Assembly (NCBI GenBank): GCA_001940825.1
Contig: MSGT01000018.1
Location: 1-45,412, forward strand
Origin: Sphaerochaeta sp. Phil3
GTDB taxonomy: Bacteria > Spirochaetota > Spirochaetia > Sphaerochaetales > Sphaerochaetaceae
DNA length: 45,412 nt
Direction of reading: 5' to 3'
Shown: positions 1-45,412 of the stretch, piece by piece
How positions within the stretch are numbered: position 1 is the stretch's first letter
How the letters are laid out: every line of letters starts with the position of its first letter
Position numbers and translations under genes: made by a program
Notes under the pieces: generated by a model
Databases searched by the model: none
What the model was told of the DNA's origin: nothing
What the model saw: the letters and a program-made list of their open reading frames with translations, nothing else

Positions 1-22
1 CCCGACTTTTGTTACAGCCCCT
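1..22. mobile_element. Terminal inverted repeat of an insertion sequence (left window edge)
   Basis: These 22 bases are the exact reverse complement of 45390-45411 at the other edge. A short perfect repeat exactly at both ends of an otherwise unique segment is what remains when an assembly stops at copies of one insertion sequence, with the body of the element lying outside. No transposase is visible, so the family is not named. The unique DNA begins at about base 23. Confidence 0.6.
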
Positions 23-228
23 ATTGAAAGAATAAAGCAGAGACCGGCATATGCCAACACTTTTTCTTCCTACTCAGAACCATGCAGCCACACGGAAAAT
101 CCTAGCTTGACGATTGGGCAAACCCATGGTAGCTTCTATATGGAAGCGGACATGTTCCGCTTAAATCATCATTTGACCATGCATCAACCATCTGCATGAC
201 AGAAATAATAATATAGGAAGTGACCTCC
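23..228 (+). promoter_or_regulatory. Upstream region of the tatD operon with possible promoter and hairpin
   Basis: No gene is seen here. A possible promoter has -35 TTGGGC at 114-119 and -10 TATATG at 137-142, with a 17-bp spacer. Just downstream, AAGCGGA (144-150) and TCCGCTT (156-162) form a perfect 7-bp stem around CATGT, which would sit in the 5' leader of tatD. There is no U-run after it, so it is not an obvious terminator. Both calls are tentative. Confidence 0.3.
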
Positions 229-1005
229 ATGCGTTTTTTCGACACACATTGCCATATTGGACTGATACACGAAGACCAGCTTGAACAACTCATAGCCGTG
301 CAGTATGCAAAGAGGGCCGGAGTCGCCCATATAGTCTCGATCTGCAACAGCCTTACGGACTTCGAAACGGTGTACAACAACCTTAAGAGTGCAAAGAACG
401 TCTACCATGCAGTAGGCGTATCGCCCACGGAAAGCGGCAATGTGCTGCTCAACTGGGAGACGGACATCCAAAAGTTCCTCAAGATGGACAGGGTCATAGC
501 CGTGGGTGAAACGGGGCTGGACTACGGCAAGTACAAGCAGTATCAGGACATACAGGTTGAAATGTTCCTAAAGCACCTTGAGATTGCAAGAAGGGCCCAC
601 CTACCTGTAATCATCCACAACAGAGAAGCAGGAGCCCACATCCTTGACATCCTGAGAACAAACATTCCAGAGGAAGGGGCGATATTCCACTGCTACTCAG
701 AGGACTGGGAGTATGCATTCAAGGCAATGGAGCTGCCGGTGTACTTCTCGTTTGCTGGAAACATCACCTACAAGAACATACGAAAGCTCACAGACACGGT
801 AAGGAACCTCCCGGAGAACAGGATCCTGATCGAAAGCGAGGCTCCGTTCATGGTGCCTGCGAAGTACACGAAACGCAGGAACAAGCCTGAGTATCTGCCG
901 GAGACGGCCAAAGCCGTGGCTGACATAAAGGGGATACCGCTTGAGGAGATGTCAGAGATCCTCTACCAGAACAGCCTCAACGCATTCCATCTCACAGAGG
1001 AGTGA
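229..1005 (+). CDS. TatD-family metal-dependent deoxyribonuclease
   Basis: Predicted cytoplasmic TIM-barrel hydrolase of the TatD family, which has 3'-5' exonuclease activity on DNA or RNA and is linked to oxidative damage repair. The DTHCH motif at residues 5-9 supplies the HxH metal ligands. Further ligands are the Glu in GETGLDYGK, the His in VIIHNRE and the His in IFHCYS. The usual C-terminal ETDAP motif reads ESEAP here, replacing the ligand Asp by Glu. Length (258 aa) is normal. I chose ATG at 229 because AGGAAG at 215-220 is correctly spaced from it; the in-frame GTG at 220 has no room for a ribosome-binding site. The downstream dus gene follows closely, so the two are very likely co-transcribed. 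Confidence 0.85.
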   Translation: MRFFDTHCHIGLIHEDQLEQLIAVQYAKRAGVAHIVSICNSLTDFETVYNNLKSAKNVYHAVGVSPTESGNVLLNWETDIQKFLKMDRVIAVGETGLDYGKYKQYQDIQVEMFLKHLEIARRAHLPVIIHNREAGAHILDILRTNIPEEGAIFHCYSEDWEYAFKAMELPVYFSFAGNITYKNIRKLTDTVRNLPENRILIESEAPFMVPAKYTKRRNKPEYLPETAKAVADIKGIPLEEMSEILYQNSLNAFHLTEE

Positions 1006-1013
1006 CGCCTGAC

Positions 1014-1994
1014 ATGGAAGGACTCCTCCACCCCGTCTCTATAGGAAACCTCAAGCTAGATGGCAATGTGTTCCTTGCTCCCATCGCAGGCTACACGGAC
1101 AAGATATTCCGCAGCATCTGCCTTCGCCACGGTGCTGACCTTGCCTACACTGAGATGGTCAGCAGCGAAGGGGTTGCGAGGGACAGCGAAAAGACCGTCA
1201 TGCTCATGGAAAGAGGCGAAGGGGAAAGGAACCTTGCGGTTCAGCTCTTCATGCCTGATGCAGACACAGCCAAGCGTTCGATTACCGGAGTGATGGCCTA
1301 CAACCCAGCCATGATAGACATAAATGCAGGATGCCCTGTGCCAAAGGTTGTCAAGACGGGAGCCGGCAGCGCACTTCTCAAGGATCCAAAAACGATAAGG
1401 GAAATTGTATCGGTCCTTGTAGAGAACACCAATGTACCTGTTACCATCAAGATAAGGACAGGCTGGGACGTGGAAGGCATCAACTACCTGGAAACAGCCC
1501 AGGCGGCCTTCGATGGCGGAGCAAGTGCAGTGTGCATGCATGCCAGGACACGCAGCCAGCTATACATGCCAACGGCGGACTGGAGCAGACTCAAGGATCT
1601 GAAGTTGCATTTCCCAGAGAAAGTCATCATAGGTTCAGGAGACCTCTTCTGCGCCCAGGATGGTGCCAGGATGCTTGAAGAAACCGGAATAGACGCCATA
1701 ATGTTCGCACGTGGGGCGATTGGAAACCCGTTCGTGTTCGAACAGGCCAAGGCCATGATGCAAGGAAAGCAACCTCACGAACCAACCATACAGGAGAAGA
1801 AGGAAGCCATAATCGAGCACCTGCACGGACTTGTTGGCTTTCTTGGAGAGAACGCCGCCTGCAGAGAGATGAGGAAACACGTATGCGCCTATCTCAAGGG
1901 CATTCCAAACAGCGCAAAGGTACGCCAGGCGGCAACGACGGCTCTTACGGTCAAGGCATACGAAGAGGCCTTGGACCTGCTCCAATTGACCTAA
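1014..1994 (+). CDS. dus: tRNA-dihydrouridine synthase (DusB-like)
   Basis: FMN-dependent enzyme that reduces uridine to 5,6-dihydrouridine in the D-loop of tRNAs. The FMN-binding barrel begins with LAPIAGYTD near residue 21. The catalytic Cys107 lies in NAGCPVPKVVKTGAG. Downstream motifs are IKIRTGW, HARTRSQLY and the phosphate-binding IIGSGD with ARGAIGNP. At 326 aa it is full length. ATG at 1014 is preferred to the in-frame GTG at 1002 because AGAGGAG at 996-1002 is a good ribosome-binding site for it. That site lies over the end of tatD, which stops only 8 bases earlier, indicating an operon. Which Dus subfamily (B or another) cannot be settled from motifs alone. Confidence 0.9.
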   Translation: MEGLLHPVSIGNLKLDGNVFLAPIAGYTDKIFRSICLRHGADLAYTEMVSSEGVARDSEKTVMLMERGEGERNLAVQLFMPDADTAKRSITGVMAYNPAMIDINAGCPVPKVVKTGAGSALLKDPKTIREIVSVLVENTNVPVTIKIRTGWDVEGINYLETAQAAFDGGASAVCMHARTRSQLYMPTADWSRLKDLKLHFPEKVIIGSGDLFCAQDGARMLEETGIDAIMFARGAIGNPFVFEQAKAMMQGKQPHEPTIQEKKEAIIEHLHGLVGFLGENAACREMRKHVCAYLKGIPNSAKVRQAATTALTVKAYEEALDLLQLT

Positions 1995-2039
1995 TCCCAC
2001 CTAAATGATAACGTTCCAAGACGTGGAGAAGAAAAAAGG

Positions 2040-3353
2040 ATGAAAGTACTTGTTTTGGGCTCAGGCGCAAAGGACCACGCAATAGCATGGTGGTTTTCCA
2101 AGAGCAGACTCATAGAAGGTCTATATGTTGCGCCAAGCAATCCAGGAACTGAAAGCTTCGCCGTCAACCTGCCGGATGTAGACCCTGCGGACAAGGATCA
2201 GGTGCTCAAGGCATGCAAGGACAACGGCATAGACTTCGTCTTCATTGGAACGGAGAAGCCTCTCTTCACAGGTGTGATAGACCATTTGAACAAGAATGGG
2301 ATCTCCACGTTTGGAGCTCCAGGCTATGCGCTCAAACTTGAGGGAGACAGGAAGTTCGCCCGCGAATTCGCAAAACGTCACAGCATACCCGTGCCGGAGT
2401 ACCACGTATTCGAGAAGAGCTCGGAGATATCGGCCTTTTTGGATGAGAATGCGGGCAAGACCTTCACAATCAAGTCCAACGAGCTGTCCCCTTCCAGGAT
2501 GATGATACACTCCAATGACAAGGATGTGCTCGTTTCGTATGCAAAAGAGCTTTTCAAGAAGGGGCCTGTCGTCATGGAGGATTGCATAGACGGCATTGGA
2601 GTGACGGCATCGATACTGGTGGACAACGAAGGCTACTACGTGCTGCCCATTTGCTCGGAGTACACCAAGCGCGAACATACGGACAAGGGAGTGGGAACCC
2701 CCACGGGCGGAATGGGTGCGGTGTGCCCAGTATCCATAAGTCAAGAAGCCATGGACCTCATTTCAAAGAACATAATCCATCCTACTTTCAAGGCCCTCAA
2801 AGAAGAGAACCTATACTACAAGGGCGTGCTTACGTTCTCGATCGTACTCTCTCCAAACGGACCGTTCCTTGTGGACTACCATGTACGTCTCAACGACCCT
2901 GCCACTCAGGCAATGGTCCCTCTTATCAGAAATGACCTAATCGAGCTCATGGTCGCTATGCAGAACAACACACTCAAGCGGATTGCTCCAGATGTCACTG
3001 ACCAGAGCTCTGTAAGCGTAGTCATTGCATCGGAAGGCTACCCAAACGACACCAAGACAGGTGCAAAGCTCCAATCGGTGGATCCAAGATACCTTGGAAA
3101 CTTCATAGACGATGGAGCATACGTCTTCTTTGGCGCCGTCAAGCGTGAAGCCAATGGAGAGATATACACCACCGGAGGAAGAGCCGCCACCATCGTGGGC
3201 CTTGGCCAGAACATCATTGAAGCCAATTCAAAGGCCTACGGCGCCATAGACGCCATAGAATTCGACGGTTCCTGGTACAGAGAGGACATTGGAAACAAGT
3301 TCTTCGAGAATGCCTCAGAGGACAGACAGTCTAGAGCAGACCTGCAAAACTAA
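2040..3353 (+). CDS. purD: PurD-like ATP-grasp protein (phosphoribosylamine-glycine ligase family), divergent active site
   Basis: The 437-aa protein has the overall PurD architecture: N-terminal VLGSGAKDHAIAW (canonical GSGGREHALAW), an ATP-grasp core, and the diagnostic GTPTGGMGAV near residues 219-227. PurD joins phosphoribosylamine and glycine with ATP in purine synthesis. Several active-site segments are unusual. The expected KADGLAAGKGV loop reads IKSNELSPSRMM, without a GKG. The Mg-binding EYNVRFGDPETQ reads DYHVRLNDPATQ at residues 279-290. No other pur gene is nearby. It may be a diverged PurD or a relative acting on another substrate. It starts at ATG 2040 behind a GGAGAAG stretch. 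Its 3' end overlaps the convergent envelope-protein gene by 23 bp. Confidence 0.7.
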   Translation: MKVLVLGSGAKDHAIAWWFSKSRLIEGLYVAPSNPGTESFAVNLPDVDPADKDQVLKACKDNGIDFVFIGTEKPLFTGVIDHLNKNGISTFGAPGYALKLEGDRKFAREFAKRHSIPVPEYHVFEKSSEISAFLDENAGKTFTIKSNELSPSRMMIHSNDKDVLVSYAKELFKKGPVVMEDCIDGIGVTASILVDNEGYYVLPICSEYTKREHTDKGVGTPTGGMGAVCPVSISQEAMDLISKNIIHPTFKALKEENLYYKGVLTFSIVLSPNGPFLVDYHVRLNDPATQAMVPLIRNDLIELMVAMQNNTLKRIAPDVTDQSSVSVVIASEGYPNDTKTGAKLQSVDPRYLGNFIDDGAYVFFGAVKREANGEIYTTGGRAATIVGLGQNIIEANSKAYGAIDAIEFDGSWYREDIGNKFFENASEDRQSRADLQN

Positions 3354-5052
3354 GCCTTACAGCGAAAAGAACCTCAATGTTCGAGTAGGTTGCACCCTTG
3401 TCGTTTCCGTAGTTCCAGCGGTTGTCAAGTGCAATCGCCGAGCGAAGGGAAACGAAATCACACAGTACACCACAATACTCCAATTTGCAGACCAACGAAT
3501 ACTCCGGCACGTGGCCGTCTGTCACATACGGTGTAAAAATGAACTTTGGTTCATCGTCATCCATAACAGGAGCCTTTGGAACTTCGTTTGTGTCCTTGTC
3601 GATTCTGTTCTCTCCGTGGACCATGAACAGTGCAGAAGCGGCAAGGAAGCTCTTCAAACTGGAAGCTTCGAATCCAGCTGAAACCACAATGGCATCTGGA
3701 CCATAGACATAGCCCATATACTGATAGTCGTCGAAGCCCGTCATCCGGTTGCCGAATATGAGGTCCGTATGCCTGTGGTCGTATGCAACCGAAGACTGCG
3801 GGTTTGGAGGGATCTGACCACCGTCAGCAGTCTTGTCATCCTTGAGGTACAACGACGGGGATGTGTATACGCCTTCGATGTAGGCTGAGGCAATGAAGTC
3901 CTTCAATGGAAACGAGTAGGCAATGTTCAACAATAGGCCGTAGCTATTTGGAGTGGTATCCGCATGTTCGAACTTGAGCTGAATCTGATCACCAATGAAT
4001 TGGAAATGGGTCGAAAGCCCTGGGACTATTGCAATATCCAATTCAATGGCAAAGTAGTTGTTTATCCTGTGGTTGCGGAAAGTAAATTGATTGTGCAGAA
4101 CATTGAACGGATTGAGCATTTTCACTGTTCCTGCAGCGTTGTCGGTGATTTGCATGACACCTTCAGTAAGCGTCAAAGTCACCTTGTTGAAGACATTGAA
4201 GCTGAACCTGTGGTTAAGGACTTCAGGATGGTATTCGTCCCACGTGGAATAGTCCAGACTGTCCTTCGCGAAACCCAACGGATATTCGCCTGCATCCGTT
4301 TCATTTGGATCGAACGCTGCAATCGTCATGGTATATCCTATGAACGGATAGAGAAGCGAAACCTTTGCGAAATCCTGATAGAAGAAGTTGTCACCAATGG
4401 TAAGGTTTCCGGTAAAACCACTACCGGCGCTCATTCTGTCTCTGCCAATAACGAAGTTCAAACGGTCGAAACCAGCTGAAAAATACGCTTTATGTGGTCT
4501 GTAGAAATCCATTTTGGACCCGCCAAGTTCAAGTTCCAAATTGGAATCAAAGGACGAGAAATCCCATTCGTCTGCAGACTTTATGAAATCAAGGCCAAAG
4601 AAACCTGTATAGTGCTCGCCAAGATGAAAGGTTCCCTCCATCAGGAGAAGAGGCTCAATGTCCCTGAAGGGAAAAGGGAGTTCTCTGATACTTACAATTT
4701 CATTTGAATTGAAAACACCTACGGGACTGACTGAGACATCTGCATCAAATACGACGTTCCTTGAAGAAAAAACGCTCCGGGGCTTCACCAAAACGCTCCT
4801 AAGTTCCAAAGCCATCTTCCTTGCTTCCAACGGCAGCTTTTCAAGGTCTATTTCATCCAGGAGGAAAAGCATATCATCAGAAGAGAGAGGTGTAACGACA
4901 CCGTGCATCGTCATACCTGCTATTCTATACAATGAAACAAGTTGCCTATATTCGTTCGATATCCTTGAATATGTGTTCTGGTATGCAGCGACCTGAAATG
5001 AAAATACAAAGAGGACTATGAACAGCATCAAAAGGAAGACTGTTTTCTTCAT
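3331..5052 (-). CDS. Exported envelope protein, probable outer-membrane barrel
   Basis: A 573-aa protein with a clear signal peptide: MKKT, a strongly hydrophobic stretch, then FQVAA before the mature part. The body is rich in alternating aromatic and polar residues and ends in a hydrophobic strand, as expected for an outer-membrane beta-barrel. One stretch (GRDRMSAGSGFTGNLTIGDN) recalls Wzi/capsule-assembly-type barrels, but the family is not assigned. ATG at 5052 is chosen because CTCCT at 5062-5066 on the plus strand (AGGAG on the coding strand) is 9 nt away; the TTG at 5061 has no such site. It is the last gene of a four-gene minus-strand run with two other exported proteins and an acyltransferase. 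Its 3' end overlaps purD by 23 bp. Confidence 0.65.
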   Translation of the reverse strand: MKKTVFLLMLFIVLFVFSFQVAAYQNTYSRISNEYRQLVSLYRIAGMTMHGVVTPLSSDDMLFLLDEIDLEKLPLEARKMALELRSVLVKPRSVFSSRNVVFDADVSVSPVGVFNSNEIVSIRELPFPFRDIEPLLLMEGTFHLGEHYTGFFGLDFIKSADEWDFSSFDSNLELELGGSKMDFYRPHKAYFSAGFDRLNFVIGRDRMSAGSGFTGNLTIGDNFFYQDFAKVSLLYPFIGYTMTIAAFDPNETDAGEYPLGFAKDSLDYSTWDEYHPEVLNHRFSFNVFNKVTLTLTEGVMQITDNAAGTVKMLNPFNVLHNQFTFRNHRINNYFAIELDIAIVPGLSTHFQFIGDQIQLKFEHADTTPNSYGLLLNIAYSFPLKDFIASAYIEGVYTSPSLYLKDDKTADGGQIPPNPQSSVAYDHRHTDLIFGNRMTGFDDYQYMGYVYGPDAIVVSAGFEASSLKSFLAASALFMVHGENRIDKDTNEVPKAPVMDDDEPKFIFTPYVTDGHVPEYSLVCKLEYCGVLCDFVSLRSAIALDNRWNYGNDKGATYSNIEVLFAVRLSFAGLL

Positions 5053-5086
5053 GCAATCCAACTCCTACGAACACAAAGGATGACAA

Positions 5087-6289
5087 TCAACCTATGGAAA
5101 GACCTATATAGGCAATCTCGCAGCGTTGGTAGAACCAGTCGGTTGTAGAAACCCTGCCGTTGTGGTACCCAAGCTCAATCCTTACATGCCTGCCAGGAAG
5201 GACATCTCCTAGTTCGACCCCTCCCGCAACGCTGAATTCACGTTCCCATGGATTGTCAGGACTATATGAGTTTGGCATATGTTTGGTCTGACCGTCCTGA
5301 TGAAACTGAAGGTCCGCGGATACGAAAACGGATACAGCTCTACTGATGTCGAAGAAAAACTCAAAACCTACATGAGCACGAAGGGCGTTGTAACCCGTTC
5401 CTGTCTTGCGCTTAAGTTCATCTTGGACCTGCTCTTCTGTAAAGCCTTCGCTGGAGCCTCCTACATATTCGAGAAGAGGTGTTCCACTTTGGGTGTTGTG
5501 CCCAGCAGGTGTACTTGAGAAAGGCCTGAGCCAAACATCCTTGAAAGGCCATTCCAACTCTCCATAGAACCTAAGCCCAAAAGGAAGATCTACAGAAGCC
5601 CCAACGATCCAATAGTTGTCCCTGACATATTCCACAAGGTTGTGTATGTAGTAATCCTTCCCTTCCTCTCGGCCTTCGAAATCGGCATTGATTTTGCGAC
5701 CGTTGTTGAAATCGACCCTGTTCCTTTCATAGAAGTCGTCGAGTATCTCGTCTCCGTAGTGGCCTGAGAAATGATGCATTCCTCCTCTTATGGTGAAGAC
5801 GTCCCCCACTCTTATGCTTGCACCTGCCATCCATGTGCCATCGAATCCAAGGCTTGCGCTGGAATTGAATATCATGAAGAGCGTGTTCAAGGCACCCCCT
5901 ATGGTCAGCTCCGCGTCTATTGAAGGAATCTTCTCGTTGCCGTCGTATCGGACACGAGCCAAAGAAGCGGATGTTCCAAGTCTCATTTCCAGATAATTGC
6001 TGTATTTGTCAGGGTCAGCGACCATATTGTCGCTGACGGGAAGCATTATATAGTCTGTTGTAGTCGAACTGCCATCTACAATCTTTACCGCAGCTTTGAT
6101 TCTAGTTGGCCTTTGGTTTGGATCAAGAGCCTTTTGAATATGTATTCTGGAAACGAACGAATAAGGATCAGCTACAGGCTCCTTGAACAAAGGGCCTGCA
6201 GCTGGAACGATCTCAAATTCAAATCCACTTGCAAAAGAAAGGCATAGAGACAGAATCAGAACTGCAACGACACATGCAGGCCTTTTCAT
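5087..6289 (-). CDS. Exported DUF1207-like outer-membrane protein, paralogue 2
   Basis: A 400-aa protein with signal peptide (MKRPACVVAVLILSL then SFASG). The mature N-terminus contains PLFKEPVADPYSF, and a central block reads GGMHHFSGHYGDEIL. These positions and the surrounding barrel-like strands resemble DUF1207 outer-membrane proteins, which have an HxSSHxGDE-type motif. The same order of motifs is found in the gene immediately upstream, so the pair is a tandem duplication. Its ATG directly abuts the TAA of that gene, indicating translational coupling. The function of DUF1207 proteins is unknown; the family assignment rests on pattern memory and needs a profile search. Confidence 0.65.
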   Translation of the reverse strand: MKRPACVVAVLILSLCLSFASGFEFEIVPAAGPLFKEPVADPYSFVSRIHIQKALDPNQRPTRIKAAVKIVDGSSTTTDYIMLPVSDNMVADPDKYSNYLEMRLGTSASLARVRYDGNEKIPSIDAELTIGGALNTLFMIFNSSASLGFDGTWMAGASIRVGDVFTIRGGMHHFSGHYGDEILDDFYERNRVDFNNGRKINADFEGREEGKDYYIHNLVEYVRDNYWIVGASVDLPFGLRFYGELEWPFKDVWLRPFSSTPAGHNTQSGTPLLEYVGGSSEGFTEEQVQDELKRKTGTGYNALRAHVGFEFFFDISRAVSVFVSADLQFHQDGQTKHMPNSYSPDNPWEREFSVAGGVELGDVLPGRHVRIELGYHNGRVSTTDWFYQRCEIAYIGLSIG

Positions 6290-7537
6290 TTAGTTCACCC
6301 CTATTCCAACCGTAACACTTGAGAAACGCTGATAGAACCACTGAGTGGCAGGTACCCTACCGTTGTGGTAGTAGGCTTCCAGCCTTACAGTCCTTCCATC
6401 GCTCAGGAAATCTCCAAGCTCTATGCCACCGCCTACAGTCAGCTCCATCTCCCAAGGATTGGACTTATCATAACCACCCATTTTGTGAAGGGTCTGTCCA
6501 TCCTGATGGAACTGCACGTCAGCAGCTGCGAATACGGAACCAAAGCCAACGTTGATTCTCCACTCAAGCCCTGTATGTATCCTCCAAGCTTTGTAGGAGC
6601 CATTGGCGGTTCTCTTGAGGTTCTGTTCCTCATCAAGCTGATACTGTGGAATCTGTTCTCCATCTGCAGCATCACCACCAATCCTGTCTATCATGGTTGG
6701 TCTGCCATTGTCGCCATCAACTGGGTTGTCATAGTCAGCGGGACAATGCACGAACGGACGAAGCCAGCTAGGATTCTGAGGAAGTTCAGCCTCACCATAG
6801 AGCCTTATTCCAAACGGGAGGTCCGCTGATATGCCGGCGATCCAAGAATTGTCACGCACATACTCGACAGGGCTTACAAGATAGTATTTCTTTCCTGCCT
6901 CGGCCTTTGCATATTCGAACAAAGAACCGCCACGGTATTGCTCGGAGGAATCCACTTTGTTGTACTTATAGAACTTCTCGAGCATCTCATCTCCGTAATG
7001 GCCTGAGAAGTGATGAATACCAACTCTAATGCTGACGCAATCTGCAAAACGAACGCTTGCACCAAGAAGATATGCACCATCGAAGTCCAAGGTGTCGTTC
7101 TTACCAAACATGTTGAATATTGTGTTTATGTAACCTGCGAGGTTCAGCTCCAAATCGATCGAAGGAACCCAACCTTCTCCACTGTACCTGAGCCTTAGCA
7201 AACCCAGAGACATGGCAGTCTTCATGTTTATGTACTTGTTGTTGCCAGCCTTGAGAGGTGTATCGTCATAAGGAAGGAAATCGTAGAAACCGCGGTCGTT
7301 TTCAGGATTGGCACCATCGGTCTCAATTATTACCGAATAGACCTTGTTTGGTCTGTTGTCCTCATCCAAGGCCATTGCAATATGAAGTTTCGATGAAAAC
7401 GAATATGGATCGGCTACAGGCTCCCTAAAAAGAGGAACCTGAGGCATTGGGTCGAACGAGAACGTACCTGCAAATGCAGCGCTTACCCCCCCCCACGCCA
7501 AAACGACGATCAGAACCGCAAACAAAACCTTTTTCAT
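6290..7537 (-). CDS. Exported DUF1207-like outer-membrane protein, paralogue 1, with poly-G tract in signal peptide
   Basis: A 415-aa paralogue of the gene that follows it: signal peptide MKKVLFAVLIVVLAWGGVSAAFAG, then PLFREPVADPYSF, a conserved middle block ending GIHHFSGHYGDEML, and a C-terminal GYYHNGR-type strand region (here AYYHNGRVPATQWFYQRF). It starts at ATG 7537 behind AAGGGGTAAG. Codons 15-18 contain nine consecutive G residues, so a one-base slip would frameshift the gene within its signal peptide; homopolymeric G tracts control surface-protein expression in Treponema pallidum. The upstream acyltransferase ends 32 bp before, so the genes are probably co-transcribed. Confidence 0.7.
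   Translation of the reverse strand: MKKVLFAVLIVVLAWGGVSAAFAGTFSFDPMPQVPLFREPVADPYSFSSKLHIAMALDEDNRPNKVYSVIIETDGANPENDRGFYDFLPYDDTPLKAGNNKYINMKTAMSLGLLRLRYSGEGWVPSIDLELNLAGYINTIFNMFGKNDTLDFDGAYLLGASVRFADCVSIRVGIHHFSGHYGDEMLEKFYKYNKVDSSEQYRGGSLFEYAKAEAGKKYYLVSPVEYVRDNSWIAGISADLPFGIRLYGEAELPQNPSWLRPFVHCPADYDNPVDGDNGRPTMIDRIGGDAADGEQIPQYQLDEEQNLKRTANGSYKAWRIHTGLEWRINVGFGSVFAAADVQFHQDGQTLHKMGGYDKSNPWEMELTVGGGIELGDFLSDGRTVRLEAYYHNGRVPATQWFYQRFSSVTVGIGVN
7486..7494 (-). repeat. Nine-G homopolymer inside a signal-peptide coding region
   Basis: Nine C residues on the plus strand are nine G in the coding strand. They span the last two bases of Trp15, Gly16, Gly17 and the first base of Val18 of the envelope protein at 6290-7537. 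It is the longest G/C homopolymer I noticed in the window. Slipped-strand mispairing would switch the reading frame; the sequenced state is ON. Confidence 0.75.
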
Positions 7538-7569
7538 TTTCTTACCCCTTTTCCCTTTTATTCTATGGA

Positions 7570-8481
7570 CTATCTGCTAGGCAGAGTAGCTTTCTTTGTG
7601 TAGTCGAATTCCAGATTTGGATTCTTCCTAAGTTCGTAGCAGTACTGCCGTATGCGGGCAGCCCACTCTTCGTTGGTGATGGAGTCGTCCAGTTTTGCTG
7701 GGTCTATTGTACTTCCAACCACCAGGCGCATGGTCTGACCCCTTAGCTTGAACATCTCATCCACAAGGAACAATGTCTCAATCGAAGTCTTAATGTGGAA
7801 GAAACGACGAAAACTCGTCCAACGGTGCATTCTTTTGCTCAACTGACCATCGGTATAGAACACAACTATTGGCACGTTGTTTCGCTTTGCAATCTTGACG
7901 AAAGAGGGCTTCCAGTCATAGTCGAAGACCTCCCCAAAACTGAGTTTCCTTGAGCAGTACCCAGCCGGATATATTAGAAGTGACGTCCCTTCGTTAACGG
8001 CATCCAGGAGGGTCCTCACCTCTTTCTTGTTGTAGACGCAGCTTTTTCCAAGAGGCTTGATGAACTTGAGGAAGGACTGAGCCACGAGTCTGCAATCAGG
8101 GAACTCTCTATGGAGATAGTCGAAAAGGACCATGGCTTCAGGCCCGCCGTAAGGATGGTTGGATGCAAACATCACCTTTTGCCCTTTGAGGGTTTCGACC
8201 GCATCCGTCCCCTGCCCTTCATATGACGGATGGATTCCAAGGAACTCCACGGCTGCATCCAGGAACTTCTGGGCATCATCGTCCTCGTGTTCTGCAAAGA
8301 ATGCGTTCAGTTCCTTGACATGAAGAATCTTCTCAAACCAGTTGTACATGAACTTGGGGACAAGCTTGCCCAAGGTTGGGCTCACCCTCGTAGCGAGTGC
8401 CTTTATATTGATGGGAAGAAAGCTCTCCTCTTTCTTTGAGTTTGAATCCTTATCTTCCTTTTGTTTACTAATGTTTTCCAT
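7570..8481 (-). CDS. Lysophospholipid/ornithine-lipid-type acyltransferase
   Basis: Predicted membrane-associated glycerophosphate-type acyltransferase that moves an acyl chain onto a lipid acceptor. ASNHPYGGPEA is the catalytic His block. The usual HX4D is not present; the acidic residue is a Glu one position later, similar to the NHPxGxxD form seen in Bacteroidetes lysolipid acyltransferases. LLIYPAG is the second conserved block (normally FPEG). The open frame extends to a GTG at 8550, but no ribosome-binding site is present there and a promoter (TTGAAA/TATACT) lies inside that extension. I therefore place the start at ATG 8481, giving 303 aa and a nearly leaderless message. It precedes three envelope-protein genes, which fits a role in envelope lipids. 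Confidence 0.7.
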   Translation of the reverse strand: MENISKQKEDKDSNSKKEESFLPINIKALATRVSPTLGKLVPKFMYNWFEKILHVKELNAFFAEHEDDDAQKFLDAAVEFLGIHPSYEGQGTDAVETLKGQKVMFASNHPYGGPEAMVLFDYLHREFPDCRLVAQSFLKFIKPLGKSCVYNKKEVRTLLDAVNEGTSLLIYPAGYCSRKLSFGEVFDYDWKPSFVKIAKRNNVPIVVFYTDGQLSKRMHRWTSFRRFFHIKTSIETLFLVDEMFKLRGQTMRLVVGSTIDPAKLDDSITNEEWAARIRQYCYELRKNPNLEFDYTKKATLPSR

Positions 8482-8491
8482 ACCATTTGCC

Positions 8492-8519
8492 AGTATATAC
8501 CACGACTGCCAAGTTTCAA
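8492..8519 (-). promoter_or_regulatory. Predicted promoter of the acyltransferase/envelope operon
   Basis: On the minus strand, -35 TTGAAA (8514-8519) and -10 TATACT (8492-8497) are separated by 16 bp. The -10 ends 10 nt before the ATG at 8481, so the transcript would have almost no 5' leader. Confidence 0.5.
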
Positions 8520-8633
8520 ATCGTTTTCTTCGTTTAGAGAAAAATGCCACGAATTTGACGATGTTGCATCAAGTCATGCACAAAAGCCAACGAAAGACCC
8601 TGCACAAATCCAGAAACAAACCCAACGAAGGAC

Positions 8634-10508
8634 CTAGACTTTAAGCCGTTTCAACAGGTTTTCTGCGACGTTCAGCGACACCCCTGCACGCTGGGAGATC
8701 TCCTGAGGAGTACACTGCACCACATCGTCCAGCGTAGTGAAGGCCTCCATTATCTTGTCGCTGATCTTTGGACCTATGCCGGGGACGCTCTGCAGGAGAT
8801 GGAACGAAGTCTCCTTGCTGCGCATGGCCTGGTTGGCACCGGTGGCGAACCTGTGGCACTCATCCCTAACGGCAATGAGGACACGAAGCCCCTCGTTGCT
8901 GTGGTCCAAACGCAGATCAGGACGACCATCGTCGAACACAATGGTCTCGTACTCCTTTGCAAGGCCAAGAACAGGGACATCGGCTAGACCCAGCTCATCA
9001 AGAACATCGCGTGCCACGTTGACCTGCCCATGCCCACCATCGATCAGAACAAGGTTTGGTTTCTTGAGGTTCTCCTCAATCACCCTAGAATAGCGACGGT
9101 AGACGGCCTCACGCATAGCGCCAAAGTCGTCTATGGCCCCTTCCAGACTTCGTATATTGAAACGTCTGTAGCCCGCAGGGTTCGGGTTGCCGTCTACAAA
9201 CGAAATGAGGCTTGCAACGGTGTACTTTCCAGAAAGCTGAGCTATGTCGAAACCCTCTATGAGCTCAGGAAGCTCCTCAAGTCCCGCCACAGACTGAAGC
9301 TCCTCCAAAGCCTTGGTGTTGTCTCTGCTCTTAAGACGCTTCTCGACGTCCCTTGAGGCGTTCTCCGCCGCCATGCGAAGGATTCTGAAATCCCTACCTT
9401 CCTTTGGAACCTGGAAGCGGACATCATGCCCCAAGACCTCGTGGAAGTAACGGGAGATGAGCTCTATGTCCACCTCGTGGGAGATGAATATCTCGTTGGG
9501 AATCTCGCGCCCGTCTTCATAGTATTGAGTAAGGAAGTTCAGCAGGGTCTCTGATTCGTCCCCAAAGGTCTGTGCGCGGTACAAAGCACGTCCAATGAGC
9601 TTTCCATCGCGGAACTGCATGATTGACACGGTGCAAAGGGGGCTTCTCATCTCAACGGCGGCATAGTCGCGGCTTTCCATTGAAGCATCGGCGGAGTGGT
9701 CCTCAACCATCTGGGCCTTGCTCACGCTCTGAAGTGCAACAAGCATATCACGCTTCTTTGCAGCGACCTCATACTCCATGGCCTTTGATGCAGCCATCAT
9801 CTCATCTCGTATCTGTCGTTCAAGGTCGTCGCCACCACCAGAAAGGAACCTGCGTATACGGTCTATGCTCCTACCATATTCCTCTTTGGATATAAGACCG
9901 CAGCATGGTGCGGAACAATGGCCTATATGGTAGTAAAGACATGGTTTTTCACGCTTTCTAAGAGGGGTCGAGCACTTGCGAAGGTTGAAAAGTCTATCTA
10001 TCAGCTCAAGGTACTCGGCCATGCGCGAGGCATCCGGAAACGGTCCAAAGTAGTCGGATCCGTCCTTGATTATGCGCCTTGTCTTGAACACCTTGGGGAA
10101 ATCCTCATGGGTTATCCTTATCATTGGATAGCTTTTGCCATCCTTCAGCATTATGTTGTAGTGAGGGTTGTATTTTTTAATGAGGTTGTTCTCCAGAACC
10201 AGCGCCTCGTAGTCGTTTCCAGTTATGATATGGTCTATGTCACGGATCTTCTCGACCAGCATAGTGGTCTTGCGGTCGCGATTCGGCAGGAAATACTGGC
10301 TCACGCGCTTTCTAAGGCTTTTGGCCTTTCCAACGTAGATGACCACCCCGTTCTCGTCCTTCATGAGGTAGCACCCAGGGTTCAACGGCAGTGCATGGGC
10401 CTTGGCACGTGCCTTCTCGAAGTTCTCCCTACGAAGTCTTACCTCTTCCTCAGACTGGGTCTTGTCCAGCATATAGCTCAAACCAGTCTCGAACGCTTCC
10501 CTATCCAT
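8634..10508 (-). CDS. uvrC: UvrABC excinuclease subunit C
   Basis: UvrC makes both incisions around a DNA lesion after UvrA/UvrB loading in nucleotide excision repair. The 624-aa protein has all expected parts: N-terminal GIY-YIG nuclease (PGCYLMKDENG then YVGKAKSLRKRV, residues 44-69), the Cys-rich CSTPL...CLYYHIGHCSAPC segment, a UVR-type helix pair around residue 245-270, the RNase H-like nuclease with GFDIAQLSG and LVLIDGGHGQ, and a C-terminal helix-hairpin-helix pair with VPGIGPKISD. ATG 10508 has AGGAG 5 nt upstream. The gene diverges from a photoproduct-lyase-family gene, a suggestive pairing of two UV-damage functions. About 150 bp separate its stop from the acyltransferase start. Confidence 0.95.
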   Translation of the reverse strand: MDREAFETGLSYMLDKTQSEEEVRLRRENFEKARAKAHALPLNPGCYLMKDENGVVIYVGKAKSLRKRVSQYFLPNRDRKTTMLVEKIRDIDHIITGNDYEALVLENNLIKKYNPHYNIMLKDGKSYPMIRITHEDFPKVFKTRRIIKDGSDYFGPFPDASRMAEYLELIDRLFNLRKCSTPLRKREKPCLYYHIGHCSAPCCGLISKEEYGRSIDRIRRFLSGGGDDLERQIRDEMMAASKAMEYEVAAKKRDMLVALQSVSKAQMVEDHSADASMESRDYAAVEMRSPLCTVSIMQFRDGKLIGRALYRAQTFGDESETLLNFLTQYYEDGREIPNEIFISHEVDIELISRYFHEVLGHDVRFQVPKEGRDFRILRMAAENASRDVEKRLKSRDNTKALEELQSVAGLEELPELIEGFDIAQLSGKYTVASLISFVDGNPNPAGYRRFNIRSLEGAIDDFGAMREAVYRRYSRVIEENLKKPNLVLIDGGHGQVNVARDVLDELGLADVPVLGLAKEYETIVFDDGRPDLRLDHSNEGLRVLIAVRDECHRFATGANQAMRSKETSFHLLQSVPGIGPKISDKIMEAFTTLDDVVQCTPQEISQRAGVSLNVAENLLKRLKV

Positions 10509-10595
10509 GAAATCTCCTACTCAACAAGAACGCTTCACAAACGCCACCATGACAACATGACGACACCACGAAGATAATACCACAGACCGATGTCC

Positions 10596-10624
10596 TTTAA
10601 CATACCGCACTGGTGTGCTATCAT
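10596..10624 (+). promoter_or_regulatory. Predicted promoter of the SPL-family gene
   Basis: TTTAAC (10596-10601) and TATCAT (10619-10624) are 17 bp apart. TG before the -10 (TGCTATCAT) makes an extended -10. The ATG with SD lies 28 bp further on. Confidence 0.5.
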
Positions 10625-10652
10625 CGAACACAACGATTCTGGAGACGATGCC

Positions 10653-11858
10653 ATGACCCAAAGGGAAATAGACGAATACATAGCAAGCATTCCATACCTG
10701 AGTTTCCAACAAAGGAGAATGCTAAAGGAAGAGTCCCAGGACCTTGAACTTTGGGGAGAAGAGCATATAACGGACTTAATGCCAACTGCCGACGAGTTGG
10801 CACTGATGCAGAAGAACCAAGTCCGCAGCGCATTCAACAAAGCAATGGAAAAGATAGCCCAAATGCGACGCAACCCCACCGATTATTCCACATTCAATCC
10901 AAAATACGACTTCAATGAAAGGAAGCCAAACGTAGTTGCGGACTTCAAGGCCCCTGACAGAATCATGGGAAGCTGCCCATGCCCCAAGGATGGAGAGCTT
11001 ACCCGTTGCTGCAACCTCAAGACTTTGGATGCAGTGCAGCAGTGTGGTTTTGCATGCGCCTATTGTTCAATCCAGAGCTTCTACTCCCACAATGAGATAA
11101 AGGTCGTGTCGGACCTTGGCTCATATCTTGAAAACCTCAAGTTGGAAGAAGACGCGTGGCACATAGGAACGGGACAGTCCTCGGATTCACTCCTTCTTGG
11201 AGACGACTATGGAACGCTCTCTGCGTTGGCAAGGTTCGCACGAAGGAATCCAAAGACCATCATAGAGCTCAAGACCAAAAGCGCAAGGACCGACTGGTTG
11301 TCGCAGGATCTTCCACGCAACATAGTCGCGACCTGGTCTGTAAACGCCTCCACCATAGCCAAGAAGGAGGAGCACCTGACAGCCACTTTGGAAGCCCGCA
11401 TAGAAGCCGCACGCAAAAGCGTAGAAAAAGACCGTCTTGTAGGATTCCACATCCATCCAATGGTGCATTTCAAAGGCTGGGAGGACGAATATGCCGCCTT
11501 GGTGGAGCTTCTCCGCAATAGGATAGACCCAAGAAACGTCATGATGGTAGGCATTGGAGCACTCACATTCACGAAGCAGAATTTGAAAGCCCTAAGGGAA
11601 AGCGGAAGACCTACGAGAGTCACCCAAATGGAGCTCTCCCCAGCTGCAGGCAAGTTCTCGTATCCGCTTGAAACGAAGCGCAAGATGTTCTCATTCGTAT
11701 ACTCCCAGTTCCCAAAGGAATGGAAGGACAATGCTTTCTTCTATCTATGCATGGAGGACCCAACGCTTTGGATGCCGTGCCTTGGGAGGGAATACCCAAA
11801 CAATGCGGCCTTCGAGGCCGACATGAAGGCCCACTACCTATCGAAAATGGCAGACTAG
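10653..11858 (+). CDS. Spore photoproduct lyase family radical SAM protein
   Basis: Predicted 4Fe-4S radical S-adenosylmethionine enzyme. The cluster-binding Cys131, Cys135 and Cys138 lie in QQCGFACAYC, a CX3CX2C triad. An extra Cys-rich stretch (SCPCPKDGELTRCC) precedes it. Downstream blocks such as GTGQSSDSL, LKTKSART and SPAAGKFSYP fit the SPL family barrel. Classical SPL repairs the thymine dimer of spores; spirochaetes make no spores, so this 401-aa homologue may repair another photoproduct or have a different substrate. ATG 10653 is chosen over the in-frame ATG at 10590 because GGAG at 10641-10644 precedes it and the promoter lies in between. The divergent neighbour is uvrC. Confidence 0.75.
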   Translation: MTQREIDEYIASIPYLSFQQRRMLKEESQDLELWGEEHITDLMPTADELALMQKNQVRSAFNKAMEKIAQMRRNPTDYSTFNPKYDFNERKPNVVADFKAPDRIMGSCPCPKDGELTRCCNLKTLDAVQQCGFACAYCSIQSFYSHNEIKVVSDLGSYLENLKLEEDAWHIGTGQSSDSLLLGDDYGTLSALARFARRNPKTIIELKTKSARTDWLSQDLPRNIVATWSVNASTIAKKEEHLTATLEARIEAARKSVEKDRLVGFHIHPMVHFKGWEDEYAALVELLRNRIDPRNVMMVGIGALTFTKQNLKALRESGRPTRVTQMELSPAAGKFSYPLETKRKMFSFVYSQFPKEWKDNAFFYLCMEDPTLWMPCLGREYPNNAAFEADMKAHYLSKMAD

Positions 11859-11859
11859 G

Positions 11860-11892
11860 ATTGTAAAACAACGCGGCAATATATTTTACAAT
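11860..11892. promoter_or_regulatory. Perfect 9-bp inverted repeat, possible operator
   Basis: ATTGTAAAA (11860-11868) and TTTTACAAT (11884-11892) are exact reverse complements separated by 15 bp. The repeat lies between the SPL-family stop and the next promoter. It could be a dimeric repressor site for the downstream gene or a weak transcript-end hairpin; the large spacer and lack of GC argue against a terminator. Confidence 0.4.
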
Positions 11893-11910
11893 ATGGATTT
11901 AGACAAAACC

Positions 11911-11939
11911 TTGATTTTTGTAAACCATTGCTTTATCAT
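11911..11939 (+). promoter_or_regulatory. Predicted promoter of the E2-like acyltransferase gene
   Basis: TTGATT (11911-11916) and TATCAT (11934-11939) with a 17-bp spacer. The ATG at 11949 is only 9 nt beyond the -10 and has no SD, so the mRNA would start at or near the start codon. Confidence 0.55.
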
Positions 11940-11948
11940 CAAAGCCCT

Positions 11949-12899
11949 ATGAAACGAAATGATGCAAAGATGGTATACGACATACCAACGTTCAACAGGA
12001 TATTTCCGTTTCTCATGAAAAGACGCTGCGATGCGCTCGTCTACCATACATGTGAATTCGATGTCACCAAAACGGTCGAGTACATAAGGGCCTACAACGC
12101 CAAGAAGCCGGAGTTCAGGCTAAAGTTCTTCTATGTGTTCTGCGCCGCTCTCATGCGCACCATAGCCATGAGACCAGAGCTCAACCGCTTCATAGCTTCA
12201 TACCGCTATTGGCAGAGGGACGAGCTTTCCATGAACTTCGTAGTCAAGGAATCCTTCACAGACGATGCTCCAGAGACGAGCAATCCTCTTGTATTCAATC
12301 CCTACATGACGCTCATGGAGTATGCCAAGGTCATCGACGACTACATCAACAAATCAAGGAACCTGAGCGAAGAGGACAACTTCACGGACGAAACCATAAG
12401 CTTCTTCATGCACTTCCCTGTCTGGATCATAAGCCTGGTCGTAAGGCTTGCACGCCTACTGGACCGCAGGGGCAAGGCTCCTTCACTTCTAAGGGAGGCC
12501 GATGGTCTTCACACGTCCGTGTTCGTGTCCAACCTTGGTTCCATTGGAATCATTGGAGGAAGCCCCCAGCACCATCTCTATGAGTGGGGCACGACAAGCC
12601 TGTTCGTCACCTTGGGAGGTCTTGAACGCAAGCGCGAGTTCGATGAGGACGGAAAGGTCATCTCCTCAAAGGAAACCATAAAGGTTGGTTGCACAGTAGA
12701 CGAAAGGATTACATCAGGGTTCTACTTCGTAAAGAGCATGATCTACTTCCAGGAGCTTTTGAACAACCCTCAGCTTCTTGAGGAGATTCCTGAGCTTCCA
12801 CCTCCAACCCTCACAAGACGCCAGTACAACGCAAAACGCAAAGCCGAGCGAAAGGCCAAGAAACTCGCAGAGAAAGAAAAACGCAAAGCCTCCGTTTGA
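11949..12899 (+). CDS. Stand-alone E2-type (2-oxoacid dehydrogenase acyltransferase fold) protein lacking the catalytic His
   Basis: The 316-aa protein resembles the catalytic core of lipoate acetyltransferases and chloramphenicol acetyltransferase, with no lipoyl or peripheral-subunit-binding domain. SVFVSNLGSIGI and LYEWGTTSLFVTLGG match the conserved core strands. The catalytic motif DHRxxDG appears as DERITSG at residues 251-257, so both the His and the Asp are replaced (Glu252, Ser256). It is therefore probably not a normal acyltransferase; a structural or binding role is possible. The C-terminus is a long Lys/Arg/Glu-rich helix (RKAERKAKKLAEKEKRK). The in-frame TTG at 11928 overlaps the promoter, so ATG 11949 is preferred. 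Confidence 0.65.
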   Translation: MKRNDAKMVYDIPTFNRIFPFLMKRRCDALVYHTCEFDVTKTVEYIRAYNAKKPEFRLKFFYVFCAALMRTIAMRPELNRFIASYRYWQRDELSMNFVVKESFTDDAPETSNPLVFNPYMTLMEYAKVIDDYINKSRNLSEEDNFTDETISFFMHFPVWIISLVVRLARLLDRRGKAPSLLREADGLHTSVFVSNLGSIGIIGGSPQHHLYEWGTTSLFVTLGGLERKREFDEDGKVISSKETIKVGCTVDERITSGFYFVKSMIYFQELLNNPQLLEEIPELPPPTLTRRQYNAKRKAERKAKKLAEKEKRKASV

Positions 12900-12920
12900 T
12901 GCGTCCTGATACGCCGTAGT

Positions 12921-12980
12921 CCGCGCCACACAGCGCCCATCAGCGCCACACAGCGTCCATCAACGCCCTACAGCGAATCC
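12921..12980. repeat. Degenerate 10-bp tandem array
   Basis: Successive blocks CCGCGCCACA, CAGCGCCCAT, CAGCGCCACA, CAGCGTCCAT, CAACGCCCTA and CAGCGAATCC repeat every 10 bp with a stronger 20-bp super-period. The array fills the gap between the E2-like gene and arcA and runs into the last codons of arcA, which are encoded on the opposite strand. Confidence 0.7.
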
Positions 12981-14191
12981 CGTACAAGGGGCATGCTCAT
13001 GCAGCGTGGACCTCCGCGTCCGCGGGAAAGCTCGGAGCTTGCGATCTCAAGTGTCTTGAGGCCATTGTCACGCAGGATGTCGTTGGTTATCGTGTTCCTG
13101 TCATAGACTATCACGGTCCCAGGTTCCACGCACAAGGCGTTCGAACCGTCGTTCCACTGCTCACGCTCGGCGGCTATCATGTTGTTTCCACCGCACTTTA
13201 TGAAACGAACCTCATCCAAACCGAGGAAACGGCAGAATATGGACTCAAGTGTACCCTTCAAGGACTCGGCCTTTATAGTCCCCTTCGCCCCAGGGAACAC
13301 CCTGTAGACCTTTATGTTGTGGAGGATTCCCGGGTGGACTATGAAGACATCCTTGTCCGCCTGCGTAAGCACGGTGTCCAAATGCATGAACGCCCTCATG
13401 TTTGGAATGTCTATGGCAAGTATGTTGCGTATCGTGCTCCCTTCGTCTGCGAATATGTTGCGGGCAAGAACCTCTATGGCCTGTGCCGTGGTCCTTTCGC
13501 TGAGACCTATGGCCAAGGTGTCGGCGCTCAGGTTGTGTATGTCACCGCCCTCTATGCTATATGGAATGGAGGGGTCGTAGTATTTCTTGACCTTGTCCTG
13601 GAAATCGGGATGATGCTCGAACACATACTTCATGTATATGGTCTCCCGGTTGCGGGTGACGGAGAACATGTGGTTGAGGCTTGCCCCGCATCCCACGGAG
13701 GCCATTGGGTCCCTCGTGAAATACAGGTTTGGTATAGGGTCCAGTATGAACCCGGCCTTTGTGCGTGTGAGGTTCAGAAGAGGGTTCGTCTTTCTGAAGT
13801 CAAAGCCATCGTCCATGATGCCTTCCATGGTCCTAAGCACCATCGTTCTGGTATCGGGCTCGTCCATGAGAAGTTTGAAGAGCTCCTTTTCATGCCCAAC
13901 TATGCGGGTGTCTGCATTGGAGAGGAACTCCGTTACGAACTGCCTGCGGACGGCAGGGTCCGTATCCAAAGCCTGCGCCACCAAGTCACAGAGATACACT
14001 ACCTCCACCCCACAGCTGCGAAGGGTCTCTGCAAACGAATCGTGCTCTATCTGAGCTCTTTTGAGGTATGGAATGTCATCGAAAAGAAGTGTGGAGAGGT
14101 ACTCCGGCGTAAGATGCTCAAGCTCTCCGCCCGGTCTATGGATGAGCACCTTCCTAAGCTTTCCTATCTCGCTCTTTACGCATATAGCCAT
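12968..14191 (-). CDS. arcA: Arginine deiminase
   Basis: Hydrolyses L-arginine to citrulline and ammonia, the first step of the energy-yielding and acid-protective ADI pathway. The 407-aa length is typical. Conserved blocks are LIHRPGGELEHLTPE, FTRDPMASVG, EGGDIHNLS (catalytic acid and His region), KCGGNNMIAAEREQWNDGSN and the C-terminal GRGGPRCMSMPLVRD with nucleophile Cys397. The start is ATG 14191 behind GGGAGG; an upstream open extension to 14317 overlaps rsmE and is not used. It lies 19 bp after rsmE on the same strand. No arcB, arcC or arginine/ornithine antiporter is in the window, so the rest of the pathway must be elsewhere. Confidence 0.95.
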   Translation of the reverse strand: MAICVKSEIGKLRKVLIHRPGGELEHLTPEYLSTLLFDDIPYLKRAQIEHDSFAETLRSCGVEVVYLCDLVAQALDTDPAVRRQFVTEFLSNADTRIVGHEKELFKLLMDEPDTRTMVLRTMEGIMDDGFDFRKTNPLLNLTRTKAGFILDPIPNLYFTRDPMASVGCGASLNHMFSVTRNRETIYMKYVFEHHPDFQDKVKKYYDPSIPYSIEGGDIHNLSADTLAIGLSERTTAQAIEVLARNIFADEGSTIRNILAIDIPNMRAFMHLDTVLTQADKDVFIVHPGILHNIKVYRVFPGAKGTIKAESLKGTLESIFCRFLGLDEVRFIKCGGNNMIAAEREQWNDGSNALCVEPGTVIVYDRNTITNDILRDNGLKTLEIASSELSRGRGGPRCMSMPLVRDSL

Positions 14192-14210
14192 TTCGTTCCC
14201 TCCCTTTGGA

Positions 14211-14987
14211 CTAGAGCAGCCCCATTCTCGAAAGCAATACGGCAAGCCCCGCACTGCATGCAGTCTCCGTTCTAAGCACTCGGCTTCCAAGAAGCATTGG
14301 CTTGAAGCCCACCTCAACGAAGAGGCCGCGCTCCCTGTCAGACCAGCCCCTCTCAGGCCCTATTGCAAGGACAGCTTTGTCCACACCCTTCAAGTCGACC
14401 CCGCTCAGCGGCACAGCACCAACCACATTGTCCAGCATAATGAGGGCGGCTTCTCTAAAAGAGGAGGACTCAGAGACATCGGTCTTATCCATGATAGATG
14501 CCTTGTCCGTGGCGATTCCAAGGGCTTTGAGGGCCCCGTCCACGGTGTTGGCGAACACAACTTGGGGCACGCCGGCGTGGCAGGACTGCATGGCCCCGTC
14601 AAGCAGGTACTCCTTGTACTCGCCCGTGCGGTAGAGATTGCTGGACAGGTACGACTTCTCGCCCGTGTCGGACCCAGTGAGCACAATCCTCTCCACACCA
14701 AGGCTCACGGCCTCACGCAGAATCCTCTTCATGCATATTGGCCTCACCTGTGCGCACAGAAGCGTGACTGGATACAGCTTGGGCTTGCATTCCACGTGGT
14801 ATTCCACGGCTATTCCATCAAGCCCGATGTCCTTGATCGTCGCCGTCCCTTCGCTTTCGTTGACGATCCCCATGCGGAAAGTGTCGCCGTTTTTGAGCTT
14901 GAGGATGTTGACGATGTGTTTGGCACGCTCATCGGCCATTGGAATGACGTTGCCGTGAAGGCTCTCTTCGAAAAGGATCATGTTCAT
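14211..14987 (-). CDS. rsmE: 16S rRNA m3U1498 methyltransferase RsmE
   Basis: SPOUT-class methyltransferase that N3-methylates U1498 of 16S rRNA in the 30S subunit. The knotted SAM site is seen in LAIGPERGWSDRE and LLGSRVLRTETACSAGLAVL near the C-terminus; CAQVRPICMKRILREAVSLG is the family block before it. The predicted product is 258 aa from ATG 14987 (a second ATG follows at 14981). No SD is present; a TATCAT -10 at 14995-15000 lies 7 nt upstream, so the message is probably leaderless. The longer open frame back to 15215 runs through the oppA promoter and coding region and is discarded. arcA follows 19 bp downstream. Confidence 0.9.
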   Translation of the reverse strand: MNMILFEESLHGNVIPMADERAKHIVNILKLKNGDTFRMGIVNESEGTATIKDIGLDGIAVEYHVECKPKLYPVTLLCAQVRPICMKRILREAVSLGVERIVLTGSDTGEKSYLSSNLYRTGEYKEYLLDGAMQSCHAGVPQVVFANTVDGALKALGIATDKASIMDKTDVSESSSFREAALIMLDNVVGAVPLSGVDLKGVDKAVLAIGPERGWSDRERGLFVEVGFKPMLLGSRVLRTETACSAGLAVLLSRMGLL

Positions 14988-14994
14988 GTGTAGG

Positions 14995-15023
14995 ATGATA
15001 GCACATCCATGTGGCAGTTGATA
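14995..15023 (-). promoter_or_regulatory. Predicted rsmE-arcA promoter, sharing its -35 with oppA
   Basis: On the minus strand, TATCAA (15018-15023) and TATCAT (14995-15000, preceded by TG as an extended -10) are 17 bp apart. The -35 hexamer is the same six base pairs as the -35 of the divergent oppA promoter. Confidence 0.45.
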
Positions 15024-15046
15024 CACCAATTCTTTTGCATTAAAAT
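15018..15046 (+). promoter_or_regulatory. Predicted oppA promoter
   Basis: TTGATA (15018-15023), a 17-bp spacer and TAAAAT (15041-15046). The first ATG is only 5 nt beyond the -10 and the second 8 nt, with no SD. Confidence 0.6.
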
Positions 15047-15051
15047 CGCAG

Positions 15052-16491
15052 ATGATGAAGAAAACGCTCCTGCTGCCGGTTTTGATCCTCTCTATGCTCT
15101 GCCCGTCTCTGTTCGCACAAGCCAAGGCCGAGACGGTTAGGATTGGGATGGATACAGGAGAGGATGCCGTGGTTCTCAACCCGTACACGGCATCGGACAG
15201 CAACAGCGTTGTCATAATGCAGAACCTCTACGATGGTCTTTTCTCCTACGATGGAGAGACAAGCGAAGCTTCGTATGCACTGGCAGTGGGACATGAAGTA
15301 TCTGAAGACGGTTTGACGTGGACGTTCTTCCTGCGGGATGCATCGTTCTCAGACGGTACAGCGATAACTTCAGAGACCTTCGTCGAGTCCTGGAACTATC
15401 TCGTAAAGGGCCCTCTTGCGAGCAATCTGGACTTTGTACAGCGGCTGGAGGACGGTTCCCTTTTTCTGGAAACACCCGATGACAGGACGTTGGTGGTACA
15501 CCTGACACATCCCGTTGCGTATCTTCCAAGCCTTCTCTGCCAACCCTGCCTTGCAGCCATAAAGGACACCTCCAGCTACAGCGGAGCGTACGTCCTGAAA
15601 GAGCAGTCCGGTTCCCGCATTCTGCTTGCAAAGAATCCAAAATACTGGGATACGGTCAACAACGACAAGGTTGAAATCCTACTTGGCCCGGACTTCGATT
15701 TCTCTGCGGCGTTTGCAGACGGAGAGATACAATGGTCGATGGCAGCGGTGGCGAATGCAAGCGACTACATGGTGCTGTCCAAATTATATGCCACGACGTT
15801 CTTCTATTTCAGTGCAGAGACAGGGGCCTATTCCAACGAACATGTACGAAAAGCCTTGATATCTCTTATTCCTTGGGATATTGTTCGATACATACAAGGA
15901 ACACTTATGGAGTCCGATTCCCTTGTCCCTGAAAGCACTGCCATTGCACCTGCCAAGCACGGAACCTTGGATCTTCTTGCAAAGGCCGGCTATCCATATG
16001 GCTATGGTCTTCCAATGATAAACATGGGAGTCACACGAGGTGCGCAGAACGCAGCCGTTGCAGAACTGATAGCTGAGATATGGTCAAAGACCCTTGGTGT
16101 CACAGTCACGCTAAACACGGTCCCTCTCACGGTATACGCTTCAAACCCGCAGGAGAACCCTTTTGATTTCTGCACCATAACCTGGATTGGCGACTACTTC
16201 GACCCAATGGCATTCCTTGGCCTCTTCGAGTCCTCCAGCTCCTTCAATCTCGCAAACTACTCAAACAAAGAGTATGATGCACTTCTTGCGTCGGCGCAAA
16301 ATGCCGATGCCGTCACACGCTCTTCCCTCCTTCTTCAAGCCGAGCAGATGCTGTTGGATTCCGGCGTTGTCATTCCAATGTCAACGGCCTTCGCCACAAA
16401 CTTCGTCCGCACCGACCTTGTGGAAGGTTGGCATACCAACCCCTTGGACATCCACCCCTTCAAGGACCTGAAGCTGATAATAACCATTTGA
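15052..16491 (+). CDS. Extracellular solute-binding protein, peptide/nickel type (SBP_bac_5, OppA-like)
   Basis: Periplasmic or lipid-anchored receptor of an ABC importer for oligopeptides or similar ligands. A signal peptide (MMKKTLLLPVLILSMLCPSLFAQA) is followed by LNPYTASDSNS, then LYDGLFSYDG and ALAVGHEVSEDGLTWTFFLRDASFSDGTAITSE split across the usual family blocks. CPSLFA could place a Cys near the cleavage site, but it is not a convincing lipobox. At 479 aa it is slightly short for OppA (about 540). No permease or ATPase gene is adjacent, so it is an orphan receptor that must use a transporter encoded elsewhere. The start is ATG 15052 or 15055; the transcript is predicted to be leaderless. 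Confidence 0.85.
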   Translation: MMKKTLLLPVLILSMLCPSLFAQAKAETVRIGMDTGEDAVVLNPYTASDSNSVVIMQNLYDGLFSYDGETSEASYALAVGHEVSEDGLTWTFFLRDASFSDGTAITSETFVESWNYLVKGPLASNLDFVQRLEDGSLFLETPDDRTLVVHLTHPVAYLPSLLCQPCLAAIKDTSSYSGAYVLKEQSGSRILLAKNPKYWDTVNNDKVEILLGPDFDFSAAFADGEIQWSMAAVANASDYMVLSKLYATTFFYFSAETGAYSNEHVRKALISLIPWDIVRYIQGTLMESDSLVPESTAIAPAKHGTLDLLAKAGYPYGYGLPMINMGVTRGAQNAAVAELIAEIWSKTLGVTVTLNTVPLTVYASNPQENPFDFCTITWIGDYFDPMAFLGLFESSSSFNLANYSNKEYDALLASAQNADAVTRSSLLLQAEQMLLDSGVVIPMSTAFATNFVRTDLVEGWHTNPLDIHPFKDLKLIITI

Positions 16492-16509
16492 GCTTGAATT
16501 TGAGAGGAA

Positions 16510-17532
16510 TCAGCCATTCGACTCACCCTGTGACTGCTGAGTCTGCATCAATCGCCTGACCTCCTTGTCGAAGTCAGAATCTATCTTCTGGGTTCTGTTG
16601 AATACATCATACTCCTGTTCTGCCTTCTTCTTTGCCTGAGAGGAAGATATTGAGCCCTTGCCCTTCAGTATCCGGTATTTTCTGAACGAAAGGAACGCGT
16701 CTATGCTTTCAGAGAACTCCTTCATTGTGAAAGTGTTCTCTTCCTCCACCAAATCTTCAACGTAGTCGAAATAGGAAGAGACGCTTCTTTCCAACTTGTG
16801 AATCTGCTTTTCATCGAGATAGTTCTTTGCGACAGAGACGTCGGATTTTAGCACCCTTCCATTTGGAGCGTTCTTCCAAGTCGTAAGGCCCATATTGGCT
16901 TTATCATGGTCTGCACCATGGTAGACAATCTCCGCAGCGGTCTTTCCCGTAATGGCATAATGGAACTTGTTCTGAACCATTGCATAGAAATCCTTTGTAA
17001 TCTGGGAATCCTTGTCATAGTCTATGCTGCACTCTGCAAAGATATCTGTAATCTGCTGCCAAATCCGCCTCTCGCTTGCACGTATAGACCTAATCCGTTC
17101 GAGAAGTTCCCTGAAATAGTCCTTTCCAAAAACGTCCCCACCCTGCTTCAACCTCTCGTCATCAAGCGCAAACCCCTTTGTCATGTACTCTTTAAGTACC
17201 TTCGTGGCCCAAATACGAAAGTTCGTCGCTCTCTTTGAGTTGACCCTATAGCCTACGGAGATGATTGCGTCCAGGTTGTAGAAACGAGTCTTATACCTTT
17301 TGCCATCACTTGCAGTTACCGAGGATTCCTCGGTAACTGATTCCCTTTTAAGTTCTCCAGCCTCAAAGATGTTCTTCAAATGAAGTCCGATATTATCCGT
17401 AGAACATCCAAACAGCTCAGCCATCGCCTTCTGCGTCAACCAAATGGTTTCATCGTGGACAACGGCGTTTACGGAGACTTCCTCCTCCGCACTGTTATAA
17501 ATAAGAAAATCAAAACGTTCTTTGTTTGGCAT
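16510..17532 (-). CDS. rhuM: RhuM-family protein (virulence RhuM)
   Basis: The 340-aa protein has the RhuM family pattern: an N-terminal DNA-binding-like region (IWLTQKAMAELFGCSTDNIGLHLKNIF, a helix-turn-helix of phage-regulator type), then KTRFYNLDAIISVGYRVNS and RATNFRIWATKVLKEYM. A central block (AAEIVYHGADH, ANMGLTTWK) recalls Fic/DOC-like features seen in relatives. The biochemical role is unknown; the family often lies in genomic islands. ATG 17532 has an excellent AAGGAGG at 6 nt. It stands alone, convergent with oppA and next to gene debris and repeats, which suits an acquired cargo gene. Confidence 0.85.
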   Translation of the reverse strand: MPNKERFDFLIYNSAEEEVSVNAVVHDETIWLTQKAMAELFGCSTDNIGLHLKNIFEAGELKRESVTEESSVTASDGKRYKTRFYNLDAIISVGYRVNSKRATNFRIWATKVLKEYMTKGFALDDERLKQGGDVFGKDYFRELLERIRSIRASERRIWQQITDIFAECSIDYDKDSQITKDFYAMVQNKFHYAITGKTAAEIVYHGADHDKANMGLTTWKNAPNGRVLKSDVSVAKNYLDEKQIHKLERSVSSYFDYVEDLVEEENTFTMKEFSESIDAFLSFRKYRILKGKGSISSSQAKKKAEQEYDVFNRTQKIDSDFDKEVRRLMQTQQSQGESNG

Positions 17533-17808
17533 AGGCAGCCTCCTTTGAGGACAGTATAGCAGAGAAAACAGGCCTTAAGGAAATTGAAATCATTATAACG
17601 ACATTTCGAAACCGAAACAGAATCTCATGATTGACGATGTCATCCCTATGGAATCTGATATGTACCAAAGAGTTTCGCATCATACTTAGTCCGTTTCAGG
17701 CGCAACTTCTTCGTGGACTTTTTCTTGAAACCTTGCTGTTTTCCAAAAAACGCAATATATCAAACATAGAAGTTTGGACAGTTTCGTCCCAAGTACGATG
17801 TGAAGTGC
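17533..17808. other. Gene-free stretch upstream of rhuM
   Basis: No convincing gene. A TATACT on the minus strand about 20 nt upstream of the rhuM SD may be its -10. A 61-codon TTG-started frame at 17631-17816 has no SD and no recognisable content. Base composition is more AT-rich than the flanking genes. Confidence 0.4.
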
Positions 17809-17949
17809 ATGATTAAAAGAGATTTCTATATGCAACGACTAATCCACAGCATGTGGAACGGTGAGATAAGCACCCCGTTACAAAATCCAGACCGTTTTAG
17901 TACGGCAAGAGTGGCGAGAGCGTCTAGTTCGCCTAGAAAGACTAGATAG
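17809..17949 (+). pseudogene. 5' stub of a DUF4143-type AAA ATPase gene
   Basis: From ATG 17809 the first 20 codons read MIKRDFYMQRLIHSMWNGEI. This closely resembles the conserved N-terminus of bacterial AAA ATPases of the DUF4143 group, which normally continues with KVITGIRRCGKS (the Walker A). Here homology stops at codon 20 and the frame runs into the 9-bp repeat array, ending at TAG 17947-17949. It is therefore the beginning of a gene whose remainder is lost. The identification is from family pattern memory. Confidence 0.55.
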
Positions 17950-17960
17950 GCTAGAACGTC
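17904..17960. repeat. Degenerate 9-bp tandem array (CTAG type)
   Basis: Units GGCAAGAGT, GGCGAGAGC, GTCTAGTTC, GCCTAGAAA, GACTAGATA, GGCTAGAAC and GTC follow at exactly 9 bp; CTAG recurs at 17924, 17933, 17942 and 17951. Read on the other strand it matches parts of the array at 21589-21678 (for example GACGTTCTAGCC and CTAAAACGGTC), so the two are related and inverted relative to each other. It begins inside the AAA-ATPase stub. Confidence 0.75.
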
Positions 17961-17982
17961 AACTTTCAAATGATTCCAGTTT

Positions 17983-18092
17983 CAAGAAGCTCGCTTCGAA
18001 GGTATTTGAGCCATATTCAAGGAAGCAAACGAAGGATAGTGCTGTGATGCACAGACTGAGTGAAGCAACGCGGAAGATGGTTCAAAGACCGA
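17983..18092. repeat. ~105-bp intergenic repeat, copy A (3' end of ispF)
   Basis: Starts at CAAGAAGCTCG and continues with GGTATTTGAGCC, TATTCAAGGA, CGAAGGATAGT, CTGAG and CAAAGACC in the same order and spacing as 21917-22024, at roughly 80% identity by eye. It includes the ispF stop codon. On the transcribed (minus) strand, GTGC and GCAC form a small stem which in the other copy is GTAC/GTAC, a compensatory change. Confidence 0.7.
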
Positions 18093-18576
18093 GGAGAACA
18101 ACTGCTTGCGCCATGATGGCGGAGCCTGTACCCAGCTCCCCCAGTATTTCCTCCGCAGTCTTTGCCTTCACGCCAACACACGAAGGATCAACTCCAAGAA
18201 GGGATGCAAGACGCTCCCTGATTGCAGTCTTGTAGGGTCCAAGCTTTGGAGACTGGAGGACAACGGTGGTATCCAAGTTGCAAACATGAAAACCACGAGA
18301 AGCAACCGCATTGACGACCTGCGAAAGGAGCTCAGCAGAATCAGCACCGCAATATGACGAGTCGGTATCAGGGAAAAGGGTTCCAATATCATCCATGCCG
18401 GCGGCGCCAAGCATTGCATCAATGATGGCATGGATGAGGACATCACCGTCAGAATGTGCAACACTACCTTTTGGAGAGGGAATCGAAACGCCTCCAACGA
18501 CAAGGTTCCTGCCCTCTTCGAGTCTATGGAGATCCCAACCAGTTCCAACCCTAACGTCAGCAGCCATACCAGTCAT
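18082..18576 (-). CDS. ispF: 2-C-methyl-D-erythritol 2,4-cyclodiphosphate synthase
   Basis: Fifth enzyme of the MEP isoprenoid pathway, forming the cyclic diphosphate with release of CMP. The 164-aa length is typical. Zinc ligands are in GTGWDLHRLEEGR (Asp15, His17) and the His region AHSDGDVLIHAI. Further family blocks are DIGTLFPDTD and the C-terminal KAKTAEEIGELG-type loop (here KAKTAEEILGELGTGSAI). The ATG overlaps the ispD stop as ATGA, so translation is coupled. Its 3' end runs into the ~105-bp repeat. Confidence 0.95.
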   Translation of the reverse strand: MTGMAADVRVGTGWDLHRLEEGRNLVVGGVSIPSPKGSVAHSDGDVLIHAIIDAMLGAAGMDDIGTLFPDTDSSYCGADSAELLSQVVNAVASRGFHVCNLDTTVVLQSPKLGPYKTAIRERLASLLGVDPSCVGVKAKTAEEILGELGTGSAIMAQAVVLLGL

Positions 18577-19331
18577 ACACCACCTTCCAAATCGTTTCTG
18601 TATGTTATTTTCGTATTCTTTGGGTTTCCCGCCACAGCTGCGACACGACCTCCAAATTCCATGAAGATCTGGGTATCGTCCGTAAAGACAGAACCAACGC
18701 CAATCACAAGATCACGAGCCTTAACGTGCGCCTCATAAATATCGGGGAACCTAAAGGTCTGTGGAGTCTGAACCCCGCACACACCAGCACGGTCCAACCG
18801 CTCGGAAAAGAAGCCTTCAGAGACCTTGACCAATGTATCGCTTACAGGCACACAAGGAGCAGCTCCCCCGCAAACAGAGGCAGCATCAAGGCAGGCCAAA
18901 ACAACATCCTTTGAAACGAACGGCCTGGCTCCATCGTGGATGGAGACCAAATCGAATCCAGCACCGACATCCCACAGCCTCTTCAAGAACGAAAGGGCAT
19001 TGAAGACGGAAGACTGCCTAGTATCCCCTCCTTCAACGAAGTGCAAGGGAACTCCAGCACCATCCAGTAAAGGAACAAGGCTTTCCAAGCTACTGCGAGT
19101 CTCTTCCAAACATCCAGCCTTGTATGTGACGACAACCACAGAGAGACCAGGAACGTCAAGAAAAGGCTTGACCGCACGGGCAAGGACAGGAAGCCCTTCA
19201 AAGGACAGGAACTCCTTCTTGACGGAACCTGAATCCAAACGACTCTTCATGAACCCTGCATTGAAACGGGATGAGGAACCGGCAGCCGTCACTATGACTG
19301 CGTGCCGGAAAGCAACATTTGGAGCTTTCAT
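18573..19331 (-). CDS. ispD: 2-C-methyl-D-erythritol 4-phosphate cytidylyltransferase
   Basis: Transfers CMP to methylerythritol phosphate, the third step of the MEP pathway. The nucleotide-binding loop reads VTAAGSSSRF (with an insertion before KKEFLSFEG). Further conserved parts are GGDTRQSSVFNAL, VSIHDGARPFV and GVQTPQTFRF, the last including the QTPQ motif. The product is 252 aa from ATG 19331. The start is supported by GGAGAAG inside the end of carD. The gene begins 5 nt after the carD stop and overlaps ispF by 4 nt, giving a carD-ispD-ispF operon in which isoprenoid genes are tied to a transcription factor. Confidence 0.93.
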   Translation of the reverse strand: MKAPNVAFRHAVIVTAAGSSSRFNAGFMKSRLDSGSVKKEFLSFEGLPVLARAVKPFLDVPGLSVVVVTYKAGCLEETRSSLESLVPLLDGAGVPLHFVEGGDTRQSSVFNALSFLKRLWDVGAGFDLVSIHDGARPFVSKDVVLACLDAASVCGGAAPCVPVSDTLVKVSEGFFSERLDRAGVCGVQTPQTFRFPDIYEAHVKARDLVIGVGSVFTDDTQIFMEFGGRVAAVAGNPKNTKITYRNDLEGGV

Positions 19332-19336
19332 TGAAA

Positions 19337-19837
19337 TCACTTCTCCAAACAACTGAATATGGTCTTCTCTATTTCCTTCTGGTCCTTGTTCAAGGCATAC
19401 GAACATTCATCTATGAGAAGGCGTATGGCATTGTCATACAGCTTGCGCTCTTGGACAGGAAGCTCCTTGACCTTGCTTCTGTGATACAACCCCTGAACGA
19501 CCTTTGCAATTGAGAAGATAGAACCTTCCTTTATGAGGTCCACGTTCATCTGATACCTAGCCTTCCAATCCACGGCAACGGGTTCGTATTTGGCAGATAT
19601 TGCCTCCAAAGCCTTGAGGGCTGTCTCCTTTGACACGATTGGCCTTACACCTGAAGCGTCGACCTTGTCAACTGGGATGCTTACCGTCATGTCGGAGATG
19701 TCGATGTAGATCACGTAATAGAGAACGGGCACATTGCGGACTGTGCGTTCCTTTATGTCCTTTACAACGCCTACACCCTGCAAAGGGTACACGACATGCT
19801 CGCCTATCTGGAACTTGGTTTTGGTATCTGAACTCAT
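19337..19837 (-). CDS. carD: CarD/CdnL-family RNA polymerase-binding regulator
   Basis: CarD-family proteins bind the RNA polymerase beta subunit through an N-terminal Tudor-like domain and stabilise open promoter complexes, notably for rRNA genes. The N-terminus, IGEHVVYPLQGVGVVKDI, is the family signature. It is followed by the V(L)YYVIYI strand and SIPVDK, then an alpha-helical C-terminal domain with WKARYQMNVDLIKEGSIFSIAKVVQGLYHRS split over two helices. The product is 166 aa from ATG 19837. No SD is present; a perfect TATAAT at 19845-19850 lies 7 nt upstream, so the mRNA is predicted to be leaderless. It is the first gene of the carD-ispD-ispF operon. Confidence 0.93.
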   Translation of the reverse strand: MSSDTKTKFQIGEHVVYPLQGVGVVKDIKERTVRNVPVLYYVIYIDISDMTVSIPVDKVDASGVRPIVSKETALKALEAISAKYEPVAVDWKARYQMNVDLIKEGSIFSIAKVVQGLYHRSKVKELPVQERKLYDNAIRLLIDECSYALNKDQKEIEKTIFSCLEK

Positions 19838-19844
19838 ACTTGGT

Positions 19845-19873
19845 ATTATACCCCAGTTCAAGACCCTAAACAA
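19845..19873 (-). promoter_or_regulatory. Predicted carD-ispDF promoter
   Basis: On the minus strand, TTGTTT (19868-19873), a 17-bp spacer and consensus TATAAT (19845-19850). The start codon is 7 nt beyond the -10. Confidence 0.65.
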
Positions 19874-19940
19874 GCGCACCTTGGAGAAACTTTCAAAACT
19901 TCTCTCTACTACCTCTCTATGAAAAAAACGCCATATACGC

Positions 19941-19946
19941 TATAGT
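19941..19946 (+). promoter_or_regulatory. Predicted malQ -10 element
   Basis: TATAGT lies 7 nt before the malQ ATG, which has no SD. The -35 (TATGAA 17 bp upstream) is poor. Confidence 0.35.
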
Positions 19947-19953
19947 TCAAGCC

Positions 19954-21474
19954 ATGAAAACAAGTGAAAGAGCGTGCGGTGTTCTCATGCACCCTACATC
20001 ATTTCCATCTCCTTACGGGATTGGGGATCTGGGAATAGAATCCAGAAGGATTCTCAGACTTATGGCACAGGCGAACATTCGTCTCTGGCAGATACTGCCA
20101 CTTGGTCCTACGGGCTACGGAGACTCGCCCTACGCTTCACGTTCCTGCTTCGCGGGAAACGAACTGCTCATCGATATAAGATCCTTGAACAACATATGCG
20201 ACGACAACGACATCGGTCTTGTCCTGAATGATGCAATCAAGGACCTTGAAGGCGTAGGATTGGATTGCAGCGCCCGTGTGGACTACAACCAGGTCTATGC
20301 AACGAAGATGGTCGCCCTCAAGAAGATAGCCGGTGCGTTCGCAAGGGGACATGCCCAGGATGTTGATTTCCAAGCATTCTGCAGTGAGAACGCTTGGTGG
20401 CTTGACGACTACGCCCTCTATCAAGGCCTTGTAAACAACTTCAACGACTCACGATGGTTCATGTGGCCACAGGACATCAAGGACCGCAGGAAAAGCGCCA
20501 TGGCCAAATGGACAAAGGATCTTGCGGACGAAATTTCAATCTACAAGGCCCTGCAATACTTCTTCCACTGCCAGTGGAACTCGCTGCACAAATTCGCAAA
20601 CGACCTTGGGATAAAAATAATTGGAGACATCCCAATCTTTGCAGCCGGTGATAGTGTAGACGTTTGGACCAACAGACGACTCTTCAAAATCGATTCCAAA
20701 GGAAACCAAACTGCACTTGCAGGATGCCCGCCTGACGACTTCTGCCCTACGGGACAGCTTTGGGGCAACCCTGTCTACAACTGGAAGGAACATGAAAAGG
20801 ATGATTTCGCATGGTGGAGACGCCGTGTCGAGATGATGTTCAAGATCGTTGACATTCTAAGGATAGACCACTTCCGCGGCTTCGAATCCTACTGGGAGAC
20901 ACCCGCAGGAGAAGAAACCGCCATGAACGGAAAGTGGATGCCAGGACCTGGAATGAAACTACTTGGTCACTTCAAGGGAATGGACATCATCGCAGAAGAC
21001 CTTGGCTTCATGACCCCGGAGGTCCAGCAGCTCAGAGCCGCCACGGAATTCCCAGGCATGAAGATATACCAGTTTGGCTGGGACATCCAGAACGGACGCT
21101 TCGATGCTTCGAACGAATATCTTCCCCACAACTACGAGCAGAACTGCGTGGCATACACAGGCACACACGACAACGAAACGGCCCGTGGCTGGTACAACAG
21201 ACAAAGCGACGAATACAAGGACATCATAAGGCGCTACCTTCAGTGTCCCGACGACGAAGTCGTATGGCAAATGATCCGCACCCTACTTGCCAGCTCAGCC
21301 AAATACGCCATCTTCCCAATGCAGGACATCATGGGCCTTGACAACAGCGCCCGCATGAACGTGCCCTCCACCGTAGGAATCTCCAACTGGTCCTGGCGCA
21401 TGGACCCCAACCAACTTGAAGGCTGGAAACTGGACAGACTTCGCGAATACATCATGCTCTACGGCCGCAGCTGA
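19954..21474 (+). CDS. malQ: 4-alpha-glucanotransferase (amylomaltase, GH77)
   Basis: Transfers maltodextrin segments between alpha-1,4-glucans during maltose/glycogen use. The 506-aa length fits GH77. Conserved parts are GVLMHPTSFPSPYGIGDLG near the N-terminus, WQILPLGPTGYGDSPY, GDIPIFAAGDSVDVW, LRIDHFRGFESYW with the nucleophile Asp, and IIAEDLG with the acid/base Glu, then GTHDNETARGWY. The start is ATG 19954; no SD is present and a -10-like TATAGT is 7 nt upstream. It diverges from carD, and a strong terminator follows its stop. No other maltodextrin genes are adjacent. Confidence 0.95.
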   Translation: MKTSERACGVLMHPTSFPSPYGIGDLGIESRRILRLMAQANIRLWQILPLGPTGYGDSPYASRSCFAGNELLIDIRSLNNICDDNDIGLVLNDAIKDLEGVGLDCSARVDYNQVYATKMVALKKIAGAFARGHAQDVDFQAFCSENAWWLDDYALYQGLVNNFNDSRWFMWPQDIKDRRKSAMAKWTKDLADEISIYKALQYFFHCQWNSLHKFANDLGIKIIGDIPIFAAGDSVDVWTNRRLFKIDSKGNQTALAGCPPDDFCPTGQLWGNPVYNWKEHEKDDFAWWRRRVEMMFKIVDILRIDHFRGFESYWETPAGEETAMNGKWMPGPGMKLLGHFKGMDIIAEDLGFMTPEVQQLRAATEFPGMKIYQFGWDIQNGRFDASNEYLPHNYEQNCVAYTGTHDNETARGWYNRQSDEYKDIIRRYLQCPDDEVVWQMIRTLLASSAKYAIFPMQDIMGLDNSARMNVPSTVGISNWSWRMDPNQLEGWKLDRLREYIMLYGRS

Positions 21475-21529
21475 CACTTTTGGTCCAAGACCGATACCAT
21501 AGCTTTTCAGGCCGATATCCTTGAAAACG

Positions 21530-21574
21530 GATTGCCGACGAAACTCTTTGATTGGTTCGTTGGCAATCTTTTTT
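21530..21574 (+). terminator. Intrinsic terminator of malQ
   Basis: A 13-bp stem (21530-21542 with 21556-21568, one G-U pair), 13-nt loop, then six T residues at 21569-21574. Confidence 0.85.
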
Positions 21575-21588
21575 GCGGCTGAGGCTTT

Positions 21589-21846
21589 CTAGCCTATCTA
21601 GTCACTCCAGCCACTCTGGACGCTCTTGCCGTTCTAGCCTCTCTAGCCTATCTGGACGTTCTAGCCGCTCTAAAACGGTCTAGTTTTAGGAATGCGGGAC
21701 AATCAGGTGCGGTCAGGTACCATCAGGTACACTCAGGTACTCTCTAAAACGCTCTACCTTTATCATGATTCAACGGTATTCAACGGCCCCAAGAGCCCCA
21801 ACAGCCTCGTAAGCCCTAAAAGCCCCAACAGCCCCACCACAAGCCC
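21589..21846. repeat. Mosaic of consecutive 9- and 10-bp tandem arrays
   Basis: This gap holds four successive blocks. (a) 21589-21678: ten 9-bp units of CTAGCCNCT type. (b) 21701-21740: four exact 10-bp units NNTCAGGTAC. (c) 21768-21787: ATTCAACGG(T/C) twice at 10 bp. (d) 21791-21846: about five 9-bp units of ANNAGCCCC, the last unit longer. The units are unrelated in sequence but share the period. No gene is present; frames through the area lack SDs. Block (a) is related to the inverted array at 17904-17960. Confidence 0.8.
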
Positions 21847-21858
21847 AAAAGCATACAA

Positions 21859-21891
21859 AAACGGCCTCCTTCTCAAGAAAGGAAGCCGTCA
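21859..21891 (-). terminator. Intrinsic terminator for the minus-strand ATPase gene
   Basis: ACGGCCTCCTT (21861-21871) and AAGGAAGCCGT (21879-21889) form an 11-position stem with one mismatch. On the minus strand it is followed by a run of five T. It lies downstream of the repeat copy that trails the gene at 22034-22741. Confidence 0.65.
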
Positions 21892-21910
21892 AAAATTCAA
21901 ACATTGCACG

Positions 21911-22027
21911 CAAAGACCAAGAAGCTCGATTCGCAGGTATTTGAGCCGTATTCAAGGACACAAGCGAAGGATAGTACTCCTTGTACAGCCTGAGCGCAGT
22001 GACGATGAAGACGGGTCAAAGACCAAG
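21911..22027. repeat. ~105-bp intergenic repeat, copy B (3' end of the RecA-like gene)
   Basis: Direct repeat of 17983-18092. The body is bounded by two identical 11-mers CAAAGACCAAG at 21911-21921 and 22017-22027. It lies in the predicted 3' untranslated part of the minus-strand transcript, between the stop at 22034 and the terminator at 21859-21891. Confidence 0.7.
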
Positions 22028-22033
22028 AATGGC

Positions 22034-22741
22034 TTACTCGCAGATAAGCATCGTCTTAGGATCAAGGGCCACGCCAGTTGGATGTGGAACCTTCTTGTGG
22101 TGATCCTGGACAACCGTCATGATGACGCGGCTGCGAGCCTCGTTGTAGTGGAGGCCAACAAGAACGTCTATGTCATCGAGGTAGGCGTTGAGGCTTTCAG
22201 GAATGCCGTACTGGTTGCAGTCGTTGTCCTTGCCTGATGGAGAAACGCAGAACCATACTTCAATGTTCATGTCCTGAGCGAACTTCTTTATCTTCTTCAC
22301 ATCATCGGATGATGCAAGGGTGTACTTGTAGCCGTCAAAGAAAACGGCATCGGCCTTGAAGGAGCCCTGTTCTATGAGGGTCTTCAGGCTGGCGAGGATC
22401 TTGTCAACGCCAACGTTCTCCTGGGAGAAATTCATCATGACGCGGTTGGTTCTAATGGTCTGGTACACGTCAAAGGCGTCGTCAAGGCTCTTGAAATCAG
22501 AAATCTCCCTAAAGACCTCCTTGTACCAACTCATTATGTGCTCAACGTTTGCGCCAAATGAAACGTGGATGACGTTCTCGTTTCTAAGAAGCTTGTCTAT
22601 TGCAAGGTGGACCATGCAGGCGGTCTTTCCAACACCATGGCGGGATGCTATGACACCAAGGTTGCCACGACCAAGTCCACCGTTGATGGACTCTTCGAAA
22701 ACTCTTATAGGGCTGTTTTTGATCAGTTCTTCAACTTCCAT
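22034..22741 (-). CDS. RecA/KaiC-fold P-loop ATPase of unknown role
   Basis: A 235-aa protein with Walker A in ASRHGVGKTACM (near residue 40) and Walker B-like hydrophobic strand DAVFFDGYKY. The layout (short N-terminal helix, GGLGRGNLGVIASR, then an ATPase core) resembles RadA/DnaB/KaiC-type domains without the zinc finger or Lon-like part of RadA. Specific function is not recognised. ATG 22741 is chosen because GAGAGGA precedes it; the open frame extends to 22828 without support. It lies about 160 bp downstream of fusA on the same strand. Its transcript probably carries the ~105-bp repeat in its 3' end. Confidence 0.65.
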   Translation of the reverse strand: MEVEELIKNSPIRVFEESINGGLGRGNLGVIASRHGVGKTACMVHLAIDKLLRNENVIHVSFGANVEHIMSWYKEVFREISDFKSLDDAFDVYQTIRTNRVMMNFSQENVGVDKILASLKTLIEQGSFKADAVFFDGYKYTLASSDDVKKIKKFAQDMNIEVWFCVSPSGKDNDCNQYGIPESLNAYLDDIDVLVGLHYNEARSRVIMTVVQDHHKKVPHPTGVALDPKTMLICE

Positions 22742-22902
22742 TGCTATCCTCTCAATTCTTTGTGCAGAGCGGCCACGCCAAAGGGAAAACCCAAGCAGGA
22801 CCGTATGCAAGCGTGCACTGCTATGCACACGACAATTCTAACACGGTGCAGCTCAAAACGCCAACGCAAATCGAACCTGCACCATGAAAACCTAGGCGAA
22901 CA

Positions 22903-25008
22903 TCACTTCTTCGTCTTTTCGGCGGCCTTCTTCTTGAGCTCCTCCGCAATGTTCGTAGGAACCTTGGCATAGCGGCAGACCTCCATGGTGAACTCCGCCT
23001 TGCCCTGGGTTATGGACCTCAAAGCCGTTGAGTATCCAAACATCTCGGCAAGTGGGACTTCAGCATCGACTGTACAGTTGTTGTTGTCCTCGGAAGAGCT
23101 GACAATCATGCCTCTCCTCTGGTTGATGGAACCAAAGATGGCGCCCTGGAACTCGGAAGGACCTTCGACCTCAACCTTCATGATAGGCTCAAGTATGGCA
23201 GGCTTGGCCTTGAGGAAAGCCTCCTTGAACGCTGCGATTGCGGCGGTCTGGAACGCCATGTCGGAAGAATCGACAGGATGCCATGCACCATCGTTTATGC
23301 AGCAGCGGACACCAACGATTGGGAAGCCAAGCTGCGGCCCCTTCTTCATTGCGGACTGGAAACCCTTTTCGCAGGAAGGGATGTACTCGGTAGGAATCAC
23401 GCCGCCCTTGATTTCGTTGACGAACTCGAACTCCTTTGGCTCCTCGTCCGAGTTTGGAGGAGTGATGATTGGTTCTATGTATCCAGCGACACGGGCGAAC
23501 TGTCCGCTTCCACCGGTCTGCTTCTTGTGGGTATAGTTGAAGTCTGCGCGCTGGGTGATTGCCTCACGGTATGCGACCTCCGGCTTGCCAATCTCCACTT
23601 CGCACTTGTACTCACGTCTCATTCTCTCAACGTAGACATCCAAGTGAAGCTCTCCCATACCCTTTATGATGGTCTGGTTGCTTTCAGGGTCAACGTAGCA
23701 CTGGAAGGTTGGATCCTCCTTCATGAAGCGGTTGATGGCCTTGCTCATGTTGTCCTGGCTCTTCTTGTCCTTTGGGAAGATCGCAAGGCTTATGACTGGA
23801 TTTGGAACGAACATGGAAGTCATTGCATAGTTGACCTTGCCGCCACAGAACGTATCGCCGCTTGCGCAGTCGATTCCAAAAAGGGCTGCAATGTCGCCGC
23901 ACTTGACTTCGTTGATGTCCTCCATCTCGGAGGCGTGCATCTTGATGAGCCTTCCAATGCGGAACTTCTTCTTCGTTCTGGTGTTCACGAGTTCATCACC
24001 CTTGCGGATCTTTCCCTCGTACACCCTAATGTATGTGAGCTGACCGTACTGGCCGTCCTCAAGCTTGAATGCAAGCACTACAGGAGGCTTGGTCTCGTCG
24101 GCCTCAAGGACGACTTCCTTTTCGTTGTCGTCAAGGTCAAGGGCCTTGTTCACTACGTCCCTTGGCTCAGGAAGGTACTTGGTCACAGCATCGAGTAAAG
24201 GCTGGATGCCCTTGTTCTTGTGGGCGGATCCCACGAAGACAGGGCACATCTGAAGCGCAAGGGTTCCCTTTCTTACTGCAGCGTCGATCATCTCCACAGA
24301 AGGCTCCTCGCCTTCGAGGACCATGTTCATGAGTTCGTCGTCGAAATCGCTTGCAGCCTCAATGAGCATCTCCCTGCGCTCCAAGGCCTCGTCCATCATG
24401 GACTTTGGAATCTCCTCCTCCCTGAGGACCGTGCCGTTTGGACCGTCGAAGTAGATGGCCTTCATCCTTACAAGATCGACCACACCCTCGAAGTTGTCCT
24501 CAAGACCTATAGGGAGCTCCATGAGAACCGCATTGAGGTTGAGCTTCTCGCGCATCTGCCTTACGACGTTGAGTGGGTTTGCACCAACGCGGTCGCATTT
24601 GTTTACGAATGCGATGCGAGGGACATGGTAGCGGTCCATCTGCTTGTCTACGGTTATGCTCTGGCTCTGGACTCCGCCAACGGAGCACAGGACGAGTATT
24701 GCACCGTCCAGAACCCTGAGAGACCTTTCGACCTCAATGGTGAAGTCAACGTGGCCCGGAGTGTCTATGACGTTTATCTCATAGCCCTTCCAATTCACGC
24801 TCGTTGCGGCGCTGGCTATGGTTATGCCTCTCTCCCTTTCAAGCTCCATGCTGTCCATGGTGGCTCCAACTCCATCCTTTCCGTGGACTTCGTGGATTGC
24901 ATGAATCCTGTTGCAATAGAAGAGGATTCTTTCGCTAAGAGTGGTCTTTCCGGAATCGATATGCGCACTGATTCCAATATTTCTCATTTTCGACAGTTCT
25001 GTAGTCAT
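22903..25008 (-). CDS. fusA: Elongation factor G (spirochaete/mitochondrial EFG1-like subtype)
   Basis: GTPase that drives ribosomal translocation. The 701-aa protein has G1 [10 protein letters not shown]2 around RGITI, G3 DTPGHVDF and G4 NKCDRVGA, then domains II-V with [18 protein letters not shown] and the C-terminal [33 protein letters not shown] and [26 protein letters not shown]-type wording are those of mitochondrial EFG1 and its spirochaete/planctomycete relatives rather than of the usual bacterial EF-G (AHIDAGKTT). Start is ATG 25008 behind AAGGA. A second EF-G (the recycling type) is expected elsewhere in such genomes. Confidence 0.93.
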
Positions 25009-25217
25009 TTTCCTTAAATCCTTGACCTCTAGATAAAAACTTTGCCAATATCCGATAAATCGGACAGTAAACTATCATGTTTTCTAAAATCTTTCAATGC
25101 CTAATCAACCGCTCGCTCGGAGTTTCAGATAACACATCAAAAACCAAGCCCGCAAACAAGCTCCCAAACAAGCCTTTTCATTTTTTTCAACTAATTATAT
25201 CATGGTGAAAAAGTCGC
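25009..25217. promoter_or_regulatory. Divergent fusA/pheS intergenic region
   Basis: Contains a perfect inverted repeat CCGATAAATCGG (25052-25063) suitable as an operator, and a short 12-bp direct repeat of ACAAGC type at about 25143-25173. TATCAT at 25198-25203 may be the pheS -10, 14 nt before its ATG. No gene is seen. Confidence 0.35.
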
Positions 25218-26798
25218 ATGACAGAGGAACTTTCAAAGCTCCTCGACAGGTGGAGATATATGGATATTGATGTAAAGAACCTTCATCCGCTAGAAGTGAA
25301 GCTGCTTAGGCACGTGGACCTTGGAAGCGAAATCACAGCAGACAGAATCGTCGATGAACTTGGGTACAAGATAGGACAGTGCAACCAGGCATTCAGCTGG
25401 CTCAGCGCAAAGGGAATCCTGCAGGAAACAAGCAGGAAGACAGTCGTCCTCTACGAGCTTACGGACCTTGGGCGCGAGCAGGCCCAGAACGGGACCCCTG
25501 CACAGAGGATATTCGATCTGCTCTCAAAGGGAGAGGCCCTTGGTCTGCCTGAAATTGCACAGCAGCTTGGACTTGAAAAGAGCGACATAGGGTCTGCATA
25601 CGGCCAGCTCTCCAAATCCGGAACCTGCGCTATGAACGAGGACAACAAGGCCTACATCAAGGACGACAATCTTCCAGCCGATGTCGCTGAGACCGCAGCC
25701 CTGCTCAGAAAGGGGCTCGAAGGACCAATCGAGGAAACATCCCTCTCAGACAGAGAGAAGGCCCTCATGGCAAGGGTCTCCAAAAAGCGCGGAGCAGCGG
25801 GAAGTCCATACAAGATGACAGAGCGTGAAGAAGTCGTCTACCAGCTTACTGAGCTTGGAGCACAGGCAAAGCAGGCGGTCATAGATGCAAACATTACAGG
25901 AGAGGAGATTGGAGTCCTCACCCCTCAGATAATCGCAAGCGGTTCATGGAAGAATGCAACGTTCAGGCCTTATGGCCTTGATGCTCCTGTTTCAAGGCTC
26001 ATTCCAGGCAGACACAATCCATATGGAAACTACATCCAGTGGGTCAAGGACAAGCTTACATCCCTTGGATTCGAGGAGTTCGACGGACCGCTCGTAGAGA
26101 ACGAGTTCTGGAACGGAGACGCCCTCTTCATGCCACAGTTCCACAGCGCCAGAGACATACATGACGTCTACTACGTCAAGGAACCAAGACACTGCAGGGA
26201 GATCGAGGAGCCTTGGCTTACCAACATAGCCAACGCCCATGAAAACGGAGGGAATACAGGCTCGCGCGGCTGGCAGTACAAGTTCGACCACGAGTTCACG
26301 CGCAGACAAGTTCTCAGAAGCCAAGGTACGGTCCTAAGCGCGCACCAGCTCACAAAGGCCAAGGTGCCAGGAAAGTACTTTGGAGTGGTAAGATGCTTCA
26401 GATTCGATGAAGTGGATGCAACCCATGGAGCCGACTTCTTCCAGACGGAGGGCATAGTCATTGGCAAGGAAGCCAACCTCAAGGACCTTTTGGGACTTCT
26501 CAAGATGTTCGCAACGGAGATTGCAGGAGCAACGGACTTCAAGTACGTGCCAGGATACTTCCCGTTCACGGAGCCTTCCATAGAGATACACATCAAGCAC
26601 CCGGTCCTTGGATGGTTCGAGCTTGGAGGCTCTGGAATCTTCAGACCAGAGGTCACGAAATCACTTGGCATAGATGAGCCTGTCCTTGCATGGGGTCTTG
26701 GAATAGACCGCATGGCAATGATGCACCTTGGCATCAACGACATAAGAGATCTCTTCACACCAAACATCGAAAGCGTAAGAACAAGGAGGGGCAACTGA
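25218..26798 (+). CDS. pheS: Phenylalanyl-tRNA synthetase alpha subunit, archaeal/eukaryal type
   Basis: Catalytic subunit that attaches phenylalanine to tRNA-Phe. At 526 aa it is far longer than the typical bacterial PheS (about 340 aa). The N-terminal 200 residues carry winged-helix repeats (for example EITADRIVDELGYK and PEIAQQLGL) as in archaeal and eukaryotic alpha subunits. Class II motifs follow: HPYGNYIQWVKDKLTSLGF (motif 1), VRCFRFDEVDATH (motif 2), FELGGSGIFRPEV, and GLGIDRMAM (motif 3). Possession of this type is a known spirochaete trait attributed to ancient transfer. ATG 25218 has only weak SD sequence. It overlaps pheT by one base (TGATG). Confidence 0.95.
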   Translation: MTEELSKLLDRWRYMDIDVKNLHPLEVKLLRHVDLGSEITADRIVDELGYKIGQCNQAFSWLSAKGILQETSRKTVVLYELTDLGREQAQNGTPAQRIFDLLSKGEALGLPEIAQQLGLEKSDIGSAYGQLSKSGTCAMNEDNKAYIKDDNLPADVAETAALLRKGLEGPIEETSLSDREKALMARVSKKRGAAGSPYKMTEREEVVYQLTELGAQAKQAVIDANITGEEIGVLTPQIIASGSWKNATFRPYGLDAPVSRLIPGRHNPYGNYIQWVKDKLTSLGFEEFDGPLVENEFWNGDALFMPQFHSARDIHDVYYVKEPRHCREIEEPWLTNIANAHENGGNTGSRGWQYKFDHEFTRRQVLRSQGTVLSAHQLTKAKVPGKYFGVVRCFRFDEVDATHGADFFQTEGIVIGKEANLKDLLGLLKMFATEIAGATDFKYVPGYFPFTEPSIEIHIKHPVLGWFELGGSGIFRPEVTKSLGIDEPVLAWGLGIDRMAMMHLGINDIRDLFTPNIESVRTRRGN

Positions 26799-28504
26799 TG
26801 CCTAAGTTCGAAACCACTGAAAAAATGTTCTACGGCCTCATGGGTCGCCCATATACGGATCAGGAACTCGAGGACATCTTCCCTCGCGCAAAGGCCGAGC
26901 TCGATGAGCATGACCACGAGAACCACGTCATAAAGATAGAGCTCAACGACACCAACAGGCCGGATCTTTGGTCCGCCATGGGTCTTGCACGTCTTTTGAA
27001 GAACTACGACGACCCTGCACCAAGGGAATACGACTTCTTCTCATCAAAGGTCTATACGGCGGACAACCATGGAAGGGAACTCCACGTTGGAGACAAGGCA
27101 CAGCAGGTAAGACCGTTTTCATGCGGATTCGTTGCGACAGGCAAGGTCGTAGATGAAGGGATACTCCTTACACTCATCCAAAGCCAAGAGAAGCTTTGCT
27201 GGAACTTTGGCCGCAAGAGAAGGTCAATTGCAATGGGAATCTACCGCAACGACCTCATCCAGTATCCAATCCACTATGATGGTGCGGATCCTGACAAGAC
27301 CCACTTCATACCCCTTCACATGGAGGAGGACCTTACCCTCAGGCAGATATGCGAGCAGCATCCAAAGGGAAAGGAGTACGGCTATATAATAAAGGACAAG
27401 CCCGTCTATCCATACCTCTGCGACGATGCAGGAGAACCACTCTCGATGCCGCCGGTGATCAACAGCGCAAGGGTTGGAGCCGTCAAGGTTGGAGACGAGG
27501 ACCTGTTTGTGGAGATGTCCGGAACGGTGCTCAAGGATGTACTTCTTTGCGCATCCATAATGGCCTGCGACATGGCGGACCTTGGCTTCACGATCGAACC
27601 AATCAAGGTCGTCTACCCCTACGAAACGGAGTTTGGAAAGGAGATAACGGTCCCCTACTACTTCCAGGAACCTGCAAGCTGCACCCTTGAACAGGTGCAC
27701 AAGACGCTTGGAGAGAAGATAACCATGGACGAAGCCAAGGTCGCACTTCTTAGGATGGGTGTCTACAGCGTCTCCAAGGGAGATACGGTCTACATCACAT
27801 GCCCTGAGTACAGGAACGACTTCCTCCATGCAGTCGATGTAGTTGAAGACGTCATGATCGGCTACGGCCTTGAGAACTTCGAGCCAACCATTCCAAAGGA
27901 CTTCACCATTGGAAGGCTGTCCCCTGCAGAGGAGTTTGGAAGGAAGGTCAAGGACATCATGATTGGAATGGGATTCCAGGAGATGATGTACAACTACCTT
28001 GGAAGCAGACGCGAATATGTTGACAACATGCATATAAGCGGTGACAAGGTCATAATGATCGCAAACCCAATGTCAGAGAACTTCGAGGCTGTAAGACCTT
28101 CCATCATTCCGTCGCTGCTTGAAAGCGAAAGCGTTTCAGGCCACGCAACGTACCCCCACAAGATCTTTGAGGTTGGAAAGGTTGCATACCTTGAACCTTC
28201 CGACAACAGTGGAACGGTCACACGCAACAACCTTGGATTCATGTCAGCCGACGGAAGCGTTGGATTCAACGATGTGAACAGCTTCGTGAACACCCTCATG
28301 TATTTCCTTAGAGCGGACTATTTGCTAAAGGCCCCTGAGGACGACCCAAGGTTCATCCCTGGAAGATGCGCCAACATCATGGTCAAGGGCCGCTGCGTGG
28401 GAGTCTTTGGAGAGGTGCATCCTGCTGTTCTGGAGAGCTGGGGATGCGGAATGCCTGCAGTCGTCTGTGAAATGGACCTTGACAGCCTAATGGAGCTGAT
28501 CTGA
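26798..28504 (+). CDS. pheT: Phenylalanyl-tRNA synthetase beta subunit, archaeal/eukaryal type
   Basis: Non-catalytic partner of PheS, with tRNA-binding and editing domains. The 568-aa length matches archaeal/spirochaete PheT and not the ~800-aa bacterial form; the N-terminal EMAP-like and C-terminal anticodon-binding domains of bacterial PheT are absent. Recognisable blocks are IELNDTNRPDLWSAMGLARLL, PVINSARVGAV, a B5 domain ending CPEYRNDFLHAVDVVEDVMIGYG across two segments, and a C-terminal pseudo-catalytic domain with VFGEVHPAVLESWG. ATG 26798 overlaps the pheS stop and has AAGGAGG 10 nt upstream. Confidence 0.95.
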   Translation: MPKFETTEKMFYGLMGRPYTDQELEDIFPRAKAELDEHDHENHVIKIELNDTNRPDLWSAMGLARLLKNYDDPAPREYDFFSSKVYTADNHGRELHVGDKAQQVRPFSCGFVATGKVVDEGILLTLIQSQEKLCWNFGRKRRSIAMGIYRNDLIQYPIHYDGADPDKTHFIPLHMEEDLTLRQICEQHPKGKEYGYIIKDKPVYPYLCDDAGEPLSMPPVINSARVGAVKVGDEDLFVEMSGTVLKDVLLCASIMACDMADLGFTIEPIKVVYPYETEFGKEITVPYYFQEPASCTLEQVHKTLGEKITMDEAKVALLRMGVYSVSKGDTVYITCPEYRNDFLHAVDVVEDVMIGYGLENFEPTIPKDFTIGRLSPAEEFGRKVKDIMIGMGFQEMMYNYLGSRREYVDNMHISGDKVIMIANPMSENFEAVRPSIIPSLLESESVSGHATYPHKIFEVGKVAYLEPSDNSGTVTRNNLGFMSADGSVGFNDVNSFVNTLMYFLRADYLLKAPEDDPRFIPGRCANIMVKGRCVGVFGEVHPAVLESWGCGMPAVVCEMDLDSLMELI

Positions 28505-28541
28505 GCCGTTCAAATTCCACATGGAACATTGGGGCTGTGAT

Positions 28542-29582
28542 ATGGACAGGGACGCTTTGCTTAACCTTCTACGACTAATGCTTGACTCCCGATTCTTCGA
28601 AGAGAAGACGGAACAGCTTTTCAAAGCCGGCCTGATACACGGAACCACCCACCTTGCCAACGGGCAGGAGGCTTCGCAGGCCGGGCTTTGTGCAGCGTTG
28701 GACGATGGTGACTGGATCGTCCCCACCCATAGGTGCCATGGCTTCACGATATGCCGTGGCAGCGATCCAGCAGAGATGTTCGCAGAGATGTTCGGCTCCG
28801 TGCATGGGCTTGCAAAGGGACTTGGAGGCAGCATGCACATGCCCGACTCCTCCCATTGGAACCTTGGATCGTCTGCAGTCGTTGGCTCGGGAGTCCCTCT
28901 TGCTACAGGCATAGCCTTTTGGAATAGATTCCAAAGCGTAGGCAATGCAGGCTTTGCAGCCTCCACTTTCTCAAGCCCCAAGGACTATCCCAAAACCCCA
29001 GTGAAGAACATAAGCGTGGCCATATTCGGAGACGGAGCTTCAAGCCGTGGAAGCGTACATGAATCCATGAACCTAGCCTCCATTTGGAAGCTGCCGGTCC
29101 TCTTCTACTGCGAGAACAACCACTATGGGATGTCCGCTTCAAGCGACAGGATGATAAGCTCCTCAAACGTTGCTTCAAGGGCAGGTGCATACGATATGCC
29201 AGGGGAAACCATAGACGGCAACGATGTCCTAGCAGTCTACGAGGCAGTAAGAAAAGCGGTTGAATACATAAAGGAAGGCAATGGGCCATATCTCTTGGAA
29301 GTCATGACATACCGCACGAAAGGCCACTCGAAAAGCGACAGACGCCTCTACCGCACGGCGGAGGAGGAGAAGCTGTGGGCGGATAGGGATCCAATAAAGC
29401 TATACGAAAGGAAGCTTGTCGAAGACGGAATCCTTTCAGCGAAGGAAATCAAAGGACTCGAAGAAGAACGTAGAGCATACATAGAAGAGAAAGCCAACAA
29501 AGCCCTGGAGGAAAGCACAGACAGGCTCTCTCCAAACGATGTGGAGGACATGGTGTACGCCACAACGGAGGACAGGTCATGA
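28542..29582 (+). CDS. 2-oxoacid (pyruvate/acetoin) dehydrogenase E1 alpha subunit
   Basis: Thiamine-diphosphate-dependent E1 alpha, which decarboxylates a 2-oxoacid and passes the acyl group to an E2 lipoate. Motifs: THRCHGFTICRG, GGSMHMPD, GDGASSRGSVHESMNLASIW with YCENNHYGMS completing the ThDP/Mg site, and TYRTKGHSKSD phosphorylation-loop region. The 346-aa length is typical. It could belong to a pyruvate or an acetoin dehydrogenase; sequence alone does not decide. The start is ATG 28542, with an upstream alternative at 28521; neither has a strong SD. Its stop overlaps the E1 beta ATG (ATGA). No E2 or E3 gene follows. Confidence 0.88.
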   Translation: MDRDALLNLLRLMLDSRFFEEKTEQLFKAGLIHGTTHLANGQEASQAGLCAALDDGDWIVPTHRCHGFTICRGSDPAEMFAEMFGSVHGLAKGLGGSMHMPDSSHWNLGSSAVVGSGVPLATGIAFWNRFQSVGNAGFAASTFSSPKDYPKTPVKNISVAIFGDGASSRGSVHESMNLASIWKLPVLFYCENNHYGMSASSDRMISSSNVASRAGAYDMPGETIDGNDVLAVYEAVRKAVEYIKEGNGPYLLEVMTYRTKGHSKSDRRLYRTAEEEKLWADRDPIKLYERKLVEDGILSAKEIKGLEEERRAYIEEKANKALEESTDRLSPNDVEDMVYATTEDRS

Positions 29583-30544
29583 CATTCAGGGAAGCAATAA
29601 GAAAGGCGTTGTCCGACGAAATGTCCATCGACCCCAATGTCGTACTCATTGGAGAGGATGTTGGAGTCTATGGTGGATGCTTCAAGGTCACGGGAGACCT
29701 CTACAAGGAGCATCCGAACCAGGTGATAGACACCCCTGTGTCAGAGGAAGGCTTCACAGGAATGGCAGTTGGAGCTGCAATGATGGGTATGAGACCTGTC
29801 ATAGAGATAATGTATGCAGACTTCTTCACCCTAATATTCGATCCAATCGTCAATCATGCCGCAAAGACACACTTCATGAGCGGTGGCCAGTTCTGCTGCC
29901 CAATCACTGTACGTCTTCCAGAGGGAAGCGGAACCGGACATGGCGCACAGCACACGCAAAGTCCAGAGGCCCTCTTCCAGAACAGTGCTGGTCTCAAGAT
30001 GGTGGCTCCATCCTGTCCTTCCGACGCCTATCACCTTCTAAGGGCGGCCATAAGGGACAACAACCCAGTGCTTTTCTTCGAACACAAGATGCTGTACGAC
30101 ATGGAAGGAGACATAAAGGACGAGGCTCTTCCCTTGGGAAAAGCCAAAATCCTCAAGAAAGGTCGTGACATCACAATCGTCTCATATTCGCGAGCCGTCC
30201 AGACCGCACTTGAAACTGCAAGGCTGCTTGAAGAAAAAGGCATCTTCGCCACCATCGTTGACCTATGCACGCTCAAGCCTCTAGACCGCACGACGATACT
30301 CGAAGAAGTAAGGAATACAGGACGGGTTGCCATAATCCAGGATCCAAACGGAGTTGGAGGAATAGGAGCTCAGGTATGCTCGGAGATATGCTCTGACCCC
30401 AAGACGTTCGATTCCCTCAAATCCCCTGTCATACAGATTGGAGGCAAGTGCACCCCGGTCCCCTTCTCCAAGGAACTTGAGAAGTCCACGATTCCAAACG
30501 CCAGGGACTGTGCGGAAAGGATAACATCCACGATCAAAGGCTGA
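29579..30544 (+). CDS. 2-oxoacid (pyruvate/acetoin) dehydrogenase E1 beta subunit
   Basis: Partner of the upstream E1 alpha; together they form the alpha2beta2 decarboxylase. Features: MTFREAIRKALSDEM, LIGEDVGVYGG, DTPVSEEGFTGMAVGAAMMGMRPVIEIMYADF in separate conserved blocks, the GAQHTQSPEALF substrate/ThDP region, and a transketolase C-terminal domain with GRDITIVSYSRAV and TLKPLD. The 321-aa length is normal. It is translationally coupled to E1 alpha by a 4-bp overlap. The 3' end overlaps the convergent alaX gene by 11 bp, leaving no room for a separate terminator. The missing E2 and E3 must be encoded elsewhere. Confidence 0.9.
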   Translation: MTFREAIRKALSDEMSIDPNVVLIGEDVGVYGGCFKVTGDLYKEHPNQVIDTPVSEEGFTGMAVGAAMMGMRPVIEIMYADFFTLIFDPIVNHAAKTHFMSGGQFCCPITVRLPEGSGTGHGAQHTQSPEALFQNSAGLKMVAPSCPSDAYHLLRAAIRDNNPVLFFEHKMLYDMEGDIKDEALPLGKAKILKKGRDITIVSYSRAVQTALETARLLEEKGIFATIVDLCTLKPLDRTTILEEVRNTGRVAIIQDPNGVGGIGAQVCSEICSDPKTFDSLKSPVIQIGGKCTPVPFSKELEKSTIPNARDCAERITSTIKG

Positions 30545-31763
30545 AGGAACCAACGACCTTTCCAAAGGAATCCAGGAAACCTGCAATCAAGGTTTCATCC
30601 TTACAAAGTGAGGAACCTTGGAACACAGGAGCCCTTCCTCCTCCTTTTGCTTCTATCATTGGAAGAAGAGATGTCCTCAATGCATTGAAATCCACTTTTC
30701 CATAGCGTCCCTTGAGAACAATGAGCCACAGGCTTCTATCCTTATCGGGCCTGACCACACAAAGTGCTAGGTCCTCCATCTCGTTGGATGCCTGAACGAA
30801 GGCGGAAATGTCAATGTCGCTACATACAAAGGCAGCTATGCCATTAGAGACCGAATCCTTCAGACGATAGCCTGCAAGCTGTTTTGCAAGGTTGTTCCTT
30901 GCATGAATTGCATCGTTCAGAGCATCGTTCAACGAATCTACCTTGGACAGGACCTCAGAAGCAGGACAGCTGAACTTCAAAGCCAGAGTCTCGCATAGAG
31001 AGACGCTTCCAAGCGCATGTTCCACTGCGTTCAAGCCACATTTGAAATACAGCCTTTCGTGACCCCTTATGCTCTCATGCTTTACGCAGTAGACCAAGCG
31101 TATCTCTGATGTGGATGCAACATGAACTCCTCCGCAGGCTATGCGGTCAACCCCTTCTATCTCCACTATACGGACGTCCCCCTCAACCTTTATGGAGCGT
31201 CTGAGTCCAAGAGTCTCTGCATCGCTGTGGCTCATTTCATGGTACAGGACTTTATGGCCTTCCATTATCACATTGTTGGCTGCGGAGATTAGGGAATCTA
31301 CAACGGAAGGCTCGACCTCTTTCCTATCGACTTCTATGGTCAGATAATCCTCTCCAAGGTGGACCGCTACGGTTCCAATCCCAAACATGGTGTACATCAT
31401 GCCTGACAGCATGTGCTGGGCTGTATGCATGGCCATGTACTTGTACCTATGCTCCCAATCGAGGACAAGGGGCAGCTCCATTCCAACCTCTGGCAGGGAC
31501 TGTCCCTCCCCTATGCGCACCACCAGAATGGAATCGCCGGATGGATCCTTTCGAGTATCCACGACCTCGTATGGACCTAGAAAACCTCTGTCCCCAGGCT
31601 GTCCTCCGCACTCAGGATAGAAGACGGTGCGGTCCGTGAGCACGAGGACATCGGGCTTGCCATTATCGGCCTTGTCATTGGTCGAACCCTCTTGGATTAA
31701 GACCTTTTCTATGCGGCATGCAGTCTGCTTGAGGTATGGGGATGTGTAGTAGAGCTTTTCCAT
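30534..31763 (-). CDS. AlaX-type alanyl-tRNA editing protein with DHHA1-like domain
   Basis: Free-standing homologue of the AlaRS editing domain that deacylates mischarged Ser-tRNA(Ala). The N-terminal part has FYPECGGQPGDRG; zinc ligands are the two His of HTAQH and the Cys/His of CGGVHV. A C-terminal half with a coiled segment and a Gly-rich GGGRAPVFQGS block resembles DHHA1, making it a long AlaX form (409 aa). The open frame reaches 31799, but a promoter (TGGACA/TATCCT) lies in that stretch and ATG 31763 is 6 nt after its -10, so I start there with a leaderless message. Confidence 0.85.
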   Translation of the reverse strand: MEKLYYTSPYLKQTACRIEKVLIQEGSTNDKADNGKPDVLVLTDRTVFYPECGGQPGDRGFLGPYEVVDTRKDPSGDSILVVRIGEGQSLPEVGMELPLVLDWEHRYKYMAMHTAQHMLSGMMYTMFGIGTVAVHLGEDYLTIEVDRKEVEPSVVDSLISAANNVIMEGHKVLYHEMSHSDAETLGLRRSIKVEGDVRIVEIEGVDRIACGGVHVASTSEIRLVYCVKHESIRGHERLYFKCGLNAVEHALGSVSLCETLALKFSCPASEVLSKVDSLNDALNDAIHARNNLAKQLAGYRLKDSVSNGIAAFVCSDIDISAFVQASNEMEDLALCVVRPDKDRSLWLIVLKGRYGKVDFNALRTSLLPMIEAKGGGRAPVFQGSSLCKDETLIAGFLDSFGKVVGSFSL

Positions 31764-31769
31764 GGGTGA

Positions 31770-31798
31770 AGGATAGCGTGTGGGCGAAACGTTGTCCA
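31770..31798 (-). promoter_or_regulatory. Predicted alaX promoter
   Basis: Minus strand: TGGACA (31793-31798), 17-bp spacer, TATCCT (31770-31775). The ATG follows 6 nt after the -10, with no SD. Confidence 0.5.
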
Positions 31799-31826
31799 TT
31801 ACGTTGGCATTACATCGTCTATTGCG

Positions 31827-31855
31827 TTGTCCATTGGGTGGAAATTGGTTATCTT
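31827..31855 (+). promoter_or_regulatory. Predicted promoter of the 185-aa protein gene
   Basis: TTGTCC (31827-31832), 17-bp spacer, TATCTT (31850-31855), followed by about 50 nt of leader with a strong SD at the end. Confidence 0.4.
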
Positions 31856-31907
31856 TGGATGGGGATTGAATGACGGGTGAGGACAGGTGAGAATCTTGGA
31901 GGTTGAT

Positions 31908-32465
31908 ATGTCAAGGATAAAATCGGCGTGGGAGCTTGCGCTGGAGAAGACCAAGGATATAGAGGTGGATGAGGCCAAGTATAGGGAAAGCACCCTTGAG
32001 AAGGATGGCATGGCCCTAGCTGGAAGGTTCCTCAATTCAGTGGAGATGAGTCAGGATGAGCTTGCCGCGAAGTACGATTCATATAGCAAAGAGGACAAGG
32101 CCGTGGTGAAGAAAGGAATCGTCAACACGGTGTTTTCAAACCTTGGACTTCCTACGGACAACCTCTATGAAATGCGCTTTGAGAGGATCGTGGCCATTGT
32201 GGTTCTCATTTCCCCTGAAGGCAGCCCTGCTGTTGGTGCAATAAGGCAGATTGGAGACCTCTTCTCCCAGTATATCCAACACAGGACGGATTTCGTGCAG
32301 CGTATGCAGGAGCAGATTCGCCAGGCCATGGAAGAGGATCCGGAGCACACGAACTCCACCCAGTACGCACAGCTCATACAGCAGAACCTCAAGAAGCTTG
32401 ACGCACAGTACCAAGGGGCGTTGGACGGAGCAAAGGAAAGCCTGAAGGCAGCGCTTAGCGACTGA
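31908..32465 (+). CDS. Conserved hypothetical helical protein (spirochaete type)
   Basis: A 185-aa cytoplasmic, strongly alpha-helical, acidic protein beginning MSRIKSAWELALEKTKDIEVD. The sequence resembles a small conserved family I associate with spirochaetes (possibly DUF6657), of unknown function. No enzyme motif, signal peptide or membrane segment is visible. A C-terminal Gln/Glu-rich region may form a coiled coil. ATG 31908 has GGAGG at 5 nt and is preferred over the GTG at 31887. The gene stands alone, divergent from alaX, and is followed by the mgtE leader region. Confidence 0.65.
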   Translation: MSRIKSAWELALEKTKDIEVDEAKYRESTLEKDGMALAGRFLNSVEMSQDELAAKYDSYSKEDKAVVKKGIVNTVFSNLGLPTDNLYEMRFERIVAIVVLISPEGSPAVGAIRQIGDLFSQYIQHRTDFVQRMQEQIRQAMEEDPEHTNSTQYAQLIQQNLKKLDAQYQGALDGAKESLKAALSD

Positions 32466-32470
32466 GGGAC

Positions 32471-32525
32471 CGATTGAAGGGGACGATTGAAGCCAAGCGA
32501 TTGAAGCCAAACGATTGAAGCCAAA
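32471..32525. repeat. 14-bp tandem repeat carrying -35-like hexamers
   Basis: CGATTGAAGCCAAR occurs at 32484, 32498 and 32512, with a shortened copy at 32471. Each copy contains TTGAAG; the last (32515-32520) is correctly spaced from TATAAT to serve as -35. TTGAAGCCAA recurs at 32708 and 32719, beyond the small leader ORF. Confidence 0.8.
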
Positions 32526-32543
32526 CGGCCAATTCGCTATAAT
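32515..32543 (+). promoter_or_regulatory. Predicted promoter of the leader ORF-mgtE transcript
   Basis: TTGAAG (32515-32520), 17-bp spacer, consensus TATAAT (32538-32543). Transcription would begin near 32550, about 280 nt before mgtE. A GGAGC/GCTCC hairpin lies in the first part of the transcript (from about 32552). Confidence 0.65.
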
Positions 32544-32592
32544 CCCCTCTTGGAGCCTTCTGCTCCATAGCGTTTCATAAGGAGGATTTGTC

Positions 32593-32703
32593 ATGGAAGC
32601 CGGCAGTAGTAGCTTATTTGCAGACCCAGACCCTGTTCCGCTCGGTACAGACCGGAATGGCGCAGACCAGAATGGCAAAGACCTCCTTTCGACTTCTTTT
32701 TGA
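32593..32703 (+). CDS. 36-aa putative regulatory leader peptide of mgtE (MgtL-like)
   Basis: An ORF of 36 codons with an excellent SD (AAGGAGG, 32579-32585) behind a consensus promoter. It begins MEAGSSSLFADPDPVPLG and then runs through Asp/Asn/Gly-rich sequence to TGA 32701-32703. The ADPDPVPL stretch resembles EPDPTPLP of the enterobacterial MgtL leader, where acidic and alternating Pro residues make the ribosome drop off at low Mg2+ and so switch on the Mg2+ transporter mgtA. Here the next gene is the Mg2+ transporter mgtE. CCTCCTT at 32682-32688, near the end of the ORF, is perfectly complementary to its own SD. No homology beyond this motif is claimed; the sensing role is inference. Confidence 0.55.
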   Translation: MEAGSSSLFADPDPVPLGTDRNGADQNGKDLLSTSF

Positions 32704-32828
32704 AGTTTTGAAGCCAAGTTGAAGCCAACACCTAGATAGGGTGTGCCATTCCAAACATACAGGACTTAGAAAGGACTGCAACGGCGACTCGTTCCATAAG
32801 ACATCCCACATTTAGGGAGATTTTGCGT
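32704..32828 (+). promoter_or_regulatory. mgtE leader RNA downstream of the small ORF
   Basis: Holds two further TTGAAGCCAA copies (32708-32729) and a hairpin ACACC/GGTGT (about 32727-32745). A weak TCCC/GGGA hairpin (32804-32807 with 32815-32818) covers part of the mgtE SD (AGGGAGA, 32814-32820). The stop end of the ORF also forms ACTTC/GAAGT. No M-box riboswitch consensus is recognised. Confidence 0.4.
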
Positions 32829-34202
32829 ATGGTTCAGAATGCAACATTGGAAAGCACTCTCAAGACACTTGTAGAGAACAAAAGATACTCGTCCGTCAAG
32901 GACATACTTGTGACGATGAACCCATCGGACATCGCCGCGATATTCGACGACCTCACAGAGGAGCAGCTGCCAATCATGTTCAGACTGCTCCCCAAAGCGT
33001 TGGCTGCGGATTCATTCGTGGAGATGAACACAGACAACCAGGAGCTTCTCATAAAGGGCTTTTCAGACACAGAGCTCAAGCAGGTCCTAGACGAAATGTA
33101 CGTTGACGACACCGTAGACATCGTAGAGGAGATGCCTGCAAACGTAGTTAGCAGGATCCTCAAGCAGGTTACGCCTGAAAAACGCCGCGACATCAACGAA
33201 ATACTGCGCTACCCAGAGAACTCGGCAGGCTCCATCATGACGACCGAGTACATCTCCCTAAGCCCCAAGATGACGGTGAGCGAAGCTTTCAAGCGCATAC
33301 GCGAGACGGGCGTTGACAAGGAGACGATCTACACCTGCTACGTCCTCTCATCCTTCAACAGACTGCTGGGACTGGTGTCCGCAAAGAGCCTTATGCTCGA
33401 AAAGGACGAAAACGCCACAATAGAAAGCCTAATGCAGTCCAACGTCATAACGGTAAACACCAAGATGGACCAGGAAGAGGTCGCAAAGACTCTTTCCAAG
33501 TACAATTTCATGGCGCTGCCCGTAGTGGACAGCGAAGACAGGATGGTTGGAATCGTAACCTTCGACGATGCCATGGACGTCATGGTACAGGAGGCCACGG
33601 AAGACATCACCATCATGTCAGGTCAGACGCCTTACGAGAACACGTACCTGCGCACATCCCCATGGGAGCTCTTCAAGCATAGAATCCCTTGGCTCATGAT
33701 CCTCATGATATCCGCAACCTTCACAGGCCTCATAATAACGAACTTCGAATCCGCACTGGCCGTCCACGTCATCCTCACGGCGTTCATCCCAATGCTCATG
33801 GACACAGGTGGAAACTCAGGCTCTCAGTCGTCCGTCACCATCATACGCGCCATATCGCTTGGAGAAGTGGAGTTCAACGACATTGGAAAGGTAATCCTCA
33901 AAGAGTTCCTTACATCCCTCATGTGCGGACTTGCCCTCTCCATTGCATGCTTTGCAAAGGTCATGTTGGTTGACGGTCTACTCTTCCAGAACGCATCCGT
34001 CACATTCATGGTCGCCTTCTCAGTCAGCCTAACCATGTGCCTCACGGTCGTGATAGCAAAGCTCATAGGATGTACCCTGCCGCTCGTAGCCAAGAAGATA
34101 GGATTCGATCCAGCCGTCATGGCCAGCCCGTTCATCACGACGATCGTCGATGCCCTATCTCTTCTAATCTACTTTGCAATCGCCACAGCAATCCTGTTCT
34201 AG
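32829..34202 (+). CDS. mgtE: Magnesium transporter MgtE
   Basis: Dimeric Mg2+ channel of the inner membrane. The 457-aa protein shows the full domain order: N-terminal helical superhelix (to about residue 130), tandem CBS domains (about 135-255, with YISLSPKMTVSEAF and LPVVDSEDRMVGIVTFDDAMDV split over two repeats), a connecting helix, then five transmembrane segments. The pore signature MLMDTGGNSGSQSS and the C-terminal DPAVMASPFITTIVDALSL are present. In the family the cytosolic domains close the pore when Mg2+ is high. ATG 32829 has AGGGAG 8-9 nt upstream. It is preceded by a leader ORF that may regulate it. Confidence 0.95.
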   Translation: MVQNATLESTLKTLVENKRYSSVKDILVTMNPSDIAAIFDDLTEEQLPIMFRLLPKALAADSFVEMNTDNQELLIKGFSDTELKQVLDEMYVDDTVDIVEEMPANVVSRILKQVTPEKRRDINEILRYPENSAGSIMTTEYISLSPKMTVSEAFKRIRETGVDKETIYTCYVLSSFNRLLGLVSAKSLMLEKDENATIESLMQSNVITVNTKMDQEEVAKTLSKYNFMALPVVDSEDRMVGIVTFDDAMDVMVQEATEDITIMSGQTPYENTYLRTSPWELFKHRIPWLMILMISATFTGLIITNFESALAVHVILTAFIPMLMDTGGNSGSQSSVTIIRAISLGEVEFNDIGKVILKEFLTSLMCGLALSIACFAKVMLVDGLLFQNASVTFMVAFSVSLTMCLTVVIAKLIGCTLPLVAKKIGFDPAVMASPFITTIVDALSLLIYFAIATAILF

Positions 34203-34266
34203 ACCATCGTTTTTTAGACCGATGTCCTTGAATCCACCTCTCCATGCTACTTGGCCCACAACCGTG

Positions 34267-34992
34267 TTATTCAAAGTACTTTCTGAGTTTGAAACAATCC
34301 TTGAATTCGAAGCGTTTTTCAAGGAAACGTGAAACGGCTCCTATCATTGATCCGTTCACAAGGGCGCAGAACACGGTTCCAAGCTTCACGCCCTCGAAGT
34401 GCCACAGGCCAAAGAAAGCAAACGACATGGCAATGCTTATGGCGCAACTCGAACAGTCGTAGATAGTCTTGAACCTGTTTATGTCCATTCCGATGTGGTG
34501 CGAAACCTCTTTGACGAAGAGCTCATACACCTCTGGCGATATATAGGAATGGAAGAAGAACGAAATTCCTATTGCACAAAGGACCATGCCGCCAACTAAC
34601 ATGACAAGCCTTGCCCATACAGGCTGGGCGTCGAGGTTCTTCACCGCCCACATGCAAAAGTCCAATGTAAAGCCATAGACCACAGCAGTGACGAACGAGA
34701 AAAGGTAGGAGAGTCTGAACTTTCTTAGGATTACCACCATTATGACTAGGAGCACGAACTGCAAAGTGTACTCCGCCATGCCAAAGGTGAAGAAAGGGTA
34801 CGAAGGAGAAAGCTTGAGGTAAAGAAGATACGCCGGGGCCACCACCATCGAAACTCCAAAGTTGGCCTTCTCCATGAACGCCACTCCAAACGCTACGGCC
34901 ACCATCCCAACTATGTATGCAAGCTCGTTGGAGAAAACGGGCTTTGCCCCTTTGTCTTCCATCCTCGTTTCATTGGTTCTGATTTCGTCCAT
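34267..34992 (-). CDS. YczE/YitT-like multipass membrane protein
   Basis: A 241-aa integral membrane protein with about five or six hydrophobic segments, for example AYIVGMVAVAFGVAFMEK and a helix around LQFVLLVIMVVILRKF. The wording GVAFMEKANFGVSMVVAPAYLL is that of DUF6198/YczE-like proteins of unknown function, which are sometimes compared with YitT transporters. A soluble region near residue 155-180 includes HHIGMDINRFKTIYD. ATG 34992 is preferred to ATG 35010 because TATACT (35000-35005) lies 7 nt upstream of it; no SD is seen for either. It converges with mgtE. Confidence 0.65.
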   Translation of the reverse strand: MDEIRTNETRMEDKGAKPVFSNELAYIVGMVAVAFGVAFMEKANFGVSMVVAPAYLLYLKLSPSYPFFTFGMAEYTLQFVLLVIMVVILRKFRLSYLFSFVTAVVYGFTLDFCMWAVKNLDAQPVWARLVMLVGGMVLCAIGISFFFHSYISPEVYELFVKEVSHHIGMDINRFKTIYDCSSCAISIAMSFAFFGLWHFEGVKLGTVFCALVNGSMIGAVSRFLEKRFEFKDCFKLRKYFE

Positions 34993-34999
34993 GAGTGGA

Positions 35000-35029
35000 A
35001 GTATAGACATCCAAGCATATGTTCTACAA
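35000..35029 (-). promoter_or_regulatory. Predicted promoter of the YczE-like gene
   Basis: Minus strand TTGTAG (35024-35029), 18-bp spacer, TATACT (35000-35005); ATG 7 nt beyond the -10 with no SD. Confidence 0.45.
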
Positions 35030-35040
35030 GTTTTTTGTTT

Positions 35041-35271
35041 TCAATCCCACAGAGTGGAGAAGTTCTTCAAGTAGAACGGCTTCATGATTTTGTTGTCGTC
35101 CAAATGCTCCTTTATGTGGTTGGCGTGCATTTTCTGTTCGACAGGGTCTATGTCTTGGTATTTGTGAATTACAACATTTCCTTTTCTCTCTTCTTCAAGG
35201 ATTGCTTCGTAGACATCATCTATGACTTCGCATAGGTCAACAGCCGTGTCTTTGTCGCTCTCGCAACACCA
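35041..35271 (-). pseudogene. C-terminal fragment of an unidentified protein gene
   Basis: On the minus strand an open frame of 76 codons ends at TGA (35041-35043). Its sequence is protein-like and biased as in real genes, including DLCEVIDDVYEAILEEE and HANHIKEHLDDNKIMKPFYL, and it finishes NFSTLWD. There is no start codon with an SD; upstream it meets a TAG at 35272-35274, exactly where the 9-bp array begins. It looks like the 3' remnant of a gene whose front was lost. The family is not recognised. Confidence 0.5.
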
Positions 35272-35273
35272 CT

Positions 35274-35396
35274 ACAACTGCGACAGATTCTACAACTGCC
35301 ACAACCACTACAACCTCTACAGATTGGCCACAGATTCCACCACGCTCACATCGCTCACCATGCGCACCTTGCTCACCACACTCACCATTACTACAA
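35274..35396. repeat. Two adjoining degenerate 9-bp tandem arrays
   Basis: 35274-35345: ACAACTGCG, ACAGATTCT, ACAACTGCC, ACAACCACT, ACAACCTCT, ACAGATTGG and further units at 9 bp. 35343-35396: CGCTCACAT, CGCTCACCA, TGCGCACCT, TGCTCACCA, CACTCACCA, TTACTACAA at 9 bp. The arrays fill the gap between the truncated gene and eamA. Frames through them are repetitive and not convincing genes. Confidence 0.8.
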
Positions 35397-35432
35397 ACTA
35401 CTTACAATTTCCAGATACAACTCAAAACTTCG

Positions 35433-36374
35433 CTACAGGATAGCATTCTTCCCTTTGGAACCAAAGCTGCCGTTGACAACGACAATGCCTACCGCAATCA
35501 ACACCAAAGCGACGACATATCTTGTTTGAAGGACCTTCTCGCCCAAAAGCAGAGATGACAGTATAGCCCCCGTGATTGGGTTTATGCATTGGCATACGCT
35601 GATCCTGCCAACAGGATTGGACTTGAGAAGGGAGTTCCAAAGAAGGAAACAGACCGATGATATCAAAGAAAGGGCAATAAGGAGAAACCATCCCTTTGCG
35701 CCGCCATTTCCGAGCCTTCCTCCGGAAGCAAGACCCAGGACAAGAAGCTCCGCACCGCCAATCAGTAGGCTGCTGTATGAACATACAACAGGGTTCGTTT
35801 TCTTTATGAGTTTGCGAACCAGGCTTGAACTCAATGCAAACGATGTGCAGGAAAGGAAGAACATCCCCTCTCCCCTAAACGATATGATTCCAAGATCCCC
35901 ACCGTACAAAAAGCAGAATACAACACCTGCAAATGCTATAAGACAGCCAAGCCCTTTCTTGAAGGTTATGTGGTCGTCCTTAAAGAACAGATGCGCAAAG
36001 ATCGTCGCCGTAATTATTTGGGAGCCGTTGAGTATTGAGCAATGGACGGACGATGTGTAGATCATGCTTGGAAATTGAAGTGCGTATACAAGGCCTATCT
36101 GCACCGTGCCTATGATGAATACGGAACCCACCTCTGATTTGTCAGGCAAAGCAAGTCTCTTTTCAGAAGCGATTGTAACAAGAAGGAGTATCAGCCCTGC
36201 AATCAGCATTCTCACGGCAACGAACATTATGGTGTCTCCTACCGTCGTAGTTGAAAACTCGTTGTATGCAAGCTTTATGAGAACAAACGCCGACCCCCAG
36301 ATGATCTGGCTCAACAGAGCAAGTAGAAAAGATCCAACAGGGTCAGAGATGATTTTTCCAGTTCTTCTTTCCAT
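35433..36374 (-). CDS. EamA/DMT-superfamily permease
   Basis: Inner-membrane drug/metabolite transporter with about ten hydrophobic helices in two EamA repeats. The first helix reads LLALLSQIIWGSAFVLIKLAY and is preceded by a short cytoplasmic N-terminus; the second repeat ends RYVVALVLIAVGIVVVNGS. The 313-aa length is typical (about 290-310). Substrate is unknown; relatives export amino acids or metabolites. ATG 36374 has no SD. A possible promoter (TTGCTT 36407-36412, TATACG 36385-36390) ends 10 nt before it and overlaps the flank of the tRNA terminator. Confidence 0.85.
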   Translation of the reverse strand: MERRTGKIISDPVGSFLLALLSQIIWGSAFVLIKLAYNEFSTTTVGDTIMFVAVRMLIAGLILLLVTIASEKRLALPDKSEVGSVFIIGTVQIGLVYALQFPSMIYTSSVHCSILNGSQIITATIFAHLFFKDDHITFKKGLGCLIAFAGVVFCFLYGGDLGIISFRGEGMFFLSCTSFALSSSLVRKLIKKTNPVVCSYSSLLIGGAELLVLGLASGGRLGNGGAKGWFLLIALSLISSVCFLLWNSLLKSNPVGRISVCQCINPITGAILSSLLLGEKVLQTRYVVALVLIAVGIVVVNGSFGSKGKNAIL

Positions 36375-36412
36375 GACAGTACTTCGTATAGGGCACAGCC
36401 CATCTAAAGCAA

Positions 36413-36436
36413 AACCCAGGCTCTTCAGCCCGGGTT
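36413..36436 (-). terminator. Intrinsic terminator of tRNA-Cys
   Basis: Minus strand AACCCGGGCT, loop GAAG, AGCCTGGGTT: a 10-bp stem with one G-U pair, followed by TTTTGCTTT. It lies 7 nt after the tRNA 3' end. Confidence 0.8.
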
Positions 36437-36443
36437 CCTCTTT

Positions 36444-36517
36444 AGGTGCCGACCGGATTTGAACCGGTGAACAACGGTTTTGCAGACCGCCCCCTTAGAC
36501 CACTTGGGTACAGCACC
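36444..36517 (-). tRNA. tRNA-Cys (anticodon GCA)
   Basis: A 74-nt cloverleaf on the minus strand. The acceptor stem starts GGTGCTG and pairs with CGGCACC. The D stem is CCC/GGG, the anticodon loop CTGCAAA gives GCA, and the T arm is ACCGG-TTCAAAT-CCGGT. The discriminator base is U73, the main identity element for cysteinyl-tRNA synthetase. CCA is not encoded. Upstream, TTGCAA (36552-36557) and TATGTT (36529-36534) 17 bp apart form a likely promoter. Confidence 0.95.
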
Positions 36518-36528
36518 AATGCCCTATT

Positions 36529-36557
36529 AACATAACAGAAAAAAAAGCACGTTGCAA
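36529..36557 (-). promoter_or_regulatory. Predicted tRNA-Cys promoter
   Basis: TTGCAA and TATGTT with 17-bp T-rich spacer on the minus strand, 11 nt before the mature 5' end. Confidence 0.5.
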
Positions 36558-36601
36558 GAGGAACTTTGAAAGGACTTCAAGAAGAGTCCGTGGGCAATCA
36601 A

Positions 36602-37129
36602 TCACTTTGAACTCCTCTTCGATTGAATCGCCTTTCTTACGGTATCAACCAACATGAAGTAGGACAAATCAGCATTGGAGGGCTTCAGAAAACCGTAGCG
36701 CTCGTAGAAGCTTCTGGATGTTTCCTTTGCATCCACGATTATGAGATACAGTCCAGTTATATCTGCAACCTGAAGAACCTTCCTGAAAGCCTGCGCCAAG
36801 AGCCATTTTCCAATCCCCTTTCCCTGTTGGTTTCTATCGACTGCAAGCCGTGCGATCCTCAATGCAGGAATGGGATATTTTGGAAGTTTTCCTTTGAAAT
36901 CATCGGGCATCTCCTGATACGCCACCTGTGCAGTCGAAAGCGTGAAATACCCACAAATCCTATCATCAACATCCAAAGCAACGAAGGTCTTTCCAATGCC
37001 AAGGATGTCATTCTTAGATGCGTACCTTGAGAGAAACCAGTCCAAGGCATCTATACCACAATCGAATTCGTTTAGTTTGGACTTAGAGGAGACATCTTTT
37101 ATCGAAACCAGTCTGTATCCTTCAATCAT
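36602..37129 (-). CDS. GNAT-family toxin of a type II toxin-antitoxin pair (TacT/AtaT-like)
   Basis: Predicted acetyltransferase toxin; relatives acetylate the amino group of charged aminoacyl-tRNAs and block translation. The 175-aa protein has the GNAT fold with [17 protein letters not shown] (beta strands before the acceptor site), acetyl-CoA pyrophosphate-binding [17 protein letters not shown] (Q/RxxGxG) and the SFYERYGF block holding the catalytic Tyr. It starts at ATG 37129, which overlaps the antitoxin by 8 bp, with AAGGA at 8 nt. The pair is preceded by an operator-like repeat, as expected for autorepression. Confidence 0.88.
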
Positions 37130-37379
37130 CAAAAAGGTCCTTCAATGCTTCATTTGGCTCCGGAGGATTCTCCAAGACAGACATGACCAAATCCCTGTCT
37201 CGGTTTGAAAGCAGCAAGGTCTCGTTCTCAATCAAATCCATCTGGGCCTGCTTCAAGGACGATTCAAGGACATATGAAGAAAGGGAGACGTGTTTGAGCT
37301 CCGCAGCCCTCTCGAGAAGGGTTTTCTGATGCGCATTGGCTCTAAGGTCTATTCGCACATCTTTCAACGCTATTGCCAT
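37122..37379 (-). CDS. DUF1778 (TacA-type) antitoxin
   Basis: An 85-aa antitoxin with ribbon-helix-helix N-terminus ([20 protein letters not shown], with [16 protein letters not shown] as the second helix) and an acidic C-terminal tail ([14 protein letters not shown]) that would wrap and inhibit the GNAT toxin. DUF1778 antitoxins nearly always pair with GNAT toxins. ATG 37379 has AAGGAGG 8 nt upstream; the alternative ATG 37385 is too close to that SD. It is the first gene of the two-gene operon. Confidence 0.88.
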
Positions 37380-37399
37380 ATTCATCACCTCCTTTTCAA

Positions 37400-37439
37400 A
37401 TGTATGTAAAATGTACACACATATGACACACAAAGTCAA
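37400..37439 (-). promoter_or_regulatory. Toxin-antitoxin promoter with operator palindrome
   Basis: Minus strand -35 TTGACT (37434-37439), 18-bp spacer, -10 TACATT (37410-37415). Over the -10 lies an inverted repeat ATGTGTGTA / TACATACAT with 5-nt centre (37400-37422, 8 of 9 pairs), a likely binding site for the ribbon-helix-helix antitoxin. Confidence 0.6.
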
Positions 37440-37542
37440 GAACTACAAACCAATGGCCACAACACAATCGGCCTTGCTATTTGGGATGAATTGGACGAAA
37501 ATGAAGGTAGGCACGGGCGGTGGGCCTGTCCAAGGAGGTTCT

Positions 37543-39921
37543 ATGGCGGATAGACAGCACATGATAAGACTCGATGGCAAGGGGACGACATACATCATGC
37601 GTATAGACGAGGCGGGGCACCTCGAGAACCTCTACTACGGGAAGAAACTCAGGCAGGATGCCATGGTGGAGGCACTGCTTCCAAAGAGGGAGGCACCAAT
37701 AGGGATAGGTGCAGGATATTCTGAGACGAATCCCCTTCTATATCTTGAGACTTCGTGCCTAGAGACCAGCACGCCGGGCAAAGGCGACTACAGAAGCCCT
37801 GCCGTTGTGGTGGAGTATTCCAAGGGGATGCAGACGCTGGACTTCGCATACAAAGCCCACCGCATAATCAAAGGCAAGCCAAGCCGTTTCGAGAATTTTG
37901 CCCAGTCGTATGCAAACGAAGAAGAGGCTACAACCATAGAGATACAGCTTGAGGACAAAGTGCTTCCAATAATGCTGCAGCTCAACTACACGGTGTTCCC
38001 AAACTGCGACACGATGGTCCGCAGCGCCACAATAACCAACAAAACATCAACTACAGTGCTAATAAAGAACATCGCAAGCCTCCAATTGGACATCCCAAGC
38101 GCACAGTGGAACGTAGTGAGCTTCGACGGAGCCTGGGCACGCGAGAGACATATCACAAGGCAGGCGCTGAGACCTGGAAAGCTTGAGTTCGGCTCAACTG
38201 TTGGTGTCAGTGGAGCTGCTCACAACCCATGCATATTCCTTGAGAGCCCAGACTGCACAGCAAGTCGAGGAAACTGCTATGCCTTCAACCTCATCTACAG
38301 CGGAGACCATAGGGAGGTCGTTGAGCTTTCACCTTATGGAATCACACGTTTCCAAACGGGAATCAATCCACAATCGTTCACATGGAAACTTCTTCCAAAT
38401 GCAAGCTTTACCACGCCTGAAGCTGTCATGACCTACTCCAGCCTAGGCAACAACGGAGCAAGCGCCAACCTCCACGAATTTGTAAACAACCACATTGTAC
38501 GCGGTCATTGGAAGTTCAGAGAGCGCCCAATACTGTGCAACAACTGGGAGGCAACATACTTCAACTTCAATGAAAAGAAACTCCTTGAGTTGGCAAAGGC
38601 GGCAAAGGATCTTGGAATAGAGCTCTTCGTCCTGGATGACGGATGGTTTGGAACAAGGGACGACGACACCACTAGCCTTGGAGATTGGATTGTAAATGCA
38701 AAGAAGCTTCCTTCTGGAATAACGAGACTGTCTGAAAGAATCCACGAAATGGGACTGCTTTTTGGAATTTGGGTCGAGCCTGAGATGATAAGCCGCAAGA
38801 GCCTTCTCTTCGACAAGCATCCCGATTGGATGGTTGCCATCCCTGGAAGAAAGCCCTCTGTAGGCAGAAACCAATTCATCCTTGACCTCACAAGAAAAGA
38901 AGTGAGGGACTACATATTCGAAGCCTTGTCCGAAGTCTTCAACCTTGGCATGGTGGACTATGTGAAATGGGACATGAACCGCACGTTCACTGACATGTAC
39001 AGCACCTTATTCACAAGCATGACCGAGTTCAATTACCGCTACGTCTCCGGACTGTACGAACTGCTTGGACGTCTCACCTCAGCGTTCCCAAAGATCCTGT
39101 TCGAAGGCTGCTCATCGGGCGGCAACCGCTATGACCTTGGAATGCTCTGCTACATGCCACAGATATGGACCAGCGACAACACCGATGCCTATTGCCGCAC
39201 CCTCATCCAGGGAGGAACCTCATACGGATACCCCATATCTGCAATGGGCGCACATGTATCGGAATCGCCAAACCACCAGACCCTTAGGCGCAGCGACATA
39301 GAATCACGCTTCAACGTAGCAGCCTTTGGAGCCTTTGGCTACGAACTGGACCTCACCGCCTTGAACGCCCAACAGAAGGCCACGGTCAAAGCCCAGATCG
39401 AATTCTACAAAAAACACCGCGCCCTTCTTCAATTCGGACGCTTCATCAGACTTGAGGAGAATTCAAATACCGATAACTCTGTGATAGCCCATTCCAGTGG
39501 AAAGACCCGCTGGGCTGTTGTGAACGACGACCTAAGCGAAATGCTGGTCCTTGACTTCCAAACCCTCAACGAGCCAAATCCTGGGCAGGATACCCTAAGG
39601 ATTCCTTTCGCCCGCCCAGACTTCGACTATGAAGTATCTCCTCGGCTGCAGCGTATAAGCCTAGATGTCTTTGGAAGTCTCATAAATATGCTTGCACCTG
39701 TGAATCTTTCAGGAGAAAGCCGTCTCAAGCAGATGCTTCTTGACAACTACACTCTCAAGAGCGAAGACGAACACTACATAGTCTCCGGAGATGTCCTTGC
39801 CTACGGCGGCCTGCATCTAGACCCACAGTTTGGAGGAACCGGCTACAACAACAAAGTACGCATCCTAGGCGACTTTGGCTCTCGCCTCTACTACATCGTA
39901 CGAGTCAAAAAGAGCAAATAG
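37543..39921 (+). CDS. Alpha-galactosidase, GH36
   Basis: Releases terminal alpha-galactose from raffinose-family sugars or galactomannan. The 792-aa protein has the N-terminal beta-sandwich, a TIM barrel and a C-terminal sheet domain, as in bacterial GH36 group I enzymes (about 730 aa). In the barrel, LFVLDDGWFG, GIWVEPEM, nucleophile Asp477 in VKWDMNR, EGCSSGGNRYD and acid/base Asp545 in SDNTDA are all present. No signal peptide is seen, so it is probably cytoplasmic and acts on imported sugars. ATG 37543 has AAGGAGG 4-5 nt upstream; the frame is open further back but overlaps the antitoxin promoter. No sugar transporter is adjacent. Confidence 0.93.
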   Translation: MADRQHMIRLDGKGTTYIMRIDEAGHLENLYYGKKLRQDAMVEALLPKREAPIGIGAGYSETNPLLYLETSCLETSTPGKGDYRSPAVVVEYSKGMQTLDFAYKAHRIIKGKPSRFENFAQSYANEEEATTIEIQLEDKVLPIMLQLNYTVFPNCDTMVRSATITNKTSTTVLIKNIASLQLDIPSAQWNVVSFDGAWARERHITRQALRPGKLEFGSTVGVSGAAHNPCIFLESPDCTASRGNCYAFNLIYSGDHREVVELSPYGITRFQTGINPQSFTWKLLPNASFTTPEAVMTYSSLGNNGASANLHEFVNNHIVRGHWKFRERPILCNNWEATYFNFNEKKLLELAKAAKDLGIELFVLDDGWFGTRDDDTTSLGDWIVNAKKLPSGITRLSERIHEMGLLFGIWVEPEMISRKSLLFDKHPDWMVAIPGRKPSVGRNQFILDLTRKEVRDYIFEALSEVFNLGMVDYVKWDMNRTFTDMYSTLFTSMTEFNYRYVSGLYELLGRLTSAFPKILFEGCSSGGNRYDLGMLCYMPQIWTSDNTDAYCRTLIQGGTSYGYPISAMGAHVSESPNHQTLRRSDIESRFNVAAFGAFGYELDLTALNAQQKATVKAQIEFYKKHRALLQFGRFIRLEENSNTDNSVIAHSSGKTRWAVVNDDLSEMLVLDFQTLNEPNPGQDTLRIPFARPDFDYEVSPRLQRISLDVFGSLINMLAPVNLSGESRLKQMLLDNYTLKSEDEHYIVSGDVLAYGGLHLDPQFGGTGYNNKVRILGDFGSRLYYIVRVKKSK

Positions 39922-40015
39922 ATTGCAGATAGAATCGACCTCGTTTGGGACCTCTTTGGAACTTCTTTGTGACTTCATTTCAGAAACAGCTCAATAAGTT
40001 CTACCATAGACGCAG

Positions 40016-40096
40016 TTTAGACTTTTCAGTGGAATTTTCGTTCAAAAAGTCTAATGATTAGACTTTTCTGCTTGTTTTTCGATCATAAAGTCTAAA
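40016..40096. repeat. Tandem pair of 40-bp inverted-repeat units
   Basis: Units 40016-40055 and 40057-40096 each run TTAGACTTTTC ... TTTTCG.TCA.AAAGTCTAA. Each unit can fold into a hairpin with a 9-10-bp stem, and the junction forms an 11-bp-arm palindrome (AAAAGTCTAAT-G-ATTAGACTTTT). It lies between the convergent galactosidase and NUDIX genes. It could be a bidirectional transcript end or a protein-binding site; the surrounding 39922-40168 holds no gene. Confidence 0.75.
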
Positions 40097-40168
40097 ACCA
40101 TGAAAGCACCACACCAAACACCCCTCAAGTTCAGGGAAAACAGCGTCAAGCAACGATGAAAAAGCCCG

Positions 40169-40801
40169 TCAGACCCCAAGCAGTCCGGACTTGCGGGCCT
40201 CCCGCAGGAAGAAGAAGCCGGCCATAAGCATGATGCCGTTGTCCATTTCGCCGGTACCCAGGTGGTCGAGCACATAGGGAACTGGGATTGACACCAAGTC
40301 TATGGATTCGTTTGCATCAAGGCGGCGCTCATCCTCAGCTGCGACCAACTCCAAATCCTGGGCGAGAAAAAAGTTGGCGGTGTTGTTCATGAAGGCGGAG
40401 TTTGGACACACGGTTCCTATGAGCTTGAATGTATGCGCCACAAGCCCTGTTTCCTCGAAAAGTTCCCTCAGTCCTGCATCGCGGGGACTCTCACCTCTTT
40501 CCACGAGACCTGCAGGGAACTCCAAGGTGATGGAGTCCGAACCATGGCGGAACTGTTGCTCCATCACAAAACGTGGAACTCCGTCTGTTCCAATGAAGTA
40601 AGGAACCACGTTGACCCACTGCGGAGAATCAAGCTCAATGAAATCGGCCTCTCGGCCATCCCTACTCCTACGATGCACGCTGTTTATGTTGAAGATAGGC
40701 GTGTCGTAGAGGCGATTTCGTGAAGTGGTCTCCCAATAGAGGCGAGCAGGATCAGAAGCGGCCTCCAAGGAATTGAATGTGTTTTCGTCTATGCGTTTCA
40801 T
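40169..40801 (-). CDS. NUDIX hydrolase, probable ADP-ribose pyrophosphatase
   Basis: A 210-aa hydrolase with a perfect Nudix box beginning at GLVERGESPRDAGLRELFEE and continuing TGL (GX5EX7REUXEEXGU), near residue 97-119. A preceding strand with QFRHGSDSITLEFPAG fits the ADP-ribose/NDP-sugar pyrophosphatase group, which clears free ADP-ribose. The N-terminal part lacks motifs. ATG 40801 has GGAG 6 nt upstream. It is 27 bp downstream of mrp and probably co-transcribed with it. Confidence 0.88.
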   Translation of the reverse strand: MKRIDENTFNSLEAASDPARLYWETTSRNRLYDTPIFNINSVHRRSRDGREADFIELDSPQWVNVVPYFIGTDGVPRFVMEQQFRHGSDSITLEFPAGLVERGESPRDAGLRELFEETGLVAHTFKLIGTVCPNSAFMNNTANFFLAQDLELVAAEDERRLDANESIDLVSIPVPYVLDHLGTGEMDNGIMLMAGFFFLREARKSGLLGV

Positions 40802-40828
40802 GGCAAGCTCCAGGCAAAAGATCCAAAG

Positions 40829-41758
40829 CTACTCCTCGTCCTCGTGGACTCCAGAAGAACCCTTGGACGGGCAGTTTGCGGTGCATGATGCACATGAAGA
40901 AGGAGAGCAGCTTGAGAGCTTAGGCACGTATGGAGTATGGACGACCTTCGTGTTGGCGTGGATGTAGTCAGCAATCCCCATAAAGGCCTTTGCACTTTCG
41001 CTGTTTGGGTTGGCGACTATCCAGTTCACACCCTCGTCTTCGTCCTGCTGCAATCCAAGCTCCATTGGCACGGCACCAAGGAAATGCACGTCCATCTCCT
41101 CGCACACGTTCTTGCCACCATCCTTGCCAAAGATTGGAATATGCTTGCCGCAATCCGGACATACAAGGTAGCTCATGTTCTCCACTAGGCCGATGATATC
41201 GACACCAAGCTGTCTTGAGAACGTTATGCTGCGCCTGACGTCAAGCACGGAAACCTTCTGAGGAGTGGTGACGATGACCGATCCAGTCATATCGGGGATG
41301 GTCTGGCAGACTGCGAGTTGCTCGTCGCCGGTTCCAGGAGGAGAGTCTATGAGAAGATAGTCCAATGTCCCCCATTCGACATCTGCAAGGAACTGCTTGA
41401 TAACGCTTATCTTCATTGGGCCCCTGAAAATGATGGCCTGATCCGGGTTTGTAAGTGCAAAACTCAGGCTCACAACCTTGAGATTGGGCATTGGACTTAC
41501 TGGAACGATAGAGCTTCCATCCTCATTCGAACCAAGGATGGCTCCTTCGCAGCCAAACATCTTGGCAATGTTTGGGCCATGTATGTCGGTGTCAAGCACA
41601 CCAACCTTGAAGCCCTTCTCCAAAAGGGCATTGGCCAGGTTCACGGTAACGGTGCTCTTTCCAACGCCGCCCTTGCCGCTCATGACGATTATCTTGCGGT
41701 CTATCTTGCTCATTCGCTCATGGATTCTGAGCTCTTGAAGTTCCATTTCATCAGGCAT
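40829..41758 (-). CDS. mrp: Mrp/NBP35-family Fe-S cluster carrier ATPase with Cys-rich C-terminal tail
   Basis: P-loop ATPase that holds a bridging 4Fe-4S cluster and delivers it to apoproteins. The 309-aa protein has the deviant Walker A GKGGVGKST (near residue 29), DTDIHGPNI (switch I), DYLLIDSPPGTGDEQL (Walker B/switch II) and the cluster-binding CPDCG pair. The usual N-terminal DUF59 domain is absent. An unusual feature is the C-terminal tail CSPSSCASCTANC, a four-Cys motif like the one that many clostridial Mrp proteins carry at their N-terminus. ATG 41758 has GGGAGG close upstream; promoter TTGCCC/TATCTT at 41776-41804. It is followed by the NUDIX gene. Confidence 0.9.
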   Translation of the reverse strand: MPDEMELQELRIHERMSKIDRKIIVMSGKGGVGKSTVTVNLANALLEKGFKVGVLDTDIHGPNIAKMFGCEGAILGSNEDGSSIVPVSPMPNLKVVSLSFALTNPDQAIIFRGPMKISVIKQFLADVEWGTLDYLLIDSPPGTGDEQLAVCQTIPDMTGSVIVTTPQKVSVLDVRRSITFSRQLGVDIIGLVENMSYLVCPDCGKHIPIFGKDGGKNVCEEMDVHFLGAVPMELGLQQDEDEGVNWIVANPNSESAKAFMGIADYIHANTKVVHTPYVPKLSSCSPSSCASCTANCPSKGSSGVHEDEE

Positions 41759-41775
41759 AAAGGCCTCCCAGAACC

Positions 41776-41804
41776 AAGATAACCCCTAAAGAGAGATTGG
41801 GCAA
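41776..41804 (-). promoter_or_regulatory. Predicted mrp promoter
   Basis: Minus strand TTGCCC (41799-41804), 17-bp spacer, TATCTT (41776-41781). Confidence 0.4.
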
Positions 41805-41886
41805 GGGGCGGTTAAGCCTTAGTTAAGACAAAGGAAAACCATGTAAGCATACGAACACCCCTCACAATATATATAAATACAAGGGC

Positions 41887-41916
41887 TTGAAACGGTAGTT
41901 GCTAAAAGGCTAATAT
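41887..41916 (+). promoter_or_regulatory. Predicted oad operon promoter
   Basis: TTGAAA (41887-41892), 18-bp spacer, TAATAT (41911-41916), about 65 nt before oadG, which has a good SD. An AT-rich run (ATATATATAAATA, from about 41867) lies upstream and may act as an UP-like element. Confidence 0.45.
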
Positions 41917-41980
41917 CTTGGGTAGCATCCGACGATTGGGCTTTGCGCTCAATCTATGCAATATTTTGAAGGGAGTGCAT

Positions 41981-42256
41981 ATGTTCTTATTGGCACAACT
42001 ACCTGCAGATCAGCTCTCCTTGCAGATCAGAAACGGACTCATCCTTCTGGTCCTTGGAATGGCGATCGTGTTTGTGTTCCTTACGATTCTGGTATTCTCC
42101 ACTCTTGGAGTCTCCAAGCTCGTCAGGAAGTTTGAAGGCAAGCGTCCTGCCCAGGCAGCGGCTGCACCGGAGGTCACAATTGCTCCAACGGCAGCATCCA
42201 ACGACGCTGAGGTTGCAGCGGCAATCGTAGCGGCTGTGGCGAAATCAAAGAATTGA
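41981..42256 (+). CDS. oadG: Oxaloacetate decarboxylase gamma subunit
   Basis: Small membrane subunit that holds the alpha and beta subunits of the Na+-pumping decarboxylase together. The 91-aa protein has one transmembrane helix (LILLVLGMAIVFVFLTILVF), then a charged cytoplasmic stretch (VRKFEGKRP) and an Ala/Pro-rich tail, as in OadG. The true start is ATG 41981 behind GGGAG; the upstream extension to 41918 lacks an SD. It begins the oadG-oadA-oadB operon, with oadA 19 bp downstream. Confidence 0.85.
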   Translation: MFLLAQLPADQLSLQIRNGLILLVLGMAIVFVFLTILVFSTLGVSKLVRKFEGKRPAQAAAAPEVTIAPTAASNDAEVAAAIVAAVAKSKN

Positions 42257-42275
42257 TTGAGAAAGGGAGGACAGA

Positions 42276-44108
42276 ATGAAGAAAATCAATTTCATGTGTA
42301 CTGCATTCAGAGACGGCTTCCAGTCAGTCTATGGTGCAAGGGTTTTCACAAAGGACTTCATGCCGGCAGTCGAGGCTGCTCGCAAGGCAGGCATAACACA
42401 TTTTGAAGCAGGTGGCGGAGCAAGGTTCCAGTCCCTTTACTTCTATACAAACGAAGATGCATTCGAGATGATGGACGAGTTCCGCAGAGTCGCAGGACCT
42501 GATGCGAACCTCCAGACACTCTCAAGAGGCGTAAACGTCGTAGGTCTCGACTCACAGCCAAGAGACATCATCAAGCTCCATGCAGACATGTTCAAGAAGC
42601 ATGGCATGACGACGATCAGGAACTTCGATGCTCTCAACGATGTCAACAACCTCATCGACAGCGGAAAGGCAATCCATGATGCAGGACTCAAGCACGAGAT
42701 AACAATCACAATGATGAGCCTGCCTCCAAAGACGACAGGTGCACATGACCCGGACTTCTACGAAGGTGTCCTTCGTGGAATCCTTGATGCAGGAATCCCA
42801 TTCGACAGCCTTTGCTTCAAGGATGCATCCGGTACAGCCACACCAGCTGTCGTCTACGAGACAATCAAGAGAGCAAGGAAGCTTCTTGGAAACGACATCA
42901 CAATCGTCATGCACAGCCACGACACAGCAGGCTGCTGTGTACAGCAGTACATGAGCGCCTTGGAAGCAGGTGCAAACCAGCTCGACCTTTCAATGCAGCC
43001 AGTTTCAGGCGGAACATGCCAGGTTGACATCATCACCATGTGGCACGCCCTCCGCGGAACGGAGTACGATCTTGGAGTCGATATCCATGCCATCCAGAAG
43101 GCAGAGGATGTATTCCAGGAGTGCATGAAGGACTACTTCCTGCCACCAGAGGCAACGGCTGTCAATCCGAACATCCCGTTCTTCCCTCTTCCAGGCGGAG
43201 CCCTCACAGCGAATACGCAGATGCTCAGGGACAACGGTCTCATGGACAAGTACCCACAGATCGTCGAGGCCATGGGCGAGACGGTTGCAAAGGGCGGTTT
43301 TGGAACATCTGTCACACCGGTTTCACAGTTCTATTTCCAGCAGGCATTCAACAACGTAATCTACGGACCTTGGAAGAAGATCGCCGAAGGCTACGGAAAG
43401 ATGGTCCTTGGCTACTTTGGAAAGACTCCTGTCGCTCCGGATCCAGAGGTCGTCAAGATTGCAGCGGAGCAGCTCAAGAAGGAGCCTACGACAAAGAAGG
43501 TCGTAGACATCAACGATGCAGATCCTACAAAGGGCCGCAAGGCAGCCATCAAGATGCTTGAGGACAACGGCATCGCAGTGACGGAGGAGAACATCTTCAT
43601 AGCAGCTTCCTGCAAGGAGAAGGGAATCCTCTACCTCACAGGCAAGTCGAAGGTCAACGGCGTAAGAAAGGCCGATCCTAAGGAAGAGGCTGCAAAGAAG
43701 GCCGGCGAATACACGGTCAAGGTCAATGGAAAGTCCTATGGCGTCAAGCTTGGAAAGGACAGTGCAACGGTCAACGGCGTCTCCTATCCTCTCAACCTTG
43801 AATTTGGAATAGATCAGGCGGCAATCGAAGCCTCTGCAGCAAGTGCTCCAACCGCAAATGCAGCAGCACCTGCAACAAGTGCAGCTCCAGCTGGCGGACA
43901 GAAAGTCGAAGCTCCAATGCCAGGTCTCGTACTCAGGCTTGAAGTCAAGGAAGGACAGGCGGTCAAGAAGAACCAGCTTGTCATGGTCATGGAAGCAATG
44001 AAGATGGAGAATGAAATCTACGCTCCATGCGATGGAACGGTTGGAAAGATTGCCGTCTCCGCAGGTCAGCAGCTCACAGCAGGCGACCTCCTCATGACGA
44101 TTGTATGA
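42276..44108 (+). CDS. oadA: Oxaloacetate decarboxylase alpha subunit, carboxyltransferase-biotin carrier fusion
   Basis: Cytoplasmic subunit that moves the carboxyl group from oxaloacetate to biotin, which the membrane beta subunit then decarboxylates. The 610-aa protein has the carboxyltransferase TIM barrel (residues 1-290; metal ligands in FRDGFQS and MHSHDTAG, carbamylated Lys in CFKDASGTATP), the conserved PYC_OADA domain (to about 470), an Ala/Pro-rich linker and a biotinyl domain with EAMKMEN near the C-terminus. RDGFQS replaces the common RDAHQS. It could also serve as a methylmalonyl/pyruvate carboxylase subunit, but the neighbours oadG and oadB decide for the sodium pump. SD AGGGAGG precedes ATG 42276. 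Confidence 0.95.
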   Translation: MKKINFMCTAFRDGFQSVYGARVFTKDFMPAVEAARKAGITHFEAGGGARFQSLYFYTNEDAFEMMDEFRRVAGPDANLQTLSRGVNVVGLDSQPRDIIKLHADMFKKHGMTTIRNFDALNDVNNLIDSGKAIHDAGLKHEITITMMSLPPKTTGAHDPDFYEGVLRGILDAGIPFDSLCFKDASGTATPAVVYETIKRARKLLGNDITIVMHSHDTAGCCVQQYMSALEAGANQLDLSMQPVSGGTCQVDIITMWHALRGTEYDLGVDIHAIQKAEDVFQECMKDYFLPPEATAVNPNIPFFPLPGGALTANTQMLRDNGLMDKYPQIVEAMGETVAKGGFGTSVTPVSQFYFQQAFNNVIYGPWKKIAEGYGKMVLGYFGKTPVAPDPEVVKIAAEQLKKEPTTKKVVDINDADPTKGRKAAIKMLEDNGIAVTEENIFIAASCKEKGILYLTGKSKVNGVRKADPKEEAAKKAGEYTVKVNGKSYGVKLGKDSATVNGVSYPLNLEFGIDQAAIEASAASAPTANAAAPATSAAPAGGQKVEAPMPGLVLRLEVKEGQAVKKNQLVMVMEAMKMENEIYAPCDGTVGKIAVSAGQQLTAGDLLMTIV

Positions 44109-44122
44109 TAGGAGCTTGACAG

Positions 44123-45367
44123 ATGGGTGAATCGTTATTGAATCTGTGGCAGTCCACAGGACTCTATGCCTTCCTTGGACTCGATCCAGCATCGGGGTTT
44201 GGATGGCAGAACCTTGTTATGATTTTGGTAGGACTTCTTCTGTTCTACCTTGCAATAAAGAAAGGCTTTGAGCCTCTTCTTCTCATCCCAATTGGAATGG
44301 GTTGTGTACTCAGCAACATCCCTTATGCATACATCGCAGGGACAGACCCTTCGTTGGCGGCAGGTGCTCAGGGTGCAACAGGATTCATAAAGATCCTGTT
44401 CGATGCAGGTATTCAGAGCGGTCTCTTCCCCGTGCTCATCTTCATGGGCGTTGGTGCAATGACTGACTTTGGACCTCTGATTGCAAATCCAAAGACGTTG
44501 CTTCTTGGTGCAGCAGCACAGTTTGGAATCTTTGCAGCCCTCATTGGAGCATTGCTTCTCAGCTTCATTCCAGGAATCAACTTCGACCTCCATGCAGCAG
44601 CCTCAATTGGAATCATAGGCGGTGCCGATGGTCCTACAGCCATCTATGTCACCACGCGACTTGCACAGGACCTCCTAGGACCTATCGCAGTTGCCGCCTA
44701 TTCCTACATGGCTCTTGTTCCTGTCATCCAGCCACCTATCATGAAGGCTCTCACGACAGAAGAAGAGAGGAAGATAAGGATGCAGCAGCTCAGACCAGTC
44801 AGCAAGACAGAGAAGATCATCTTCCCTATCTCTGTTCTCCTTGTCTGTTCCATTCTGCTTCCTAGCTCAACTCCTCTCATTGGAGCGCTCATGTTTGGAA
44901 ACCTCCTCAAGGAGTGCGGATGCACCGGCAGACTTGCAGACACAGCAAGCAATGCAATGATGAACATCGTTACGATCTGCCTTGGACTTTCTGTTGGTTC
45001 AAAGATGGAGGCATCACACTTCCTACAGCTCAACACATTGGGAATCCTCTTGCTTGGTGCTGTTGCATTCTCACTGGGAACTGCAATGGGCGTACTCATT
45101 GCAAAGCTCATGAACAAGCTCGATCCAAAGCATCCTGTCAATCCTCTCATTGGAAGCGCAGGTGTCTCAGCCGTCCCAATGGCTGCAAGGGTTTCCAGCA
45201 AGGTTGGTCAGGAAGCAGATCCTCAGAATTTCCTTCTCATGCACGCAATGGGTCCAAACGTATCTGGCGTCATTGGAAGCGCTGTTGCAGCAGGCGTCCT
45301 TCTTGCCTGCGTTCCTATCATGGAACCTCTCATCAATGGAGTAAGACCAGTTCTAGCACTTCTTTGA
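44123..45367 (+). CDS. oadB: Na+-pumping oxaloacetate decarboxylase beta subunit
   Basis: Integral membrane subunit that decarboxylates carboxybiotin and exports two Na+. The 414-aa protein has about nine to eleven hydrophobic segments. The ion-pathway signature [12 protein letters not shown] contains the essential Asp. A second conserved region reads [18 protein letters not shown] and [18 protein letters not shown]. The length is close to the family norm (about 370-435). GGAG at 44111-44114 precedes ATG 44123, and oadA ends 14 bp before. Together the operon would convert the energy of oxaloacetate decarboxylation into a sodium gradient during citrate or dicarboxylate fermentation. Its stop lies only 22 bp before the insertion-sequence end. 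Confidence 0.95.
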
Positions 45368-45389
45368 TTGGAAGTTTGCTAAATAATTA

Positions 45390-45411
45390 AGGGGCTGTAA
45401 CAAAAGTCGGG
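45390..45411. mobile_element. Terminal inverted repeat of an insertion sequence (right window edge)
   Basis: Exact reverse complement of bases 1-22. The element body would lie to the right, outside the window. It abuts the 3' flank of oadB. Confidence 0.6.
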
Positions 45412-45412
45412 T

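Follow-up and report, generated by a model that had tools for sequence, protein, structure and literature searches.

The four short-period tandem arrays found downstream of malQ in this window (that is, in the whole stretch of 45,412 nucleotides analysed here, which is one contig of the 2.36-Mb draft genome of a gut spirochaete) are one copy of a dispersed composite, in which an A array, a cap, a C array, a second cap and an F/G array follow one another. This composite occurs at about 30 intergenic places of the genome, mostly just after genes, and among the genomes compared it is restricted to one species. We tentatively prefer to regard such blocks as recognition arrays under constraint in 3' spacers, which may have spread as whole blocks and which would change in length by whole units.

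Short intergenic arrays in bacteria are usually ascribed to slippage of a single unit. In the present case, one period is common to several array types, which also keep a conserved order, and within their units the positions that are held can be told from those that are free. Whether a reader protein or a copying process is the source of the genome-wide period becomes testable in this genome, and congeners without the arrays offer a natural before-and-after comparison.

The array block downstream of malQ and its period

The spacer that bears the arrays (21475-22033, 559 bp) runs from malQ (19954-21474, plus strand), whose closest matches in named genomes come from Sphaerochaetaceae and other Spirochaetia, several of them from rumen or faeces, to a convergent gene on the minus strand (22034-22828) with a weak, below-cut-off match to KaiC-type ATPases. 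On the plus strand, array A (21588-21668; TRF span 21588-21672) comprises nine 9-bp units TCYRGnCnn, identified by TRF, shuffles and unit statistics, and leads into a cap, CTCTAAAACGGTCTA (21668-21682), which was located by pattern search and recurs in other copies. Array C (21703-21742; TRF span 21699-21740) has four 10-bp units TCAGGTACnn, according to TRF and unit statistics, and its cap, CTCTAAAACGCTCTA (21742-21756), also located by pattern search, is one base off that of array A. The F repeat, ATTCAACGGT (21768-21786), detected by TRF, consists of two 10-bp units running into array G (21779-21839; TRF span 21786-21836), in which TRF and unit statistics recognize about six 9-bp units nnAGCCCCA. 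The whole block sits between two convergent intrinsic terminators predicted by a scan for hairpins and T-runs, namely that of malQ upstream of array A (21530-21574, plus strand) and that of the opposing gene beyond array G (21854-21889, minus strand).

The first-pass annotation had described four back-to-back arrays at this place, and TRF together with shuffling bears this out. In the spacer, the lag-9 score is 32 and the lag-10 score is 22, as compared with best scores of 14 and 13, respectively, in 3000 first-order shuffles, none of which reached the observed values. The F repeat is the sole weak member of the four when taken alone, as about 0.7% of spacer shuffles reach its score. For array A, the place and the 9-bp period stand, but the count of ten units given earlier is to be corrected to nine clean units followed by the cap. 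The earlier view of the units as wholly unrelated does not hold either: arrays A and C both terminate in a near-identical 15-mer, CTCTAAAACG[G/C]TCTA, and their units both start with TC and follow a similar pattern. Because the two caps differ at one base, these arrays are not independent of each other. The window holds a second A array on the minus strand (17904-17962), downstream of ispF. Further short-period intergenic arrays with other units lie at 12923-12975 and 35274-35387, being a 10-bp array of the GCGCC type and a 9-bp succession of ACAACnnCn and CTCACCAnn.

The shared period of 9-10 bp extends well beyond this locus and proves to be a genome-wide intergenic theme carried by several array families. 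Genome statistics were taken from about 890 kb of sampled stretches, part of them chosen around the repeat and part not, and scored intergenic segments were counted in observed and shuffled sequence. Self-matches are in excess at lags 9, 10, 18, 20, 27 and 36, with smaller excesses at lags 11 and 12. In the stretches chosen for the repeat, observed and shuffled segments number 43 and 1.6 at lag 9, 24 and 1.8 at lag 10, 41 and 1.2 at lag 18, and 19 and 1.8 at lag 20; in those chosen otherwise, the numbers are 9 and 1.4 at lag 9, and 4 and 0.8 at lag 10. Multi-copy families inflate the segment counts at lags 9 and 10, and a count by family gives about six families with 9-bp units and three or four with 10-bp units. 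The unit types include TCTAGCCnn, TCAGGTACnn, ACAGCGCCnT, nnAGCCCCA, CTCACCAnn, ATGGGnCTC, TnATGCGCCC and CTGTAGCnn. Thus, the enrichment of intergenic DNA at 9-10 bp over shuffled sequence, which the first-pass annotation had put forward as a check, is seen in the sampled stretches, and the lack of a peak that it had named as contrary to its idea is not what was found.

At lag 7, the stretches chosen for the repeat gave 0 segments against 2.6 in shuffled sequence, which leaves no sign of a seven-bp unit length. A small sample of intergenic DNA from congeners (about 9.5 kb) showed no peak (observed and shuffled, 1 and 0.6 at lag 9, and 0 and 0.4 at lag 10), and the congeners and five other relatives have none or one scored segment at lags 9 and 10. 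A literature search found no report of such repeats in Sphaerochaeta.

Dispersal of the block and constraint within its units

What had been taken for an independent local succession of arrays is instead a dispersed block with a fixed order: A, C and G keep the same order and orientation in all array-bearing spacers tabulated from the sample. For most copies, homology with the one in the window starts at the first A units and stops at the last G unit; it runs on beyond the arrays as far as about 21923 in L113 and about 22032 in L114. Gaps between copies include those of 9 or 10 bp, that is, whole-unit differences of the kind expected of VNTRs and slippage. A comparison with 138 related genomes, one per species, gave no match to the block. 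The degenerate A pattern has 73 matches in the host genome, versus 1 for the reversed control, and one match each in two of these 138 genomes. The spacers downstream of malQ in congeners and related genera contain no arrays of this kind; in L032 and L035, which retain the malQ/ATPase pair, the spacer measures about 206 and 71 bp.

Some copies are carried by a MITE-like element of about 560 bp with imperfect terminal inverted repeats (GGCTCTTCACG.../...CGTGAAGAACC), which is present at L120, L118, L116, L135, L132, L138 and L119 and which contains the array block in most of these copies, two being without the A-to-D part. Direct duplications of 8 bp, read by eye, flank four of the copies (TTTTTCTT, AATTTTTA, AAAACATT and AAAACTTT). 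The ends and the duplication length recall ISL3-type elements, and a search for the ISL3 family gave only two short matches. Terminal inverted repeats with a target-site duplication are lacking in the window copy and in the other stand-alone copies, and MITE features are confined to the subset of array copies inside the element. A phage, plasmid or viral origin of the arrays was also considered and found no match.

The positions of a unit are conserved very unequally. Aligned by phase, A units follow the pattern T C (T/C) (A/G) G n C n n. Between neighbouring units, positions 1, 2, 5 and 7 change in 0-10% of comparisons, as against 55-72% for positions 4, 6, 8 and 9. Equal change across the A positions is rejected (chi-square p about 1e-61), and unequal positions are significant in all ten families tested (A and nine others); since units within an array are not independent, these p-values are too small, and the contrast itself is large. 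At position 8, C occurs in 2/93, the free A positions being otherwise close to random. When fixed and free positions are compared across loci, the pair of the window and L114 agrees with the unit constraint, and a second pair gave no clear contrast. A duplicated 9-mer subject to drift alone should vary evenly, as plain slippage in a VNTR would have it, and the strongly uneven variation observed here suggests that the fixed positions are held in place by something. No other single observation argues as strongly against plain slippage. The earlier suggestion of selection or a special process finds its support here, while its reliance on a local succession of distinct units falls away.

These data bear directly on the most credible of the alternatives, which we nevertheless consider rather unlikely, namely a neutral or selfish bloom in which duplication and hitch-hiking on the MITE-like element spread the arrays and slippage altered them. 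The confinement of the composite to one species, the parallel expansion of an unrelated hairpin repeat (e2, described below), the existence of MITE-like copies and the whole-unit indels between copies would all be accommodated. The enrichment of arrays in convergent spacers (19/43, versus 24/168 tandem and 8/67 divergent) would likewise fit, as in such a bloom the arrays would accumulate in 3' spacers through the removal of insertions at other places. However, the unequal conservation of unit positions argues against it, as does the fact that A arrays in tandem spacers run in sense.

Possible roles of the arrays after genes

With neighbouring genes called by a simple codon-usage caller, 15/16 A arrays outside the MITE-like element follow a gene and share its orientation. 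Arrays are bounded by terminators in some copies only, according to the hairpin and T-run scan; the arrays show no replication-strand preference (11/23 on the G-rich strand); predicted RNA structure is unexceptional on both strands (z near 0); and no credible known RNA family was identified, the one sub-threshold match being at chance level and in a coding region. In the window, a predicted strong terminator precedes the block, which may therefore see little transcription.

The fixed and free letters of each unit suggest that a putative factor reads the units one by one. In the recognition-array reading, each unit would be a putative recognition site, and with about 20 of them the block would offer a multivalent platform in a 3' spacer. 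The putative reader would be an oligomeric protein, acting on DNA or on trailer RNA, with 9-10 bases as the spacing of its subunits; if the period is set by this spacing, the letters of the unit can differ while the period stays. The block would have been copied to new places as one piece, in part as a passenger of the MITE-like element, and would become longer or shorter through gain and loss of units. Consistent with this are the many copies in the same order, the homology limited to the arrays, the whole-unit indels and the unequal unit positions, as are the sense bias, the absence from relatives, the MITE-borne copies and the lack of excess RNA structure. Cores and strand preferences differ among array families, which argues against this reading, so that one putative reader would have to be tolerant, or several readers would be needed. 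The terminator ahead of the window block and the clear contrast of fixed and free positions for one pair of loci only likewise weigh against it. A more far-reaching version, which we offer with considerable doubt, is that a small vocabulary of degenerate 9-10-bp units fills 3' spacers in ordered blocks and that at dozens of loci a putative reader uses them to mark or end a transcription unit, the period corresponding to its subunit spacing.

Known rut sites contain much C and little G and are unstructured, and motifs of the form [(YC)N9-13] have been counted among their descriptors (PMC9160355). An unlikely alternative is that the sense arrays form an unstructured trailer with more C than G and a YC in each unit, which would load Rho and end transcription, the period approximating the spacing of Rho subunits. 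Rho is encoded in the genome, the arrays are biased to sense after genes, and the A-C-G composite is C-rich in its sense strand without unusual folding, in these respects resembling rut sites, including the repeated YC (PMC9160355). Rut-like properties were found for the sense strand in 18/23 copies and for the antisense strand in 2/23; the corresponding figures are 19% for stretches after stop codons and 44% for composition-shuffled sequences. However, the full combination (C over G, unstructured, spaced sense YC after a gene) is confined to the A-C-G composite. In tandem spacers, the sense strand of E arrays and of most H arrays is rich in G, and Rho thus cannot be the general answer. In addition, a near-invariant G in the A, G, E and Gc units is left unexplained, some blocks come after predicted intrinsic terminators, the published motif has a period of 11-15 and not 9-10, and rut sites (PMC9160355) are not built as tandem repeats of a fixed unit.

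A coding origin of array A, as a repeat of Ser-[Ser/Gly/Arg]-x that arose at a C-terminus and was dispersed in non-coding copies, is very improbable. At L134:10108-10203, a copy does encode, in frame, the C-terminal end of a PcnB-like poly(A) polymerase, in whose tail the third codon is Gln or Arg only, and many non-coding copies retain an in-frame S-K-T-V-stop at the cap. However, nearly all other copies are without a start codon or a plausible gene in frame, a coding function is impossible for arrays C and E with their 10-bp units, and as a general explanation a protein-coding repeat was rejected, a credible gene being present in one copy only. The PcnB-like gene itself (L134:9010-10203) has a tail of S-G-R/S-G-Q encoded by the A array and ends at the in-frame stop of the cap. 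Helical phasing, by which the common period would set a feature on one face of the DNA and which the first-pass annotation had offered as one possibility, is scarcely tenable: 9-10 bp is near one turn, but with 10.5 bp to the turn each 9-bp repeat falls behind by 51 degrees, which adds up to more than a full turn over nine units, 9-bp arrays outnumber 10-bp ones, and no array averages 10.5 bp.

Heptamer intergenic arrays have been described in Xanthomonas and Nostoc, and three heptanucleotide repeats in Calothrix (PMC4692102). These are the nearest known kind, as they too consist of short degenerate units in the non-coding DNA of particular genomes; in addition, those of Xanthomonas lie close behind the preceding gene, and Calothrix has several units of one length in one organism (PMC4692102). 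As in such families, many intergenic arrays of one unit length occur here above chance, at lags 9 and 10. However, the heptamer arrays have units of 7 rather than 9-10 bp and one unit type per array, mostly in four copies, and they form G-quadruplexes and are not joined into ordered multi-array blocks (PMC4692102). The nearest MITE-borne minisatellite is BrickBuilt of Porphyromonas gingivalis, which is likewise species-specific and intergenic, with about 19 copies; it has one 23-bp unit within a MITE, whereas here there are several 9-10-bp arrays and most copies lie outside the element with inverted ends (PMC4596501).

The features that distinguish the present arrays are the 9-10-bp period, the several unit types in ordered blocks and the constraint inside units. 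Operator and centromere arrays bound by ribbon-helix-helix proteins (met boxes, omega protein heptads) consist of head-to-tail degenerate units with fixed core positions. The present arrays share this architecture of short units, but those arrays occur at one or few loci and have a known protein, as compared with about 30 loci here.

Other composites and the neighbouring hairpin repeat

A second recurring composite (L127:15674-15775 and L131:16376-16541) passes from TnATGCGCCC (10 bp) through ATGGGnCTC (9 bp) to CGCACGGATTA, an 11-bp unit in two copies that forms its last part. J followed by I is another recurring array order in the table of array-bearing spacers from the sample.

Directly after the stop codon of the gene opposing malQ lies a hairpin repeat, e2 (21929-22029, minus strand), which is not part of the arrays; a second window copy is found at 17994-18093 on the same strand. 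This repeat of about 101 nt often occurs 2-4 times in tandem at a period of about 106 bp, in sense with a gene and mostly 0-100 bp past its stop codon, and it has 58 matches in the roughly 890 kb sampled. Among copies placed by BLAST, the adjoining gene has the expected orientation in 18/18, and one more match lies inside a probably spurious ORF. No Rfam match was obtained for e2. An identity as integron attC was rejected, as no integron integrase match exceeded the family cut-off and the weaker matches look like ordinary tyrosine recombinases. The e2 consensus has 21 pairs, 16 of which show compensatory double changes. Finally, e2 is separate from the arrays, and its expansion parallels theirs, with at least 66 copies in the host genome versus 1-11 in 9/10 congeners and three genomes of two other genera.
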